Positions 1 to 64,000 of a stretch of 64,000 bases of DNA are shown here, piece by piece. The stretch comes from Sphingomonas sp. KRR8 (lineage in GTDB: Bacteria > Pseudomonadota > Alphaproteobacteria > Sphingomonadales > Sphingomonadaceae): contig NZ_CP097462.1 of assembly GCF_023559245.1 (NCBI RefSeq), positions 1,116,001-1,180,000 on the forward strand, in the 5' to 3' direction. The notes beneath the pieces are model-generated. The model did not search any database, was not told where the DNA came from, and worked only from the letters and a program-made list of their open reading frames with translations. The position numbers were made by a program, and so were the translations under genes. Position 1 is the stretch's first letter, and each line of letters starts with the position of its first letter.

Positions 1-282
1 GTCGAGGTCGAGCATGAGGTAACCGACCCGCTGCCCGGGCCCATGGTACGTGTATCGCCCACCGCGGCCTGCACTGAACACCGGAAAGGCCTGCGGATTG
101 AACAGTTCGGACGGGTCGGCACTGGTGCCCGCAGTGAACAGGGGCGGGTGTTCGAGCAGCCAGATGCGCTCGGCCGCGCCCTCGTCGCGGATGGCACGGG
201 CATGCGCCTCCATCTCGGCCAGCGCCTCGGGGTAAGGCACCTGACCTTTGCTCACCCGCCACTCAATGCTATCAATCTTCAT
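1..282 (-). CDS. lipB: Lipoyl(octanoyl) transferase LipB, N-terminal part
   Basis: This enzyme moves octanoyl groups from acyl carrier protein to lipoyl domains of 2-oxoacid dehydrogenases in the cytoplasm. The first 94 codons are present and the gene runs off the left edge of the window; the family is usually a little over 200 residues. The start ATG is at 282 and gives [10 protein letters not shown]. The diagnostic motif [12 protein letters not shown] lies near residue 75, preceded by [17 protein letters not shown], the substrate-side loop of LipB. The catalytic Lys/Cys pair would lie beyond the edge. It is divergent from the membrane-protein gene at 395. Confidence 0.93.
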
Positions 283-394
283 CGCGCATTCGCACGTGGC
301 GCCTCCGCGCCGTGCCCGCAAGCCGTTGCCTCACCCTTGCCGTCCCACCATAAGCGGGCAAGCACTGGCGCGCCGCCAAGGGGAGAGTGAACGG

Positions 395-1201
395 GTGACG
401 AAACTATCCTTTTCAGGAGCCTGGGACGAAACCCGCGCCATTCTGCGCCGTGACGGCCGCCTGATCTGGCCGCTTGGCCTGATGACCCTCGTGCTTCCGC
501 AGCTGATGATCGCCACGGTGCTCGGCCCAGCGGCAATGACGGACCTGTCGCAGAATGCGCAGACCACCAGGTCCCTGTCCTTTCTGCTTGCGCTGCTGCT
601 GGTCGCCTGGGCCCGCTTCGGCGGACTGACCGCCATTGCCCAGCTTGCCCTCCACTCGGATGAGCGGGTCGGCGACGCGCTTCGCTCCGGCCTCAAGCGG
701 GCGCCGGCGGTGCTCGGCGTCGTCCTGCTGGTTCTGCTTCCGCTGACCGCCTTGCTCGCTCCGGCCCTGCTCGCGGCAGGTCAGCAGCAACAGCCGAGCC
801 CGGCGAGCGCCCTCGGTTTCCTCGCGGGTATTATCCTCGGCGTGGTCATCCTCGCCCGCCTGCAGTTTGCCGTCTCGATCGCGGCGGCGGAGGGCGGCAG
901 CCCGATCCGTCTGATGGTTAGGAGCTGGCGGCTTACCGCCGGCAACACGCTTCGCCTGCTTGGCTTCGTGCTGCTGTTCGTCGCCGTCCTGCTGATCGTC
1001 AGCATCGCGCTCAGTGCCGTCGTTGGCTCGCTGGTCCTGCTGGCGTTCGGCAAGCCCGATCCGCTGAGCGTCGCCGCGCTGCTGCTTTCGGCTCTCGGCC
1101 TGCTCGGCGAATTGCTGGTGCTGGTGCCTTATTCGATCATGCTGACCCGGCTTTACGCCCAAGCGGTCAAAGGTAGCGCCAGCGTTCCCCACGCTCCCTG
1201 A
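395..1201 (+). CDS. Multi-pass membrane protein of unknown function
   Basis: The product is 268 residues with about six hydrophobic segments. A charged start (WDETRAILRRDGRL) leads into the first helix at about residues 22-45, and the last helix ends near residue 255. The layout resembles the YciC / GdpD membrane-domain type of six-helix protein, but no functional residue is visible. I chose GTG at 395 because GGGAGAG sits eight bases upstream (381-387). An upstream in-frame extension to 248 is Arg/Pro-rich, would overlap the lipB start and looks non-coding. The function is unknown. Confidence 0.7.
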   Translation: MTKLSFSGAWDETRAILRRDGRLIWPLGLMTLVLPQLMIATVLGPAAMTDLSQNAQTTRSLSFLLALLLVAWARFGGLTAIAQLALHSDERVGDALRSGLKRAPAVLGVVLLVLLPLTALLAPALLAAGQQQQPSPASALGFLAGIILGVVILARLQFAVSIAAAEGGSPIRLMVRSWRLTAGNTLRLLGFVLLFVAVLLIVSIALSAVVGSLVLLAFGKPDPLSVAALLLSALGLLGELLVLVPYSIMLTRLYAQAVKGSASVPHAP

Positions 1202-1203
1202 TG

Positions 1204-1233
1204 AAAACCCCGGGATGCGAAGGCACCCCGGGG
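1204..1233 (-). terminator. Hairpin terminator after hsp20
   Basis: The arms CCCCGGGATGC and GCACCCCGGGG pair with one mismatch around a four-base loop. On the minus strand the stem is followed directly by TTTT (plus-strand AAAA at 1204-1207). It lies 20 bases beyond the hsp20 stop and just after the stop of the convergent membrane-protein gene, so it may serve both. Confidence 0.75.
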
Positions 1234-1252
1234 CTCGTCTTCACAACGAAGC

Positions 1253-1732
1253 TCAGGCGGCTTCGGTCTCGCGAGGCCGCGCTTCCGCCTCGATGGTCTG
1301 CGGCTGCTCGCCGGTCGCACCGATCTCGATCTTCCTCGGCTTCATCGCCTCGGGGATCTCGCGGACGAGGTCGAGGCAGAGCATCCCGTCATGCAGGTCA
1401 GCGCCGGTCACATTGATGTGGTCGGCAAGCGCGAAGCGCCGCTCGAAGCTGCGGGTCGCAATGCCGCGGTGGATGTAGTTGGCGTTAGCCTCTTCACCCT
1501 TCTGGCCGCGGACGATCAGCACGTTCTGGTGCGAGGTAATCTCGATCTCTTCGCGCTTGAAGCCCGCAACCGCCACCTCGATCCGATACTTGTTGTCGTC
1601 GACCTTGATCAGGTCGAAAGGCGGGTAATTCTCGCCATTCCCGCTGGCGGCATTGTTCTCCAGCATGTCGAACAGCCGGTCGAAGCCAACGGCCGAGCGG
1701 CGGAAGGGGGTAAAATCGAAAGCGCTACGCAT
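1253..1732 (-). CDS. Small heat shock protein, Hsp20/alpha-crystallin family
   Basis: This ATP-independent holdase binds unfolding proteins in the cytoplasm. The product is 159 residues. The N-terminus MRSAFDFTPFRRSAVGFDRLFDML is typical of the IbpA-like class found in alphaproteobacteria. The alpha-crystallin core follows with PPFDLIKVDDNKYRIEVAVAGF and the conserved FERRFALADHI strand. The ATG at 1732 is preferred over an upstream in-frame start at 1822 because AGGA lies eight bases before it and because the upstream sequence forms a regulatory RNA hairpin. Transcription probably starts at a heat-shock-type promoter near 1837-1866. Confidence 0.93.
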   Translation of the reverse strand: MRSAFDFTPFRRSAVGFDRLFDMLENNAASGNGENYPPFDLIKVDDNKYRIEVAVAGFKREEIEITSHQNVLIVRGQKGEEANANYIHRGIATRSFERRFALADHINVTGADLHDGMLCLDLVREIPEAMKPRKIEIGATGEQPQTIEAEARPRETEAA

Positions 1733-1736
1733 GGTT

Positions 1737-1814
1737 CTTGTCCTCGTGTGTGGTTGAGCAACAAGGCGGACGGCAGGCGATCCGGCATAGGCCTCCCGCA
1801 GCCCGTCACCGGGC
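1737..1814 (-). promoter_or_regulatory. ROSE-type RNA thermometer in the hsp20 5' UTR
   Basis: In the minus-strand RNA, CUUGUUGCUC (1765-1756) pairs with GAGGACAAG (1745-1737). All bases pair except one bulged G (1759), with one U-G wobble. The stem buries the Shine-Dalgarno AGGA (1744-1741), which is eight bases before the AUG. The UUGCU strand with its bulged G opposite the SD is the hallmark of ROSE elements, which repress small heat shock genes at low temperature and melt on warming. A second hairpin, GCCCG-GUGA-CGGGC, lies upstream at 1801-1814, as ROSE leaders carry two or more stems. The fold was done by hand. Confidence 0.85.
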
Positions 1815-1836
1815 CTCATCAAGCACCCGGCAACAG

Positions 1837-1866
1837 TGATGTGGTATATTTGTCACTCGCTTCAAG
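1837..1866 (-). promoter_or_regulatory. Candidate sigma-32 (RpoH) promoter for hsp20
   Basis: On the minus strand CTTGAA (1866-1861) is followed after 16 bases by CCACATCA (1844-1837). This matches the alphaproteobacterial RpoH -35 well and the -10 partly. A start just downstream would give a 5' UTR of roughly 95 bases, the usual size for a ROSE leader. Confidence 0.45.
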
Positions 1867-1919
1867 GGTGCTGCATCGCAGTGGCGCATCCCCCCGTCGG
1901 TGCTAAGAAGCGAAGCATC

Positions 1920-3902
1920 ATGACGGACCTGTTCGGCTCTTCCTCCGCTTCATCCACCCCCGACAGCTACGACGCCTCGGCAATCGAGGTGCTGGAGGGG
2001 CTAGAGCCGGTGCGCCGTCGTCCGGGGATGTATATCGGCGGCACCGACGCCCGCGCGCTTCACCACCTCGCCGCCGAAGTGATCGACAACTCGATGGACG
2101 AGGCTGTCGCCGGCCACGCCAGCCGGATCGAAGTCACGCTGGAGCCCGGCAATCGCCTGACCGTCACCGACAACGGCCGCGGCATTCCGGTCGACCCCCA
2201 TCCAAAATTCCCGGGCAAGTCGGCGCTCGAGGTCATCCTCACCACGCTCCACTCGGGCGGCAAGTTCGAGGGCAAGGCCTACTCCACCTCGGGCGGCCTG
2301 CACGGCGTGGGCGTCAGCGTGGTCAACGCCCTTTCGACCGAGACGGTGATCGAGGTCGCCAAGGACAAGAAGCTTTACCGTCAGACCTTTTCCCGCGGGG
2401 CCGCGACCGGCCCGCTCGAGGAAGTCGGCGCCGCACCCAACCGCCGCGGAACCAGCGTCTCCTTCCACCCAGACCCTGAGATCTTCGGCCCGGACAACAA
2501 CTTCGACCCCGCGCGGCTGTATCGCCTTGCCCGGTCCAAGGCCTACCTCTTCGCCGGGGTCGAGATCCGTTGGAAGTGCGATCCCAGCCTCGCCTCTCCG
2601 GACGTCCCCGAAGCTGCCACCTTCCAGTTCCCGGGCGGTCTGCTCGACCATTTGAACGAGCAGCTTGGCGAGCGCCCCTGCGTAACCAACGCGCCTTTCG
2701 CGGGCCGGCAGGACTTCCCCGATGGTCAGGGCAGCGCCGAATGGGCGGTCGCCTGGCCGCTCTACTCCGACGGCTCGGAAAGCTACTATTGCAACACCAT
2801 CCCGACGCCCGACGGCGGCACCCATGAAGCGGGCCTGCGCGCTGCCTTGTCCAAGGGCATCCGCGCGTTCGGTGAGCTGGTCGGCAACAAGCGCGCCAAG
2901 GACATCACCCCGGACGACGTGTTCAACGGGGTCGAGCTGATGCTGTCCGTCTTCATCCGCAATCCTCACTTTCAGAGCCAGACCAAGGACCGCCTCACCA
3001 GCCTCGAGGCCGCGCGCTTCGTCGAGGCCGCCGTCCGCGACCATTTCGACCATTACCTCGCCGGCAACATGGACCGGGGCCGCGCGCTGCTCGGCTCGAT
3101 CATCGAGCGGATGGACGAGCGGCTGAAGCGCCGGGCCGAGCGCGAGGTGAAGCGCAAGACTGCCACGAGTGCCCGCAAGCTCCGCCTGCCCGGCAAGCTC
3201 ACCGACTGCGCCAGCGACGACCCCGACGGAACCGAGCTGTTCATCGTCGAGGGCGACAGCGCCGGTGGCAGCGCCAAGCAGGCGCGCAACCGCAAGACCC
3301 AGGCGATCCTCCCCATCCGGGGCAAGATCCTCAACGTCGCCAGTGCCACCCAGGACAAGATCCGCGCCAACTCCGAGATCGCCGACCTTCAACTGGCGCT
3401 CGGCTGTGGCATCCGGGACAAGTTCGACGAAGCGGCGTTGCGTTATGAGCGGATCATCATCATGACGGACGCCGACGTCGACGGCGCGCATATCGCCACC
3501 CTGCTGATGACCTTCTTCTTCCAGGAAATGCCCGAGCTGGTCCGCCGTGGCCACCTGTTCCTGGCCCAGCCACCGCTCTACCGCCTGACGGCCGGCGCAA
3601 AGACTCTCTACGCCCGCGACGACGCCCACCGCGCCGAGCTTGAGGCCAAGGAGTTCAAGGGCAAGAAGGTCGAAGTCAGCCGCTTCAAGGGCCTGGGCGA
3701 AATGAACCCCAACCAGCTCAAGGAAACCACCATGGACCCGGCCACCCGCTCCATGCTGCGGGTCACCCTGCCGAGCCAGTATGAGGACCGGCAGCCGATC
3801 AAGGATCTCGTCGAGCGGCTGATGGGCAAGAACCCCGAACACCGCTTCGCCTTCATCCAGAGCCGGGCCAGCGCGGTGAGCGAAGACGAGCTCGACGCCT
3901 AG
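1920..3902 (+). CDS. parE: DNA topoisomerase IV subunit B
   Basis: This is the ATPase subunit of the type IIA topoisomerase that unlinks daughter chromosomes; it works with ParC. The product is 660 residues. The GHKL ATPase motifs are EVIDNSMDEA (53-62), DNGRGIP (84-90) and GLHGVGVSVVNALS. The Toprim domain has EGDSAGGSAKQARNR (near 442) and TDADVDGAH (near 515). The sequence after EGDSAGGSAKQ (ARNRKTQAILPIRGKILNV) and the overall length favour ParE over GyrB. The ATG at 1920 starts MTDLFGSSS; an in-frame extension to 1836 runs back into the hsp20 promoter and is rejected. Confidence 0.95.
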   Translation: MTDLFGSSSASSTPDSYDASAIEVLEGLEPVRRRPGMYIGGTDARALHHLAAEVIDNSMDEAVAGHASRIEVTLEPGNRLTVTDNGRGIPVDPHPKFPGKSALEVILTTLHSGGKFEGKAYSTSGGLHGVGVSVVNALSTETVIEVAKDKKLYRQTFSRGAATGPLEEVGAAPNRRGTSVSFHPDPEIFGPDNNFDPARLYRLARSKAYLFAGVEIRWKCDPSLASPDVPEAATFQFPGGLLDHLNEQLGERPCVTNAPFAGRQDFPDGQGSAEWAVAWPLYSDGSESYYCNTIPTPDGGTHEAGLRAALSKGIRAFGELVGNKRAKDITPDDVFNGVELMLSVFIRNPHFQSQTKDRLTSLEAARFVEAAVRDHFDHYLAGNMDRGRALLGSIIERMDERLKRRAEREVKRKTATSARKLRLPGKLTDCASDDPDGTELFIVEGDSAGGSAKQARNRKTQAILPIRGKILNVASATQDKIRANSEIADLQLALGCGIRDKFDEAALRYERIIIMTDADVDGAHIATLLMTFFFQEMPELVRRGHLFLAQPPLYRLTAGAKTLYARDDAHRAELEAKEFKGKKVEVSRFKGLGEMNPNQLKETTMDPATRSMLRVTLPSQYEDRQPIKDLVERLMGKNPEHRFAFIQSRASAVSEDELDA

Positions 3903-4256
3903 ATGGAAGCGGCAGAACGAAGTTTCCGTGCTGCGCCGTATGGTCAGGATTCGGGAGCCGGAAACTCCGGCGGAATTCTGCCGTCCGATGTTCTATCCCT
4001 GAAGCTTCCAAGTTTCCCTGGTGTGACCCTCGGACGGGGCAAGTTTCCCCGGTAAGCCGGCCACCACCGCCCACAGCGGGCGCTGTAATGCGCCAACTAG
4101 CCTTGGCCGATTGTCAAAGACGCCGTCACCCGCAAGTCGATCCAAGCAGTCAAAACCCTACTGTTCAAGCTGGGTGGCGAATGTCTGATCTGGATGGAAA
4201 GCCGACGTTCGATTGATGCGGCTCGTGACACCAGCACTCTCCCGGCCAGCACTCGA
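3903..4256. other. Intergenic stretch with repeat copy, no gene seen
   Basis: This is 354 bases between parE and the FkbM gene, with lower GC than parE. A small hairpin (GCCGG-AAACT-CCGGC) lies near 3955 without a T-run. A copy of the dispersed inverted repeat sits at 4179-4210. The open frames crossing this stretch have no recognisable product or ribosome binding site. Confidence 0.6.
4179..4210 (+). repeat. Dispersed short inverted repeat, copy 1
   Basis: The arms are GAATGTC and GACGTTC around a centre containing TGGATGGAAAGC. It aligns with the copies at 6597, 58451, 62633 and 63868. The shared pattern is an AATGTC-type left arm, then TGG, a short gap, GAAAGC, and a GACATT-type right arm, about 30 bases in all. 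Confidence 0.7.
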
Positions 4257-5024
4257 TCAAGCTCGCCCGCGTATCTCGCTTTCTTTCTCGATGGGCAGAG
4301 CGAAGTAATTTGTCGTTCGCCTTGGGTATTCGTGGCTGTCGAGAAATCCGTCGAGAGTCATGGCGCCACCTGTTCCCGCCAATCGGTTCGGGGCGAACAG
4401 ACCGTAATTGCGCTCAGCGAACCATGCGAACATTGCCTCCTTGGTGTAGCCCAGCACGTTGCCCGGTCCACTTTCGAACATGATCGTTGGACGGCTGCGT
4501 TCAATTAGCTTGTCAGACCCGCGGAGTACGCCAAGCTCTGCTCCCTCGACGTCGATCTTGATCAGATCCGCTCGGTCTACCAGACTATCCAGACGGCACT
4601 TGGAGACGACTATCTTCTTCCCATGAGGCCGCTCAGCGAGAGAGCTGTACCCGCTCTCTTCTGTGTCGACATAGAATGTCACTGAGCCTGCATCCTCGGA
4701 CAGCGCGCACGAATGTATCGCAACCCCGGGAAACCTGCGGCGGAGCTTTTCCGCCTTTTCTGGTATGGCTTCGAAAGCCTCGATATGGGCCGTCGGGCAT
4801 TGATGCTGGACCTCGGCAATCACCGAACCAATGTGAGCGCCCACGTCGAGAAAAACTTCCCTTGGCCGGCACAGCTTTACAAGTAGCGGAAGAGCCAATT
4901 GGTCGTTTACGGTTGTTCCTAGCGCCACTCGTGGCGTTCGTAGCAGGCTGATAACGTCGCGAACGCTCAACGCCATTCTGCCCAGTGATGTGCCGACTAG
5001 ACGCTCTCTCAACATCTCCATCAC
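4257..5024 (-). CDS. FkbM family SAM-dependent methyltransferase
   Basis: The product is 255 residues with a class I methyltransferase fold. The SAM-binding motif is EVFLDVGAHIGSV (near 57-69), followed by HIEAFEAIPEKAEKLRR, the typical FkbM acidic strand. The motif LIKIDVEGAELGVLRG (near 155-170) is the family signature. FkbM enzymes O-methylate sugars or small molecules and are common in capsule and O-antigen clusters. It lies 19 bases downstream of the acyltransferase gene on the same strand, so both probably modify one surface glycan. The start may be GTG at 5024 or ATG at 5021. The acceptor is unknown. Confidence 0.85.
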   Translation of the reverse strand: MMEMLRERLVGTSLGRMALSVRDVISLLRTPRVALGTTVNDQLALPLLVKLCRPREVFLDVGAHIGSVIAEVQHQCPTAHIEAFEAIPEKAEKLRRRFPGVAIHSCALSEDAGSVTFYVDTEESGYSSLAERPHGKKIVVSKCRLDSLVDRADLIKIDVEGAELGVLRGSDKLIERSRPTIMFESGPGNVLGYTKEAMFAWFAERNYGLFAPNRLAGTGGAMTLDGFLDSHEYPRRTTNYFALPIEKESEIRGRA

Positions 5025-5043
5025 CCCCCGGTCAAAGGCGAAC

Positions 5044-6039
5044 CTACACCACCCCCATCGTGGCGTTAGCGCGCACTCGCTTTGCCAGAGCCATAGACGG
5101 CCGCTCCAGCGCCCACCAGAAAGCTACAGCAAAGGCGATGTCGATGGCCAGCACCAGCGGAAACGAGGCCCACTCAGGCAGCTTGGCCTTCACGCACAGG
5201 AAGAACGCTGCCCCAGTCACAGGGTTGTGAGTCAGGTACAGACTGTACGAAATCTGACCGAGGACCTGAAGCGGGCGCCAGCTTAGGCCGTTCTCAAGCC
5301 ATCCCCTCTGCCCGGCGACCATGAGCCCTAACGCGGTCACGACGGCAACCGATGTAAACTCGTTGGGTCCGGCAGCCATCAGAAGCACGGCAAGGGCGAC
5401 GCAGGCCAGCGCTGCTCTCCGGTCCTTGACGCCCCAGTAAGCCAAGGATCCGATAAAGAAGCTGTGCCACAGGTTGACGAACAGACCGCGCATCTCTGGC
5501 AGCCAATGCGTCCCCCACAGTACTGCTATGAGCGCGAGGGGCACGCCTACCCACGCCTTTCCGTATCGCTGCGCCAGACCGACGGACACCACCAGCACTA
5601 GGTAGAACTGGACTTCGTAGGTGAGCGTCCAGAACACCGGATTGATCTGGTCAAAGCCAAGCAGCGTTTGCGTGTAGGTCAGGTGGGCAAGAACCTGCCC
5701 ACCGCTCGGCCATTGGTGGGTGTGGGCCGAGAATGCGCCGGCGAGCACAGCGAGTGCAATCGCTGCCCAATAAGGCGGATCGAGCCTGAGTGAGCGCCGC
5801 AGCGCAAACCTTCCGACGAAGCCTGACGTGATCTGCTTGTCGCGGATCGAGTGGGCAATCACGAACCCCGAGAGCGCGAAGAAGATCGCCACTCCGCCTT
5901 CACTGGTTTGAAACAGCGGCTTCACGACCCAACCCGGAAGGTGCGCCTTCAAGGTCTCGATGTGACCGCCAGCCGAAGCGTGGAACAGCACGATCCAGAA
6001 CGCGGCGACCCCCCGCAACGCCTGGATCAGCTTGAACAT
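5044..6039 (-). CDS. Acyltransferase 3 family membrane protein (OafA/YrhL type)
   Basis: The product is 331 residues with about ten membrane helices. The N-terminus MFKLIQALRGVAAFWIVLFH carries the conserved RG...H of the family, and FFALSGFVIAHS with a downstream RR pair is the second family motif. Members transfer acetyl or other acyl groups from the cytoplasm onto surface polysaccharides or peptidoglycan. The ATG at 6039 overlaps the stop of the preceding 29-codon gene as TGATG, which supports this start over an upstream frame extension to 6219. It probably forms an operon with the FkbM gene and three micro-genes upstream. The substrate is unknown. Confidence 0.88.
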   Translation of the reverse strand: MFKLIQALRGVAAFWIVLFHASAGGHIETLKAHLPGWVVKPLFQTSEGGVAIFFALSGFVIAHSIRDKQITSGFVGRFALRRSLRLDPPYWAAIALAVLAGAFSAHTHQWPSGGQVLAHLTYTQTLLGFDQINPVFWTLTYEVQFYLVLVVSVGLAQRYGKAWVGVPLALIAVLWGTHWLPEMRGLFVNLWHSFFIGSLAYWGVKDRRAALACVALAVLLMAAGPNEFTSVAVVTALGLMVAGQRGWLENGLSWRPLQVLGQISYSLYLTHNPVTGAAFFLCVKAKLPEWASFPLVLAIDIAFAVAFWWALERPSMALAKRVRANATMGVV

Positions 6040-6128
6040 CAGAGGACGACGGACAGGACGTTGTAGGCGATCGCTAGGACGACTGCGAGAGTGACGACCC
6101 ACGCGATGCAGCTTGACCCCGCTTTCAA
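6039..6128 (-). CDS. 29-residue single-helix membrane peptide
   Basis: The frame begins at TTG 6128 and encodes a short head (MKAGSSC) followed by one long hydrophobic stretch (IAWVVTLAVVLAIAYNVLSVVL). GGAAGG lies about nine bases upstream. The TTG overlaps the stop of the upstream zinc-ribbon gene as TTGA, and its own TGA overlaps the acyltransferase ATG as TGATG. Being locked between two genes with standard translational-coupling overlaps is the main evidence that it is translated. It could be a membrane partner of the acyltransferase. No family is recognised. Confidence 0.55.
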   Translation of the reverse strand: MKAGSSCIAWVVTLAVVLAIAYNVLSVVL

Positions 6129-6253
6129 AGCTGATCGCCTTCCCAACAAGCGTCACAGAGACGACTAAACCGCGTCTTGTCACCGCACACGTTGCAGCGC
6201 CCCGGCTTCCGAGGAACACACAGAAGCAGCTTCAGGCGGTCGATAAGCGTCAT
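6125..6253 (-). CDS. 42-residue zinc-ribbon micro-protein
   Basis: The product has two CxxC knuckles, CNVC (20-23) and CDAC (33-36), nine residues apart, as in small zinc ribbons. A basic, amphipathic N-terminus precedes them (MTLIDRLKLLLCVPRKPGR). The ATG overlaps the stop of the upstream micro-gene as ATGA, and the TGA overlaps the next start as TTGA. Such tiny zinc proteins often bind nucleic acid or a partner protein, or occur in phage genomes, but nothing here decides its role. Confidence 0.62.
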   Translation of the reverse strand: MTLIDRLKLLLCVPRKPGRCNVCGDKTRFSRLCDACWEGDQL

Positions 6254-6387
6254 TGTGCAACCATCTTAGCTACATCGATGAAACCCAAGACCGTAGCGCC
6301 CACGTACCCGGCGACTAGGATGAAGGCGATAGCTGCCATCCACACACATCCTGCTGGCGGCCCGTTGGGCTTCTGCTCGTCGTCCAT
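6250..6387 (-). CDS. 45-residue membrane micro-protein
   Basis: The N-terminus is short, acidic and soluble (MDDEQKPNGPPAG). One membrane helix follows (VWMAAIAFILVAGYVGATVL), with a short tail ending in MVAQ. It is the first gene of the interlocked group 6387-4257 and its TGA overlaps the next ATG as ATGA. Upstream, GAAGTGGG is only a modest ribosome binding site. No family is recognised. The acidic head and single helix suggest a type II or type III small membrane protein. Confidence 0.55.
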   Translation of the reverse strand: MDDEQKPNGPPAGCVWMAAIAFILVAGYVGATVLGFIDVAKMVAQ

Positions 6388-6596
6388 GCCGCACCCACTT
6401 CAGCGATAACCACTGAGTTAGCAACTGCCCACGTCTCCTACACGTGCACCGGCCGTGTGACGCTGCAGAGCTGTCAAAGCGAAACGACGCCTATGTCTCA
6501 GGTGATTTAGCAAGACGCGGGCGATCAGCCGAGTATCCTTGAGCAGACGCTTGCGGTTGAACGTGCGCAATGCGTGGAACTCAGATGTTCGGGGAT

Positions 6597-6628
6597 GGAT
6601 GTCTGAGTTCGGTGGTGAGCGGACATCC
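6597..6628 (+). repeat. Dispersed short inverted repeat, copy 2
   Basis: The perfect 7-base arms GGATGTC and GACATCC surround a centre with CGGTGGTGAGC. It aligns over about 30 bases with the copy at 63868, including the shared TGTCTGA left of centre. Confidence 0.7.
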
Positions 6629-6666
6629 ACTCAATGTGACATAAACGTCCCTCGTCCAGAAGCACT

Positions 6667-6711
6667 GACTCGTCCAACAATTCCCTTTGTGGTATCTTCG
6701 AAGGACGAGTC
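6667..6711 (+). repeat. 9-base inverted repeat before the PEP-CTERM gene
   Basis: The arms GACTCGTCC (6667-6675) and GGACGAGTC (6703-6711) are perfect complements with 27 bases between. The right arm ends seven bases before the ribosome binding site GGAGGG (6718-6723). It could be an operator or a leader hairpin. Confidence 0.5.
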
Positions 6712-6731
6712 GAGTCTGGAGGGCGCAGTCG

Positions 6732-7242
6732 ATGCGTGGGCTATACGCGTTGCTCGGCATTCTCAGCCTTTTTGCGACATCTTCGGCAGGAGCTGCGGTC
6801 CAGACTTACACTCTCACAGGTACGGTGAACGGACTTCAAACAGTTTTTCGTTACCTGTGACGGCCCGAACGGGCCCATCTGCCCCGTCACTACGTCTTTC
6901 GCACAAAGCTTTGCTATTTTTCCGTATCTTGACCTACACCCAGGTGAGAACGTCTTCACCTTCGGAACGCCGAATCTCGGGTTATACACCGGCACGATCC
7001 TCAGCACTGAATCCCTTAGCGGTATTGATCTGACTTTCGGCCAAAGGAGCTGCTCGCCCAGCGTTTCTCCTCCGCCAGGCTGCATCATCCGTACAGGATC
7101 GACTTCGACTTTCGATGTCCAAGTGGGACATGTGCCCGAACCGGCCACTTGGACCCTGATGCTGCTTGGCTTTGGCCTAGTCGGAGCAGTGATACGGCGG
7201 TCTTTCGGGCGGTCAGGACCAAGGCGAGTTGCCCTTACCTGA
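6732..7242 (+). pseudogene. PEPxxWA-CTERM surface protein, frameshifted
   Basis: The ATG at 6732 follows GGAGGG (6718-6723) and encodes a signal peptide (MRGLYALLGILSLFATSSAGAA). That frame stops at 6858-6860. The rest of the protein continues in another frame. Reading four instead of five T at 6844-6848 joins the two, giving a protein of about 169 residues. The C-terminus is VPEPATWTLMLLGFGLVGAVIRR, the PEPxxWA-CTERM exosortase sorting signal (7132-7200). Either the gene is broken, or this is a homopolymer sequencing error or slippage. The exosortase-A-type genes at 33-36 kb fit such a protein sorting system. The function of the mature protein is unknown. Confidence 0.8.
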
Positions 7243-7312
7243 CGTCGGCGCACTAGTTCACCCTACGGGCTTCCGTCGGTGAAGACATTTACGTGTTGCA
7301 TCTCACGACCCC

Positions 7313-8803
7313 TCAGCCGGCCCGCGCGCGCATTCGGTCAATCATTACCTTGAGGCTTGGCTTCTGGCCCGTCGCCAGCAGGCTTTGGCGGAACAGGCGG
7401 CCGAGCATCACCAGCTGGAGCGCGGTCCACGCCAGCAGCAGCGCGCCGGCCACCAGCACCTGCCAGGTCGGAATGCCGGAACCCAGCCGGGCCAGGACCG
7501 TGAACGGCGTCCAGATCGGCACAAAGGTCAGCACGGTCAGCGCGACACCGCCGCCACCGCTGAGCACTGCCTGGATGAGGACCGTCACCGGCAGGATCAG
7601 CGCCAGCATGACCGGCATGAGGTAGCCCTGCGCCTCCCGCATGGACTCGGTCATCGCGCCGATCGCGAGGAAGAACAGCGAGATCGAGACATAGCCCACC
7701 ACCAGGAAGAAGATCATGGTGGCGATGGTGCCGGGGGAGCGCAGCGGCTCCACCGCCGGACGGATGAAGTCGGCGATGGCGCCCTGGGTGGCGGTGGCCG
7801 CGACCACCCCGCACAGGATCCACACGGCGATCATCAACATGCCGACCGCGACGGTCCCGATCAGCTTGCCGTACATCAGCTCCTCCGGGCTGACGCAGGC
7901 GAGCACGACCTCGATCAGCTTGTTGCCGCGTTCCTCGACGCTGCCCTGAAGCATCCAGCTGCCCGACAGCATCAGACTCATCATCAGCAGGTAGCAGGCG
8001 GCCAGCGGAAGCACGGAGCGCACCACCATCGCTTCCTTGAGGCCACCGCCGGGCGGCGGGGTCGAAACGGCCAGCGCCGGGGCGATCTGGCCGGCGGCGG
8101 TGGCGGCTTGCGGGCTGAGGCCCTGGCTCTGGAGGAAGCCGGTGCGCAACTGGCGGGTCAATACGTCCTGGACCAGCGCCATCAGCCGCGGCGAGGGGTC
8201 GGAGTTGGCGAGCAGCCGGGCCTGTCCCGTACGGGTAAAGTCGGCCGGGATGACGAGGATGGTGTCCACCGCCTTCACCGCCTTGTCGGCCGGGTGAAGC
8301 AGTGGTTGCGCGGCCTGCTCAACCCCTTCCGGCGGCGCGGCGGCAAGCGCTGGCGCGGCCGGTACGACGGCATAGTCGGGGTCGGGCGCCTTGAACTCCG
8401 GGACGCCCGAAGGCTTGACCCGGTCGATCGCCTTCAGCGCCGCTGGCAGGCCGCCGGATGCACGGAAGGCAGCGACGTCGGCCTCGGTGTAGTAACGGTC
8501 GTGCTCGGCCCAGGGCTGGCCCGGTCCGGCCGCGGCAAGATCGTGGCGGCGGACGTAGCGCGACAGCTTGCCCAGCACCTCACGCTGCTGGTCGTCATCG
8601 ATCCGGGCCGCAAGCGCGGAGGCCACCGCGCCGCCCGAGCGATCAACGATCATCAGCCGGGAAGCGTCGTCGTCCTTGAGGAACTTGGACGCGAGGGGTC
8701 CGAAGGAGAGCGCCAGCGGCAGGATCAGCAAGGTCAGCCAGAAACTCCGCATGGCGGTGATCTGCTTGAACTCGCGCTCGGCGACGATCAGGATATTCCT
8801 CAC
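7313..8803 (-). CDS. ABC-2 type exporter permease (NatB-like)
   Basis: The product is 496 residues. One N-terminal helix (about 20-40) is followed by a large extracytoplasmic domain rich in Ala/Pro (about 50-270). Six helices follow, with the motif SVEERGNKLIEVVLACVSPEELMYGKL, which is typical of COG1668 NatB permeases. Substrates of this class are sodium ions, drugs or unknown. The GTG at 8803 overlaps the stop of the ATPase gene as GTGA, so the two subunits are translationally coupled. A frame extension to 9127 lies inside the ATPase gene and is a shadow. Confidence 0.88.
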   Translation of the reverse strand: MRNILIVAEREFKQITAMRSFWLTLLILPLALSFGPLASKFLKDDDASRLMIVDRSGGAVASALAARIDDDQQREVLGKLSRYVRRHDLAAAGPGQPWAEHDRYYTEADVAAFRASGGLPAALKAIDRVKPSGVPEFKAPDPDYAVVPAAPALAAAPPEGVEQAAQPLLHPADKAVKAVDTILVIPADFTRTGQARLLANSDPSPRLMALVQDVLTRQLRTGFLQSQGLSPQAATAAGQIAPALAVSTPPPGGGLKEAMVVRSVLPLAACYLLMMSLMLSGSWMLQGSVEERGNKLIEVVLACVSPEELMYGKLIGTVAVGMLMIAVWILCGVVAATATQGAIADFIRPAVEPLRSPGTIATMIFFLVVGYVSISLFFLAIGAMTESMREAQGYLMPVMLALILPVTVLIQAVLSGGGGVALTVLTFVPIWTPFTVLARLGSGIPTWQVLVAGALLLAWTALQLVMLGRLFRQSLLATGQKPSLKVMIDRMRARAG

Positions 8804-9735
8804 GAGCGAGCCTCCGCCGGACCGACCAGATGAATGAAGACGTCGTGCAGCCCCGGCCGCTGCTCCTCGCACCGGCGCAGCGGGAAGCCGTCGGCGATGC
8901 ATCGTTCGAGCAGGTCGCCGGCGTTGGCACCGGGCGCCATGCGGACTTCCCACTCCTCCCAGCCGTCCTGCCCACCGTTCAGGCGGGTCGCGGAAATCAC
9001 CCCGGGGAGCGCCGCGGGCGACTGGCGGGACAGCAGCGTCAAGCGGGCGGGAAGGCTTCCCCGCGCCTCGTCCAGCGTCCCTTCGAAGCGCTTGCGGCCC
9101 TTGGCCAGGAACAGCAGCCGGTCGCACAACCGCTCGGCATGCTGCATCACGTGGGTCGAGAAGACCACTGTCGCACCCTCGGTAGCGGCCCGTCGGATCT
9201 CGTCCTCCAAGAGTGTCTGGTTGACCGGATCAAGGCCGGAAAAGGGCTCGTCGAGAAGCAGGAGTCGCGGGCGATTGACGACCGCGGCGGCGAGCTGAAC
9301 CTTCTGCGCCATCCCCTTGGACAGCTTGTCGATGCTCGATTTCGCGTTGCCTGCCAGTCCGAACCGGTCGAGCAGCGCGAGCCCTTCCCGGCGCGCGTCA
9401 CCGGCCTTCATTCCCTTGAGGCGGCCGAAATAGACGATCGTGTCGATGGCGGTCATCTGGCGGTAGAGGCCGCGCTCCTCCGGCAGGAAGCCGATCACCG
9501 GCGCATTCTCACGTCCCGGCGGACGGCCCAGGACCGAAATGCTGCCGCTGGTCGGGCGGATGATGTCCAGCACCATGCGCAAGGAGGTGGTCTTGCCCGC
9601 GCCATTGCCGCCGAGGAAGCCGAACGTCTCCCCCTCCCCGACGGTGAAGCTGAGGTCGTCGACCGCGAGCGTCTGGTCGAAGCGCTTGCTGACCGATTCC
9701 AGTTGCAATGCCGCTATATTGTTCGTCGACGCCAA
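8800..9735 (-). CDS. ABC transporter ATP-binding protein (NatA-like)
   Basis: This is the ATPase subunit partner of the permease encoded just downstream. Walker A GGNGAGKTT, the signature LSKGMAQKVQLAAAV, Walker B LLLLDEPFSGLDP and the switch FSTHVMQHAERLCD are all present. A C-terminal extension of about 90 residues is typical of the NatA branch. The start is uncertain: I favour TTG at 9735, five bases after AGGGGG. The frame stays open upstream to 9807 but that part is unlike the family. The length from TTG is 311 residues, close to the family norm. Confidence 0.9.
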   Translation of the reverse strand: MASTNNIAALQLESVSKRFDQTLAVDDLSFTVGEGETFGFLGGNGAGKTTSLRMVLDIIRPTSGSISVLGRPPGRENAPVIGFLPEERGLYRQMTAIDTIVYFGRLKGMKAGDARREGLALLDRFGLAGNAKSSIDKLSKGMAQKVQLAAAVVNRPRLLLLDEPFSGLDPVNQTLLEDEIRRAATEGATVVFSTHVMQHAERLCDRLLFLAKGRKRFEGTLDEARGSLPARLTLLSRQSPAALPGVISATRLNGGQDGWEEWEVRMAPGANAGDLLERCIADGFPLRRCEEQRPGLHDVFIHLVGPAEARS

Positions 9736-9869
9736 CGCGGCCCCCTGATCTGCCCGGCGAGCAATAGGCCTGCCCCAAGCGGTCTTTGCAAGGCTCGAAC
9801 CCGCCAACGACAGTGCTTTCGACCAACGGCGGGACGCAACCGTGCGGGCAGGCGCCTCGTTACGCCGCC

Positions 9870-10649
9870 GTGCCTGCCCCGCTACCCGCCCTCACCCGCC
9901 GCCGGACCGCCAGCCCCTGGCGCCTGCTCGCCTGGCGGGCGGCCATGGCGATCGGCCTGATCGTCCTAGCCTTTGGCTTGTTGTGGTTCGACCGCGACGG
10001 TCTGCGCGACAATGTCGACGGGGTCGTGACCTTTGCGGACACGCTTTATTTCACCATGATCACCATCACCACGGTCGGTTATGGCGACATCGTGCCGGTG
10101 ACGGAGCGGGCGCGGCTGATCGACGCGTTCCTGCTGACCCCGATCCGGCTGTTCATCTGGCTGCTGTTTTTGGGAACCGCCCTCGACCTTCTTCTCAAAC
10201 GCGTGTGGGAGCGCTGGCGAATGACTCGCATTCAGGAGAGCCTGTCCGGCCATGTGGTGATCGCCGGCTTCGGCAAGAATGGCAGCACAACCGCCGCCGA
10301 GTTGCTCCAGGCTGGCCTCAAACCGCAACAGCTCGTGGTGATCGATTGTGCCGAAGCGCCGTGCGCCGCCGCGCGGGAGATTGGGGCGGCGGTGATCCAG
10401 GGCGACGCCAGCCGTGACGAACTGCTCAGGGCGGTACGGATCGAGGCGGCGGCCCGGATGATCGTCTCGGCCGGGCGGGACGACACCTCCATCCTCATCG
10501 TGCTTTCATCCCGCAAGCTGGCGCCCAGCCTGCCCATCGCGGTGACGATCCGGGAAGCGGACAATGAGGACATTGCCCAGAACGCCGGCGCGACCCGCGT
10601 GGTCAACCCGGTCGCGGTGACCGGGCGGATGCTGGCGGAGGGGGCATGA
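9870..10649 (+). CDS. Two-helix potassium channel with TrkA-N (RCK) domain
   Basis: The product has two membrane helices (about 20-40 and 88-112) flanking a pore loop with the selectivity filter TTVGYGD. A cytoplasmic TrkA-N / RCK domain follows, with the nucleotide-binding glycine motif VVIAGFGKNGSTTA. Such channels conduct K+ and are gated by ligands on the RCK ring. The start is uncertain. GTG at 9870 is the last good start before the first helix, and the frame is open back to 9786. The C-terminus is short, with no TrkA-C domain. It is divergent from the ABC ATPase gene. Confidence 0.85.
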   Translation: MPAPLPALTRRRTASPWRLLAWRAAMAIGLIVLAFGLLWFDRDGLRDNVDGVVTFADTLYFTMITITTVGYGDIVPVTERARLIDAFLLTPIRLFIWLLFLGTALDLLLKRVWERWRMTRIQESLSGHVVIAGFGKNGSTTAAELLQAGLKPQQLVVIDCAEAPCAAAREIGAAVIQGDASRDELLRAVRIEAAARMIVSAGRDDTSILIVLSSRKLAPSLPIAVTIREADNEDIAQNAGATRVVNPVAVTGRMLAEGA

Positions 10650-10698
10650 GGCCACCTGGCCAATCCTCCGTTCAGCCTGACTCGCTATAGGGTGCGCG

Positions 10699-11508
10699 AT
10701 GCGCCGCAGCCTGCATGACCGCCGCGATTCCGCCCGATCGCTCGCGATCGTGGCGGTGGTGCACCTGGCGCTGGGCTGGGCGCTGCTCACCGGACTTGGA
10801 GTGACGCCAGTGCCAGCGCCATTGCAGGCGCCGCTGGCCCTGATTGACCTGCACGACACTCCGCCGCCGCCGCTGCCCGTCGTACAGATGATGCCTGAAA
10901 AGGCGCCCAAGCGAACCCGCAAGCCCAAGGATCCGGAAGGCGCGGCCGCTCCGCCGAACATCCGCAACACGCCGACGCCGGTGGTCGCGCCGAAGCCCGT
11001 GGTGGTGGTGCCGACACCGCCGCCGATGCCGGCTGCTCCCGTCGCTGGCCAAGGCACCGCGCCCGCCGCCGGCGCAGCCCCGGTCCCCGGCCCGGGCACC
11101 GGCCGCGGCGGGGTCGGTAACGGGCTCGGCTCGGGCTTGAGCGGCAATGGTACTGGCGGTGGAGGTGGCGGCGGCGAGGAAGACGGACCCGAATATCTGA
11201 GCGGCTCCATTGAGTGGCGCGACGTCCCCCGCGAACTCCTTGCTCAGCGCCCGCACGGAACGGTCGGTTTCCGGATGCGTGTCGACCGCTTCGGCCGCCT
11301 CAGCGACTGCCGCGTGACCCAGTCTTCGGGCAATCGCGGGCTGGACCTCGCCACCTGCGCCGCTGCCGTGCGCCGGCTGCGTTTCGCCCCCGCGCACGAC
11401 CGCGCGGGACGGGCGATCGACAGCTGGACCGACGGCGAGAACGAATGGATTCCGCGCACTATCCCGCGCGGGCTCATGCCCGAACCGGACGACGGTCCCG
11501 GCAACTGA
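10699..11508 (+). CDS. TonB-family energy transducer
   Basis: The product is 269 residues. The N-terminal membrane anchor spans about residues 14-34. A proline-rich spacer follows ([17 protein letters not shown]), then a long Gly-rich linker, and a C-terminal TonB domain with [25 protein letters not shown]. Proteins of this design couple the inner-membrane proton gradient to outer-membrane receptors such as the one at 54002-56737. No exbB/exbD genes are adjacent, so the energising partners must be elsewhere. The gene lies 47 bases upstream of rimO on the same strand. Confidence 0.85.
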
Positions 11509-11555
11509 CAACGTCTCGATTTCGCCTCACTTTTCCGCTACAGGCGCCCGCTCCC

Positions 11556-12971
11556 ATGGCAACTCGTCTTCCCTCTCCGCCCCGCGTGGGCATGGTTTCG
11601 CTCGGCTGTCCCAAGAATCTGGTCGACAGTGAGCGGATCCTCTCGCAGCTGCGATCCGACGGCTACCAGATGTCGCCCGACTATGCCGGCGCCGACGTCG
11701 TGCTGGTCAACACCTGCGGCTTCCTCGACAGCGCCAAGGAGGAAAGCCTGGAGGCGATCGGCGAGGCCATCGCCGAGAACGGCCGCGTCATCGTCACCGG
11801 CTGCATGGGCCGCGAGGCCGAGGTCATCCGCGACCGCTTCCCCCAGGTGCTCGCGATCACCGGCGCCCACCAGTATGAGCAGGTGGTCGAGGCCGTGCAC
11901 GAGGCCGCGCCCGCGCCCCGCTCACCTTATCTCGACCTGGTGCCCCAGGCGGATCCGGCGGCGTTCGGCGGACTCAAGTTGACCCCGCGCCACTACAGCT
12001 ACCTGAAGATTTCCGAGGGCTGCAACCACCGCTGCGCCTTCTGCATCATCCCCCAGATTCGCGGCGACCTCGTCAGCCGGCGCCCCGACGCAATCCTGCG
12101 CGAAGCAGAGAAGCTGCTCGCCGCAGGCACCCGCGAACTGCTGGTGATCAGCCAGGACACCAGCGCCTACGGCCTTGACCTCAAGCACCAGGCCTGGCCC
12201 TGGAAGGGGCAGGAGGTGCGCGCTCACATGACCGACCTGGCCGCGGCGCTGGGCGAGCTACGCACACCGACCGGTGAGCGGCCGTGGGTGCGGCTTCACT
12301 ATGTCTACCCCTACCCGCACGTCGACCGGATCATGCCGCTGATGGCCGAGGGGCTGGTGCTGCCCTACCTCGACATTCCCTTCCAGCACGCGTCCCCGAA
12401 GGTGCTGAAGGCCATGCGCCGTCCGGCAAACGAGGCGCGCGTGCTCGAGCGACTGGTTCAGTGGCGCCGCGAAGTGCCCGACATTGCCATCCGCTCCAGC
12501 TTCGTGGTCGGCTTCCCCGGCGAGACGGACGAGGATTTCGAATACCTCCTGCAGTGGCTCACCGAAGCCCGCCTCGACCGCGTCGGGGCCTTCCGCTTCG
12601 AACCAGTCGAGGGCGCGCCCGCCAACGACCTGCCCGGCCACGTCGCCCCGGAGGTCAAGGAAGAGCGCTACGCCCGGGTGATGGAGCTCACCGCGCGCAT
12701 CTCGGCCGAAAAGCTCGCCGCCAAGGTCGGCCGCACGCTCGACGTCATCATCGACGCCGTTGACGAGGAAACCGGCGGCGCCACCGGGCGAAGCAAGGCC
12801 GACGCGCCCGAGATCGACGGCGAGGTCCATCTGCGCGACGCCGGCGACTTCGCGCCCGGCGACGTGGTCAGCGTCCTTGTTGAGGAATCGGACGAGCATG
12901 ACCTGTTCGGAGTGCCCGCGGCGGAAGCGTCCCGCGAGCATGACGTCCGGCAGGGTGCCGTCAGCGCTTAA
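11556..12971 (+). CDS. rimO: Ribosomal protein S12 methylthiotransferase RimO
   Basis: This radical-SAM enzyme adds a methylthio group to an aspartate of ribosomal protein uS12. The product is 471 residues. The N-terminal UPF0004 domain begins [16 protein letters not shown], which is RimO-specific rather than MiaB, with cysteines in NTCGFLD and TGCMGRE. The radical-SAM cluster motif is [13 protein letters not shown] domain closes the protein. The ATG at 11556 starts [13 protein letters not shown]; longer in-frame readings extend into the tonB gene and are rejected. Its stop TAA shares bases with the stop of the convergent transporter gene. Confidence 0.96.
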
Positions 12972-14065
12972 GCGGCTCGAGCCTCGGCCGAGCTTTCCTC
13001 CGCGCGGGGCTTGATCCACTCCCTCCAGACAAGCAGCAGCGCGGCCATGATCACCGGGCCGACGAACAGGCCCACCAGGCCCATCTCCGCAAGGCCGCCG
13101 AACGCGCCGATCATGGCCATCAGGAACGGCAGTTCCACGGCGCTGCCGATGACGGAGGGCTGCACCACATTGTCGCCGACAGTCATGACGGCCACGCCGA
13201 ACGCGAACAGCAGGATGCCTGCCCAGATCGCGCCCGTCCCGATCAGGATGAGCGAGGCAAATCCGAACGCTGCCCATGCCCCGAACGGCACCAGCGCGAG
13301 CAGGATGGTGAAGACGGTGAACAGCAGCGGCTGCGGCACCCCGGCCACGAAATAGCCGACCCCGATTATCGCGCCCTCACCGAACGACACGATGGCGGTG
13401 CCGTTCACCACCCCGCGCACCGCTTCGATCATCCGGCCGAGGAAGTGCTTGCCGAACGAGCCGAACAGCCCGTCCGCAATGTTATCGGCATGACACCGGA
13501 TCTGCTCGCCGCGGCTGAGCAGGGAGACCAGCGCGATGAGCGTGATCAGCAACATCCCCAACTCTCGTGCAAGCATCCCGCCGACCGACCGCGTCCATTC
13601 GAGCACCGACGTGGCGCTGAGCGACCCGAGCAGCGCATTGGCGCCTTGCGGCGTGCCCAGATGCTGCTGCCAGGCGGATTGCAGCCGCTGCCCGGCCACC
13701 GGGATCGAGGACAGCCAGGGCGGCGGTGCAAGCCCACTCCGCTGCACCTTGGCGACCCAGTCGGCGGCGCTCTGGCTCTCCTGTGCCAGGCTGACGCCGG
13801 CGACGGACAGCGGAACCAGCACGATCAGCGCCGTCAGGGCCGCGAACATCACCGCCAGCAGCAGGTCGTGGTCGCCCCAGCGCCTGCGCGCCCTGGCAAA
13901 CAGCGGCCATTCTGCGATCGCCAGGACGGCGGCCCAGGCCAAGGGAACAAGGAATTCGTAAGCGACCCACGCAGCGAGGGCGAGGACCAGCCCAACCAGC
14001 AGCATCTGCCGCGCGCGCAGCCCGCCAGGAGTGATGGGCGGCGGCCGGAAGCCTTCTTCACGCAT
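12968..14065 (-). CDS. AI-2E / PerM family transporter
   Basis: The product is 365 residues with seven to eight membrane helices. An initial pair (about 22-60) is followed by a helical extracytoplasmic domain, then a C-terminal helix group with [22 protein letters not shown] and the family motif LVPFGAW. Members include autoinducer-2 exporters and Na+/H+ antiporters; the substrate cannot be read from sequence. The stop codon TAA (12970-12968) overlaps the rimO stop within TTAA. Confidence 0.88.
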
Positions 14066-14180
14066 GCTCGTCCCCCGTCATTGCGAAAGGGATAGAGACG
14101 ACGGGCGGATTGGCAAGCGTGGGCCGGTTGCTCCGTTTCCCTGGCTTCACCCGCGCCCGCGCCCTCGCTAGGGGTCGATC

Positions 14181-15581
14181 ATGACCGACTTCGCCGCCCT
14201 GCTCCGCCCCGACCGCAACGAAGACGCGCGCGCCATCCACCTCATCGGCCCCGACCAGCTGGCCGACTGGTTGCGGCGGCAGGGGGGGCAACGGCTGCCG
14301 CTGGTGGAGGCGGCAGGGTTCGAGGGCAAGGCCGGGCAGTTGCTGATCCTGCCCGGAAAGGACGCGGCGGGCAGCTTCGATGTGTTGGCCGGCGTCAGCG
14401 ACCCGGGGGCGCTCGGCCCGTGGGATCTTGCCGGGGCGGCCGCCAAGCTTCCCGCCGGCACCTACCGGCTGGCTGACGAGGCGCCGCTCGGGCCGGCCGG
14501 CCTTGGCTGGCTGCTCGCACAGCACAAGTTCGAACGGTTCAAGAGCAAGCCTTCCGACCCGAAGGGCGCGCGGGTCCTGCTGGCCCGCGACGTGGCCCGC
14601 GTGGACGAGGCCGTCCGCCTGGCCGGGGCCACGGCACTGGTGCGCGACCTGGTGGACACTCCGGCCGGCGACATGGGCCCGGCCGAGCTGGAAGCCGCCG
14701 CCCGCGCGCTGGCGGACGAAGTCGGCGCGACCCTTACCGTGACCAGCGGCGACGAGCTTACCCGGGGCTATCCGATGATCGCCGCCGTCGGCCGGGCGGC
14801 AACCGCCGCCCGAGCGCCGCGCTTGATCGAACTCACCTGGGGCAAGCCCGACGCGCCTCGCCTGGCGGTCATCGGCAAGGGCGTCTGCTTCGACAGCGGG
14901 GGCCTCGACCTCAAGCCCGCCAGCGGCATGCGGCTGATGAAGAAGGACATGGGTGGCGCGGCCCACGCTTTGGCCCTCGCCCGCCTGATCACGACCGAGC
15001 GCTGGCCGGTGCGCCTCCACCTCCTCATCCCTGCGGTGGAGAATGCAGTGGCGGGCGACGCCTTCCGCCCAGGCGACGTTCTCGTGAGCCGGTCAGGCCA
15101 GACGGTCGAAATCGACAATACCGACGCCGAAGGTCGCCTGATTCTTGGTGATGCCCTGACTCGTGCGGGCGAGGAGAACCCATCGCTGATCGTCGATTTC
15201 GCAACCCTGACCGGTGCGGCGCGGGTGGCGCTCGGCCCCGACCTGCCGGCCACATTCGTCAACGACGACACGCTCGCCGCCGAGCTGGCGACCGCGGCCG
15301 GCGACGTGCAGGACCCCCTGTGGCGGATGCCGCTGTGGGACGGCTATGACGAGATGCTCAAGTCGGACCTCGCCGACATGGCCAACAGCGCCGAGGGCGG
15401 AATGGCGGGCGCCGTCACCGCCGCTTTGTTCCTCCGCCGCTTCGTGCCGGAGGGCGTGCCTTGGGCGCATCTCGACACCTTCGCCTGGCGACCGGCGGCC
15501 AAGCCGGGCCGGCCCAAGGGCGGAGAAGCGCTTGGTCTTCGGGCAGTCCACGCGGCCTTGAAAGTTCGTTTTAAGGGCTAA
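14181..15581 (+). CDS. Leucyl aminopeptidase family protein (M17)
   Basis: This is a cytosolic dimetal exopeptidase that releases N-terminal residues from peptides. The product is 466 residues. The M17 signature NTDAEGRL is present (near 314-321). Metal and catalytic residues appear in GKGVCFDSGGLDLKPASGM with MKKDMGGAA. The N-terminal domain is less conserved, as in the PepA/PepB branch of this order. The C-terminus ends with HLDTFAWRPAAKPGRPKGGEALG. The ATG at 14181 follows GGGGTCG. Confidence 0.93.
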   Translation: MTDFAALLRPDRNEDARAIHLIGPDQLADWLRRQGGQRLPLVEAAGFEGKAGQLLILPGKDAAGSFDVLAGVSDPGALGPWDLAGAAAKLPAGTYRLADEAPLGPAGLGWLLAQHKFERFKSKPSDPKGARVLLARDVARVDEAVRLAGATALVRDLVDTPAGDMGPAELEAAARALADEVGATLTVTSGDELTRGYPMIAAVGRAATAARAPRLIELTWGKPDAPRLAVIGKGVCFDSGGLDLKPASGMRLMKKDMGGAAHALALARLITTERWPVRLHLLIPAVENAVAGDAFRPGDVLVSRSGQTVEIDNTDAEGRLILGDALTRAGEENPSLIVDFATLTGAARVALGPDLPATFVNDDTLAAELATAAGDVQDPLWRMPLWDGYDEMLKSDLADMANSAEGGMAGAVTAALFLRRFVPEGVPWAHLDTFAWRPAAKPGRPKGGEALGLRAVHAALKVRFKG

Positions 15582-15691
15582 GCCGAATTACTCGCGTCTT
15601 TTTTCGACAAGAAGTCCTGTCACTAACGCAACATTTCGCTAGCCAGCCCGTTAACTGAGCCAAGCCTTATGGTTCAGGAGTTTCCAATCCA

Positions 15692-16093
15692 ATGAGCGAG
15701 GTATCGCTGAGCGGGTGGATGCGCGCCCTGGTCGGTTATGTGCGGTCCGGGGAGCCCGATTTGACCAATCGGCAGATGGCGCTTCTCATGATCGTCTATC
15801 TGACGCCCGGTCCCCACACGGTGCGCGGTCTGGCCAAGGTGCTGGGCGTCAGCAAGCCCGTCGTCACGCGCGCCTTGAATACCTTGGGCGCCCTAAGCTA
15901 TCTGCGCCGCGAACGTGATCAAGACGACCGCCGTAACGTGTTCGTCGTCCGTACGCAGGTCGGGGCAGATTTCCTTGAAGGCTTTAAGCGCAACATCCGG
16001 GGCTCCGGCGAACGCGGCGGAGAACGGGCCGAAGGTGAGCCCGAGCGCCGCGGAAACCGCCCAGCGCTCAGCCAGCTCGCCCACAGCCACTAG
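15692..16093 (+). CDS. MarR-type winged-helix regulator
   Basis: The product is 133 residues. A winged helix-turn-helix occupies about residues 25-95: LTNRQMALLMIVYLTPGPHTVRGLAKVL, then the recognition helix SKPVVTRALNTL and the wing with RDQDDRRNVFVV. Family members bind DNA as dimers. A good ribosome binding site (CAGGAG) lies ten bases before the ATG. The C-terminus (after about residue 108) is Arg/Gly/Glu-rich and overlaps the next gene in another frame. In relatives a similar regulator precedes a cell-wall peptidase gene; here only its SH3 part remains. Confidence 0.82.
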   Translation: MSEVSLSGWMRALVGYVRSGEPDLTNRQMALLMIVYLTPGPHTVRGLAKVLGVSKPVVTRALNTLGALSYLRRERDQDDRRNVFVVRTQVGADFLEGFKRNIRGSGERGGERAEGEPERRGNRPALSQLAHSH

Positions 16094-16400
16094 CGCACCG
16101 CCCGGCGGCTGGCCGCTGGCCGGGCCGTCGAACCTTCCGGACCCGCGCACCCACGCCTACCGCCAGGATCTGGCCGACGTCGCGCTGGTCGGGACGGTGA
16201 TCGCCTCCCACTTCGCCGAGCCGCTCACGCGGAAGCTCAGTGCCTCGGCCCCGTTCCTCGCCGGGCCTTCCGACGATTCCGAGCTGCTCTCACAGCTTCC
16301 GCAGGGCGCCGAGCTCCAGATGCTGGACAACAGCCGCGGATGGGCCTGGGGCTATGCCGAGGGGCTGGTGGGGTACGTGCGCAGCGAGGCGGTCCGGTAG
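16035..16400 (+). CDS. SH3-domain protein, probably a truncated NlpC/P60 relative
   Basis: The product is 121 residues from GTG 16035 (the frame is open further upstream). The core DPRTHAYRQDLADVALVGTVIASHFAEPL, followed by a bacterial SH3 with WAWGYAEGLVGYV, matches the N-terminal half of sphingomonad C40-family (NlpC/P60) cell-wall peptidases. The catalytic Cys-His half is absent: the gene stops after the first SH3 domain. The start overlaps the marR frame by 59 bases. It may be a surviving regulatory domain or a decayed peptidase. Confidence 0.65.
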   Translation: MSPSAAETAQRSASSPTATSAPPGGWPLAGPSNLPDPRTHAYRQDLADVALVGTVIASHFAEPLTRKLSASAPFLAGPSDDSELLSQLPQGAELQMLDNSRGWAWGYAEGLVGYVRSEAVR

Positions 16401-16452
16401 CCCTGCGGGCTCACGCATTGCGATCCACGCCCATTCAATCGTAACTGGGCCC

Positions 16453-17103
16453 ATGGAGCGCTTTCGCCCTACCGAGAAGCTGTTCGTTGCCGCGCTCACC
16501 GCGCTCGCGGGTTTTGTCGACGCGGTCGGCTTCGTTCAGTCGAAGGGCTTTTTCGTGTCCTTCATGAGCGGCAATTCGACCCGGCTGGGGGTCGGAATCG
16601 CAAGCTCGCTGACGGACGCGCTGGGAGCGCTCGGCCTCATATCTTCCTTCATATTGGGCGTGACGGCCGGCTCTCTCATCGGCCGCCAGCGCGAAGCCAA
16701 CCGGGTGCCGGTCATCATGTCGCTCGTTGGTGCCTGCCTCGCGGGTGCCGCCCTGCTTGGCATGGAAGGCTTCCTGCTCGCATCGCTGTCGATCACCGCA
16801 CTGGCCATGGGAATGGAGAATACCGCCCTGGAGCATCAGGGTCGGGTCCGGGTCGGGCTGACCTACATGACGGGCAGCGTCGTCAAGATCGGCCAGGCGC
16901 TTGCCGACCGGCTGGCGGGCATCCGCGACAGTGATCTGGCCGGGCCGCTCCTGCTGTGGGGAAGCTTCCTTGGGGGAGCCACCGCCGGCGCCTTGGCCGG
17001 CGGATCGCTCGGCTTTGCCGCGCTGTGGCTGGGAAGCGGATGTGCGCTGAGCTTCGCGCTGATGAGCCGCGAGATGTTCTGGGTGCAGGCGACCGACAAC
17101 TAG
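16453..17103 (+). CDS. YoaK family (DUF1275) membrane protein
   Basis: The product is 216 residues with six or so membrane helices. The N-terminal motif LAGFVDAVGFVQSKGFFVSFMSGNSTRLG is the clear mark of the YoaK/DUF1275 family. The later TYMTGSVVKIGQAL is also typical. Members are small inner-membrane proteins of unproven function. The ATG at 16453 gives MERFRPTEKLFVAALTALAG; the longer frame back to 16240 runs through the SH3 gene and is rejected. Confidence 0.9.
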   Translation: MERFRPTEKLFVAALTALAGFVDAVGFVQSKGFFVSFMSGNSTRLGVGIASSLTDALGALGLISSFILGVTAGSLIGRQREANRVPVIMSLVGACLAGAALLGMEGFLLASLSITALAMGMENTALEHQGRVRVGLTYMTGSVVKIGQALADRLAGIRDSDLAGPLLLWGSFLGGATAGALAGGSLGFAALWLGSGCALSFALMSREMFWVQATDN

Positions 17104-17136
17104 GTTTCCGATGCGTCCGCCTGCACCGGCAGGTCG

Positions 17137-18102
17137 TTACATCTCTCCGCGTGCCTTTCGGATGGCGCGCCACTTGGCGACGTTGGCATCGTGCTCGGCG
17201 AGGGTCTTGGCGAACACGTGGCCGCCGGTGCCGTCCGCGACGAAGTAGAGGAAGTCGTTGGGCTCGGGATCGAGCACCGCCGCGAGGCTTGCCTTGCCGG
17301 GGTTGGCGATCGGCCCTTCCGGCAGACCGGCACGGCGGTAGGTATTGTAGCCATTGTCGGCGTCGAGTTCCGAGCGGAGGATGCGGCGACCGAGGGGCTT
17401 GCCCTTCGTCACCGGGTAGATGACGGTCGGGTCGGCATCGAGCTTCATCCCGATCTTGAGCCGGTTGCAGTAGACGCCCGCGACCCGGCGGCGCTCGGCC
17501 GGCTTGCCGGTCTCCTTCTCGACGATGGAGGCGAGGGTTACGGCCTGCTCAGGCGTGGCGACAGGGCAATCGCCCTTCCGCTTGGCCCAGAGCGCGGCAA
17601 GCTCCTTGCTCATTGCGGCGGTCATGCGCGCCGCGACGGCGCCGCGCGGCTCACCGCGCTGAAAGCTGTAGCTGTCTGGCAGCACCGATCCCTCGGCCAG
17701 CGATGGCACCGCGCCGGTCAGATAGGGCACCGCCGCAAGCTTCTCCTCGACCAAGATCGAAGGCGTGCCTTCGGGCACAGTCACCAGTCGGGAGAGCGGC
17801 CGCCCGTGCTGCAGCAGTTCAAGCAGCCTGGCGCCGCCGGTATGCGCGGGTACTTCGAATTCGCCCGCCTGGATCGAGTCCTTGGACCCGAGCAGCCGCG
17901 CCATCGCGAGATAAGTGCCGCAGGTACCCGGGATCAGCTGCTTCCTCGCCAGCCCCGGACAGAGGCGGGTCAGCGTGGCGCCTTCCTCGACGATGATGCT
18001 CTGCGAGGTGGCTGCGCCGCCACCCCACCAAAGCGCGTAAAGCAGCGCCAGCCCGCCCAGAATGGCGACCAGCGGGACGGCGATCAGGATGCGCTTGAGC
18101 AT
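17137..18102 (-). CDS. mltG: Endolytic peptidoglycan transglycosylase MltG
   Basis: This enzyme cleaves nascent glycan strands and sets their length at the inner membrane. The product is 321 residues. It has an N-terminal membrane anchor (about 6-27), a LysM-like segment, and the YceG catalytic domain with ASIVEKETG, whose glutamate is catalytic. Further family signatures are YPVTKGKPLGRRI, YNTYRRAGLPEGPIANPG and YFVADGTGGHVFAKTLAEH. It lies directly downstream of fabF on the same strand, the usual acpP-fabF-mltG order. Confidence 0.95.
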   Translation of the reverse strand: MLKRILIAVPLVAILGGLALLYALWWGGGAATSQSIIVEEGATLTRLCPGLARKQLIPGTCGTYLAMARLLGSKDSIQAGEFEVPAHTGGARLLELLQHGRPLSRLVTVPEGTPSILVEEKLAAVPYLTGAVPSLAEGSVLPDSYSFQRGEPRGAVAARMTAAMSKELAALWAKRKGDCPVATPEQAVTLASIVEKETGKPAERRRVAGVYCNRLKIGMKLDADPTVIYPVTKGKPLGRRILRSELDADNGYNTYRRAGLPEGPIANPGKASLAAVLDPEPNDFLYFVADGTGGHVFAKTLAEHDANVAKWRAIRKARGEM

Positions 18103-18142
18103 GGCCGCCTTCTACCCCGCCCTGAGGCAGGGTCCAGTCGGC

Positions 18143-19402
18143 TCAGTCGACCGCTTTCACGATCAGCGAGGCGTTCGTCCCGCCGAAGCCGAAGCTGTTG
18201 TTGAGCGCCGCGCGAACCTTCCGCTGCTTGGCCTTGTGCGGCACCAGGTCGACGCCCTCGGTTCCCTCGTCGGGATCGTCGAGGTTGAGCGTGGGCGGCA
18301 CGATCTGATCGCGGATGGCGAGGATGCAGAACACGCTCTCGACCGCGCCGGCGCCGCCGAGCAGATGGCCGATCGCCGATTTGGTGCTGCTCATCGACGC
18401 GCCGGACAGGTCGTCGCCGAACACCCGCTTGGCGGCGGCGAGCTCGATCGTGTCGGCCATGGTAGAGGTTCCGTGGGCATTGATGTAATCGATGTCCGAC
18501 GGCTCCATGCCGGCCTTCTTCAGCGCCATGCGCATCGCAAGCTCGGCGCCCTTGCCCTCCGGGTGCGGAGCGGTGACGTGATAAGCGTCGCCCGACAGGC
18601 CATAGCCGACCACCTCGGCGTAGATCTTGGCGCCGCGCGCCTTGGCATGCTCATATTCCTCGAGCACCACGACACCGGCGCCTTCGCCCATGACGAAACC
18701 ATCGCGATTCTTGTCGTAGGGCCGGCTGGCCTGCTCCGGCCGGTCGTTGAAGGTCATGTTGAGCGCGCGGGCCTGGGCAAAGCCGGCCACTCCGATCGGG
18801 CAGATGGTCGCTTCCGCGCCGCCCGCCAGCATGATGTCGGCATCGTCGTCGCGGATCATCCGAGCGGCGTCGCCGATCGAGTGCGCGCCCGTGGAGCAAG
18901 CGGTGACCACCGCGTGGTTCGGACCCATCAGCCCGTACTTGATGGAGACCTGGCCGGAGATGAGGTTGATGAGCCGGCCGTGGACGAAGTGCGGAGAAAC
19001 GCGGCCCGGCCCCTTTTCATGCAGCACCAGGCTCTCGCTCTCGATGCCCGGAAGGCCGCCGATGCCGCTGCCGATCGACACGCCGGCGCGCAGCTTCATT
19101 TCTTCCGGCATGTCGAGGAGGCCAGCGTCCTCGATCGCCTGGCCCGCCGCGTCGATCCCGAACACGATGAACGGATCCACCTGGCGCTGGACCTTGTGAT
19201 CGACCCGCTTGCTGGGATCGAAGCCATATTCATGGCCCGCCGGCTTCACCTCGCAGGCGATGTGGCACTTCTGGTCGGAGGTGTCGAAGTGGGTGATCGG
19301 CCCAGCGCCGCTCTTGGACGCAAGGATGTTCTTCCACGTCGTCTCGACATCCGCCCCCAAAGGCGTGACGAGACCCAGACCAGTTACGACCACACGCCGC
19401 AT
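18143..19402 (-). CDS. fabF: Beta-ketoacyl-ACP synthase II FabF
   Basis: This condensing enzyme extends acyl-ACP in fatty acid synthesis. The product is 419 residues. The catalytic triad is visible: Cys169 in VVTACSTGAHSIG, His310 in NAHGTSTMADTIE, and His346 in KSAIGHLLGGAG with Lys341. The N-terminus MRRVVVTGLGLVTPLG is standard. It lies about 100 bases downstream of acpP, separated by a long inverted repeat (19423-19455), and 40 bases upstream of mltG. Confidence 0.97.
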   Translation of the reverse strand: MRRVVVTGLGLVTPLGADVETTWKNILASKSGAGPITHFDTSDQKCHIACEVKPAGHEYGFDPSKRVDHKVQRQVDPFIVFGIDAAGQAIEDAGLLDMPEEMKLRAGVSIGSGIGGLPGIESESLVLHEKGPGRVSPHFVHGRLINLISGQVSIKYGLMGPNHAVVTACSTGAHSIGDAARMIRDDDADIMLAGGAEATICPIGVAGFAQARALNMTFNDRPEQASRPYDKNRDGFVMGEGAGVVVLEEYEHAKARGAKIYAEVVGYGLSGDAYHVTAPHPEGKGAELAMRMALKKAGMEPSDIDYINAHGTSTMADTIELAAAKRVFGDDLSGASMSSTKSAIGHLLGGAGAVESVFCILAIRDQIVPPTLNLDDPDEGTEGVDLVPHKAKQRKVRAALNNSFGFGGTNASLIVKAVD

Positions 19403-19422
19403 CGACGTTCCTCCGAATGCAA

Positions 19423-19455
19423 GACAGGCTCATACCCGCAAGGGATGAGCCTGTC
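19423..19455. repeat. Inverted repeat between acpP and fabF
   Basis: The perfect 11-base arms GACAGGCTCAT and ATGAGCCTGTC are separated by 11 bases. The sequence TGAGCCTGTCGAA matches the core of a dispersed repeat seen in many proteobacterial genomes, where it extends as TCGACAGGCTCAGGAC. In the acpP-fabF transcript it would fold into a stable hairpin, which could adjust expression of fabF relative to acpP. Confidence 0.75.
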
Positions 19456-19506
19456 GAAACCCTGTCCTGCCTTCATGAGGAAGACGGGCAAAGAGAGTAG
19501 TTTGGC

Positions 19507-19743
19507 TTAGCCCTGGTGCTGATCGATATAGTCGATCGCGTCCTTGACCGTGGTGATCTTCTCGGCCGCATCGTCGGGGATCTCGACCCCAAACTCTTCC
19601 TCGAAGGCCATCACCAGCTCGACGATGTCGAGGCTGTCGGCACCCAGGTCGTCGATGAAGCTTGCTTCCTCGGTCACCTTGTCGGCTTCGACGCCGAGGT
19701 GCTCGACGACGATCTTCTTCACCCGCTCGGCGGTCTCGCTCAT
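19507..19743 (-). CDS. acpP: Acyl carrier protein AcpP
   Basis: This is the carrier for growing fatty acyl chains. The product is 78 residues, of standard size and strongly acidic. The phosphopantetheine attachment site is Ser37 in [20 protein letters not shown]. It is the first gene of the acpP-fabF-mltG group. It is distinct from the second carrier protein at 35746, which belongs to the exosortase-linked module. Confidence 0.97.
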
Positions 19744-19842
19744 GGTAGGGTCTTTCCTTCCCGTTGGTATTTGCCCGATGCGTTAGCGGCGGCTGCAAGC
19801 GGCGGCAAGCCTCGCCTTCCACCCCGCGGCCCATCTCCTTAC

Positions 19843-20325
19843 ATGAAGCGGATGGAGCAGCGTCCCCTCACCCCCGGCGAGAAAGAACTGGCGCATCTGA
19901 CCTTCGGGGAGGCCCTCGATCCGGAGCGGGTGAAGCTGATCCGCGGCAAATGGTGGCCGTTCCAGCCGCGGGGAATCGTGATGTCGCCGACCGGCAACAT
20001 TCACTTCCACCCCGACGATCCGCACTGGCTCGACGACTTCGCCAAGGGGCCTCTCAACCTGCAGGGCCTGCTGGTGCATGAGCTGACGCACGTCTGGCAG
20101 ACGCAGAAAGGCGGGCGCTGGTACCTGCCGCTGATGCGCCACCCCTTCTGCCGCTACAGCTATGTGCCGGACCCGGCCAAGCGCTTTGACCGCTACGGGC
20201 TGGAGCAGCAGGCCGAGATCGTGCGCCACCGTTTCCTTCGCTCGAAGGGCGCGCTGGTGCCTTATGAGGAAAAGCTGGCGGCGATGGAGTTGCCGTTCGC
20301 TGACTCGTCGTTGCGAGGAGTGTAG
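19843..20325 (+). CDS. Vgr-related HExxH protein of sphingomonads
   Basis: The product is 160 residues. It contains HELTHVWQ (His79-Glu80...His83), a zinc-metallopeptidase-like HExxH, inside NLQGLLVHELTHVWQTQKGG. In this order such proteins are often labelled vgr-related, with no proven role. The second half has many aromatic and basic residues. The ATG at 19843 gives MKRMEQRPLTPGEKE. The last few codons and the stop lie inside the inverted repeat 20304-20397, so the original C-terminus may have been replaced by insertion of that repeat. Confidence 0.8.
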   Translation: MKRMEQRPLTPGEKELAHLTFGEALDPERVKLIRGKWWPFQPRGIVMSPTGNIHFHPDDPHWLDDFAKGPLNLQGLLVHELTHVWQTQKGGRWYLPLMRHPFCRYSYVPDPAKRFDRYGLEQQAEIVRHRFLRSKGALVPYEEKLAAMELPFADSSLRGV

Positions 20326-20397
20326 CGACGAAGCAATCCAGTGCTCTTCCGATCGAAGAAGTGAACTGGATTGCTTCGCTACGCTTGCAGTGACGAG
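20304..20397. repeat. Long dispersed inverted repeat (GCAATCCAG type)
   Basis: The inner arms CGAAGCAATCCAGT (20329-20342) and ACTGGATTGCTTCG (20365-20378) are perfect. The outer arms CTCGTCGTTGC and TGCAGTGACGAG pair imperfectly, making an element of about 94 bases. This is the widespread intergenic repeat whose antisense reading gives the spurious peptide KRSEAIQ. It sits between the 3' ends of the vgr-related gene and pckA and could act as a bidirectional terminator. Confidence 0.85.
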
Positions 20398-20402
20398 ATG
20401 GC

Positions 20403-22010
<1,608 letters not shown>

Positions 22011-22102
22011 TGATGAAATCCCCTAAGAATGATGGCCCGGACGCGGGTCACTTGAAAGCCAGATGCGCAAACGGCGGCGTGCACCCCCTTGGGAGCTGCC
22101 GC

Positions 22103-22116
22103 CGCATACGTATGCG
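22103..22116. promoter_or_regulatory. 14-base palindrome between pckA and chvI
   Basis: CGCATACGTATGCG is a perfect palindrome in the 213-base divergent region. It lies 93 bases from the pckA start and 107 bases from the chvI start. It may be an operator for a dimeric regulator of either gene. No regulator can be assigned from sequence alone. Confidence 0.45.
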
Positions 22117-22223
22117 TAAAGCGCTATAGTCCGGAAAAGGTTGCCCGGTCAAAACGGCTTCGGGGCGGCTTGTCTCGATTGGACACGCTCATTAGGACCG
22201 GCCCTAACCAGGGGACACCGGGC

Positions 22224-22958
22224 ATGAGCCAGGTCATCGCGTTGGTCGACGACGACCGCAACATCCTCACCTCGGTGTCGATCGCCCTTCAGTCCGAAGG
22301 GTTCGTCACCCGGGTCTATTCGGAAGCGCCGACGGCCCTGAAAGCCCTGTCGGAGAACCCGGCCGACCTCGGCGTATTCGACATCAAGATGCCCGGCATG
22401 GACGGCATGGAATTGCTCCGCCACCTGCGGGAAGGCGGCCCTGCGGCCCTGATGCCGGTCATCTTCCTGACCTCCAAGGATGAGGAGCAGGACGAAGCGC
22501 TCGGTCTCGCGATGGGTGCGGACGACTACATCGCCAAGCCGTTCAGCCAACGGCTGCTGATCGCCCGGATCCGAGCGATCCTGCGCCGCGCCGACATGGT
22601 CCGCTTGACCACCGGTTCCGACGTTGACGCGGCCGCCCCGGACGAGGAAGAACAACCTCTGCTCGAACGGGGCCGGCTGGTGATGGACCCGGCCCGCCAC
22701 AAGGTGTTGTGGGACGGCCGGCCCGTAACCCTGACGGTTACCGAATTCCTGATCCTGGAAGCGCTCGCCCAGCGGCCCGGAGTCGTGAAAAGCCGTAACC
22801 AGCTACTGGATGTGGCCTACCAGGACGACGTTTATGTCGACGACCGGACAATCGACAGCCATATCAAGCGCGTGCGCCGCAAGTTCCGCAGTGTCGACAG
22901 CGACTTCGATGCGATCGAAACCCTTTATGGCGTCGGTTACCGCTTCGGCGACGAGTGA
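22224..22958 (+). CDS. chvI: Response regulator ChvI
   Basis: This is an OmpR-type response regulator of the acid/cell-envelope sensing ChvG-ChvI system. The product is 244 residues. The receiver domain begins [19 protein letters not shown]; the phospho-acceptor aspartate is in [12 protein letters not shown], and the Lys is in [13 protein letters not shown]. The C-terminal winged helix ends [15 protein letters not shown] and [10 protein letters not shown]. The ATG at 22224 is chosen; the open frame upstream is not protein-like. The end overlaps chvG by 32 bases. Confidence 0.94.
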
Positions 22959-24549
22959 AGCCGAGCCTCACCCGCTCGACGACGATCCGGTCGAGCGCGG
23001 GCTGAGGCTGGGCTGGAGCCGCGGCTGGTCGCTGCGGCGCCGGATCCTTGGCGTCAACGTGATCACGCTGCTCCTGGCCGCGCTCGCCATCTTGTTCCTC
23101 GACAGCTTCCGCAACCGACTGGAGGACGAGCGGGAATTCCAGGTCCGCCGGGAGGCGAGCATGGCCGTTGCCGCTCTCGGCAGCATGCCCACTCCGATGG
23201 AGTCCGCCTTCCTCACGCGGGTCGGCCGGGCCAGCAACAGTCGTTTCCGGCTCTATGACGCCAGCGGACGGTTGGCGCTCGACAGCTGGGCTTCAACAGG
23301 CCCGACCTACCGGTTGCGCGATCCCAACGAACAGCCTTGGACCAAGGCGATCGCCCGCGCGATGGACCGCGGCTTCGATGCCATCACCGGGGTTGCGGCG
23401 CGCGACGATTTCGTTGAGCCGGCGGTGGACGTCGCCCAGGCCTGGCCCGAAGCCCGGCAAGCCGCCTCCACTGGGAAGATGGTCACGGTCTTCCGCAAGG
23501 CACCCGACCTCACTCCGGTCATCTCGGTCGCCAGCCCGGCGCCGGACAAGGGGATCATGCTGGTCACCTATAACGACCGCAATTTCACCACGACGGTCAG
23601 GGCGGAGCGGCGGAAGCTTGGCCTTGGACTCCTCTTCGCCATGGTCTCGTCCGTTCTGCTGTCCCTGTTTCTGGCGCGGACCATCGCCCGCCCGCTCCGG
23701 CGGCTGGCGCTGGCAGCGCACCGGGTCCGCCTCGGCCGGTCGCGTGAAGTGAAGATCCCTCGCCTGCCCAGCCGCAATGATGAGCTCGGCCTGCTCGCCC
23801 GCTCGGTCAGCGACATGAGCCAGGCGCTGCGCCAGCGGATCGAGAATATCGAGGCGTTCGCCGCCGACGTCACGCACGAGCTCAAGAATCCCCTCGCCTC
23901 GCTACGCAGCGCAGTGGACGGGCTGGAGCGAATCGAGGACCCCTCGCTCAAGCACCAGCTGCTGGACATCGTCCGGCAGGACGTCCGTCGCCTCGACCGG
24001 CTGATCGGTGACATCGGCGAAGCGGCGCGCACCGATGCCGAGCTGGCGCGCGCGCGGTTCGAGCCGGTCGACCTTGGTGACCTCGTCGGCCAGCTCGTCG
24101 CCAGCTGGGAAGAACGCCGTCTGAAAGGCTCGGTCCGGATCGCCTTTGCCCGACCCCGCCGCCGAAGCGCGCTGGTGATGGGGGAACCGAGCCGGCTGGC
24201 CCGCGCGATCGACAATCTCATCGACAATGCGGTCAGTTTCTCGCCCGATGGCGGTCTGGTCGAAATCGCGGTTGCGCGCCTTGGCGACGATGTACGTATC
24301 CGAATCGACGATGAAGGCCCCGGCGTGCCGGCCGAAGCGCGGGAGGCGATCTTCAACCGCTTCCACTCGGTTCGCCCCGAGAGCGGCGGCTTTGGCCGGC
24401 ACTCCGGCCTCGGTCTGGCCATCGCCAAGGCAATCGTGGCAGGACACGACGGGGAGATCCACGTGGCCGACCGCGATGATGCGCCTTCGGGCGCCCGTTT
24501 CACCATCCGCTTGCCGGCCGCTCCGGAAACCCCGGAAGCGCCACGATGA
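22927..24549 (+). CDS. chvG: Sensor histidine kinase ChvG
   Basis: This is the membrane sensor partner of ChvI. The product is 540 residues. There is a first helix at about 42-62, a periplasmic sensor of about 190 residues, and a second helix at about 240-260. A HAMP domain follows, then the H-box [22 protein letters not shown]. The N box is [12 protein letters not shown], and the G boxes are DDEGPGVP and [11 protein letters not shown]. The ATG at 22927 lies inside the end of chvI. The stop overlaps the hprK start as ATGA. Confidence 0.92.
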
Positions 24550-24980
24550 ACCTGCGCCTGTCGAGTGAGACAATCCACGCCACCACGGTCGCCAGTGACG
24601 GTCGGGCGGTGCTGATCTGCGGCCCGTCGGGCAGCGGCAAGTCCGACCTTGCGCTTCGGCTGATCGATCGCGGCTGGCAGCTGGTCAGCGATGATCAGAC
24701 CATCGTCCACCGCAGCGGAGCAACGCTGCGCGCGTCCGCACCCAGCACCATCGCCGGCAAGTTCGAGGTGCGCGGCATCGGAATCGTCGAGATGGACCAT
24801 GTCGATTACGTTCCCGTGCGGCTGGCGGTCGAGCTTGCCGGGGAGATTCAGCGCCTTCCCGACGACTCGCGCGAACGACGGATGCTCGGCCTGGCTGTCC
24901 CCTTGATCAGCGTCGAAGCGATGACCGCCAGCGCCGCGGCGAAGGTCGCGCTGGCACTCGAACGGGTGGCGTCCTCATGA
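24546..24980 (+). CDS. hprK: HPr kinase/phosphatase, short alphaproteobacterial form
   Basis: This enzyme phosphorylates and dephosphorylates a serine of HPr. The product is 144 residues and holds only the C-terminal catalytic domain, as usual in alphaproteobacteria; the N-terminal domain of Firmicute HprK is absent. Walker A is GPSGSGKS (26-33). The family motif VRGIGIVEM follows near residue 78. The ATG overlaps the chvG stop (ATGA), and the stop overlaps the rapZ ATG (ATGA), so three genes are coupled. Confidence 0.93.
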   Translation: MNLRLSSETIHATTVASDGRAVLICGPSGSGKSDLALRLIDRGWQLVSDDQTIVHRSGATLRASAPSTIAGKFEVRGIGIVEMDHVDYVPVRLAVELAGEIQRLPDDSRERRMLGLAVPLISVEAMTASAAAKVALALERVASS

Positions 24981-25894
24981 GCAGGCCCAGGAAATTGCCG
25001 CGTCTGCTGCTGGTCACCGGGATGTCCGGGGCCGGCAAGTCGAGCGTGCTCGACGCCCTCGAGGACATGGGCTGGGATACTGTCGACAACCTGCCGACCG
25101 CCCTGCTTCACGAGTTCGTGCACGGTGCCGACCGGGCACGCCGGGATGCCCATGTCGCGATCGGGATGGACTCGCGCAGCCGTGGCTTCGATCCCCAACG
25201 CCTGCCCGAGCTGCTCCATTCGATCGCCGGAGTAGTGCCGGAGATCCTCTACCTCGACGCATCAGGGGCCGAGCTCAACCGCCGCTACGACGAAACGCGG
25301 CGCCGCCATCCGCTGGCCCCCGACCGGCCAGCCGAAGACGGCATCGCCCGGGAGCGCAGCCTTACCGCCTCCCTGCGGATCGCCGCCGACTCGGTCATCG
25401 ACACCACCGACTTCACCCCCGCCGACCTGCGTGACGAGCTGCGCCGGCGCTATGGCGGCGAAAGCGACGAGCCGGTGCTGACCATCATGAGCTTCGGCTT
25501 CGCACGGGGGATCAGCCGGACCGCCGATTATGTCTTCGATCTCCGTTTCCTGCCCAACCCGCATTGGGTGGACGGACTCCGATCGCTGACCGGCCGTGAC
25601 GAGCCTGTGCAGGAGTTCGTCGCTCGCCAGGAGGGCTTCGACACCTTCATGGACCGGGTCGAGGAACTGCTCGCCGACCTCATCCCGCGCTTCGGGCCAG
25701 CCGGCAAAAGCTATGTCGAAGTGGCCTTTGGCTGTACCGGCGGGAGACACCGATCGGTGGCTGCGGCGGTTGGAATGGGCGAGCGGTTGCGTGCTCGCGG
25801 CTTTTCGCCGAATATCCGGCATCGCGATCTGTCGCTGAACCCCAGCGATTCCATCGAGGGTGAATCCGGTCAGGAACCGGCGGCAAGCATCTGA
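24977..25894 (+). CDS. rapZ: RNase adapter protein RapZ (YvcJ family)
   Basis: This P-loop protein binds nucleotides and, in enteric bacteria, guides RNase E to a small RNA. The product is 305 residues. Walker A is GMSGAGKS (15-22), and the N-terminal motif WDTVDNLPTALL is typical. The C-terminal domain has FGCTGGRHRSVAAAVGMGERL, the conserved cysteine region. It sits between hprK and the PTS EIIA gene, as in many alphaproteobacteria. Its target in this group is not known. Confidence 0.94.
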   Translation: MSRPRKLPRLLLVTGMSGAGKSSVLDALEDMGWDTVDNLPTALLHEFVHGADRARRDAHVAIGMDSRSRGFDPQRLPELLHSIAGVVPEILYLDASGAELNRRYDETRRRHPLAPDRPAEDGIARERSLTASLRIAADSVIDTTDFTPADLRDELRRRYGGESDEPVLTIMSFGFARGISRTADYVFDLRFLPNPHWVDGLRSLTGRDEPVQEFVARQEGFDTFMDRVEELLADLIPRFGPAGKSYVEVAFGCTGGRHRSVAAAVGMGERLRARGFSPNIRHRDLSLNPSDSIEGESGQEPAASI

Positions 25895-25912
25895 ACGAGA
25901 CACAGAAACGAA

Positions 25913-26320
25913 ATGATCGGTTTAGTCTTGGTGACCCACGGCCGGCTCGCGGCCGAGTTCGTCACCGCTCTTGAGCATGTCGTTGGCCCCCAGGAGGCGA
26001 TCGAGTCGGTGTGCATCGACGCCGACGACGACATGGAAGCCCGCCGCCGCGACATCGCCGACGCCATCCAGAAGGTCGACCGGGGTTCGGGGGTGATCAT
26101 CCTCACCGACCTGTTCGGCGGCACTCCGTCCAATCTCGCGATCAGCCTGATGAAGAGCGAGAAGATCGAGGTGATCGCCGGCGTCAACCTGCCGATGCTG
26201 ATTCGCCTGGAAGGCGCACGCAAGGCCATGAGTGTTCGCGCGGCGGTCGCCGCGGCCCGCGAGGCCGGGCGCAAGTACATCTCCGTCGCTTCCGAAATCC
26301 TTGGCGAGGCGGCGGCTTGA
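25913..26320 (+). CDS. PTS EIIA component, mannose family
   Basis: The product is 135 residues with the phosphorylation site His9 in VLVTHGRLAAEF. The motif VIILTDLFGGTPSNLA is characteristic of the ManX EIIA fold. No EIIB/C/D permease genes are near, so it is probably a regulatory PTS component that receives phosphate from HPr. The stop overlaps the HPr start as TTGA. Confidence 0.93.
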   Translation: MIGLVLVTHGRLAAEFVTALEHVVGPQEAIESVCIDADDDMEARRRDIADAIQKVDRGSGVIILTDLFGGTPSNLAISLMKSEKIEVIAGVNLPMLIRLEGARKAMSVRAAVAAAREAGRKYISVASEILGEAAA

Positions 26321-26589
26321 ACGCGCTGACCAAGCTGGTTCTGATCGAGAACAAGCGGGGCCTGCACGCCCGCGCCAGCGCCAAGTTCGTCAACATGGCG
26401 GCCCAGCTTGCCGCCGAGATCGAAGTCGCAAAGGACGGCCACGCCGTGTGCGGCACGTCGATCATGGGCCTGATGATGCTTGGCGCCGCGATGGGCGACA
26501 CGATCGAGATCCGCGCCAGCGGCGACGGCGCCGACCAGGCGCTGGCGCAGCTGGTGGGCCTGGTCGAGGACAAGTTCGGAGAGGAGTAG
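26317..26589 (+). CDS. ptsH: HPr phosphocarrier protein
   Basis: The product is 90 residues. The His phosphorylation site is His17 in NKRGLHARASAKFV. The regulatory Ser48 lies in CGTSIMGLMMLGA and fits the upstream HprK. The start is TTG at 26317, overlapping the EIIA stop as TTGA. No ATG or GTG start is compatible with the family length, so the rare start is well supported. Confidence 0.93.
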   Translation: MNALTKLVLIENKRGLHARASAKFVNMAAQLAAEIEVAKDGHAVCGTSIMGLMMLGAAMGDTIEIRASGDGADQALAQLVGLVEDKFGEE

Positions 26590-26611
26590 CCCTCCCGCCG
26601 CCGCCACCGCC

Positions 26612-27415
26612 ATGCCCCGCCTGATCACCTCTTTCTCCAACGAGACCGTCAAGCAGCTCCGGAGCCTTCGCGACAAGAAGGCTCGGCGGGAGAGCGGCCT
26701 GTTCCTGGCCGAAGGCCTTCGCATCATCGCCGAGGCGCGGGACAGCGGCCTGCTGCCGGAGACGATCGTCTTTGCGGGCGGGCAGCCGCTGCATCCGCTG
26801 GCCGCCGAGATCGTGGCCGCGACGGAGGCAGCCGGCGGTGACGCGATCGAGACCAGCGCCGACATCCTTTCCAAGATGAGCGGCAAGGACAATCCGCAAG
26901 CGCTGCTCGCGGCCTACCGCCAACCGCACGTTACCCTTGCCGATCTCGACCGCTCGGCCGCCGGCCTGTGGTTCGTCGCCGAGCGGTTGCGCGATCCGGG
27001 GAACATCGGGACCATCCTGCGCACCGGCGACGCGGTCGGCGCGGGCGGGCTGATCCTCGTTGACGACAGCGCCGATCCTTATTCGGTCGAAGCCGTGCGC
27101 GCCTCCATGGGCGCGACCTTCACCCAGAAGGTGGTGCAGGCGCCCTGGGCGGAATTCATCGCCTGGCTTCGACAGGGGCCGGGTCAGCTGGTCGGCACGT
27201 CGCTGCGCACCGACACGGATTATCTCGCCGCGACCTACCAGCGGCCCTGCTTCCTCCTGATCGGAAACGAGAGCCAGGGCCTGCCCGCCGCCTACGAAGA
27301 GCAATGTGACCTGCTGGTGAAAATTCCGATGGCTGGCCGAGCGGACAGCCTCAATGCGGCCATTGCGGCGGCGGTGATGGCCTTTCAGGTGACAGCAAGC
27401 TGGCGCACTCCATAG
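26612..27415 (+). CDS. TrmH/SpoU family RNA 2'-O-methyltransferase
   Basis: The product is 267 residues. The N-terminal substrate-binding domain (SNETVKQLRSLRDKKARRESGLFLAEG) precedes the SPOUT knot. The three SpoU motifs are RDPGNIGTILRTGDA, FLLIGNESQGLP and IPMAGRADSLNAAIAAAV. Such enzymes methylate ribose in rRNA or tRNA; the exact site is unknown. The ATG at 26612 lies 22 bases after the HPr stop. A frame extension to 26480 overlaps HPr and is rejected. Confidence 0.92.
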   Translation: MPRLITSFSNETVKQLRSLRDKKARRESGLFLAEGLRIIAEARDSGLLPETIVFAGGQPLHPLAAEIVAATEAAGGDAIETSADILSKMSGKDNPQALLAAYRQPHVTLADLDRSAAGLWFVAERLRDPGNIGTILRTGDAVGAGGLILVDDSADPYSVEAVRASMGATFTQKVVQAPWAEFIAWLRQGPGQLVGTSLRTDTDYLAATYQRPCFLLIGNESQGLPAAYEEQCDLLVKIPMAGRADSLNAAIAAAVMAFQVTASWRTP

Positions 27416-27423
27416 GAACGCCC

Positions 27424-28131
27424 ATGGAACGACTCGCCGCTCTCTCGCTTGCGCTCGGTCTTGCCATGGCCGGCTGCGCTCCCCTTCCACCCGCCGCCGC
27501 TGGCCCGGCCCCAGCGCCCGGCATCTACCGCGCGGTCGGGACGGAGCCATTCTGGAGCCTGACCCTTAACGGTCGCGACATGATCTTCACGGAGGCGGCG
27601 AGGCCCGGCCAGCGCATTGTCGTCCCGCAGCCGCGCGTGATCATCGGTTTCGCGGGCGAGATCTACCAGACGCCACGGATGGGCGTGAACATCGTCCACA
27701 CCCAGTGTAGCGACGGGATGAGTGACCGCATTTATCCGGACAAGGTGCAACTCCGCGTCGATGGCCGCTCGTTCGAGGGATGTGGCGGTGATCCGGTTGC
27801 CAGCGAGAGCCGGTTGGAAGGCACCAGCTGGAACGTGCTTGCCGTGAACGGCCGGCGAACCGGCGGCGGCCCGCGCTTCACCCTCAGCTTTAGCCGCGAC
27901 CGGCTGAGCGGCCAGTTCGGCTGCAACCGACTGAACGGCACCTATCAGGCAAGCCCAAGCGGCCTGACCGCTGGCCCCCTGATGTCCACGCGCATGGCCT
28001 GCCCGGACATGCGATTCGAAGATCAGGCCGGCCGCATCCTCGCCCAGCCCGTGACCCTGCGAACCCTGCCCAACCTCGACCTCGAATTGAGCAACAGCGT
28101 CGGATCGATCCGCCTCAGGCGTCAGAGCTGA
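27424..28131 (+). CDS. Lipoprotein with META (HslJ) domain
   Basis: The product is 235 residues. A signal peptide with lipobox LAMAGC points to an outer-membrane or periplasmic lipoprotein. The N-terminal half (about 35-125) resembles a COG3650-type domain with YRAVGTEPFWSLTLNG. The C-terminal META domain has LEGTSWNVLAVNG, FGCNRLNGTY and STRMACPD. META domains occur in HslJ, linked to heat and antibiotic tolerance. The start follows the SpoU gene by nine bases. Confidence 0.88.
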   Translation: MERLAALSLALGLAMAGCAPLPPAAAGPAPAPGIYRAVGTEPFWSLTLNGRDMIFTEAARPGQRIVVPQPRVIIGFAGEIYQTPRMGVNIVHTQCSDGMSDRIYPDKVQLRVDGRSFEGCGGDPVASESRLEGTSWNVLAVNGRRTGGGPRFTLSFSRDRLSGQFGCNRLNGTYQASPSGLTAGPLMSTRMACPDMRFEDQAGRILAQPVTLRTLPNLDLELSNSVGSIRLRRQS

Positions 28132-28134
28132 GGC

Positions 28135-29637
28135 TTACTCCGCCGCTTCGGGCAGGTCGGATGCGGGGCCAGCAAGCTTCGTCAGCGGCCGCGGACTGAC
28201 TTCCAGCATCGGCGCCGCAGCGATCTCCTTGTTGCTGCCCGCACCCAGCGTCTCGAACCGGCGGGCCTGGGTGAACACCTGGCTTTCGAAGCTTCCGACC
28301 ATTTGATTGTAGGCGGCGTTGGCGGTGGCGAGGTTCTTGCCCATGCGACCGACATGCTCGGCCATGGTCGCGAGTCGCGAGTGGAGCTCCTTGCCGAGCG
28401 CCGCGATCTCGCCTGCCTGCTCGCTCAGCTTCTCCTGCCGCCAGACGCTCGCCACCGTTCGGGCGATGGCGACGAGATTGGTCGGGGTCGCCAGCAGGAC
28501 ACGATCCTTGAACGCTTTCTCCCACAACTCGGGATCCTGCTCGAGCGCCGCCGACAGGAAGTGCTCGCCGGGAATGTACATGACGACATAGTCCGCCGCC
28601 TCGCCCCACTGGGTCCAATAGGCCTTGGAGCCGAGCTGCTGCGCGTGCCGGACAATCGACGCGAGGTGGAGGCGGAAGCAGGCGCTGCGCTTCTCATCGT
28701 CCACTTCATCGCAGGCATCGAGATAGGCGTTCAGCGAGCATTTCGCGTCGACGATCAGCTTGCGGCCCTGCGGCAGGTTGACGATCGCGTCCGGACGCTG
28801 CCGCCCGTCGTCGGTCTCGACCGATACTTCCATGTGGAAGTCGATGTTCTCGACCAGGCCCGCCTGCACCAGCACGTTGCGCAGGCTCTGCTCGCCCCAC
28901 CGGCCGCGCTGCTTGGGGCTGGAGGTCAGCGCGGTGACCAGCCGCCGCGCTTCGTCGCGCACCTGCCCCTGCCCCGCGCGCACCAGCTCCACCGCTTCAC
29001 GCAAGCCCGCATACTGGTCGACCCGCTCCTTCTCGACACGGGCGAGCCCTTCTTCATAGCGCTTGAGGGTGGTCTCCACCGGCTGGAGCAGGTGCTGGAG
29101 CTTCGCCTGATGCTCCTTGCTTTCGGTACCCAGGCGCTCGCTCGCCCGCTTGAGGAAAGCGTCGTGCGCGGTTTCGACCGCCTTGCCAGCCAGCTCACCG
29201 AAGCGGGTTTCCAGCTTCGTCTCCAGGTCCTTGATCTGCGCCAGCTGCTTGGAGAAGGCGTCGGCACGCTCGGCCTCGCCGCGTTCGAACGCGGCCTTGG
29301 CGGCGGCAAGCTGCTCCTTCTCCGCCCGAAGGCTGGCAAGTTCGAGCTCCTGAGCGGCGGCCCGTTCGGCCAGCGGAGTCACGCTGGCCAGCTGCTGCCG
29401 TGCCTCATCCCGCTCGCCGGTGACCGCCCGGAGCATCTCCTCGGTCTGAGGCAGTCGCCGCGCCTGATCGCTGACCAGGGCCAGCTCCCGTTCCGCAGTG
29501 ATCCGATGTTCGCGAAGGCCGCTGAGCTCGCCCTGAAGTCCGGCAATCGGCTTCTGGCCCAGCACCCAGCCGAGCGCCACGCCCACCAGCAGCGCCAGGA
29601 TGGCAGCCCCTACGATCACCAGCATTTCCATGCCCAA
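28135..29637 (-). CDS. rmuC: DNA recombination protein RmuC
   Basis: The product is 500 residues. A membrane anchor (about 5-25) is followed by a long coiled coil (about 30-200) with many Glu/Ala/Arg heptads, then the RmuC nuclease-like domain with GRWGEQSLRNVLVQAGL and RKLIVDAKCSLNAYLDA. RmuC limits DNA inversions at repeats in E. coli. The C-terminal tail is family-variable. It is convergent with the META lipoprotein gene, with three bases between the two stop codons. Confidence 0.94.
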   Translation of the reverse strand: MGMEMLVIVGAAILALLVGVALGWVLGQKPIAGLQGELSGLREHRITAERELALVSDQARRLPQTEEMLRAVTGERDEARQQLASVTPLAERAAAQELELASLRAEKEQLAAAKAAFERGEAERADAFSKQLAQIKDLETKLETRFGELAGKAVETAHDAFLKRASERLGTESKEHQAKLQHLLQPVETTLKRYEEGLARVEKERVDQYAGLREAVELVRAGQGQVRDEARRLVTALTSSPKQRGRWGEQSLRNVLVQAGLVENIDFHMEVSVETDDGRQRPDAIVNLPQGRKLIVDAKCSLNAYLDACDEVDDEKRSACFRLHLASIVRHAQQLGSKAYWTQWGEAADYVVMYIPGEHFLSAALEQDPELWEKAFKDRVLLATPTNLVAIARTVASVWRQEKLSEQAGEIAALGKELHSRLATMAEHVGRMGKNLATANAAYNQMVGSFESQVFTQARRFETLGAGSNKEIAAAPMLEVSPRPLTKLAGPASDLPEAAE

Positions 29638-29737
29638 CGCCCCTTAGAACAGAGCAAGAACCCTACGCCGCGGCCGTGGCTTGCTCAAGCGGAACCTTCA
29701 CGTCACTGTGGCGCTTGCCCCAGAAGAAGGAGAACTC

Positions 29738-30127
29738 ATGTCCATTCGCAAGATGATCGGCCTGCATCCGGCCAGCGCGCAGCATCACAACCAGGCGCTC
29801 GGCGACGCGGTGCACCACCTGATGTACTGCGCGAAGATGTGCCTCAGCTGTGCCGACAGCTGCATGGCCGAGCCGATGGACATGACCCAGTGCATCCGCC
29901 TCTGTCTCGACTGCTCCGACATCTGCGAGGCGACTGCCCGGCTGGGCCTGCGGCGGACCGGGGACGACAATCTCATCCTGCGCGAGTTGCTCGAACTGTG
30001 CGCCCGCATGTGCGAGCAGTGTGCCGCCGAATGCGAGCGTCACGACCATGAGCATTGCAAGCTCTGCGCTCAGATCTGCCGTGAATGCGCCGCCGACTGC
30101 CGCAATGCGGCGCAGTCGCTCGCCTGA
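29738..30127 (+). CDS. Cys-rich four-helix copper-binding protein (DUF326/Csp-like)
   Basis: The product is 129 residues with about 17 cysteines in a repeating CxxxC or CxxC pattern: YCAKMCLSCADSC, CIRLCLDCSDIC, CARMCEQCAAEC and CKLCAQICRECAADC. This is the layout of four-helix-bundle copper storage proteins, which hold many Cu(I) ions inside the bundle. A strong ribosome binding site (GGAG) sits before the ATG at 29738. No signal peptide is visible, so it probably acts in the cytoplasm. A frame extension to 29681 is rejected. Confidence 0.9.
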   Translation: MSIRKMIGLHPASAQHHNQALGDAVHHLMYCAKMCLSCADSCMAEPMDMTQCIRLCLDCSDICEATARLGLRRTGDDNLILRELLELCARMCEQCAAECERHDHEHCKLCAQICRECAADCRNAAQSLA

Positions 30128-30130
30128 GGC

Positions 30131-30691
30131 CTAGAGGGCGGCGGCGCCTCGAGTGCCGCGCGCTTTCACGACTTTCTTGACGATCATGTCGCGCTTCAGT
30201 CGCGACAGATAGTCGATGAACAGCACGCCATCGAGGTGATCGACCTCATGCTGGAGGCAGACGGACATGAGGCCGTCGAACTCGCCCTCCTGCTCGCGCC
30301 CCTGCTCATCGAGCCACTGCAGCCGGATCAGGTCCGGCCGTTCGATCTCGGCATATTGCTCGGGGATGGACAGGCAGCCCTCGGTATAGAGCTTGGTCGC
30401 GTCCGAACGGTGCAGGATCTTCGGATTGATGAAGACGTGCGGCCGCCGGACGGGCTTGGGCTCCTCTCCTTCGGCGATTTCCGCGTCCGGGTCAGGATCC
30501 TGCAGGTCGATCACCACCAGGCGGCGCGGAACGGCGACCTGCACGGCGGCAAGCCCGATGCCGGGCGCGTCGTACATGGTTTCGAACATGCTCGCGATCA
30601 GGCCGAGCAGGTCGTCATCGACCCGCTCCACCGGCGCGGAAGGCGCCCGGAGGATGGGATCGGGAATCTCGATGATGGGCAGGAGGGACAT
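30131..30691 (-). CDS. def: Peptide deformylase
   Basis: This enzyme removes the formyl group from nascent proteins. The product is 186 residues. The three motifs are present: GIGLAAVQV, EGCLSIPEQ and HEVDHLDGVLF (metal His pair and catalytic Glu). An acidic insertion (DPDPDAEIAEGEEPKP, about 80-95) between the first and second motifs is longer than in E. coli and is common in this order. It is convergent with the copper-protein gene. Confidence 0.95.
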   Translation of the reverse strand: MSLLPIIEIPDPILRAPSAPVERVDDDLLGLIASMFETMYDAPGIGLAAVQVAVPRRLVVIDLQDPDPDAEIAEGEEPKPVRRPHVFINPKILHRSDATKLYTEGCLSIPEQYAEIERPDLIRLQWLDEQGREQEGEFDGLMSVCLQHEVDHLDGVLFIDYLSRLKRDMIVKKVVKARGTRGAAAL

Positions 30692-30723
30692 GGGGGCGCA
30701 GGTAGAGGCAAGCCGTCAGCGCA

Positions 30724-31320
30724 TCAAGCGACCGGCCGCCGAGCCCTCAGTGCCTGCGCCAGCGTACCCTCGTCCAGATAGTCGAGTTCGCCGCCTACAG
30801 GCAGGCCATGCGCCAGCTGCGTCAGGCGCAGCGGGTACTTCTCGAGCCGCTCGGCCAGGTAATGGGCGGTGGTCTGGCCTTCCAGCGTGGCGTTCATGGC
30901 GAGCACCACCTCGTCGACCCCGCCCCCGGAAACCCGGCGGATCAGCCCTTCGATCGCCAGATCCTCCGGTCGAACTCCATCAAGCGCGGACAGTCGGCCG
31001 CCCAGCACGTGGTAGCGCCCCGGAAACAGTCGCGAACGGTCGAGCGCCCACAGGTCCGCCACCTCCTCGACCACGCACAGGCTGGCGGTATCTCGCCGCG
31101 GATCGCGGCAGATGCTGCACGGATCGGCGGTGTCGACATTCCCGCACACCGAGCAGGTGGACAGCCGCTCCGCCACCGTCTGCAGCGCCGCCAGCAGCGG
31201 CATCAGCGCGCCCTCGCGCTTCTTCATCAGGTGCAGGACCGCGCGCCGCGCCGAGCGGGGACCAAGGCCGGGAAGTCGGGCGAGCGCGCCCGCAAGTGCT
31301 TCGATCTCCTGCGATGCCAT
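30724..31320 (-). CDS. recR: Recombination protein RecR
   Basis: RecR works with RecF and RecO in loading RecA at gaps. The product is 198 residues. It has an N-terminal helix-hairpin-helix ([19 protein letters not shown]), the zinc motif [16 protein letters not shown] and a Toprim domain with [14 protein letters not shown] and [19 protein letters not shown]. It lies 32 bases upstream of def on the same strand. Confidence 0.96.
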
Positions 31321-31367
31321 GCGAAGCGATGTAGGAATTTTGCGGCTGCTAGGCCATAGCGCGGCCC

Positions 31368-32276
31368 ATGCGGGTCATCTTCATGGGATCGCCGGGCTTC
31401 GCGGTACCGACGCTGAACGCGCTGATCGGAGCGGGGCACGAGGTCGTCGCCGTCTATTGCCAGCCGCCGCGGCCGGCGCAGCGCGGCAAGAAGGTGCAGA
31501 AGACGGCCGTCCACGCGCGGGCGGACGAATTGGGACTGGAAGTGCGCACGCCGGCACGCCTGCGCAGCCCTGAGGAGCAGGATGCCTTTGCCGCGCTTCG
31601 GGCGGATGTGGCCGTGGTCGCGGCCTACGGCCTCATCCTGCCGCAACCGATCCTCGACGCGCCCAACCGGGGCTGCATCAACGTCCACGCTTCCCTTTTG
31701 CCCCGCTGGCGAGGCGCCGCTCCGATCCACCGCGCCATCCTGGCGGGTGACGAAGTGACCGGCGTCACCATCATGCAGATGGAAGCGGGGCTCGACACGG
31801 GCCCGATGCTGGCAGTCGCAGAGCTGCCGATCGGCGACCGCAATGCCGGTGACCTCACCGACGACCTCGCGCGGCTTGGCGCCAGCCTGCTGGTCGACGT
31901 GCTGGCCGACCCAGCCAATTTCCCACCCGAGCCGCAGCCCGGCGACGGCGTCACCTACGCCGCCAAGATCGACAAGACCGAGGCGCGGATCGACTGGTCG
32001 AGGCCAGCAGTAGAGATCGAACGGCAGGTGCGGGCCTTCGCACCAGCTCCGGGCGCTTGGTTCGAAGTGAATGGCGAGCGGGTGAAGCTGCTCGCCGCTC
32101 AACTGGCCGATGCCGGCAGCTATGCTCCGGGCGAGGTGCTGGACGACATGCTGACGGTCGCCTGCGGTGAAGGAGCGATTCGGCCCACCCTGGTACAGCG
32201 CGCGGGACGTGGACCGATGCGTCCGGACGAGCTGCTGCGCGGCTTCGCCATTTCGGCAGGCACGCGGCTGGCGTGA
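31368..32276 (+). CDS. fmt: Methionyl-tRNA formyltransferase
   Basis: This enzyme formylates the initiator Met-tRNA, the step that deformylase later reverses. The product is 302 residues. The formyl-transfer motif [20 protein letters not shown] is intact and the start [16 protein letters not shown] is standard. The C-terminal OB-like domain is present. The stop overlaps the truA start as GTGA. It is divergent from recR, with def one gene further on. Confidence 0.96.
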
Positions 32277-33016
32277 CCCGCTGGAAGCTGATCCTGGAGT
32301 GGGACGGCGCCCCGTTCATGGGCTGGCAGCGCCAGGATCATGGGCCGTCCGTGCAAGCGGCGCTGGAGCGCGCCGCCAAGGCCATGACGGGCGAGCAGGT
32401 CACCGCCCACGCGGCCGGACGGACGGATGCGGGCGTCCATGCCTTGGGGATGGCGGCGCACATCGATGTGGCCAAGGATCTGGCAGCGCATCGCCTCCGC
32501 GAAGGGCTGAACGCCTTGCTGCGGCCGGACCCGGTGGCGGTGCTCGACGCGGAAGCGGTGGCCGGCGACTGGCACGCACGGTTCAGCTGCACTGGGCGGC
32601 GTTACCTTTACCGTATCGCGAACCGCCGCGCGCCGTTGACGCTGGACCGCGGAAAGGCTTGGCGCATCGGATTGCCGCTGGACCTTGCTGCGATGCAGGA
32701 AGCAGCCGCGCACCTCGTCGGCCATCATGATTTCACCACCTTCCGATCGGTGAACTGCCAATCCGACAGCCCGCTCAAAACCTTGGACCGGCTGGACGTT
32801 GAGCGAATCGGCGAGGAGGTGCACGTCCACGCCGCGGCCCGCAGCTTCCTTCATCACCAGGTCCGCTCAATGGTCGGCTGCCTGGCGCTGGTCGGCCAGG
32901 GCCAGTGGACCGCCGATGACATGAAGGCTGCGCTTGAGGCTCGTGACCGCGGAGCGCTCGGGCTGAACGCTCCCGCCGAGGGGCTTTACTTCGTCGAGGC
33001 GGCCTACCCGGCCTAG
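32273..33016 (+). CDS. truA: tRNA pseudouridine(38-40) synthase TruA
   Basis: This enzyme makes pseudouridine in the tRNA anticodon arm. The product is 247 residues. The catalytic aspartate is in [13 protein letters not shown]. Further signatures are [24 protein letters not shown] and [19 protein letters not shown]. The start is GTG at 32273, overlapping the fmt stop. Its own stop TAG shares CTAG with the stop of the convergent decarboxylase gene. Confidence 0.95.
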
Positions 33017-34227
33017 ACCAGCACTTCCCTCGCAGCGGGCATCGACAGGAAGCCTTGCGGGCTCGCTGTCAGACCGTAGGCGCCGGCGCAGAAGATGGCG
33101 ATCAGGTCGCCGACCTCGGCGCGTGGCAGCGTGATTTCGTCCGCGAGGAGGTCCAGCGGGGTGCAGAGGCAGCCGACAACGGTGACCTCCTCCTCCGCCT
33201 CGGCGCCGAACCTGTTGGCGACCGCCACCGGATAGTTGCGGCGCAGCAGCTGGCCGAAGTTGCCGCTGGCGGCGAGCATGTGCTGCAGCCCGCCGTCGGT
33301 GACGAGAAAGGTTCTGCCGCGGCTGACCTTTCGATCGACCACCCGGGTCAGGTAGACGCCCGCCTCTCCCACCAGCCAGCGGCCGAGTTCGATGACGAAG
33401 TTCGTGTCGCGCAGGATGGCGGGGCGTTGGTCGAGCGTTTGCTTTAGTGCCGCGCCTACCGCCACGATGTCGAGCGGCTGGTCGCCCGCGAAATAGGGAA
33501 TTCCGAAGCCGCCGCCGAGATTGACCTCAGGCGGGGTCACACCGACTTCGGCGGCGATCTCGGCCGCGAGTGCCACCGTTGCGCGCTGACCGTCGATGAT
33601 CGCGTCGGCGCTCAATGACTGCGAACCGGCGTAGACATGCAGCCCGCGCCAGTCCCCCCCTTCGTCGATGATCCGGCGGACGAGCGCAGGCACGCGGTCG
33701 TGGTCGACGCCGAACGGGCTGGCGAGCCCGCCCATCTTCATGCCGGAGCCTTTTAGGCCGAAGGGCGGATTCACGCGGACGGCCACGCGCGGGCGGACGC
33801 TGTCGCGCGCCGCAATCCGGCGCAGGCTCGTCCACTCCTCCTCGCTCTCGAGGTTGAACGTCACTGCGGCGGCGAGACCGGCGGACATGTCGGCGCCCGT
33901 CTTGCCCGGCCCGGCGAAGCTGACCGGCCGGTCGCCGGCACCGGCCGCCTGCAGCTTCTGGAGCTCCCCGGCGGAGGCGAGATCGAAACCGTCCACTTCG
34001 CTGCTCATGAAGGCAAGCAGCGGGCCGAACGGGTTGGCCTTGATGGCATAATGCAGCGCGATGCCCGGAAAGGCGGAGCGGAACTGGGCAATGCGGGCGC
34101 GGATCACGGCTCGGTCGTAGACGAACAGCGGCGTTCCACCGCTCTGCGCGGCGAGGTCCTCCGGCGTGTGCGCGGCAAAGCGAAGATCTGCCTGCCATTC
34201 GGGCGGAAGTGGACCCATCGCCTTCAT
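33013..34227 (-). CDS. PLP-dependent decarboxylase, exosortase-A-associated
   Basis: This is a fold-type III PLP decarboxylase of the ornithine/diaminopimelate group. The product is 404 residues. The PLP lysine is in [14 protein letters not shown]. The glycine-rich phosphate loop is [11 protein letters not shown], and the second active-site segment is [10 protein letters not shown]. The family version with FDLASAGEL and GSGMKMGG is found next to exosortase-A polysaccharide loci. The ATG overlaps the ligase stop as ATGA. The substrate is unproven; it presumably yields an amine for the partner carrier-protein system. Confidence 0.88.
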
Positions 34228-35687
34228 GCCGTGAGCTCGGCCTTGAGCACGGCGCGGTCGGTCTTCCCATTGGGTGACAGCGGCAGCGCGTCGCGCCAGA
34301 GGATGCGACTTGGGCGCAGGTAAGGCGGGAGTTCGGCGCTGAACCAGGCGCGAAGGCGCTCGTCAGCGCTCTCCCCCTTCGCCACGGCGACCAGCACGAT
34401 CGCCTGGCCGAGCCGCTCGTCGGGAACGCCGAAGGCGGCGCAGTCCGCGACGACGCCGCTGGCGAGCGCGGCTTCCTCGACCTCGGTCGGGCTGACACGG
34501 TTGCCGCTGACCTTGATCATCGCGTCGTCGCGTCCGCGGATTCGGAGCAGGCCGTCGGCGCCGATCACCGCGCGATCGCCGCTCCATACCTCACCGGCCC
34601 GAAAGCGTTGGGCGGTGCGCTGAGGGTCCTTCCAATAGCCTTGTGCGACCAATGGACCGGAGTGCACCAGTTCACCTTCCTCGTCCGCATCGGCGGGGCT
34701 GCCGTCCGGCCGCACGATGCGCAGTTCGGCAAAGGGAATGGCGGTGCCCACCGCATCCGGGTGCGTGTCGACTTGCGCCGGATCGAGGCTGGCAGAACGG
34801 AAGGCTTCGGTGAGGCCGTACATCAGGTGCAGCCTCGCCTGCGGAAACAGCTCGCGCAAGCGCCGCACCAGCGGCTCGGGCAGGTGCCCGCCTGAATTGG
34901 TGAGGGTGCGCAATGTGACGCCCGCCTCGCCCCACTTTTGCTCGGCAAGCTGCAGCCACAGTGGCGGCACGCCGGCCAGAGTCGTGATGCCCTCCCTTGC
35001 AACGGCCTTCACCACCTCACGCGGTAGAAGATAGTCGAAGGCCACCGCGCACCCGCCCGCGACCCAGGTCGAAAGCAACTGATTTTGCCCATAGTCGAAG
35101 GCCAGCGGCAGCACGCACAAGGTCCGGTTGTCCGCCTGCAGGCCAAGGTAATGCGCGACGCTCACCGCGCCGAGCCACAGGTTGGCATGGCTCAGCATCA
35201 CGCCCTTCGGCCGCCCAGTCGAGCCGGAGGTGTAGAGCAAGGCGGCGAGTTCGTTCGGATCGCGCGATGACGGCGGAAGCGCGTCGCTCCCCTCCTCCCA
35301 ATCCTCCAGCGCCAGTGTTCTCGCGCCGGTCGGACCCAGGCTCTCCAGCCGCGGGCGGTTGGCGATCAGCAGCGCCGCCCCGCTGTCAGCCAGGATATGC
35401 TCGGCCTGGGCACGGCGCAGCACGGGGTTGATCGGCACATGCACAAGGCCCGCGCGCGCGGTCGCAAGCGGCAGGACGCAGGCAAGCATCGTCTTGCCCA
35501 TCCAGCTCGCCACCCGGTCGCCAGCCTGCAATCCCAACGCCTGCAACCGCGCGGCGGTTCGCGCCACCATCACCTCCAGCTCGGAGAAGCTCAGAGAGCG
35601 TCCGTCCGCGACTAGCGCGGGCGAGGCCGGATCACCGCACAGCAGCAGGTGGTCGAGTGGCCGGACGGTGGCGTCAGGAAGTGCCAT
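34224..35687 (-). CDS. Acyl-CoA ligase (AMP-forming), exosortase-A-associated
   Basis: The product is 487 residues of the ANL superfamily. The P-loop is LLYTSGSTGRPKGVMLSH, followed by the MYGLTEAF motif, GDRAVIGADGLLRIRGRDDAMI and the C-terminal lysine in LSPNGKTDRAV. It activates an acyl or aminoacyl group as an adenylate and may load the divergent carrier protein at 35746. It is translationally coupled (ATGA) to the downstream decarboxylase gene. The usual neighbours (exosortase, glycosyltransferases) are not in view. Confidence 0.88.
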   Translation of the reverse strand: MALPDATVRPLDHLLLCGDPASPALVADGRSLSFSELEVMVARTAARLQALGLQAGDRVASWMGKTMLACVLPLATARAGLVHVPINPVLRRAQAEHILADSGAALLIANRPRLESLGPTGARTLALEDWEEGSDALPPSSRDPNELAALLYTSGSTGRPKGVMLSHANLWLGAVSVAHYLGLQADNRTLCVLPLAFDYGQNQLLSTWVAGGCAVAFDYLLPREVVKAVAREGITTLAGVPPLWLQLAEQKWGEAGVTLRTLTNSGGHLPEPLVRRLRELFPQARLHLMYGLTEAFRSASLDPAQVDTHPDAVGTAIPFAELRIVRPDGSPADADEEGELVHSGPLVAQGYWKDPQRTAQRFRAGEVWSGDRAVIGADGLLRIRGRDDAMIKVSGNRVSPTEVEEAALASGVVADCAAFGVPDERLGQAIVLVAVAKGESADERLRAWFSAELPPYLRPSRILWRDALPLSPNGKTDRAVLKAELTA

Positions 35688-35745
35688 GCCCCGCGCTTAG
35701 CCGTTGGCTTGCGGTGCCGCCAAGCTTCCCCTAGGCGGCGCGGCC

Positions 35746-36027
35746 ATGACCGCCCAGCCTGTTCCCGCGTCCTCCGGCGACACCGATCTCGCGCTGCGCG
35801 CGCTGCTCGGCGACGTATTGGGCATTCCTGCCGCGCGGGTGGCCGGGTTCGACGAGGGCACCGAGCTGTTCGGCGCCCTGCCCGAGTTCGACTCGATGGC
35901 GGTGGCCAACCTGCTGACCGGAATCGAGGAGCGGTTCGACGTTACCGTCGAGGACGACGACGTCGAGGCGGAGGACTTCACCACCTACGGTGCCTTGCGG
36001 CGGTTCGTGGAGCGGATGGCTGGCTGA
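35746..36027 (+). CDS. Acyl carrier protein of the exosortase-linked module
   Basis: The product is 93 residues. It is an ACP-like fold with the phosphopantetheine serine in LPEFDSMAVANLLTGIEERFD, where the usual DSL is DSM. It is acidic and unlike AcpP at 19507. It is divergent from the acyl-CoA ligase gene, 58 bases apart, and probably shares the control region. It may carry the acyl or aminoacyl unit made by the ligase and decarboxylase. The ATG at 35746 is chosen over an earlier frame opening at 35704. Confidence 0.85.
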   Translation: MTAQPVPASSGDTDLALRALLGDVLGIPAARVAGFDEGTELFGALPEFDSMAVANLLTGIEERFDVTVEDDDVEAEDFTTYGALRRFVERMAG

Positions 36028-36030
36028 CGG

Positions 36031-37005
36031 CTATTCCGCCGCCAGCGCCTGATATTCCTGCGCCGCCAGATACTTCTCCGCATCCAGCGCCGCCATGCAG
36101 CCCGTTCCGGCGGCCGTGACCGCCTGGCGGTAGATCTTGTCCATCACGTCGCCGCAGGCGAACACGCCGGGCACGCTGGTGCGGGTGGAGCCGACATCGA
36201 CCGCGATATAGCCGTCCTCGTCGAGAGCCAGCTTGCCCTGGAACAGTTCGGTCGCGGGCTTGTGGCCGATGGCGACGAACGCACCGTCGACACTCAACTC
36301 CTGGGCGGCGCCGGTGACCCGGTCCTTGAGCCGCAGCCCGACCAGCGTCTCGGGCTCACCGGCGGCAAGGAACTCCTCGACCTCGGCGTTCCAGATGATC
36401 TTGATATGCGGATTGGCGAACAGCCGGTCCTGCAGGATCTTCTCGGCGCGGAGCGAATCGCGCCGGTGAATCAGCGTCACGTCCTGCGAGTGGTTGGTGA
36501 GGTAGAGCGCTTCCTCGACCGCGGTGTTGCCGCCGCCGATGACGGCCACCTTCTTGCCCCGATAGAAGAAGCCGTCACAGGTCGCGCAGGCGCTCGCGCC
36601 CTTGCCCTTCATATGCTCTTCGGACGGCAGGCCGAGCCACTTGGCCTGCGCCCCGGTCGCGATGACCAGCGTGTCGGCGACATAGGTCGTGCCGCTGTCG
36701 CCCTTGAGCCGGAACGGCGGGCGGCTGAGGTCGACGCTTTCGATGTGGTCCCACACCATGCGTGTGCCGACATGCTCCGCCTGCGCCTGCATCTCCTCCA
36801 TCAGCCAGGGGCCCTGGATGACGTCGCGGAAGCCGGGATAATTCTCGACGTCCGTGGTTGTGGTCAGCTGGCCACCCGGCTGGATGCCCTGGATGACGAT
36901 GGGCTGCAGCCCGGCACGGGCGGCATAGATCGCCGCGGTCAGGCCGGCGGGGCCTGAACCGAGGACGATCATGCGGCTGGAAACAGTGTCGCTCATGCCG
37001 CTCAT
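36031..37005 (-). CDS. trxB: Thioredoxin reductase
   Basis: This flavoenzyme passes electrons from NADPH to thioredoxin. The product is 324 residues. The FAD motif is [20 protein letters not shown]. The redox pair is CATC in [14 protein letters not shown]. The NADPH motif is [15 protein letters not shown], and the C-terminal FAD segment is [17 protein letters not shown]. It is convergent with the carrier-protein gene. Confidence 0.96.
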
Positions 37006-37039
37006 TTGGCGGCTGAGAAGCCTGCTGGCAATGCTTGCG

Positions 37040-37189
37040 CTAGACCGTCCGGCGCCCGCGCACGAAGTGCAGCACCAGCACGATGATGCCGATGATCAGC
37101 AGGATGTGGATGAGGCCGCTCGTGACGTGGAACACCAGGAAACCGGCGAGCCACAGGACGATGAGGATGATGGCGATGGTGGCGAGCAT
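37040..37189 (-). CDS. 49-residue membrane protein (lmo0937/DUF5670-like)
   Basis: The product has two membrane helices: [20 protein letters not shown] and then [18 protein letters not shown], with a basic tail RGRRTV. The pattern with HVTSG between the helices matches the small lmo0937-type family, widespread and of unknown function. A strong ribosome binding site AAGGAGG (37204-37198) lies nine bases before the ATG. It is 34 bases upstream of trxB on the same strand. Confidence 0.82.
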
Positions 37190-37252
37190 GGGACGATCCC
37201 TCCTTGTTGTGGAGGTGAAACCGTCGCCTCGCAGGCCTGTTCCGTGCGCGGC

Positions 37253-38896
<1,644 letters not shown>

Positions 38897-38967
38897 TTAG
38901 GGATTGATGCCGCGTCTAGGCAAGCGACTTCACGCCGCTGCATGCAAATATTGTTGGCCGCGAGCGC

Positions 38968-39387
38968 TTACTGAGCGAGCGGGACCGAACCGTTGCTCGG
39001 CTGAGCAGGCTGCATCGCCGGCGCGCGGCTGCCCGGCGCGGCGTTGTTCGGCGGCGAGGTGTTGGGACCGGCCGGCGGACCCGACAGCGGGGTTCCACCC
39101 GGCTCAAGCGGGCTGATCGGCGCCGCCTGATTCGCGACCGATGCGTCGATCGTCTGGCCGTTGGTACGGGTGCCAGAATAGGCCGCGAGAGCGATGCACA
39201 GGACCACGAACATAGCGCCGAGAATGCCCGTCGCCCGGGTCAGGAAGTCGGCCGCGCCGCGCGCGGTCATCAGTCCCGCCGAACTGCCGCCCACGCCCAG
39301 CCCGCCGCCTTCCGAACGCTGCATCAGGATCACCGTGCACAGGGCCAGTGCAACCAGCGCTTCGAGGATGAGGAGGAAGGTGAACAT
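38968..39387 (-). CDS. secG: Preprotein translocase subunit SecG
   Basis: This is the small subunit of the SecYEG channel. The product is 139 residues. It has two helices (about 1-20 and 53-73) with the loop LMQRSEGGGLGVGGSSAGLM between, the clear family mark. A long Pro/Ala/Gly/Asn tail (about 85-139), probably disordered, is typical of the alphaproteobacterial form. Confidence 0.94.
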   Translation of the reverse strand: MFTFLLILEALVALALCTVILMQRSEGGGLGVGGSSAGLMTARGAADFLTRATGILGAMFVVLCIALAAYSGTRTNGQTIDASVANQAAPISPLEPGGTPLSGPPAGPNTSPPNNAAPGSRAPAMQPAQPSNGSVPLAQ

Positions 39388-39496
39388 GGGGGTTGGTCTG
39401 ACTTTCGGGAGAAGAAGGTTCGCGCCGGCACTTAGCGGCGGATGGTCCGACTTTCAACGCAGGCTGCTCGTCCTGCTCCGGTAAGGGTTGGCACGG

Positions 39497-40246
39497 CTAA
39501 GCCGCGGCCGCCTCCACGATCGGCACGAAGTCGGCGGCCGTCAGACTCGCACCGCCGACCAAGGCGCCGTCCACGTCCTCGACGGCAAAGATCTCCGCCG
39601 CATTGCTGGCCTTGACCGAGCCGCCATAAAGCAGCCGCACGCCCGCTCCCTCCTCGCCGAGCGCCTCGACGAGTGTCGCGCGCAGCGCGGCGTGCATCTC
39701 CGCAATGTCATGGGTCACGGGCACCTTGCCAGTCCCGATCGCCCAGATGGGCTCATAGGCGACGGCGAAATTGACCGCCGTGGCGCCCTCCGACGGCAGG
39801 CTGGCCCGAAGCTGCGCGGTCACCACTTCGAGCGCTCGCCCCGCGTCGCGCTCCGCGTCGCTCTCGCCCACGCACAGGATGACCTTCAGCCCCGATCGAA
39901 GCGCCGCCTCCGCCTTGGCACGGACGGTCGTGTCGTCCTCGCGGTGCGCATCCCGCCGCTCGCTATGGCCGACGATGGTCAGCCTCGCTCCCGCGTCGTG
40001 AAGCATGGCCGCGCAGATGTCGCCCGTATGAGCACCCTTGTCCGCCATATGGATGTCCTGCGCGCCGATGGCGAAGCCAGGCACCCCCTCGGCCGCGCGG
40101 TGGATCAGCGTGGCGGGCACGCACAGGGCGACATCCACCTGCCCGTCCAGCCGCCGGGCCGCCTCGGCAATGCCGCGCACTTCACCCAGGTCGGCCGAGG
40201 TGCCGTGCATCTTCCAGTTTCCGGCGACCAGCTTGCGACGCGACAT
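39497..40246 (-). CDS. tpiA: Triosephosphate isomerase
   Basis: This enzyme interconverts dihydroxyacetone phosphate and glyceraldehyde 3-phosphate. The product is 249 residues. The catalytic Lys is in AGNWKMHG, the His in IVGHSERR, and the Glu in VAYEPIWAIGTG. The loop-closing GGSVKASNA is present. It is divergent from ppiD. Confidence 0.97.
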   Translation of the reverse strand: MSRRKLVAGNWKMHGTSADLGEVRGIAEAARRLDGQVDVALCVPATLIHRAAEGVPGFAIGAQDIHMADKGAHTGDICAAMLHDAGARLTIVGHSERRDAHREDDTTVRAKAEAALRSGLKVILCVGESDAERDAGRALEVVTAQLRASLPSEGATAVNFAVAYEPIWAIGTGKVPVTHDIAEMHAALRATLVEALGEEGAGVRLLYGGSVKASNAAEIFAVEDVDGALVGGASLTAADFVPIVEAAAA

Positions 40247-40363
40247 TCCTGTTCCCTTCCCTGTTCGCCGTGGCGCCTAGCAAGCCCGCCATATTGAAGG
40301 GAAGCCATCCGCTCTCTAAAGCGCTCGGCAATTCCATTCCCGCCAACGCGAGCCACGCCCTTC

Positions 40364-42307
40364 ATGCTGTCCTTCTTCCGCCGTCTCTCGAAGTCCAAGG
40401 GCGGCGCCGCCATCGGCATCCTGTTCCTGGTCATCATGCTCGCCAGCTTCGCTGTAGCCGACGTGAACAACTTCAAGTCGTTCGGAAGCGGCGGGTTCAA
40501 CCAGGGCGTGCTCGCCAAGGTCGGCAAGGAGCAGGTCACGGAGGCCGAGCTGTCGCAGACCATGCAGCGCCAGTTGGCGCAGCTGCGCCAGCAGAAGCCC
40601 GACGCCACCTACGCCGACCTCGCCCCGCAGTTCGAGCAGATCGTCAACGGCCTCATCCAGGCCAAGACGCTCAAGGCCTATGCGATCGCGCATGGCATGA
40701 TGCCACCCAAGAAGGCCATCGACGCCGAAATCGTGAAGATCCCCGCCACGCGCGGGCTCGACGGCAGGTTCAGCGAGGCGTCCTATGCCCAGTTCCTCCA
40801 GCAGCAGCGGCTGACGGACGCGCAGCTCCGTGACGAGGTGGTCGTGCTGCTCCTGCAGCGGATGCTGCTGGCGCCGGTCGCTGCCAACATGCGCATGCCG
40901 CTGGGCGTCGCCCGTCCCTACGCCTCGATGCTGCTTGAGGAGCGCGAAGGCCAGGTGGCGGTGATCCCAAGCGCGGCATTCAAGGCCGGCGCGGCGCCGA
41001 CCGATGCCGAGCTTCAGGCCTTCTACGCCCAGAACCGCAATCGCTACGTCGTGCCGGAGCAGCGCGTGCTGCGCATCGCCCGCATCAGCCCGGAGACGGT
41101 CGCCGGCGTGCAGCCCACCGACCAGGAAATCGCCGCTTACTATCAGCAGAATGCCGCGACCTATGCGGGCGGTGAGAGCCGGGTGCTGAGCCGCGCCTCG
41201 ATCGCCGACCAGAACCAGGCGAACCAGGTGGCCGCTCGAGCCAAGGCGGGTGGCACCTTTGCCGCCGCTGCCCAGCCGGCCGGCTTTTCCGCCGCCGACG
41301 TCAGCCTGGGGCCGCAGAGCCGGGCGGACCTGACTACGCTGGCCGGACCCCAGGTCGCCGCGGCCGTCTTCGCCGCGCCCGCCGGTGCGGTGGTCGGCCC
41401 GATCAAGTCGAGCACCGGCTACGATGTGATCAAGGTGGAACGGATCGACCGCAAGCCGGGCAAGAGCCTGGCCGAGGCGCGGCCCGAGATCATCGCCAAG
41501 CTCGCCGTCGACAAGCGCAAGAGCGCGCTGACCGACCTGGTCGCCAAGGTCGAGGACGGGATCAGCGAGAACCGCACCTTCGACGAGGTCGCCCAGGCCA
41601 ACAAGCTGCCGGTCACCCAGACCCCGCCGCTGGTCGCCAATGGTCAATCGATGGCGCAGCCGACTTTCCAGCTTCCGCCCGAGTACAAGACCCAGCTGCT
41701 TAAGGACGCCTTCTCGATGCAGGCGGGCGACGATCCGCTGGTGGAGACGCTTGCCAATGATGCGGGCTATGCCGTCCTGGCACTTGGTCAGGTGACCCCG
41801 GCCACGCCGGCGCCGCTGGCGCAGATCCGGGATCGAGTGGCCGCTGATTTCCTCGCCAAGCGCGCCGAGGATGGTGCCAAGGCCGCCGCAACCGCGGTGC
41901 TCGCCAAGGTCACTCGCGGAATGCCGCTGGCCCAGGCGATCAAGGAGCAGGGTATCACTGGTGCGCCCGCTCCTGCCCCGCTCAAGGTGCGGCGGATCCA
42001 GCTCGCGCAGCTGCAGGGCCAAGTCCCGGCGCCGTTGCAGATGCTGTTCAGCCTGACCCCGGGCAAGAGCCGGATGGTCGCCGCCCCGCAGGGTCAGGGC
42101 TTCTTCATCGTCCAGCTCGCCAAGACGACGCCGGGCGATGCGCTTGGCCAGCCGGGGCTGATTACCCAGACGCAAAGCGACCTGAGCCGGCAGACGGGCG
42201 AAGAGATCGCCGTGCAGTTCCTCGACGCCGCGCAGAAGGAGCTTGGCGTCAGCCGCAACGAAGCCGCGATCGCCGAGGCCCGCAAGCGTCTGCTCGTCGG
42301 CGGCTGA
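40364..42307 (+). CDS. ppiD: Peptidyl-prolyl isomerase / periplasmic chaperone PpiD
   Basis: This inner-membrane-anchored chaperone helps proteins leaving the Sec channel. The product is 647 residues. A membrane anchor (about 15-35) precedes a SurA-N-like helical domain, then a parvulin-like domain in the middle with GPIKSSTGYDVIKVERI. A large C-terminal helical region follows. The family is usually about 620-650 residues. The stop is four bases before trpG. Confidence 0.92.
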   Translation: MLSFFRRLSKSKGGAAIGILFLVIMLASFAVADVNNFKSFGSGGFNQGVLAKVGKEQVTEAELSQTMQRQLAQLRQQKPDATYADLAPQFEQIVNGLIQAKTLKAYAIAHGMMPPKKAIDAEIVKIPATRGLDGRFSEASYAQFLQQQRLTDAQLRDEVVVLLLQRMLLAPVAANMRMPLGVARPYASMLLEEREGQVAVIPSAAFKAGAAPTDAELQAFYAQNRNRYVVPEQRVLRIARISPETVAGVQPTDQEIAAYYQQNAATYAGGESRVLSRASIADQNQANQVAARAKAGGTFAAAAQPAGFSAADVSLGPQSRADLTTLAGPQVAAAVFAAPAGAVVGPIKSSTGYDVIKVERIDRKPGKSLAEARPEIIAKLAVDKRKSALTDLVAKVEDGISENRTFDEVAQANKLPVTQTPPLVANGQSMAQPTFQLPPEYKTQLLKDAFSMQAGDDPLVETLANDAGYAVLALGQVTPATPAPLAQIRDRVAADFLAKRAEDGAKAAATAVLAKVTRGMPLAQAIKEQGITGAPAPAPLKVRRIQLAQLQGQVPAPLQMLFSLTPGKSRMVAAPQGQGFFIVQLAKTTPGDALGQPGLITQTQSDLSRQTGEEIAVQFLDAAQKELGVSRNEAAIAEARKRLLVGG

Positions 42308-42311
42308 GCCC

Positions 42312-42890
42312 ATGCGCCGCGCCGTGCGGCTGCTGGTGGTCGATAATCACGACAGCTTCAGCTTCACGCTGGTCGACTATCTGCTGACCCTCGGCGGCGC
42401 CGTCGACGTGGTGCAGAGCGATGGCGTGAGCGTCGCCGACGCCATGCAGCGCACCGCCGATGGGATCCTGCTTTGCCCCGGACCTGGCCGGCCGGAGGAT
42501 GCCGGCATCTCCGTTCCGCTAGCCCGCGCCTGCATCGATGCGCGGAGGCCGCTACTCGGGGTCTGCCTCGGGCTGCAGGCGATTGGCCTCGCCTGCGGAG
42601 CGGAGGTCATTCGGGTCGCGCCAGTGCACGGCAAGGCCGAGCCCGTCAGCCACGTCGGCACCGGTCTGTTCGAGGGGCTGCCGTCCCCACTCACCGTCAC
42701 GCGCTACCACTCGCTTGCGCTCGGCACTCTGCCGGATGAGCTGGAAGCGACGGCGCATTCACCGGACGGCGTGATCCAGGCGGTCGCGCATCGGAACGCT
42801 CCAGCCCACGGAGTGCAATTCCACCCGGAGAGTGTCGCCAGCGAACATGGTCACGCCCTCCTCAGCCGCTTTCTGGACATATGCTGTTGA
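42312..42890 (+). CDS. trpG: Anthranilate/aminodeoxychorismate synthase glutaminase subunit
   Basis: This subunit provides ammonia from glutamine to TrpE or PabB. The product is 192 residues. The catalytic Cys is in LLGVCLGLQAIGL, and the His-Glu pair is in HGVQFHPESVASEHG. The usual GHQ after the Cys loop reads GLQ here. It lies four bases after ppiD, so they share a transcript. In many relatives this place holds trpE-trpG-trpD-trpC; only the glutaminase is left in this window. Confidence 0.92.
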   Translation: MRRAVRLLVVDNHDSFSFTLVDYLLTLGGAVDVVQSDGVSVADAMQRTADGILLCPGPGRPEDAGISVPLARACIDARRPLLGVCLGLQAIGLACGAEVIRVAPVHGKAEPVSHVGTGLFEGLPSPLTVTRYHSLALGTLPDELEATAHSPDGVIQAVAHRNAPAHGVQFHPESVASEHGHALLSRFLDICC

Positions 42891-42904
42891 CAAGCAAGGT
42901 CCTC

Positions 42905-42930
42905 GTTCCGTAAGCGTTCTCTGTCTGTTC
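42905..42930 (+). promoter_or_regulatory. Two overlapping LexA boxes before lexA
   Basis: Three GTTC half-sites at 42905, 42916 and 42927 are each separated by exactly seven bases. The alphaproteobacterial LexA box is GTTC-N7-GTTC, so two boxes share the middle half-site. They lie 18 bases before the lexA ATG, which points to autorepression. Confidence 0.85.
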
Positions 42931-42947
42931 ACGATGGAGCCTCGGGC

Positions 42948-43613
42948 ATGCTGACGGTCAAGCAGCGCGAACTATTGCAGTACATCCACGAACGGGTGAG
43001 CGAGACGGGTGTCTCGCCCTCGTTCGACGAGATGCGCGAAGCGCTCGAGCTCAAGAGCAAGTCGGGCGTTCACCGGCTCATCTCCGCACTTGAAGAACGG
43101 GCGTTCATCCGCCGGCTGCCCAATCGCGCCCGCGCCCTCGAGGTGCTGCGGATGCCCGACCAGCCCGGTGGGGCCAGTGCCGCGACAGAGGCGAAAGCGC
43201 CCGAGCTCAAGCCGGTCCGTATCCCGGCCAACGACACGATCGAGATTCCCCTGCACGGCCGGATCGCCGCCGGCACTCCGATCGAGGCGCTGCAAGGCAC
43301 CGAGCAATTCGCTGTTCCCGCCGCCCTCCTCGGCCCGGGCGAGCATTATGCGCTGGAGGTCTCCGGCGACTCGATGGTCGACGAAGGCATTCTCGATGGC
43401 GACTTCGCACTCATCCGCAAGGTCGACCAAGCGCGCGAGGGAGAGATCGTCGTGGCGCTGATCGATGGCGAGGAAGCGACCCTCAAGACCTTCCGTCGCG
43501 AAGGCAAGATGGTCCGCCTTGATCCCGCGAACGGCGCCTATTCGCCGCAGCGCTATGAGGAGAATCGAGTGCGGATCCAGGGCCGCCTCGCCGGCCTGAT
43601 CCGGCGTTACTGA
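42948..43613 (+). CDS. lexA: SOS repressor LexA
   Basis: LexA represses DNA-damage genes until RecA filaments trigger its self-cleavage. The product is 221 residues. The winged helix begins [17 protein letters not shown] with the recognition helix [14 protein letters not shown]. The cleavage site is Ala108-Gly109 in GRIAAGTP. The catalytic pair is Ser142 ([10 protein letters not shown]) and Lys180 (GEEATLKTF). Two overlapping LexA boxes precede it. Confidence 0.97.
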
Positions 43614-43617
43614 CGCC

Positions 43618-43962
43618 ATGCAGGACGCCCGCATCGATTATGTTGAATTGCCGTCGGTGACGGCCCACGAACTGACGCGTGCCTTTTACACCAGAGCGTT
43701 CGGCTGGACCTTCACCGACTATGGTCCCGATTACAGCGCAACCGGAACCGGCACGACCGACGTCGGGTTGAACGGCCAGCCCGACGATGCACTCGCCAGC
43801 CCGCTTCCGGTTATCCGCGTCGACGACCTTGAGGCGGCGTTCCAGTCGGTGATCGATGCCAACGGCGTGATCGCCCGGCCGATCTTCGCCTTTCCGGGCG
43901 GCCGCCGCTTCCACTTCATCGATCCGGGCGGCAACGAACTCGCCGTCTGGAGCACGAAGTAG
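43618..43962 (+). CDS. VOC family protein (glyoxalase-like)
   Basis: The product is 114 residues with one vicinal-oxygen-chelate domain. The N-terminal strand IDYVELPSVTAHELTRAFYTRAFGW and the C-terminal strand GRRFHFIDPGGNELAVWS are typical. Such proteins bind metals and small substrates, but the substrate is unknown. It follows lexA by four bases and may be carried on the same transcript. Confidence 0.87.
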   Translation: MQDARIDYVELPSVTAHELTRAFYTRAFGWTFTDYGPDYSATGTGTTDVGLNGQPDDALASPLPVIRVDDLEAAFQSVIDANGVIARPIFAFPGGRRFHFIDPGGNELAVWSTK

Positions 43963-43969
43963 ACGCCCG

Positions 43970-43990
43970 GCTCCTGCGCAAGGCAGGAGC
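43970..43990. terminator. Hairpin between convergent genes
   Basis: The arms GCTCCTGC and GCAGGAGC form a perfect 8-base stem with a 5-base loop, between the ends of the VOC and MoxR genes. There is no T-run, so termination is likely but not certain. Confidence 0.45.
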
Positions 43991-43998
43991 AGCCGTCA

Positions 43999-44841
43999 CT
44001 ACCCCTTGCGGCGCGCCATGAACGCCAGCCGCTCGAACAGCATTACGTCCTGCTCGTTCTTGAGCAGCGCGCCGTGCAGCGGCGGAATCGCCTTGGTCGG
44101 GTCCCTGTCCTGCAGCACGTCGAGGGGCATGTCTTCGTGCAGCAGCAGCTTGAGCCAGTCGAGCAGCTCACTGGTCGAAGGCTTCTTCTTCAGCCCCGGC
44201 ACGTCCCGGACGTCGTAGAAAATCTCCAGCGCTTTCCCGACCAGGATCTTCTGGATGCCGGGAAAGTGCACGTCGACGATCCGCTCCATCGTGGCCCGGT
44301 CGGGGAAGGAAATATAATGGAAGAAGCACCGCCGCAGAAAGGCGTCGGGCAGTTCCTTCTCGTTGTTCGAGGTGATGACCACGATCGGGCGCTCCGCCGC
44401 CTTCACGGTCTCGCCGGTCTCGTAGACGAAGAACTCCATCCGATCGAGTTCGGTCAGCAGGTCATTGGGAAACTCGATGTCGGCCTTGTCGATCTCGTCG
44501 ATCAGCAGCACCGGCAGCTGCGGTGAGGTGAAGGCCTCCCACAATTTGCCGGGCCGGATGTAGTTCTTGATATCATGCACCCGCGGGTCGCCGAGCTGGC
44601 CGTCGCGCAGCCGGGCCACCGCGTCATATTCGTACAGGCCCTGCGCCGCCTTGGTGCTCGACTTGATGCTCCAGGTGATCAGCGGCGCACCCAGCGCCTT
44701 GGCGATCTCCTCCGCCAGCACGGTCTTGCCCGTCCCTGGCTCGCCCTTGACGAGCAGCGGGCGGCGCAAGGTGGCGGCAGCGTTGACGGCGACCTTGAGG
44801 TCGGGCGTGGCGACGTATTCAGAGGTACCTTCGAAGCGCAT
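43999..44841 (-). CDS. MoxR-family AAA ATPase
   Basis: The product is 280 residues. Walker A is VKGEPGTGKTVLAEEIA, Walker B is VLLIDEIDKAD, and the sensor region is VVITSNNEKELPDAFLRRCFFHY. MoxR ATPases act as chaperones for metal or cofactor insertion into partner proteins with a von Willebrand domain. No VWA gene is in view. It lies 30 bases downstream of the gene at 44872-45570. Confidence 0.92.
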   Translation of the reverse strand: MRFEGTSEYVATPDLKVAVNAAATLRRPLLVKGEPGTGKTVLAEEIAKALGAPLITWSIKSSTKAAQGLYEYDAVARLRDGQLGDPRVHDIKNYIRPGKLWEAFTSPQLPVLLIDEIDKADIEFPNDLLTELDRMEFFVYETGETVKAAERPIVVITSNNEKELPDAFLRRCFFHYISFPDRATMERIVDVHFPGIQKILVGKALEIFYDVRDVPGLKKKPSTSELLDWLKLLLHEDMPLDVLQDRDPTKAIPPLHGALLKNEQDVMLFERLAFMARRKG

Positions 44842-44871
44842 GACGCGCTTCCTAGGGCCAAGCAGGTCGGT

Positions 44872-45570
44872 TTAGAAGCCTTCGCGCGCGTCGGCGCGCG
44901 CTTCCAGCAGGTCGAAAAAGGCGCGGTGCTGGAGCAACAGCTGCTCGGCCCCGAACCGGATCGCACGATCGGTGCTGGCCGACGTCGACGCCGCTCCAAT
45001 GACGTCGGCGATCGAAGTCTCGTCCGGCAAGGCGCCGGGCGGCACGTCGCAGCCGACGCGCCGTGCGGCCTGATCAAGCATGGAGCGGATCGCGCGCCAG
45101 TCGCTGACCAGCGCCGTCGCGGTGCCGAGCGCGCAGCCCTGCCGCTCCGACTGGGCCAGCGTCTCGAGGGCGTGACGCTGGGCAAGCATCGCCGCCTCTG
45201 TCTCGGCATGACCGGGGGTCGACGGGGCCGGGCCGACCAGGGCCGACAAACGCAGCAGGAACAGCCGCTCGCGCTCAAAGGCGTCGGCCGCGCCGCTCAG
45301 CCAGCTGCGGACCGGGCCGGCCGGCGCGCGCAGCAGGGCAAGGTCGATGGGGCTGGGCTGGCGCCCGTAGATGCTGGCGAGCAGGTGCACGCAATCGTCG
45401 AGATCACGCCCGGAGGGAACCCCGTGCGTGCCCAACAACTCGGCCGCGAACGGGTGACCGGCGCTGCCGGCCGCCGCAAGCCGGGCGGCATGCGCATTGG
45501 CCGGGGCGCTCGCTGGCGGGGTGATTGGCGCCCGGACCGCATCGCTTTTCAACACACTCATGGCCGCCAT
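44872..45570 (-). CDS. Conserved hypothetical protein upstream of MoxR
   Basis: The product is 232 residues. It looks soluble and mainly alpha-helical, with Ala-rich segments and many Arg/Glu residues (DAFERERLFLLRLSALVG and QHRAFFDLLEARADAREGF). No catalytic motif or membrane segment is seen. The ATG at 45570 has AGGA six bases upstream; an extension to 45594 is less likely. The position suggests shared transcription with the MoxR gene. I recognise no family. Confidence 0.65.
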   Translation of the reverse strand: MAAMSVLKSDAVRAPITPPASAPANAHAARLAAAGSAGHPFAAELLGTHGVPSGRDLDDCVHLLASIYGRQPSPIDLALLRAPAGPVRSWLSGAADAFERERLFLLRLSALVGPAPSTPGHAETEAAMLAQRHALETLAQSERQGCALGTATALVSDWRAIRSMLDQAARRVGCDVPPGALPDETSIADVIGAASTSASTDRAIRFGAEQLLLQHRAFFDLLEARADAREGF

Positions 45571-45765
45571 TCCCGTTCCTGAACCCCTCTTCACGCGCGT
45601 CTGGCACTAGATCAGAGGCGAGCCGTAAGGATCCGGCGTAAAGACGGCGTAACCACGCCGGTAACGACTCGTTCGCACAGGTTACGATCTGTGCCGCCAC
45701 GGGACGGGGACCGGGCCAGTTGCCCTCCCCTTGCGCCCCGGAACGCCTTGCGACACCATCACCCA

Positions 45766-47199
45766 ATGGAGCGCGTCCGTTCGTTGCAGGCACCCGCCGA
45801 TCGCCGGCTGGGCCGCGGCGTCTTGCTTGCCTACGGGCTCGGCGCCGTCGCCTACGGGGTCAAGGACAGCGGCTTCGGCACCTTCCTGCTCTTATTCTAC
45901 AATCAGGTTCTCGGGCTCCCGTCGGCGTCCGTCGGGCTGGTGATCATGGCGGCGCTGGTGCTCGATGCCTTCATCGACCCGATGGTCGGCATCCTCAGCG
46001 ACCGCACGCGCTCGCGCTGGGGGCGGCGCCACCCCTGGATGTATGCGGCCGCGCTGCCGATCATGATCGGCTGGATGCTGCTCTGGTCCCCGCCCGCGGC
46101 GCTAGGCCAGGGCGGACTGCTCGTCTGGCTGTTCGTGGCCGCCATCGGGGTTCGCGCGGCGGTCAGCTGCTACGAAGTGCCGTCGGTTGCGCTCACGCCG
46201 GAGTTGAGCAGCGACTATGACGAGCGCACGCGGATCATGGCCTACCGTTATCTGTTCGGCTGGGCCGGCGGACTGTTGATGCTGGCCTCCGCCTACGTGC
46301 TTTTCCTGGCCCCGCGCCCAGGCTTCCCCAACGGACTGCTCTATCGGCCCGGATATCACGGCATGGCGCTGACCGGGGCGCTGGCGATGGGCGTTGCCAT
46401 TCTCGTGAGCGCGCTTGCCACGCACCGCGAAATTCCGCGGCTGCTGCAGGCCGGCGCGGTCGCGCCGGGGGTAGGAGCCGCCTTCCAGGAGATGCTGAGC
46501 GCCGGACGCAATCGCGGCTTCATGATCCTGCTGCTGGGCGGGCTGTGTTCCTACACCAACCAGGGCCTCAACTACGCGCTGTCCAACTATTTCTACAGCT
46601 ACGTCTGGCTGTTCAAGGGCGCCGAGTTCCTGTTCGTCGCCGTGGCCCTGTTCGCCGGCGTGCTGGTCGCCTTCACCATCGCCAAGCCTCTCAGTCTCCG
46701 CCTGGGCAAGGCCAGGGGCGCGGCGCTGATGGCGATTGCGGCCTACGCCGCGGCAGCCACGCCCTATCTGCTGCGGCTGATCGGCTGGTTTCCGGAGCCG
46801 GCGACCACCGCCAGCCTGGTCATGGTACTGGGGTCACTGATCCTCAGCACCGGGTGCGGCGTCAGCACCTTCATCCTCGGCAGCGCCATGCTGGCCGACG
46901 TCGTCGAGGACAGCGAAGCAACCACCGGCCGCCGCAACGAAGGGCTGTTCTTCGCCGGTGGCTTTTTCGTCCAGAAGTGCACTAGCGGCCTCGGCATCTT
47001 CCTTGCCGGAGTCCTCCTCGCCGCGGCCGGTTTCCCGAAGCAGGCGCACCCGGGCAGCGTGCCGGTGCCGGTCCTCGACCGTCTCACGCTCATCTATCTG
47101 GGTCTGGGCGCGCTGCTCGCGACGTGCGCCGCCCTCGCCTACCTGCGCTTTCCCTTCGGCCGCGCGGAGCACGAGGCTCGAATCGCCGCCAGGACCTGA
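45766..47199 (+). CDS. GPH-type sugar:cation symporter
   Basis: The product is 477 residues with 12 predicted membrane helices. The motif AFIDPMVGILSDRTRSRWGRRHPWM is the signature loop of the glycoside-pentoside-hexuronide family in the major facilitator superfamily. A later segment ADVVEDSEATTGRRNEGLFFA is also typical. The transported sugar or glycoside is unknown. The ATG at 45766 gives MERVRSLQAPADRRL. Confidence 0.9.
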   Translation: MERVRSLQAPADRRLGRGVLLAYGLGAVAYGVKDSGFGTFLLLFYNQVLGLPSASVGLVIMAALVLDAFIDPMVGILSDRTRSRWGRRHPWMYAAALPIMIGWMLLWSPPAALGQGGLLVWLFVAAIGVRAAVSCYEVPSVALTPELSSDYDERTRIMAYRYLFGWAGGLLMLASAYVLFLAPRPGFPNGLLYRPGYHGMALTGALAMGVAILVSALATHREIPRLLQAGAVAPGVGAAFQEMLSAGRNRGFMILLLGGLCSYTNQGLNYALSNYFYSYVWLFKGAEFLFVAVALFAGVLVAFTIAKPLSLRLGKARGAALMAIAAYAAAATPYLLRLIGWFPEPATTASLVMVLGSLILSTGCGVSTFILGSAMLADVVEDSEATTGRRNEGLFFAGGFFVQKCTSGLGIFLAGVLLAAAGFPKQAHPGSVPVPVLDRLTLIYLGLGALLATCAALAYLRFPFGRAEHEARIAART

Positions 47200-47203
47200 A
47201 CCG

Positions 47204-48154
47204 TCAGGCCAGCTTGATCTCGCGCAGGCGTTCCAGGAGGTAGTCGTGGCTGCTGATCGGCGGCCACTTCGGCTCCTCGCCCGCCGGCACCGTGCCGGGC
47301 AGCGCCTCGATCATATAGTCGGGGCGGAAATGCAGGAAGAAGGGCATGGAGTAACGCGCATTGCTCGCACGGTCCGGCGATGGATTGACCACCCGGTGCG
47401 GGGTCGAGCGAAGCTTGCCGTTGGTCAGCCGCTGAAGCATGTCGCCGATGTTGATCACCAGCTCGCCCGGGCGCGGGCTGACCGGGATCCAGCGGCCATC
47501 GCGGGTCTGTAGCTCCAGGCCCGCTTCCTCGGCGCCGAGCAGCAGGGTGATGGTGTTGATATCCTCGTGCGCGCCGGCGCGGATATGCTCGCCGGTCGGC
47601 TCCGTCTGCGGCGGATAGTGAAGCAGGCGCAGCACGCTGTTTCCATCGCGCACCGTGTCGCGGAAATAGTCCTCGTCGATGCCGAGGTAGCGGGCGATCG
47701 CCGACAGGACGGTCAGGCCGGTTCGGTCGAACGTGTCGTAGAGCTCGAGGAAGGTCTCCTTGAAGCCCGGCACCTCGGTCGGCCAGACGTTGTCGTCCAT
47801 GACGTCGCGGAACTTGTGCCCGGCCGCCAGTTCGCGCCCGACGTGCCAGAATTCCTTGAGGTCGTGCGCCTTGTGGCCCTTGGCGGTCTCGATGCCGAAC
47901 GGCGTGTATCCGCGGGCGCCGCCATGGCTGAGCGCATATTTGCGCTTCACCTCCTCCGGCAGGGCGAAGAACGCCTTGGCCTTCTCCTCCGCACGCGCGA
48001 TCAGTTCGTCGGGGATGCCGTGGTCGGCAAGGATGGCGAAGCCATACTCCTCGAAGCTGCGGCCAAGGGCTTGCGCGAAGGCGTCACGGTCGCGGTCCGC
48101 TTCGGCGAGAGAAACGGAGGCGATCTTGTCGGCGGTTAAAAGGTCAGTGCTCAT
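47204..48154 (-). CDS. 2-oxoglutarate/Fe(II) oxygenase, isopenicillin-N-synthase type
   Basis: The product is 316 residues. It has the DIOX N-terminal region (EEYGFAILADHGIPDELI) and a double-stranded beta helix with the iron ligands HEDINTITLL (HxD) and the distal His in STPHRVVNP. The Arg for 2-oxoglutarate lies in the same segment or just after (DRASNARYSMPFFLHF). The substrate is unknown. Confidence 0.92.
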   Translation of the reverse strand: MSTDLLTADKIASVSLAEADRDRDAFAQALGRSFEEYGFAILADHGIPDELIARAEEKAKAFFALPEEVKRKYALSHGGARGYTPFGIETAKGHKAHDLKEFWHVGRELAAGHKFRDVMDDNVWPTEVPGFKETFLELYDTFDRTGLTVLSAIARYLGIDEDYFRDTVRDGNSVLRLLHYPPQTEPTGEHIRAGAHEDINTITLLLGAEEAGLELQTRDGRWIPVSPRPGELVINIGDMLQRLTNGKLRSTPHRVVNPSPDRASNARYSMPFFLHFRPDYMIEALPGTVPAGEEPKWPPISSHDYLLERLREIKLA

Positions 48155-48199
48155 TGCCTGGCCTTAATCCCAAGCAGGCCCGGCTTCAAATGATTGAAA

Positions 48200-49483
48200 T
48201 CAAGCCATCATGATCCCGGCCAGTGCCGCGCTCATCAGATTGGCGAGGCTTCCGGCGATCAGCGCCCGTATCCCCAGTCGGGCAATCACCGGCCGCTGGT
48301 TTGGCGCCAACCCGCCGGTCACCGCCATCTGAATGGCGATGCTTGAGAAGTTGGCGAATCCGCACAGCGCGAAGGTGACGATCGCCCGGCTGCGCGCCGA
48401 TAGCGCCGCGGCCGGACCGCCGGAGTTGCCCAGATCGATGAAGGCGACGAATTCGTTCAGGACGATCTTGGTGCCGAATAGACCGCCGGCGACGCCCGCC
48501 TCGTTCCACGGCACGCCGATCAGATACATGAACGGCTGGAAGACGTAACCGACCAATCGCTGGAAGCTGAGGTCCGGAACGCCGAACCAGCCGCCGACGC
48601 CGCCCAGTAGCCCATTGGCTAGCGCCACCAGCGCCACGAACGCCAGCACCATCGCGCCGACGGCCACCGCCAGCTTGACGCCAGTCTGAGCGCCCTGCGC
48701 GGCGGCCATGATGATGTTGGCCGGCTTCTCGCCCTCTTCGAACGTCTCGGCGATCTCGATCGTCTCGTGCGGCGGCCCTGCCTCCGCAACCGCCAGCTCG
48801 GGCGTCGGCGCCGCCACCGGCTCGACCGGATCCGGCATGATGATCTTGGCCATCAGGATGCCGCCGGGCGCCGACATGAAGGCGGCCGCCAGCAGGAACG
48901 GCAGATATTGCGGTCCGAGCAGGCTGGCGTAGGCAGCCAGGATCGTGCCCGCTACGCCGGCCATTCCGACGGTCATCAGGGTGAAGATCTTGGCCGGGGG
49001 AAGCGCGGCGAGGTAGGGCCGCACGACCAGCGGGCTTTCCGACTGGCCGACGAAGATGTTGGCGGCACTGCCCAGCGCCTCGACCCGGCCGATGCCAGTG
49101 ATCCAGCCGATCGCGCCGCCGACCCAGCGCACCACCCGCTGCATAATGCCGAGATAGTAAAGGATTGAGACCAGCGCCGCGAAGAAGATGATCACGGGCA
49201 AGGCGCCAAGCGCGAAGGTCTTGGCCAGCGGGTTGGTCGCCGACGGACCGAACAGAAATTCCGTACCCTGGTTGGCGTAGCCGAGGAGGTTGGACACGCC
49301 CCGGCTCATGCCCAGGATGCCCTCGCGCCCCCACGGGGTATAGAGCACCAGGAAGGCGATCGCGGCCTGCAGCGCAAAGGCGGCGCCGACGACGCGCGGG
49401 CGGATCGCGCGCTTGTCGCTCGACAGCAGGAAGGCGAGCAGCAGGATCGCGCCCACGCCGAGCAGGCCAGACAGGTGATTCAT
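48200..49483 (-). CDS. Concentrative nucleoside transporter NupC
   Basis: The product is 427 residues with about nine membrane helices. Family motifs include EALGSAANIFVGQSESPLVVRPYL and LNEFVAFIDL. It imports nucleosides with H+ or Na+. A charged loop (PVEPVAAPTPELAVAEAGPP) after the GGILMAKIIMPDP motif is common in this group. It follows the LOG and adenosine kinase genes on the same strand, 25 bases after LOG, so the three form a nucleoside salvage group. Confidence 0.92.
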   Translation of the reverse strand: MNHLSGLLGVGAILLLAFLLSSDKRAIRPRVVGAAFALQAAIAFLVLYTPWGREGILGMSRGVSNLLGYANQGTEFLFGPSATNPLAKTFALGALPVIIFFAALVSILYYLGIMQRVVRWVGGAIGWITGIGRVEALGSAANIFVGQSESPLVVRPYLAALPPAKIFTLMTVGMAGVAGTILAAYASLLGPQYLPFLLAAAFMSAPGGILMAKIIMPDPVEPVAAPTPELAVAEAGPPHETIEIAETFEEGEKPANIIMAAAQGAQTGVKLAVAVGAMVLAFVALVALANGLLGGVGGWFGVPDLSFQRLVGYVFQPFMYLIGVPWNEAGVAGGLFGTKIVLNEFVAFIDLGNSGGPAAALSARSRAIVTFALCGFANFSSIAIQMAVTGGLAPNQRPVIARLGIRALIAGSLANLMSAALAGIMMA

Positions 49484-49508
49484 TTTCGTGCGAGCCCTCC
49501 CCCGGCTC

Positions 49509-50081
49509 TTACCAGACCATGCCCTGCGTAGCGTTTCGCGCGGCTTCGTCCAGCTTGTCGAGCGCTTCCGCCGGCGCCGTCGCCTCCAGCAGCTGCGCCC
49601 GCCGGCCCGTGCTCAGGAACCCGCTGGCCGAGACATGGTCCATGAAGCCCGACAGCCCCGACCAGAAGCCATGCACGTCGAGCAGGCAGAACGGCTTGGC
49701 GTGGTAACCAAGAGCATTCCAGGTCCACGCCTCGAACAGTTCGTCCAACGTGCCGATGCCGCCCGGAAGCGCGACAAAGCCGTCGCACAGCTCGGTCATC
49801 TTGGCCTTGCGCTCGTGCATTCCGGCCACCGTGTGCAGCGTGGTGCAGCCGGTGTGGGCCACTTCCTTGTCGACCAGCGCCTGCGGAATGACCCCATGCA
49901 CCTCGCCGCCGCCGGCCAGAACCGCGTCGGCAACGATGCCCATCAGCCCGAGCCGGCCGCCGCCATAGACCAGGCCGAGGCCGCGCTGGACCATCTCGGC
50001 GGCAAGGTCACGGGCCATGTCAGCGAAGGCGGGATCGGCGCCCATGGCGCTGCCGCAATAAACGGCCACTCGGCGGATCAC
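49509..50081 (-). CDS. LOG family nucleotide 5'-monophosphate phosphoribohydrolase
   Basis: The product is 190 residues. The signature PGGIGTLDELFEAWTW is intact, and the N-terminus gives VAVYCGSAMGADPAF. LOG enzymes split the N-glycosidic bond of cytokinin or adenosine monophosphates. The start is GTG at 50081, overlapping the adenosine kinase stop as GTGA. The coupling suggests that nucleotides made by the kinase are further cleaved here. Confidence 0.92.
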   Translation of the reverse strand: MIRRVAVYCGSAMGADPAFADMARDLAAEMVQRGLGLVYGGGRLGLMGIVADAVLAGGGEVHGVIPQALVDKEVAHTGCTTLHTVAGMHERKAKMTELCDGFVALPGGIGTLDELFEAWTWNALGYHAKPFCLLDVHGFWSGLSGFMDHVSASGFLSTGRRAQLLEATAPAEALDKLDEAARNATQGMVW

Positions 50082-51064
50082 AGCTTCACGAGCTCCTTGA
50101 GGTCGGCGAGCGGGCGCGCGCCGAAATGGCTGATCACTTCGGCCGCCGCAATCGCGCCCGTCAGCAACTGCCGGTCGATTCCATAGCCCTTCGTGCGCGC
50201 CGCAAGCACGCCCGCGGCAAACAGGTCGCCGGCTCCGGTGGTATCGACCAGCTGCTGCACCGGCACGGCCGGATGGTCGGTCCGCTCACCCGCTTCCACC
50301 GCGGTCGCTCCGGCCGCGCCGCGGGTGACGATCAGCGTCGGCACATGCCGGCCCAGGCTGGCCAGCGCACCGTCCAGGTCCGCGGCGCCGGTCAGCTGGC
50401 AGACCTCGTCCTGGTTGGCGAACAAAAGGTCGACGCCGCCGCTCTCGATCAGGCCCATGAAGCCGTCCTTGCGCCCGGCAAGGCAGACGCTCTCGGACAG
50501 GGTGAATGCCACCTGGTTGCCGGCGGCATGGGCGATCTCCACTGCCCTGAGCTGGGCCGCGCGCGGTAACTCCGGACCGAAGAGGTAGCCTTCGAGCATC
50601 AGCACCGCCGAGTCCCGGATCAGCGCCTCGTCCAGCGCGTCCGGCGCCAGCCGGTGCGAGGCGCCGGGACAGGTGTTCATCGTCCGCTGCGCGTCGGGCG
50701 TGACCAGGATCAGGCAGCGCCCGGTGGGCAGCCCGGCATCGATTGGCGGCGTGTCGAACGCCACTCCGAGCGCCCGCATGTCATGGGCGAAGATGCTGCC
50801 GAGCTGATCCCCGGCGACCTGCCCGATGAACGCGGCGCGGGCGCCCATCGCCGCCAGCCCGGCCATGCTGTTCGCGGCTGAACCCCCGCTGGTTTCCCTG
50901 GCGCTGCCCATCGCCGCATAGAGCTGGTCCGCGGCCTCGGGCTCGAGCAGCTGCATCGATCCCTTCGGCAAGTCGTGCGTGCGCAGGAAGTCGTCATCGC
51001 AGGTCGCGATGACGTCCACGATGGCGTCGCCCATGGCGAGCACGTCGAAGCGGTGGGAAGGCAT
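50078..51064 (-). CDS. Adenosine kinase (PfkB family)
   Basis: The product is 328 residues. PfkB signatures are GGSAANSMAGLAAMGARAAFIG in the N-terminal part and DTTGAGDLFAAGVLAA near the end, with the catalytic Asp in the latter. The N-terminus HRFDVLAMGDAIVDVIA matches the adenosine kinase branch seen in alphaproteobacteria. It is first in the salvage group with LOG and NupC. Confidence 0.92.
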   Translation of the reverse strand: MPSHRFDVLAMGDAIVDVIATCDDDFLRTHDLPKGSMQLLEPEAADQLYAAMGSARETSGGSAANSMAGLAAMGARAAFIGQVAGDQLGSIFAHDMRALGVAFDTPPIDAGLPTGRCLILVTPDAQRTMNTCPGASHRLAPDALDEALIRDSAVLMLEGYLFGPELPRAAQLRAVEIAHAAGNQVAFTLSESVCLAGRKDGFMGLIESGGVDLLFANQDEVCQLTGAADLDGALASLGRHVPTLIVTRGAAGATAVEAGERTDHPAVPVQQLVDTTGAGDLFAAGVLAARTKGYGIDRQLLTGAIAAAEVISHFGARPLADLKELVKL

Positions 51065-51158
51065 TGGCCGGCGCGGTTAAGCGGCTGACACAAAAGGGTC
51101 AAGAAAGCCGGATGCCGATAAGCTGTTGCGGTTGCTCGTCCGCTCACCGCGATGGCGC

Positions 51159-51182
51159 GGGCGGAGCGATCGCGCTCCGCCC
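51159..51182. terminator. Strong hairpin between two leftward genes
   Basis: GGGCGGAGCG and CGCTCCGCCC form a perfect 10-base stem around ATCG. It lies 12 bases after the stop of the Ala/Lys-rich protein gene. There is no T-run; its role as a terminator is inferred from place and stability. Confidence 0.45.
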
Positions 51183-51193
51183 GCCCAGCCTGC

Positions 51194-51493
51194 TTACTTG
51201 CCGCAGGCTTTCTTGTTCTGATTGCCGGCCTTGCGGCAATCATAGCGCACCGTCTTGCCGGTCGCCGTCTTGGTCGTGACGACCGAGGAGCGCGTCGCGG
51301 CGACCTTGGCCGCGTGCGAAGCGGCCGCCGCTCCGCTCAGTGGGCGCGGCGCAGCTTTCTTGGCGGGCGCCTTGGCGGGCGCCGCTTTGGCCGGCGCCGC
51401 CGCCTTGGCAGGGGCTGGCGTGGCGGGCGCGCCAGCCGCGATGGCCCCAGTGGACATGAGGCCGGCGGCGGTAAGTGCGAGAATGATCCGCAT
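51194..51493 (-). CDS. Secreted Ala/Lys/Pro-rich small protein
   Basis: The product is 99 residues. A signal peptide (MRIILALTAAGLMSTGAIAAG) precedes a low-complexity region of APAKAAAPAKAAPAK type, similar in composition to histone H1 tails. The C-terminal part has TATGKTVRYDCRKAGNQNKKACGK with two cysteines. GGGAG stands about eight bases before the ATG at 51493. The earlier frame opening at 51592 is not used. It is probably periplasmic; the function is unknown. Confidence 0.7.
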   Translation of the reverse strand: MRIILALTAAGLMSTGAIAAGAPATPAPAKAAAPAKAAPAKAPAKKAAPRPLSGAAAASHAAKVAATRSSVVTTKTATGKTVRYDCRKAGNQNKKACGK

Positions 51494-51669
51494 GTTCTTC
51501 TCCCGAGCTTTGCCGCCGCTTGTATCGGCAGCGACGCCGTTCCTACGCTCAGGTTGGATTCGCTGCAGCAACGAACCGCTGGCTCTGAACATATCTTAAT
51601 CAGGAGTCTGGCTGGCGTTCACTTAGCGCTGAATGGCGCGCTTTTTTGAACCCTGTTAGGGGTCGACAA

Positions 51670-52041
51670 TCAACGTGCCAGCCCAAGCACCCAGTCGTCG
51701 AGCGCGGCCTTGACCGCTGGATCAAGGCCGGCGCCCTTGGCGACGGCGCGGCGGACTTCCGTCACCTCGGCCTGAGGCAAGGGCTCGTAGAATTGAAGGC
51801 CGCATTCGGTCGCGCTGCGCCAGCGTACCACGGCCACCGTTTTCAGCTTCAGCACAGAAAAATAAAGCTCTTCGCCGACCGGCGGCAGTTCGCAGCCGGT
51901 GAGCCTGGCGCCCGTGGCCGACAGGTCCACAAGCACCGCCTCCAGCGTCCGGGTCAGCGTGCTGATCAGAACAAGCAACGGCGCATTTTCGCGGCTCGCC
52001 GTGCGGCGTCCTCCACCCGATGCTTTTCCGAAGGCATTCAT
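51670..52041 (-). CDS. PilZ domain protein
   Basis: The product is 123 residues. The PilZ c-di-GMP-binding pattern is visible: GGGRRTASRENAPL (RxxxR) followed by VDLSATGARLTG (D/NxSxxG). Such proteins alter motility or biofilm on binding c-di-GMP. It stands alone, with no flagellar or cellulose genes nearby. Confidence 0.85.
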   Translation of the reverse strand: MNAFGKASGGGRRTASRENAPLLVLISTLTRTLEAVLVDLSATGARLTGCELPPVGEELYFSVLKLKTVAVVRWRSATECGLQFYEPLPQAEVTEVRRAVAKGAGLDPAVKAALDDWVLGLAR

Positions 52042-52170
52042 GCTTCACCTCGCGACGCGACACGGCCCCCGTCAATGCGGAGTAAGCAGGCTGGGTTAGC
52101 GAGAGATTGCCGAACTTAGTTAATGTGCCGGAAGGTTGTGCGAAGCGTCCGCCCCTCTATGCAAGGCCCG

Positions 52171-53097
52171 ATGTCCGGCGCGCACCACCATCATGACGAT
52201 GACCATCAGCACGGCCCGATCGATTTCGGGCGGGCGTTCCTGATCGGAATCCTGCTCAACCTCGGCTTCGTCCTGGTTGAAACGGGCTATGGAATCCTCG
52301 CCAACTCGATGGCGCTGCTGGCTGACGCCGGGCACAACCTGTCGGACGTCCTTGGTCTGCTGATCGCCTGGGGAGCGTCGGTGCTGGCCCGGCGTCGCGC
52401 CTCCGAACGCTACAGCTTCGGTCTCAAGAAGGCGTCGATTCTTGCGGCCCTGCTCAACGCCCTGCTGCTCCTGCTCGCCGTTGGCGCGATCTTCGCGGAG
52501 GCAGGCCGCCGCCTGTTCGAGCCCGAAAGCGCCAACGGCGGAGTCGTGATGTGGGTCGCCGCCGCGGGCATCGCGGTCAACGCCATCACCGCCTGGCTGT
52601 TCGCCAGCGGCCGCGACCACGACATCAACATCCGCGGCGCCTATCTCCACATGGCGGCCGATGCGGCGGTCTCGGCCGCGGTGGTCGTCGCCGGCCTGCT
52701 GATCCTGCTGACCGGCCAGCGCTGGATCGACCCGGCGGCATCGCTGCTGGTGGCCGCCGTCATCCTGTGGGGGACCTGGGGCCTGCTCAAGGAATCCGTG
52801 CTGCTGACATTGGCCGGGGTCCCGAAGAAGATCGAACCGGCAAAGGTCCGGGCCGCCCTCGCCGGTCTGCCGGGTGTCGAATCCGTGCACCATCTCCACA
52901 TCTGGCCGTTGAGCACCACCGAGACCGCACTGACCGTGCAGCTTGCCGTCCATGCTGCCACTGACCGCGACCAGTTGCTGGAGGCAGCGCGCGACAGCCT
53001 CACCGCGGTCGCCGACATCCACCACACCACCATCCAGATCGAAGTGGCCGGCCAACACGCCGTCGATCCTTGCGCGCACGAGCGTCACGACCACTGA
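52171..53097 (+). CDS. Cation diffusion facilitator (zinc/cobalt exporter)
   Basis: The product is 308 residues. The N-terminal His tail is MSGAHHHHDDDHQHG. Six membrane helices carry the metal sites in LLADAGHNLSDV (HxxxD, helix 2) and HMAADAAVSAAVVV (helix 5). The cytoplasmic C-terminal domain has HHLHIWPLSTTETALTVQL. It exports Zn2+, Co2+ or similar in exchange for H+. An ATG twelve bases earlier (52159) is also possible. Confidence 0.93.
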   Translation: MSGAHHHHDDDHQHGPIDFGRAFLIGILLNLGFVLVETGYGILANSMALLADAGHNLSDVLGLLIAWGASVLARRRASERYSFGLKKASILAALLNALLLLLAVGAIFAEAGRRLFEPESANGGVVMWVAAAGIAVNAITAWLFASGRDHDINIRGAYLHMAADAAVSAAVVVAGLLILLTGQRWIDPAASLLVAAVILWGTWGLLKESVLLTLAGVPKKIEPAKVRAALAGLPGVESVHHLHIWPLSTTETALTVQLAVHAATDRDQLLEAARDSLTAVADIHHTTIQIEVAGQHAVDPCAHERHDH

Positions 53098-53149
53098 CGA
53101 ACGCGCCTGCCCTTGCGTACGGCGGCGGAGCCGTTACGCCTCCCGCGCC

Positions 53150-53812
53150 ATGGAACCCGTGACCCAACCCGCGCCAGCCACGCCGGCGATCCCCCGTTCG
53201 CTCTTCTTGCTCTCCATCTTCTACGGCGGAATGGTCTGCATCGCGGGCGTGCTCGGCAACAAGCAGGTGGCGCTCGGCCCGCTCGCGGTCGAGGCAGGCA
53301 TCTTCGCCTTCCTGCTGCTGGTCGTGACCAGCTCGTCCATCGCCGAACTGCACGGCCGCGAAACCGCCAACCGCCTGGTGCTGTGGGGCTTCATCCCACT
53401 GCTGGTCAGCTTGGCCCTCACCATTCTGGTGCTCAACGTCCCGGCCGCGCCAGCGATGGACCCGGCTCGCCTGTCCGCGTTCGAAACGATGATGAACGGC
53501 ACGCCGCGCATCTGGCTTGGCGGGATCGTTGCCTACGGACTGTCGACCCTGCTCAACGTTACCATCTTCACGCGCCTCAAGGGCCAGGAAGGGTCACGCC
53601 TGCTGTGGCTGCGCTCGGCCGTCGCGTCCGGCCTCAGCCAGATCGTCGACACGCTGATCTTCATCGGGATCGCCTTCTACGGGGTGTTTCCGATCGGTGA
53701 GCTGCTGCTGGGGCAGATGCTCGCCAAGGTCACGCTGTCGATTGTGCTCGTTCCGCCACTCATCTACTTTTTCGTGTGGCTTGGGCGCCGCCTGGACGCT
53801 CCGCAGTCTTGA
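53150..53812 (+). CDS. Queuosine precursor transporter (VUT/YhhQ family)
   Basis: The product is 220 residues with six membrane helices. The family motif SSIAELHGRETANRLVLWGF and the later ASGLSQIVDTLIFIGIAFYG match YhhQ proteins, which import 7-cyano-7-deazaguanine or preQ1. No preQ1 riboswitch was seen upstream. The ATG at 53150 is preferred to the frame opening inside the exporter gene. Confidence 0.9.
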   Translation: MEPVTQPAPATPAIPRSLFLLSIFYGGMVCIAGVLGNKQVALGPLAVEAGIFAFLLLVVTSSSIAELHGRETANRLVLWGFIPLLVSLALTILVLNVPAAPAMDPARLSAFETMMNGTPRIWLGGIVAYGLSTLLNVTIFTRLKGQEGSRLLWLRSAVASGLSQIVDTLIFIGIAFYGVFPIGELLLGQMLAKVTLSIVLVPPLIYFFVWLGRRLDAPQS

Positions 53813-54001
53813 TTGAGTCATAAACGACTGCTGTAGGACGCGCACGAGTCGCCGGGGGGCGGCTGGGGACGTTGTTCAAAAGCAACAGTGTTAGGGCAAT
53901 GCGGTGGCTTCCTGCTGGAAGTCACCCCGCTGTCTTAAACCTTCCCTAGCGGCCCCCTTGCACTCGCTGATGCGAGACGACTTTCAAATTCATCTTCGGG
54001 G

Positions 54002-56737
54002 ATGCTCTTCGTGAAAAAGCTGCTGCTCACCACCTGCGCGCTGGTCGCCTTTCCGACCGCCGCTTACGCCCAGTCGACCGGTACGATCGCGACCGAAGAA
54101 GAGAACACGATCACGGTCACCGGCACGCGCGTGCGGCAGGTGGACGGCGTCACCGTTCCCGACACGACCAAGGCCAAGGCGCAGGTGAACCAGGAGTTCA
54201 TCAGCCGCCAGGTTCCGGGCAACACGCTTCTGAACTCGCTGAACCTCGTCCCCGGCGTCAACTTCACCAACTCCGACCCGTACGGCAGCTCGGGCGGTAA
54301 CATCCGCATCCGCGGCTTCGACGGCAACCGCATCAGCGTGACCTTCGACGGCGTTCCGCTCAACGACAGCGGCAACTACGCCATCTTCTCCAACCAGCAG
54401 CTCGATCCCGAACTGGTGGAGCAGATCAACGTTGGCCTCGGCGTCACCGACGTCGACTCGCCGACCGCTTCGGCCGCCGGCGGCACCATCAACTATCGCA
54501 CCATCGTTCCCAGCCGGAAGATGGGCGTGCGCCTGGTCGGCTCGGTAGGCGACTTCAACTACCGCCGCGTGTTCGCCGAGTTCGACACGGGTGAGTTCGG
54601 TCCGTGGGGCACCCGCGCGTTCATCAGCGCCAGCCGCGCGATCAACGACAAGTTCAAGGGCCCGGGCCAGATCAAGAAGAAGCAGTTCAACGCCCGCATC
54701 TACCAGGACCTGGGCAACAACGGCGACTTCATCTCGCTCGCCGGCCACTACAACGAGAACCGCAACAACTTCTATCGCAACCCGTCGCTGACCGACCTGC
54801 GCGGCATCTACAGCGCAGTGAACGGCACTGTCCTGCCGGCGGCCCCGACCTCCACCACCCCGTTCACCCTGCTGGTGCCGTCGGGCGCGGTTGAGGACGC
54901 GCTGCTTGGCCGTGGTCCGAACGCGTTCGAAAACCTCGCCAGCTGCAATCGCACGATCCCCGGCCCCGGCCAGCAGAACGACAATGGCGGCACCGGTCCG
55001 AACGGCACGGGCACCAATGCGCCGGCGATTGACGGCTCGACGGCCAACAACCCGCTGAACTCGGCGAGCTGCTCGAACTTCTACGGCGTGCGTATCAACC
55101 CGTCGAACACCGGCAACATCCGTGGCTCGTCTCGCTTCACGCTTGGTCAGGGCCTGCTACTGACCGTCGACCCGAGCTATCAGTATGTGCTGGCCAACGG
55201 CGGCGGTTCGACCACCATTGCGGAGACCAGCCAGCGCGTTCGTGGCGCGACCACGCTTGGTGGCGTCGACTATAATGGCGACGGCAACTTCGGCGGCACC
55301 GCGACCCAGCCGGACACGATCCGCTTCTTCACGCCGAACAACACCAACACGCACCGCCTCGGTCTGACCAGCTCGCTGCTGTGGGAGGTCAACCGCGACC
55401 AGCGCATCCGTGTCGCTTACACCTACGACCGTGCCCGTCACCGCCAGACCGGTGAGTGGGGCTTCCTCGACGCCAACGGCTTCCCGCTGAGCCCGTTCGG
55501 CGGCCGCGAGGCCGGCCAGGTGGTCGACGCTTCGGGCTTCAAGTTCCAGCAGCGTGACCGCCTGAGCTATGCCATCCTGCACCAGATCTCGGGTCAGTAT
55601 ATCGGTCGCTTCTTCGATCGTAAGCTGCGGGTCGAGGTCGGCATCCGCCGTCCCTTCTTCATCCGCAACATCCAGACCTTCTGCCCGATCCAGGCGACGG
55701 ATGGCTTTGCCTACTGCACCAGCCAGAACATCCTGGCGCGCGGCACCACGATCACGGCTCAGCCGGCTGGAACCCCGGACTTCACCATCCCGATCTACGT
55801 GAACCCGGGTGACGTGATCCCGTCGCAGGCGACTGGCACGCTCGCGCGCAAGTACACCTTCGTCTACGCGCCGTTCAAAGCCCGCTACAAGTACGGCAAG
55901 ATCCTGCCGAACATGGGTTTCACCTACAACTTCACCCCGGCGGTCAGCGTCTTCGGCAGCTATGCCAAGGGCTTCTCGTCGCCGCGTACCGACAACCTTT
56001 ACCGCGCGCCGGTGGTGAATGTGCAGCCGGAGTCGACCAACGCGTTCGACCTCGGTGCCCGCTACACCAACAGCCGTATCCAGGCGCAGGTCAGCGCGTG
56101 GAAGATCGACTACAAGAACCGGATCGTCACCTCCTTCGACCAGGAGCAGGGCATCAGCATCGACCGCAACGTCGGCAAGGTGAAGAGCTACGGCTTCGAC
56201 GCCAGCATTGCCGGCAAGGCGACCCGCTGGCTGTCGCTGATCGGCATGGCGAGCTACACCAACGCCAAGCTGAAGCAGGACGTGCTGATCGGCACCGTCG
56301 CTGCCGGAACGGCGCTGCCCAGCGGCCTGTTCTACTGCAACGGCGTTGCCCCGACGGTCGCCTCGGGTCCGGTCACGACCTGCGCCCCCACCGCCGGCAA
56401 GTTCGTCACCGAAACCCCGAAGTGGCAGGTCGGCAGCCGCGCCGAGGTCGACTTCGGCTGGGTCTCGGCCGGCATCCAGGCCAAGCGGGTTGGCTCGCGC
56501 TTCGCCACCGACGTGAACGATGTCCGCACCCCGGCCTACACGCTGGTCGACGCTGACGTCCGCCTCTCGGCCGCGCCGCTGGGCTTCAAGAAGACCTACC
56601 TGCAGCTGAACGTGACCAATCTCACGGACAAGTTCTACTACGGCAACATCTCGACGCAAATCCGTCAGGGCGACAATCCGAACTTCTCGATCGGTGGACC
56701 GCGCACCTTCCTGGCGACCCTGAACGTCGGCCTCTAG
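54002..56737 (+). CDS. TonB-dependent outer-membrane receptor
   Basis: The product is 911 residues. A signal peptide (MLFVKKLLLTTCALVAFPTAAYA) is followed by a TonB box-like ITVTGTRV and a plug domain with GGNIRIRGFDGNRISVTFDGVPLND. A 22-strand barrel ends LNVTNLTDKFYYGN and the C-terminal aliphatic LNVGL. A Gly/Asn/Thr-rich insertion lies at about 310-360 with cysteines that could pair. Codon use is strongly biased, suggesting high expression. The ligand is unknown. It is followed by a strong terminator. Confidence 0.93.
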   Translation: MLFVKKLLLTTCALVAFPTAAYAQSTGTIATEEENTITVTGTRVRQVDGVTVPDTTKAKAQVNQEFISRQVPGNTLLNSLNLVPGVNFTNSDPYGSSGGNIRIRGFDGNRISVTFDGVPLNDSGNYAIFSNQQLDPELVEQINVGLGVTDVDSPTASAAGGTINYRTIVPSRKMGVRLVGSVGDFNYRRVFAEFDTGEFGPWGTRAFISASRAINDKFKGPGQIKKKQFNARIYQDLGNNGDFISLAGHYNENRNNFYRNPSLTDLRGIYSAVNGTVLPAAPTSTTPFTLLVPSGAVEDALLGRGPNAFENLASCNRTIPGPGQQNDNGGTGPNGTGTNAPAIDGSTANNPLNSASCSNFYGVRINPSNTGNIRGSSRFTLGQGLLLTVDPSYQYVLANGGGSTTIAETSQRVRGATTLGGVDYNGDGNFGGTATQPDTIRFFTPNNTNTHRLGLTSSLLWEVNRDQRIRVAYTYDRARHRQTGEWGFLDANGFPLSPFGGREAGQVVDASGFKFQQRDRLSYAILHQISGQYIGRFFDRKLRVEVGIRRPFFIRNIQTFCPIQATDGFAYCTSQNILARGTTITAQPAGTPDFTIPIYVNPGDVIPSQATGTLARKYTFVYAPFKARYKYGKILPNMGFTYNFTPAVSVFGSYAKGFSSPRTDNLYRAPVVNVQPESTNAFDLGARYTNSRIQAQVSAWKIDYKNRIVTSFDQEQGISIDRNVGKVKSYGFDASIAGKATRWLSLIGMASYTNAKLKQDVLIGTVAAGTALPSGLFYCNGVAPTVASGPVTTCAPTAGKFVTETPKWQVGSRAEVDFGWVSAGIQAKRVGSRFATDVNDVRTPAYTLVDADVRLSAAPLGFKKTYLQLNVTNLTDKFYYGNISTQIRQGDNPNFSIGGPRTFLATLNVGL

Positions 56738-56773
56738 GCCGACCGACGGGTTCGCTCGGGCGGACAGGAAACA

Positions 56774-56808
56774 GGGGCGCCGCGGGAGACCGCGGCGCCC
56801 CTTTTCTT
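56774..56808 (+). terminator. Rho-independent terminator after the receptor
   Basis: A perfect 12-base stem (GGGGCGCCGCGG with CCGCGGCGCCCC) closes a GAGA loop and is followed by TTTTCTT (56802-56808). It lies 36 bases after the receptor stop and ends the receptor transcript. Confidence 0.93.
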
Positions 56809-56857
56809 ATGCGCTCCGCTGTGGCAATCGGCCGCTCGGCGCTTGGCCCCACGATGG

Positions 56858-56931
56858 GCGGGTATGATGTAATGGTAGCCTGTCAGCTTCCCATGCTGAA
56901 CGCGCGGGTTCGATTCCCGCTACCCGCTCCA
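56858..56931 (+). tRNA. tRNA-Gly (CCC)
   Basis: The acceptor stem GCGGGTA pairs with TACCCGC, and CCA is encoded. The anticodon arm is TCAGC-TTCCCAT-GCTGA with anticodon CCC, so it reads GGG. The T arm is CGCGGGTTCGATTCCCGC. The D stem is imperfect, as often in alphaproteobacterial tRNA-Gly(CCC). Its 3' end marks the change from core genes to accessory genes, so it may be an integration site. Confidence 0.95.
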
Positions 56932-57272
56932 ACCCTTTGCTTCTGGTGGTTTCGGAGGGTCTCAATGGCCTCCGTTTCGCTCTAGTAGAAGCCTCCGCGA
57001 TCGTCTCTCACGCTCTCGCGAGGTCTCGCGCTACATGGGGCCTTTTGGGGGGCTCTCGTTTCTCGTTTTGCGGGCCTCGAGTGCTGACGGATGCACGCTG
57101 CGGGACTGCCAAGCCCGCAGCGAAACGGGACGGAAGCGGACAATTCAGCGTCCGCTGACCAAACGCTTTCTTGTGGCCGGACTACAAAGGATAGTCCGCC
57201 GATTGATCTTATTAGTCGGAGCCTTCGACCTGGCTGAACACCGGTATCATACAACGGTGCATCAGCAGGACA
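56932..57272. other. Intergenic stretch after tRNA-Gly, no gene seen
   Basis: This is 341 bases of lower GC after the tRNA. A degenerate copy of the dispersed repeat is at 57123-57146. I see no integrase, no second copy of the tRNA end and no ORF with a ribosome binding site. Confidence 0.55.
57123..57146 (+). repeat. Degenerate copy of the dispersed inverted repeat
   Basis: AACGGGACGGAAGCGGACAA resembles the right half of the other copies (GGGTCGGAAGCGGAC at 58451). The left arm is lost. A new small stem AGCGGAC / GTCCGCT follows at about 57135-57158. Confidence 0.4.
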
Positions 57273-57920
57273 TCAGCGAGCAACGCAGCTCACGCCGGCC
57301 CACATGTCCGTGATGCGGGCATTAGCCTGTGTCCCGCCGAACAGGCCGTGATAGTCTCCGGCAGTAAATTCGTTGCCAAGGCTACTCTGGCGGACGACCA
57401 CCGGCGGACCGATTGCGTCCTCCAGCTCGGCGCGTGTGGTGCCGATGCCGATGCCGTCTGCGGTGACGATTGCGCGCCGGGCGCGGCTGTCGATCCCCCA
57501 TCCAGAGAATTTCCCATCCCTGAACACGAGGCTAAGGCCGTCCGCCCAACTGGCATACTGAACCGGACCTGCGCCGCAATCTACGTTCGTGCCCATTGCG
57601 GCCTTGCCACGGACGCGCTCAATAGAATTGAGAACTTCGGCTTGCTCGGAGCCGAATGGAAGCGGACGAGCACTGCCGTTTTGCGGCATGAACCAACGCA
57701 GGCCTTCGGGATCGAGTGCGAGCCTCGGCTCCACACGGGCAACGGCAGGCGTGACGACATTCTCTGTCGAAGCCGCAACGTTCATATTAGTTTCGATGTC
57801 TTCCGCGCTGTTGGGCGCTTGCCCAATGGAACGAGACTCCGCAATGGCCGGCTCGTCCGACGGGGCGCTGCAGCCGGCAACCATCCCCATGATGGCACAA
57901 AGAGCTGCGGTAGGTTTCAT
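57273..57920 (-). CDS. Conserved sphingomonad lipoprotein of unknown function
   Basis: The product is 215 residues. The signal peptide ends in the lipobox MVAGC (MKPTAALCAIMGMVAGCSAPSD). A disordered acidic stretch follows, then a conserved domain with ALDPEGLRWFMPQNGSARPL, CGAGPVQYASWADGL and ITDMWAGVSC. The ATG at 57920 fits the lipoprotein signal better than the frame opening at 57929. It is probably anchored in the outer or inner membrane on the periplasmic side. The role is unknown. Confidence 0.78.
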   Translation of the reverse strand: MKPTAALCAIMGMVAGCSAPSDEPAIAESRSIGQAPNSAEDIETNMNVAASTENVVTPAVARVEPRLALDPEGLRWFMPQNGSARPLPFGSEQAEVLNSIERVRGKAAMGTNVDCGAGPVQYASWADGLSLVFRDGKFSGWGIDSRARRAIVTADGIGIGTTRAELEDAIGPPVVVRQSSLGNEFTAGDYHGLFGGTQANARITDMWAGVSCVAR

Positions 57921-58125
57921 CTGTGCCAAGCGGATCGCGAGAGCTATGGTTCCTCAAGGACGGCTATGCCCATGACCGGCGTGTAGCGGAGCGTCGGGAG
58001 CGGTCGATCAACGACATGAACCATCAACTCAACGAAGGTCAGCTCCTGCGCTTCAAGGCTTGAGAACCGACCTTCTGCTAACGGCCAGTTCAAGGCGCGT
58101 GGTCACAGTCACCCGGCCTTCAAAC

Positions 58126-58158
58126 CCGACGACCGCTATGGGTGGAAAGCGGACATCA
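58126..58158 (+). repeat. Dispersed inverted repeat, copy with decayed left arm
   Basis: ATGGGTGGAAAGCGGACATC matches the right two-thirds of the family; the left arm (CCCGACGACCGC) has diverged. Confidence 0.55.
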
Positions 58159-58191
58159 CGATACGGGTGCCCTCATTGCCGAGGCGTGGCT

Positions 58192-58410
58192 CTAAGAGCG
58201 GTGACGAACTCCAACCACGGCTGAAGTTGTCCGCTTCGTCGTGTAACGGTAAACGAACAATCGATGTCCGTCCCAACATCCGGCTGGCGTCAGCGTCATG
58301 TTGGGCGGGCAATGAATGTGTGCCTGGTGGAAGCACACGACGCCCTTCATCTTTGGCGGACAATCGGTCGGCCCGGTTGCAAGTGCGGCGAACAAAAGCG
58401 GCAGGATCAT
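58192..58410 (-). CDS. Small secreted Cys-containing protein
   Basis: The product is 72 residues. A short signal peptide (MILPLLFAALATG) leads to a mature part with four cysteines (TDCPPK, VVCFHQ, IHCPPN, AGCWDG) that could form two disulfides. The strong ribosome binding site GAGGAGG lies four bases before the ATG at 58410, which is the best evidence that it is real. It could be periplasmic. It sits in the metal-stress segment, between two copies of the dispersed repeat. No family is recognised. Confidence 0.5.
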   Translation of the reverse strand: MILPLLFAALATGPTDCPPKMKGVVCFHQAHIHCPPNMTLTPAGCWDGHRLFVYRYTTKRTTSAVVGVRHRS

Positions 58411-58450
58411 CACGCCTCCTCATTTCGTGCGCACACTGCAAGGTGGAGCA

Positions 58451-58480
58451 AATGTCCGCAATGGGTCGGAAGCGGACGTT
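58451..58480 (+). repeat. Dispersed inverted repeat, copy near the cytochrome stop
   Basis: AATGTCCGC and GCGGACGTT are imperfect inverted arms around AATGGGTCGGAA. The copy lies five bases beyond the cytochrome c stop codon and is nearly identical to the one at 62633. Confidence 0.8.
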
Positions 58481-58485
58481 CCGCT

Positions 58486-59151
58486 TCAGTGTACTTGCTC
58501 CGCTGAGTGCTCGTGCTCGTGCTCTTGCTCGTGCTCGCCATGACCTGCCTGACGCGCGTGATCCGGACCAGCGACAGGAGCTTCGGTATCCATGCCATGA
58601 GCAGTCATGATCTCGTCGTGATCAGCGGGAGCACTCGCGATCGCCGCCCTGTATTGTTTCGGAGACATCTTGGGTAGCTGCCGGATGAAAGCCACCATGT
58701 CCCAGATCAGCTCATCATTGTGGGTCTTGCCCCAAGCAGGCATGGCACTGAGCTTCACCCCATGCTTGATGATCCAGAACTGCTGAGCAGCTGAGCGTGC
58801 GGCAGTCGTCGTTAGGTTTGGAGCTGCCGGGTAAAGGCCTTGGCTCAGCTCCGACGGCTCAACGCCTGGCCCGAGATGGCAGCTCGTGCACATCTCCTGG
58901 TAGAGGCCAGCCCCCGCTTCGATCCGAGCCGGCGTTGCTAGATCCTTGGGTGCAACGATGTCGCTCGATTGGCGCGCGATGGCACGCTCCCGTAACTGCC
59001 TCAGCAAGCCATAGACAAGCTGAGAGTGCGGCGCGTCAGCTCCGATGTTGTAGATACCGGCATAGATGAAGATACCGCCGAACGCAGCCATGAGGATCAG
59101 AAAGAGCGCCACGAAAGCAGCGCTCGGGAAATGTCGCTTTAGCAGTGCCAT
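58486..59151 (-). CDS. Membrane-anchored cytochrome c with His-rich tail
   Basis: The product is 221 residues. A membrane anchor (about 10-32) is followed by a class I cytochrome c domain with the heme site CTSCH (88-92) and axial Met137 in KLSAMPAWGKTH. The C-terminus is HGEHEQEHEHEHSAEQVH, a likely metal-binding tail. It lies ten bases downstream of the beta-barrel gene on the same strand. A periplasmic electron carrier linked to copper or other metal stress is a fair guess. Confidence 0.88.
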   Translation of the reverse strand: MALLKRHFPSAAFVALFLILMAAFGGIFIYAGIYNIGADAPHSQLVYGLLRQLRERAIARQSSDIVAPKDLATPARIEAGAGLYQEMCTSCHLGPGVEPSELSQGLYPAAPNLTTTAARSAAQQFWIIKHGVKLSAMPAWGKTHNDELIWDMVAFIRQLPKMSPKQYRAAIASAPADHDEIMTAHGMDTEAPVAGPDHARQAGHGEHEQEHEHEHSAEQVH

Positions 59152-59161
59152 CGCTCTATCC

Positions 59162-60823
59162 TCAGTTGAGCTTCAGTCGGACAAAGCCCATTGCACCGAG
59201 CGGATGATGCCCGCCGTACAGAGGTGCGAGGGCATCAGGGACAAAGTTAACGGAGGCCAGCCCGCCAACGCCGAACGAGAGATGGTCAGCGATCCTGAAG
59301 TCGCGAACGGCGCCTAGGGAGGCTTTGCCCACCCGATAGGAAGGGCCATCCTCGACATCGATCAGCTCACGGTTTTCCGTCAGCTCAGCGCGGCCGAAGA
59401 CAGTCCATTGCCGGCGCTTCAGAGAGGCCTCTGCAGCAAAGCCGTCGTCGCTATGCCCGTGCGCAGTCTTTCGACCCCAGGCCAGAGTGCCGGCAAGCTT
59501 CCAACCGGGAGCGACTTCATCCGCCCACAAGGCGCTTGCCGACCACCTCTTCTGGTTCACGCCGGGCTCAAGCTCCTCAGGGTCCACGAAGTGACCCCAA
59601 CTGCCTTGGAGAGCCAAGGTACGAGTGGGGTTCCAAGATGCCCGAACCGCGGTCGAATCCAGCGGATCTGTTTCAATGTTCCAGCGGTGCTCGTCGGGCT
59701 CCCTGCCATTGAAGCGGCTGGCCTCAACCTTGAAGCGGTCTAGCACTATGCCAGCCGTTAGAACGCCGAAGCTGATGTGCGTCGAGTCAAGCCAGTGATG
59801 CGTGATCGGAGCCTCAGGCGAGTCCATGATGGCCTCGCGATGCATGAAGGCCGGCGGTCCAAACGCCGGCTCGCCTGGAAGTCCGGCGTAGACGAAGACG
59901 CTGCTTTTCGGGCCGATGTTCTGCGACGCTGACGCCGACAACTCCATGAAGAGGTCATGGGGATGCTGCCGATCGATCAGCCGGTCGCGGCCATTGGCCG
60001 TCTCTCCGCTGGCGAGCAGCAAGGGATAGCCCCTCGGGCCCATCACGGGGTCAGGACTGAGCATCGCCTTGAACTGCAGCGTTCCATTGCCGAGCGGACG
60101 GCGCGCCATGCCCATGAGCATGCCTGAGGGAAACACCTTGTCGGCGCCGCGAGGGCCACCCTGATGATCGGCAACAAGATTGAGCACGCCATGAGCCATG
60201 AGCGTCCAGTCTCCCGACATAGCCATCATACCTTCGTGCTCGGACGTATCGGGTTGCCACGCCGTGCCTGAGCTTTCCCGTTCCATCGGATAGGAGCCGA
60301 ACGCACCGTTCATCGCCATGTGATGACCGTGCCCGTTCATTGGCATGCTCATCTGAGCCATGGAGCCGTGATCCATCTGCGAGTGGTCCATCTGCCCGTG
60401 ATCCATTGGCATGGTCATCTCGCTGCTCGAACCAGCCGGCGGGGGCATCGTCATGCTGTGCTGCATCGCTGAGTGTTCGGGCGATGTCGCTGCGCCTTCT
60501 TGAGTCGGCAGCGACATCTGCATCGAACGATGATCCAACGGCATGGTCATGCCGTGAGCCATGGGCTCGTGGCTTGAAGGGGTCGCCGAACTCTTGGGAG
60601 CCGACCTTCCCCCGACAGTCGCCTTGGCAGTACGCTTCCTAGTCCCAGCCGTCGACTTAGCTGCGGGCTTCTTCTTGGTAGTCACCTTCTTGGGAGCCGC
60701 CTTTTTGGCGGACGCCTTCGAAGGCATCGGCATCGTCATGCCAGGCATGTTCATGTGCTGCGCATGCGCGGCGGCTGGCGTCAGCGCGAAGGCGCTGACG
60801 GCGACAAGCAAACTCATTCTCAC
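59162..60823 (-). CDS. Met/His-rich outer-membrane beta-barrel protein
   Basis: The product is 553 residues. A signal peptide (MRMSLLVAVSAFALTPAAAHA) precedes an N-terminal region with a Lys/Ala-rich part (about 37-67) and Met/His repeats (PMDHGQMDHSQMDHGSM, about 139-155), like those in copper-resistance proteins CopA/CopB. The remaining 370 residues read as a beta-barrel (alternating strands such as WTVFGRAELTENRELI) ending in MGFVRLKLN. The start is GTG at 60823 with GGAG seven bases upstream. It likely binds or passes copper at the outer membrane. Confidence 0.8.
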   Translation of the reverse strand: MRMSLLVAVSAFALTPAAAHAQHMNMPGMTMPMPSKASAKKAAPKKVTTKKKPAAKSTAGTRKRTAKATVGGRSAPKSSATPSSHEPMAHGMTMPLDHRSMQMSLPTQEGAATSPEHSAMQHSMTMPPPAGSSSEMTMPMDHGQMDHSQMDHGSMAQMSMPMNGHGHHMAMNGAFGSYPMERESSGTAWQPDTSEHEGMMAMSGDWTLMAHGVLNLVADHQGGPRGADKVFPSGMLMGMARRPLGNGTLQFKAMLSPDPVMGPRGYPLLLASGETANGRDRLIDRQHPHDLFMELSASASQNIGPKSSVFVYAGLPGEPAFGPPAFMHREAIMDSPEAPITHHWLDSTHISFGVLTAGIVLDRFKVEASRFNGREPDEHRWNIETDPLDSTAVRASWNPTRTLALQGSWGHFVDPEELEPGVNQKRWSASALWADEVAPGWKLAGTLAWGRKTAHGHSDDGFAAEASLKRRQWTVFGRAELTENRELIDVEDGPSYRVGKASLGAVRDFRIADHLSFGVGGLASVNFVPDALAPLYGGHHPLGAMGFVRLKLN

Positions 60824-60899
60824 GGTGCATCTCCAAACAGGAGCGACGCGATTGCGCGCCGCCCCTGCCCTGGTTTCTCAACTAGCGGACTGCGTGGCC

Positions 60900-61058
60900 T
60901 TAGTGCTTCTTGGCCATGTCTTTGCAGCAATCCTTGCAGCAGTCCTTGGGGGCTGCGGCACGATGCTGTGCATGCTGTGCGTGCATGCCCGACATCGAAT
61001 GCGCGGGAGTTGAGGGCTGAGCAGCAGCAGCGGCTGCGGCGATAACCAAAGTGATCAT
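60900..61058 (-). CDS. 52-residue Cys/His/Met-rich secreted micro-protein
   Basis: A short hydrophobic signal (MITLVIAAAAAAA) is followed by HSMSGMHAQHAQH and a tail KDCCKDCCKDMAKKH with two CC pairs. Such composition fits a small periplasmic metal chelator. A strong ribosome binding site (AGGAG, seven bases before the ATG at 61058) supports translation. It lies between the secreted-protein gene at 61095 and the barrel gene, all leftward, so it is probably in one operon. No named family is recognised. Confidence 0.7.
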   Translation of the reverse strand: MITLVIAAAAAAAQPSTPAHSMSGMHAQHAQHRAAAPKDCCKDCCKDMAKKH

Positions 61059-61094
61059 TGTCGTTCTCCTGAGTTTCGTTGGGTCGTTCGAAGC

Positions 61095-61448
61095 TCAGGC
61101 AGTCTTTGGAGGAGGGGTAGAGGTCTCGATCTCAATCCCCCTCAGAGCCAAACGCGCGACTTGGTATGCTACCTGGCGGGCAGTGCGGGGGGCCTCACCG
61201 TGGGCCGCATCTTGGGCGGGCAAGGCCGAAGCACAGGCCATTGAGCAAGGCGCTAAGGTATCGCTACCATGTCGTTTGTTCGTCTGTTCGGGACAATGCT
61301 GCATCACCATGCCGGCCATCGCAGCTTGGTGATCGGTAGCTGGCACCGTTGCAGCCGCCGACGCCATGCCAAGCGGCATAAGCAGCACCGCTAATAGAAG
61401 CAGCAATTTGGCAGCGAGCGTTTGCACCGGCCCCACATAACCCTTCAC
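61095..61448 (-). CDS. Secreted small protein of the metal cluster
   Basis: The product is 117 residues. The signal peptide (AAKLLLLLAVLLMPLGMASA) is strong. The mature part has MAGMVMQHCPEQ and LAPCSMACASALPA, with three cysteines, several Met and some His. Similar proteins accompany copper-resistance genes in sphingomonads. The start is GTG at 61448, overlapping the stop of the upstream fusion gene as GTGA. The role is unknown; metal binding is inferred. Confidence 0.72.
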   Translation of the reverse strand: MKGYVGPVQTLAAKLLLLLAVLLMPLGMASAAATVPATDHQAAMAGMVMQHCPEQTNKRHGSDTLAPCSMACASALPAQDAAHGEAPRTARQVAYQVARLALRGIEIETSTPPPKTA

Positions 61449-62203
61449 ATCGCCACCATCCAGATCGCCATTCCGATCATCATCAGGTTCTCGATCAGCG
61501 AAATGAAGCCAAGTGGCACGTTACTCGAACCGCCGACGCACGCACATTTCAGCTCACGCTTGTCGATATATACTGCCTTGAAGACGGAGATGGCTCCCAC
61601 AGTGCCGATGAATAAAGCAACCGGCACAGCGAGCCAGGTTAGCGCTCCGGCTACCATCAACACGCCAGCCGCGCCTTCTGCGAAGGGATAGATGTAGCTG
61701 TAGCGCACCCACCGCTTTGCCAGCAGGTCGTAGTTCAGGAACATGGTCGCGAACGTTTCGACGTTCTGCAGCTTGAGCAATGCAAGGACCGTCATTGACA
61801 TGGCGATGAACCACTGAACGGTACGCGCCGAAAGCACGTCACCTGTCACCGCATAGCTCGCCGCCATGGCCATGAGGGCTGTCATGGTGAAGAGAGCGAC
61901 TACAGGCCGGTAGGTGGTAGCCTTCGGGTCCGTTAGTCGCTTGCCTAGGAACCGCCTGAGGTCATCATAACCTCCTACCCGTTCGCCCCCGATGAAGACC
62001 TGCGGAGTCGTCGGGACGTTGTGCTCACTCTTGAACGCGTCCGTTTCCTCACGCGTCGTCAGGTGATGATCCTCTACCTCGTAGCCCGAGCGCTTAAGCA
62101 GGTCCTTCGCCTTGAGGCCGTACGGGCAGGTGTGGGTTGGCATCACCATGCGGTAGAGCACAGCCCTCTTCGTGGCGGTGGGATGATTGGCCATGTCAGA
62201 CAT
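61445..62203 (-). CDS. Glutaredoxin-MauE/DoxX membrane fusion protein
   Basis: The product is 252 residues. The N-terminal glutaredoxin domain has THTCPYGLKAKDLL (a single active Cys26, CPYG) and VPTTPQVFIGGERVGGYDDL. The C-terminal half has four membrane helices of MauE type, ending with CAC in ELKCACVGGSSNVPLGFISLIE. The ATG at 62203 has GGAG six bases upstream; the frame opening at 62224 lies before that site and is less likely. MauE relatives support disulfide chemistry in partner proteins. It leads the metal cluster under a mer-like promoter. Confidence 0.88.
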   Translation of the reverse strand: MSDMANHPTATKRAVLYRMVMPTHTCPYGLKAKDLLKRSGYEVEDHHLTTREETDAFKSEHNVPTTPQVFIGGERVGGYDDLRRFLGKRLTDPKATTYRPVVALFTMTALMAMAASYAVTGDVLSARTVQWFIAMSMTVLALLKLQNVETFATMFLNYDLLAKRWVRYSYIYPFAEGAAGVLMVAGALTWLAVPVALFIGTVGAISVFKAVYIDKRELKCACVGGSSNVPLGFISLIENLMMIGMAIWMVAM

Positions 62204-62233
62204 GTCGCTCTCCGTTGTAATCAACTCAGCGCC

Positions 62234-62265
62234 TATATAGGGTCCGTACCATGGTACGGGCTCAA
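62234..62265 (-). promoter_or_regulatory. MerR-type promoter with mer-like operator
   Basis: On the minus strand TTGAGC (62265-62260) and TATATA (62239-62234) are separated by 20 bases. The 16-base palindrome CCGTACCATGGTACGG (62259-62244) fills the spacer. Long spacers with an inner dyad are the hallmark of promoters activated by MerR proteins, and the half-site CCGTAC equals that of the classic mer operator. It drives the glutaredoxin-MauE gene. Confidence 0.78.
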
Positions 62266-62283
62266 GGACTTTCTTGGCTCACG

Positions 62284-62629
62284 ATGGGCAAACTCGCTTC
62301 GGCTGGAGCCGTCAGCGTTGAGACAATCAGCTTCTATCAGCGCAGAGGTCTATTGAGCGAGCCAACGCGGGAGCAAGGTATCCGGCGTTAGGGTGGTGAG
62401 GACGTTCGCAGGTTCAAATTCATCCGGAAGGCGCAAGCGGCCGGCTTCACTCTCGAGGAGATCAGAGAACTTCTGGAGCCTGATGGAAGCGGAGATCGCA
62501 GCCCGGGCTCGTCAGCTCACCCTAGCGCGTGTCGAAGCACTCACGACCAAGATCGAGCAGCTTCCGCGAGCCAGAGACACGCTGACCCGCCTCGCTCACG
62601 AATGCAGCCATGCAAAACGCGGCTCCTGA
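62284..62629 (+). pseudogene. MerR-family regulator, inactivated
   Basis: The start is MGKLASAGAVSVETISFYQRRGLLSEP, the MerR helix-turn-helix. The reading then hits TAG (62389-62391) where a Tyr codon is expected (GIRR-stop-GGEDVRRFKFIRKAQAAGFTLEEIRELL). Later it shifts frame near 62477, continuing as EAEIAARARQLTLARVEALTTKIEQL to HECSHAKRGS. At least one nonsense change and one frameshift break it, and part of the metal-binding region seems deleted. It is divergent from the operon it would control. Confidence 0.8.
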
Positions 62630-62632
62630 AGG

Positions 62633-62662
62633 AATGTCCGCAATGGGTCGAAAGCAGACATA
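62633..62662 (+). repeat. Dispersed inverted repeat, copy after merR
   Basis: AATGTCCGC and GCAGACATA pair imperfectly around AATGGGTCGAAA. It starts four bases after the stop of the broken merR frame and is nearly identical to the copy at 58451. Confidence 0.8.
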
Positions 62663-62705
62663 CGAGTTACATGTATGCCAGATCCGGAAGTCAGGCGATG
62701 TGCCT

Positions 62706-63788
62706 CTAGCGAGCAACCACAACATCTCCCGTCCCGACGACGACGGGATACTTTGCCGGCGCCCGTCCGACCTGCGTCAATTCGGTAAAGTAAGCTGGCT
62801 TGGTGGTCACGCCCGCCAAGCCGAAAGCAGAGCGTCGTTCGAAGTGTGTATGCACACCGCCGGAGGCGCCAGAGTTGCCCATCGCGCCTAATCGCTGGCC
62901 AGTGTGGATGAACTCCCCGGGTCTTACAACTACGCTGCCGTTCTTCAGGTGCCCGACGAGAGTAAACTCCCTAGGAGCGTGCCGCAGCAGCACGTAGTTC
63001 CCGTAGCTGGACATCGGATTGCTTCGCGAGGGGCGGTCGAGCCAATGGTCAACCGTACCAATAACGACGTTATCAGGCTGCCCATCGTGAACCGCAACTA
63101 CCTCGCCACTTGCGGCGGCGCGAACCGGCTTTCCCCAGCCGAACCACTGGTCCATCCGGCTGCCATCCCCTGAAAAGTATCGGCCGGTCTCGTCGACAAC
63201 AACAATGTCCAGGCCGAAGCGTTGGAAGTTGTCGCGGATGCCCATCTGCTTAGACCAGTCGTCATCATAAGCTCCGCGCCGATGGTGGGACAGTTGATCG
63301 TAGCCGTCGTAGATGAGCGCGCGGCCGGCAATTGGGAATTTCAGCACGTAGCTGTTCCTGCACCGCGCGGGCACGGTACTGACCGACTGAGGCACGCGTT
63401 TTCCCGCCAGCAACACCTCGAAGGTCAAAGTCTTGCCGACCACGTCACCTGCAAAGCTGAAGGGGTTATAGATGATGTTCGTCGATTTAGGCTTCAGCTG
63501 ACCACCACCTGATAACAAGCCGAGGCTTTGCTGCCACAGAATGCGCCGCTCGAGCATATGGCCACGCTGATCTCGAACTACCGCATGCAGCTCCTCGATT
63601 TGCTGCGTTTCGTCACCTCTGTTTGCGATCACGATGTCGACGTTCGGATATGATCCAGCGCCATCCGTGGCGCAGACCTGGGATGGGTTGAGGAAGAGGT
63701 CGAGCGGCAGGTCCCCCGCTATCGCCGGCTGGCTCATGCCGAGTAGTGACGTCGTCGTCGCGAGGACTTGCAGGCGGATCTTTGCCAT
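62706..63788 (-). CDS. M23-family (LytM-like) peptidase domain protein
   Basis: The product is 360 residues. The signal peptide (MAKIRLQVLATTTSLLGMSQPAIA) precedes an N-terminal beta-rich domain (about 30-150), then an M23 domain. Zinc-site candidates are His in LSHHRRGAY, Asp in RFGLDIVVVD, and the HxH in GVHTHFE after GHLKNGSVVV. GGAGG four bases before the ATG at 63788 fixes the start against an upstream opening at 63824. It could cut peptidoglycan cross-bridges, or be non-catalytic. It is leftward and not clearly linked to the metal cluster. Confidence 0.85.
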   Translation of the reverse strand: MAKIRLQVLATTTSLLGMSQPAIAGDLPLDLFLNPSQVCATDGAGSYPNVDIVIANRGDETQQIEELHAVVRDQRGHMLERRILWQQSLGLLSGGGQLKPKSTNIIYNPFSFAGDVVGKTLTFEVLLAGKRVPQSVSTVPARCRNSYVLKFPIAGRALIYDGYDQLSHHRRGAYDDDWSKQMGIRDNFQRFGLDIVVVDETGRYFSGDGSRMDQWFGWGKPVRAAASGEVVAVHDGQPDNVVIGTVDHWLDRPSRSNPMSSYGNYVLLRHAPREFTLVGHLKNGSVVVRPGEFIHTGQRLGAMGNSGASGGVHTHFERRSAFGLAGVTTKPAYFTELTQVGRAPAKYPVVVGTGDVVVAR

Positions 63789-63867
63789 CAAACCTCCGGT
63801 AAAGATCGGGTGTGTTGGTCGCATAAATCACAGGAGTTGGCAATGCGTCGGCAGACCCGAGCAGGCG

Positions 63868-63899
63868 AAACGTCTGATTTGCGTGGAAAGCGGACATCA
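63868..63899 (+). repeat. Dispersed inverted repeat, last copy
   Basis: AACGTCTGATTTGCGTGG followed by AAAGCGGACATC aligns with copy 1 at 4179-4210 through nearly all of its length, although the two copies are almost 60 kb apart. Confidence 0.7.
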
Positions 63900-64000
63900 A
63901 GAATGTGATGCCCCGACGGCCCAGCTGTCGGCTGGAATACCACCGAAACCTGCTCAGACGAATCTGAAGCCGCCGCACCGCTTAGTTCTGTGAGTACTGC

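Follow-up and report, generated by a model that had tools for sequence, protein, structure and literature searches.

The window analyzed here, a stretch of 64,000 nucleotides from Sphingomonas sp. KRR8, contains a gene for an acyltransferase-3 protein (AT3) that is immediately preceded by three very short open reading frames. This arrangement raises the question of whether the short frames encode proteins and, if so, whether these would serve the enzyme encoded beside them. We examined the coding signals, relatives, and genomic setting of the locus and compared it with known systems in which small membrane proteins accompany surface-polysaccharide enzymes. The host genome is a single contig of 2.87 Mb.

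Organization of the Locus

The three micro-frames (m1, m2, and m3), the AT3 gene, and a gene for an FkbM family methyltransferase follow one another on the same strand (Table 1). The coordinates, lengths (45, 42, and 29 codons), and junction types given for the micro-frames in the initial annotation all match the sequence. Frames m1 and m2 are joined by an ATGA overlap, m2 and m3 by a TTGA overlap, and m3 and the AT3 gene by TGATG, such that base 6039 is common to the m3 stop and the AT3 start. Overlaps had been claimed for four consecutive starts; three of the junctions do overlap, but the fourth, between the AT3 and FkbM genes, is a plain gap of 19 bases. By eye, GGAAGG lies 9 bases before the TTG start of m3, and no ribosome-binding motif or clear Shine-Dalgarno sequence was found before the AT3 start. 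A promoter-like site and a terminator were sought on the operon strand and neither was found. The flanks of the operon contain an HSP20 gene (PF00011) as well as parE and an ABC transporter gene (by-eye assignments).

Table 1. Features of the locus, in window coordinates.
Feature	Position	Strand	Description
m1 micro-gene	6250..6387	minus	ATG start, 45 aa; acidic, proline-containing N-terminus followed by one hydrophobic helix
m2 micro-gene	6125..6253	minus	ATG start, 42 aa; C-x2-C-G ... C-x2-C-W; likely zinc ribbon or knuckle
m3 micro-gene	6039..6128	minus	TTG start, 29 aa; nearly all one hydrophobic helix
AT3 (acyltransferase-3) gene	5044..6039	minus	ATG start, 331 aa, stand-alone; PF01757
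FkbM family methyltransferase gene	4257..5024	minus	GTG start, 255 aa; PF05050, TIGR01444
Variable lower-GC interval, parE to ABC transporter gene	3903..7312		Contains the operon and a PEP-CTERM gene
Dispersed intergenic repeat copy	6559..6627		Two similar copies in genome G068, 74-77% over about 69 bases

Families of the Encoded Proteins

Profile searches bear out the acyltransferase and FkbM identities proposed initially. The AT3 protein matches PF01757 over residues 5-309 (82.7 bits against a cut-off of 31; E = 3.3e-23), as well as phrog_3333 (E = 1e-40); the Pfam search detected no second domain, and the C-terminal SGNH domain is absent. Its sequence contains R9-x10-H20 near the N-terminus and RSLR at residues 82-85, in keeping with the family marks R-x10-H and RxxR as given in the relevant passages of PMC9833829 and PMC9558356; these are compared as sequence motifs, leaving aside their position in the fold. 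The spacing of R9 and H20 equals that of R14 and H25 of OafB, described as essential residues in the part of PMC9833829 that treats them. Like Oac, GumF/G, and ExoZ, the protein is a stand-alone O-acyltransferase with one PF01757 domain and R-x10-H, in contrast to which the sections of PMC9833829 and PMC9558356 dealing with these enzymes mention no micro-genes. The methyltransferase matches both PF05050 (E = 2.8e-18) and TIGR01444 (81.8 bits against a cut-off of 37.7) and differs in nothing notable from other FkbM family members.

None of the micro-frames has a significant family in profile searches. The best Pfam match of m2, DZR_2, remains below its cut-off (E = 0.0055; 16.9 bits against 27), and its match to phrog_4228 has an E value of 0.022. 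The two CxxC pairs noted initially are thus present in m2, but the zinc ribbon built on them is a prediction from cysteine spacing, with DZR_2 sub-threshold. We also considered whether m1 and m3 are copies of each other; their similarity score was reached by 4% of 500 shuffles, which is not convincing.

Coding Signals of the Micro-Frames

We estimated how often such a chain would arise by chance by fixing the AT3 start, shuffling the 420 upstream bases with dinucleotides preserved, and considering frames of 25-60 codons. Chains of at least three frames appeared in 28 of 20,000 shuffles (0.0014 per start), equivalent to a chance of about 0.08 over the 54 starts of the window (54 ORFs were called); the overlaps are therefore unusual, yet not decisive by themselves. 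The claim that they are unlikely by chance holds for any one gene, but a few such chains may be expected per genome, given about 2,900 genes (an estimated number) and like composition. Within the window, this locus is the only one with a three-deep chain running into an ORF of 100 codons or longer, in three nested versions, and it is one of seven with a two-deep chain.

Codon usage gives a modest signal that is not unique in the window. Relative to base shuffles, z values for m1, m2, and m3 were 2.5, 2.2, and 2.7 when scored with the stop and 2.4, 2.1, and 2.5 without it (1000 shuffles); m2 was the best of its six frames in the former scoring, but not in the latter. Seven of 205 control ORFs of 28-46 codons had both z >= 2.19 and the best score of six frames, and m1, m2, and m3 as listed among them did not (m1 reached 2.13, m2 2.14 without leading its six frames, and m3, in a 36-codon form, 1.43). 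Scores per codon were -0.08, -0.20, and 0.07, respectively, placing m1 and m3 near or above the upper quartile of the 205 small ORFs (-0.15) and m2 just below it. All three fall far below the mean of the called genes (0.38), and the FkbM gene itself scores -0.20. An AT3 start further upstream, at 6219, was rejected, as the extension of the AT3 frame across m3 and m2 has no codon signal (z = 0.02).

Hydropathy sets m1 and m3 apart better than the codon signal does. Only m1 (2.28) and the frame of m3 (2.54) exceeded a hydropathy of 2 among the 205 small ORFs, supporting the earlier description of two single-helix membrane peptides. A double CxxC was similarly confined to two of the 205, namely m2 and one at 53517-53657, whose z value is -2.8. 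Both criteria were chosen after the features had been seen.

These data bear on the explanation that the AT3-FkbM pair is an ordinary one and that the short frames before it arose by chance. The expected number of chains per genome, the dependence of m3 on a TTG start, the seven controls that pass the codon filter while m1-m3 as listed fail it, the failure of m2 to be the best of six frames, and the lack of homologues (see below) are all consistent with it. So is a likeness between the end of m3 and a gene of genome G031 that by eye is nuoL-like, which spans 40 bases at 85% identity (E = 2.4e-4 for one genome, with 71 searched) and may be due to chance or hint at captured sequence. The hydropathy outliers, the cysteine spacing, and the absence of codon signal from the AT3-frame extension argue against it, and we regard chance frames as a rather unlikely explanation. 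It is likely, in our assessment, that all three micro-frames are translated.

Relatives of the Micro-Frames

The genome samples searched (genus, family, order, and class) overlap, and all except the genus set were drawn from larger groups. At E <= 0.001, m2 was found only in its own genome in the family (397 genomes) and class (385 genomes) samples, and the same was true of the 71 genus genomes at E <= 0.01. A second m2-like match in the same genome (46% over 26 residues; E = 0.004) lies antisense in an apparent transketolase gene, as judged by eye, and was taken as chance. In the order sample, 8 of 246 genomes, its own included, gave matches at E <= 0.01; the other seven (E = 0.003-0.008) were rejected, three containing a stop and four lying within open frames of 100-597 residues. 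Plasmids yielded no m2 match at E <= 1, and four phage records at E values of 3-4 were taken as chance. Scanning viral contigs for the m2 cysteine pattern gave 22 stretches, and no short ORF resembling m2 was present in any of them.

Because m1 and m3 are too short for genome searches, they were sought in the fetched loci and, as nucleotide sequence, across the genus genomes. In 93 such loci, mostly of AT3 relatives and partly overlapping (some being one place retrieved twice), tblastn gave no convincing match to m1-m3 (best E = 0.056), and the same held for the 80 viral AT3 loci listed (best E = 0.40). At the DNA level, positions 6039-6730 matched 2 of the 70 other genus genomes, G068 and G031, the match in G068 being to the dispersed repeat upstream of m1. 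The second AT3 gene of the host genome has no listed same-strand frame of 25-70 codons ending within 150 bases of its start. A cysteine-rich frame precedes the AT3 gene of the sister species G018; by eye, it is of another kind and was rejected.

Conservation of the micro-frames beside the AT3 genes of relatives, whose absence had been named initially as a refutation of the proposal, was not seen in either set of loci. As none recurs beside the AT3 relatives examined, AT3 proteins in general would not need them. A conserved new system of micro-genes and AT3 is not supported by these sequence comparisons; the micro-frames are probably lineage-specific genes attached to an operon of a known kind. 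A young or fast-evolving set would account for the lack of relatives.

Distribution of the Enzymes and Genomic Setting

At E <= 1e-10, AT3 occurred in 8 of the 71 genus genomes, its own included (best others 56% and 49%), and at E <= 1e-30 in 4 of the 397 family genomes, again counting its own (best other 50%). The nearest relatives by identity are in G055 (56%), G352 (50%), and G049 and G209 (both 49%); that of G055 adjoins glycosyltransferase-like genes, named by eye. Scans with the single AT3 protein gave no match in either genome or viral contigs, and scans with a four-sequence AT3 alignment found 303 relatives in genome contigs and 85 in viral contigs, 80 of each being listed. FkbM was found neither in the 70 other genus genomes (E <= 1e-15) nor in the 93 fetched loci (E <= 1e-3). 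On plasmids, AT3 had no match at E <= 1e-30, and FkbM matched 38 records, all below 60% identity. Named phages gave four FkbM records at 28-29% identity and three weak AT3 records (25.4% over 82%, and twice 34.6% over 44%).

The operon lies in a region of distinct composition. GC content is 0.54-0.63 from about 3751 to 7500, compared with 0.65-0.74 in most of the flanks; positions 1251-2000 are also low (0.61-0.63). In the sister species G018, where parE and the ABC gene (96% and 89% protein identity, respectively) are about 1.1 kb apart, the operon block is absent from the interval between them and two other genes are present, one of them a DUF2147 gene. In five further relatives, parE was not seen in the stretch taken around the ABC gene, so the synteny rests on G018 alone, and the G018 state may reflect replacement in that species. 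From the lower GC content and the absence from the G018 interval, we infer horizontal acquisition of the operon. No long direct repeat was found at the block ends and no integrase was seen by eye near the block; the only tRNA found lies far off, at 56858.

Possible Phage Connection and Rival Roles

The main rival to an accessory role for the peptides is one like that of Iap, the peptide of phage D3. In such a seroconversion cassette, one or both helix peptides would inhibit a host glycan polymerase and AT3 and the FkbM enzyme would alter the polymer, re-dressing the surface against phages. The closest precedent is the D3 seroconversion unit (iap, oac, wzy-beta). According to the relevant portions of PMC4815439 and PMC9658991, respectively, Iap inhibits the host polymerase Wzy-alpha, and Iap, Oac, and a phage polymerase-type protein jointly convert the serotype. 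As at our locus, a gene for a single-helix peptide of about 30 residues (31 in Iap, which is hydrophobic) adjoins one for an AT3-type O-antigen acetylase, and the target is a surface polysaccharide. In contrast to our locus, iap and oac of D3 lie on different strands, the acetylase CDS has 687 codons, the phage supplies a polymerase, and the annotation of the D3 stretch examined lists neither a zinc peptide nor an FkbM gene. Moreover, the similarity of m1 and m3 to Iap is at the level of shuffled sequences: of 500 shuffles, 13% reached the m1 score and 55% the m3 score.

Viral contigs provide further material on this rival. The phage contig L122 contains a 36-codon membrane micro-ORF that ends 5 bases before the likely start of an AT3 gene, whose product is 46% identical to ours; this gene and the structural genes are on opposite strands. 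Of nine proteins scanned on the contig, four belong to tail, connector, or head families, one to an unknown phage family, and four to none. An FkbM-AT3 pair occurs in one of the 80 viral AT3 loci listed, on the viral-labelled contig L171, and possible targets exist in the KRR8 genome in the form of two Wzy_C proteins, each a polymerase or ligase. Against this, m1 and m3 are no more like the L122 peptide than shuffles are (21% and 86%). A micro-ORF with a helix or double CxxC near an AT3 start was found in 2 of 145 loci judged, among the 160 listed (L122 and, less convincingly, L128), a count that chance could give, and the L122 case is possibly fortuitous. The AT3 matches in named phages are weak. 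The block contains no polymerase gene, and a reading of the window genes by eye showed no phage gene in it or beside it. The initial suggestion of a phage-derived module thus gains from AT3 proteins of this type being phage cargo (phrog_3333, L122, and L171) but not from the genes beside the block; it is possible, and we judge the seroconversion reading as a whole somewhat improbable.

Less probable still is a cis-acting leader, in which the micro-frames would be translated only so that coupled re-initiation sets how fast AT3 is made, with no job for the peptides themselves. The tight overlaps, the absence of a clear ribosome-binding motif before AT3, and the lack of peptide conservation agree with this, whereas a leader would not be expected to yield a double CxxC and a pair of clean membrane helices, features rare among the 205 small frames.

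Proposed Function

We tentatively propose that the locus is a horizontally acquired operon for surface-glycan modification, comprising AT3 and the FkbM enzyme, with three coupled accessory micro-proteins. All five same-strand frames would be read from one transcript and the stop-start overlaps would couple their translation; since AT3 lacks a clear Shine-Dalgarno sequence, a ribosome finishing m3 would restart on the AT3 gene. AT3 would take an acyl group across the inner membrane, probably an acetyl group supplied by acetyl-CoA, and attach it to an exported polysaccharide or lipid-linked sugar, and the FkbM enzyme would O-methylate a sugar of the same glycan. The m1 and m3 helices would most likely be accessory or tuning subunits lying alongside AT3 or the polymer machinery in the inner membrane, and m2 would be a cytoplasmic, zinc-bound adaptor or stabilizer. 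In favor of such accessory proteins, the pertinent passage of PMC9833829 says that stand-alone AT3 proteins have a partner that "may exist" and is "as yet unknown"; against them, the review PMC9558356, in the part concerned, argues that AT3 can function alone.

A membrane micro-protein encoded with an acyltransferase is also seen in the DltX-DltB-DltD system of teichoic acid D-alanylation, where DltX binds its acyltransferase, as stated in the relevant parts of PMC12148441 and PMC5541007; unlike AT3, DltB is an MBOAT protein. A DltX-type acyl shuttle was rejected for our peptides, as the C-terminal FxYxxF motif, taken from a passage on DltX, is absent from m1 and m3. Our literature search found no paper treating an AT3 protein, an O-acetyltransferase, and a small membrane protein together, nor one treating the last two with lysogenic conversion.

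A bolder version of the proposed operon, in which the helix-zinc-helix micro-proteins would form an inner-membrane complex with the stand-alone AT3 and supply or gate acyl handover, strikes us as very unlikely. If true, the handover complex would be one lineage's answer to which partners stand-alone AT3 proteins use. If the peptides are idle, the locus would be an ordinary acquired AT3-FkbM pair. A strain-specific operon in which such an enzyme is linked to a zinc peptide and a pair of membrane micro-proteins would offer a direct test case for such partners, and it would enlarge the group of micro-proteins, DltX and D3 Iap among them, whose action is on the machinery of surface polysaccharides.

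Sequences around the operon and at other loci

The PEP-CTERM type gene beside the operon appears to be frameshifted, or to contain a sequence error, because its start and its PEPxxWA-CTERM end (7123-7242, 51.6 bits) lie in different frames; the frame read from the start stops near 6860. The dispersed intergenic repeat has two similar copies in a genus relative, G068 (loci L238 and L240). For the HSP20 gene, no matching DNA was found at the corresponding place in the sister species, G018.

Forty bases of DNA of m3 (window 6044-6082), the hydrophobic micro-frame overlapping the acyltransferase-3 (AT3) start, match positions 1501-1540 of locus L239 from genus relative G031 with 85% identity and one gap. 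The matched segment belongs to a gene that was identified by eye as nuoL-like, and the likeness may reflect either chance or captured sequence.

AT3 genes were also seen in other contexts. A 36-codon membrane micro-ORF precedes the AT3 cargo gene of phage contig L122, and 38 bases separate the FkbM gene from the AT3 gene that follows it in viral-labelled contig L171. The cysteine-rich protein encoded at L006 in the sister species is mercury-type by eye.

Features of the window and of loci from other genomes or contigs
Feature	Location	Strand	Remarks
HSP20 gene	window 1253-1822	-	PF00011; before parE
Short dispersed intergenic repeat	window 6559-6627		half sites GCGGACATCC-like
PEP-CTERM type gene	window 6733-7242	+	divergent from operon
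Membrane protein and cysteine-rich protein genes	L006 735-1389		G018; just before another AT3 gene
AT3 cargo gene with micro-ORF	L122 3852-5032	opposite to tail/head genes	phage contig
FkbM and AT3 gene pair	L171 3120-5017		viral-labelled contig; FkbM by PF05050
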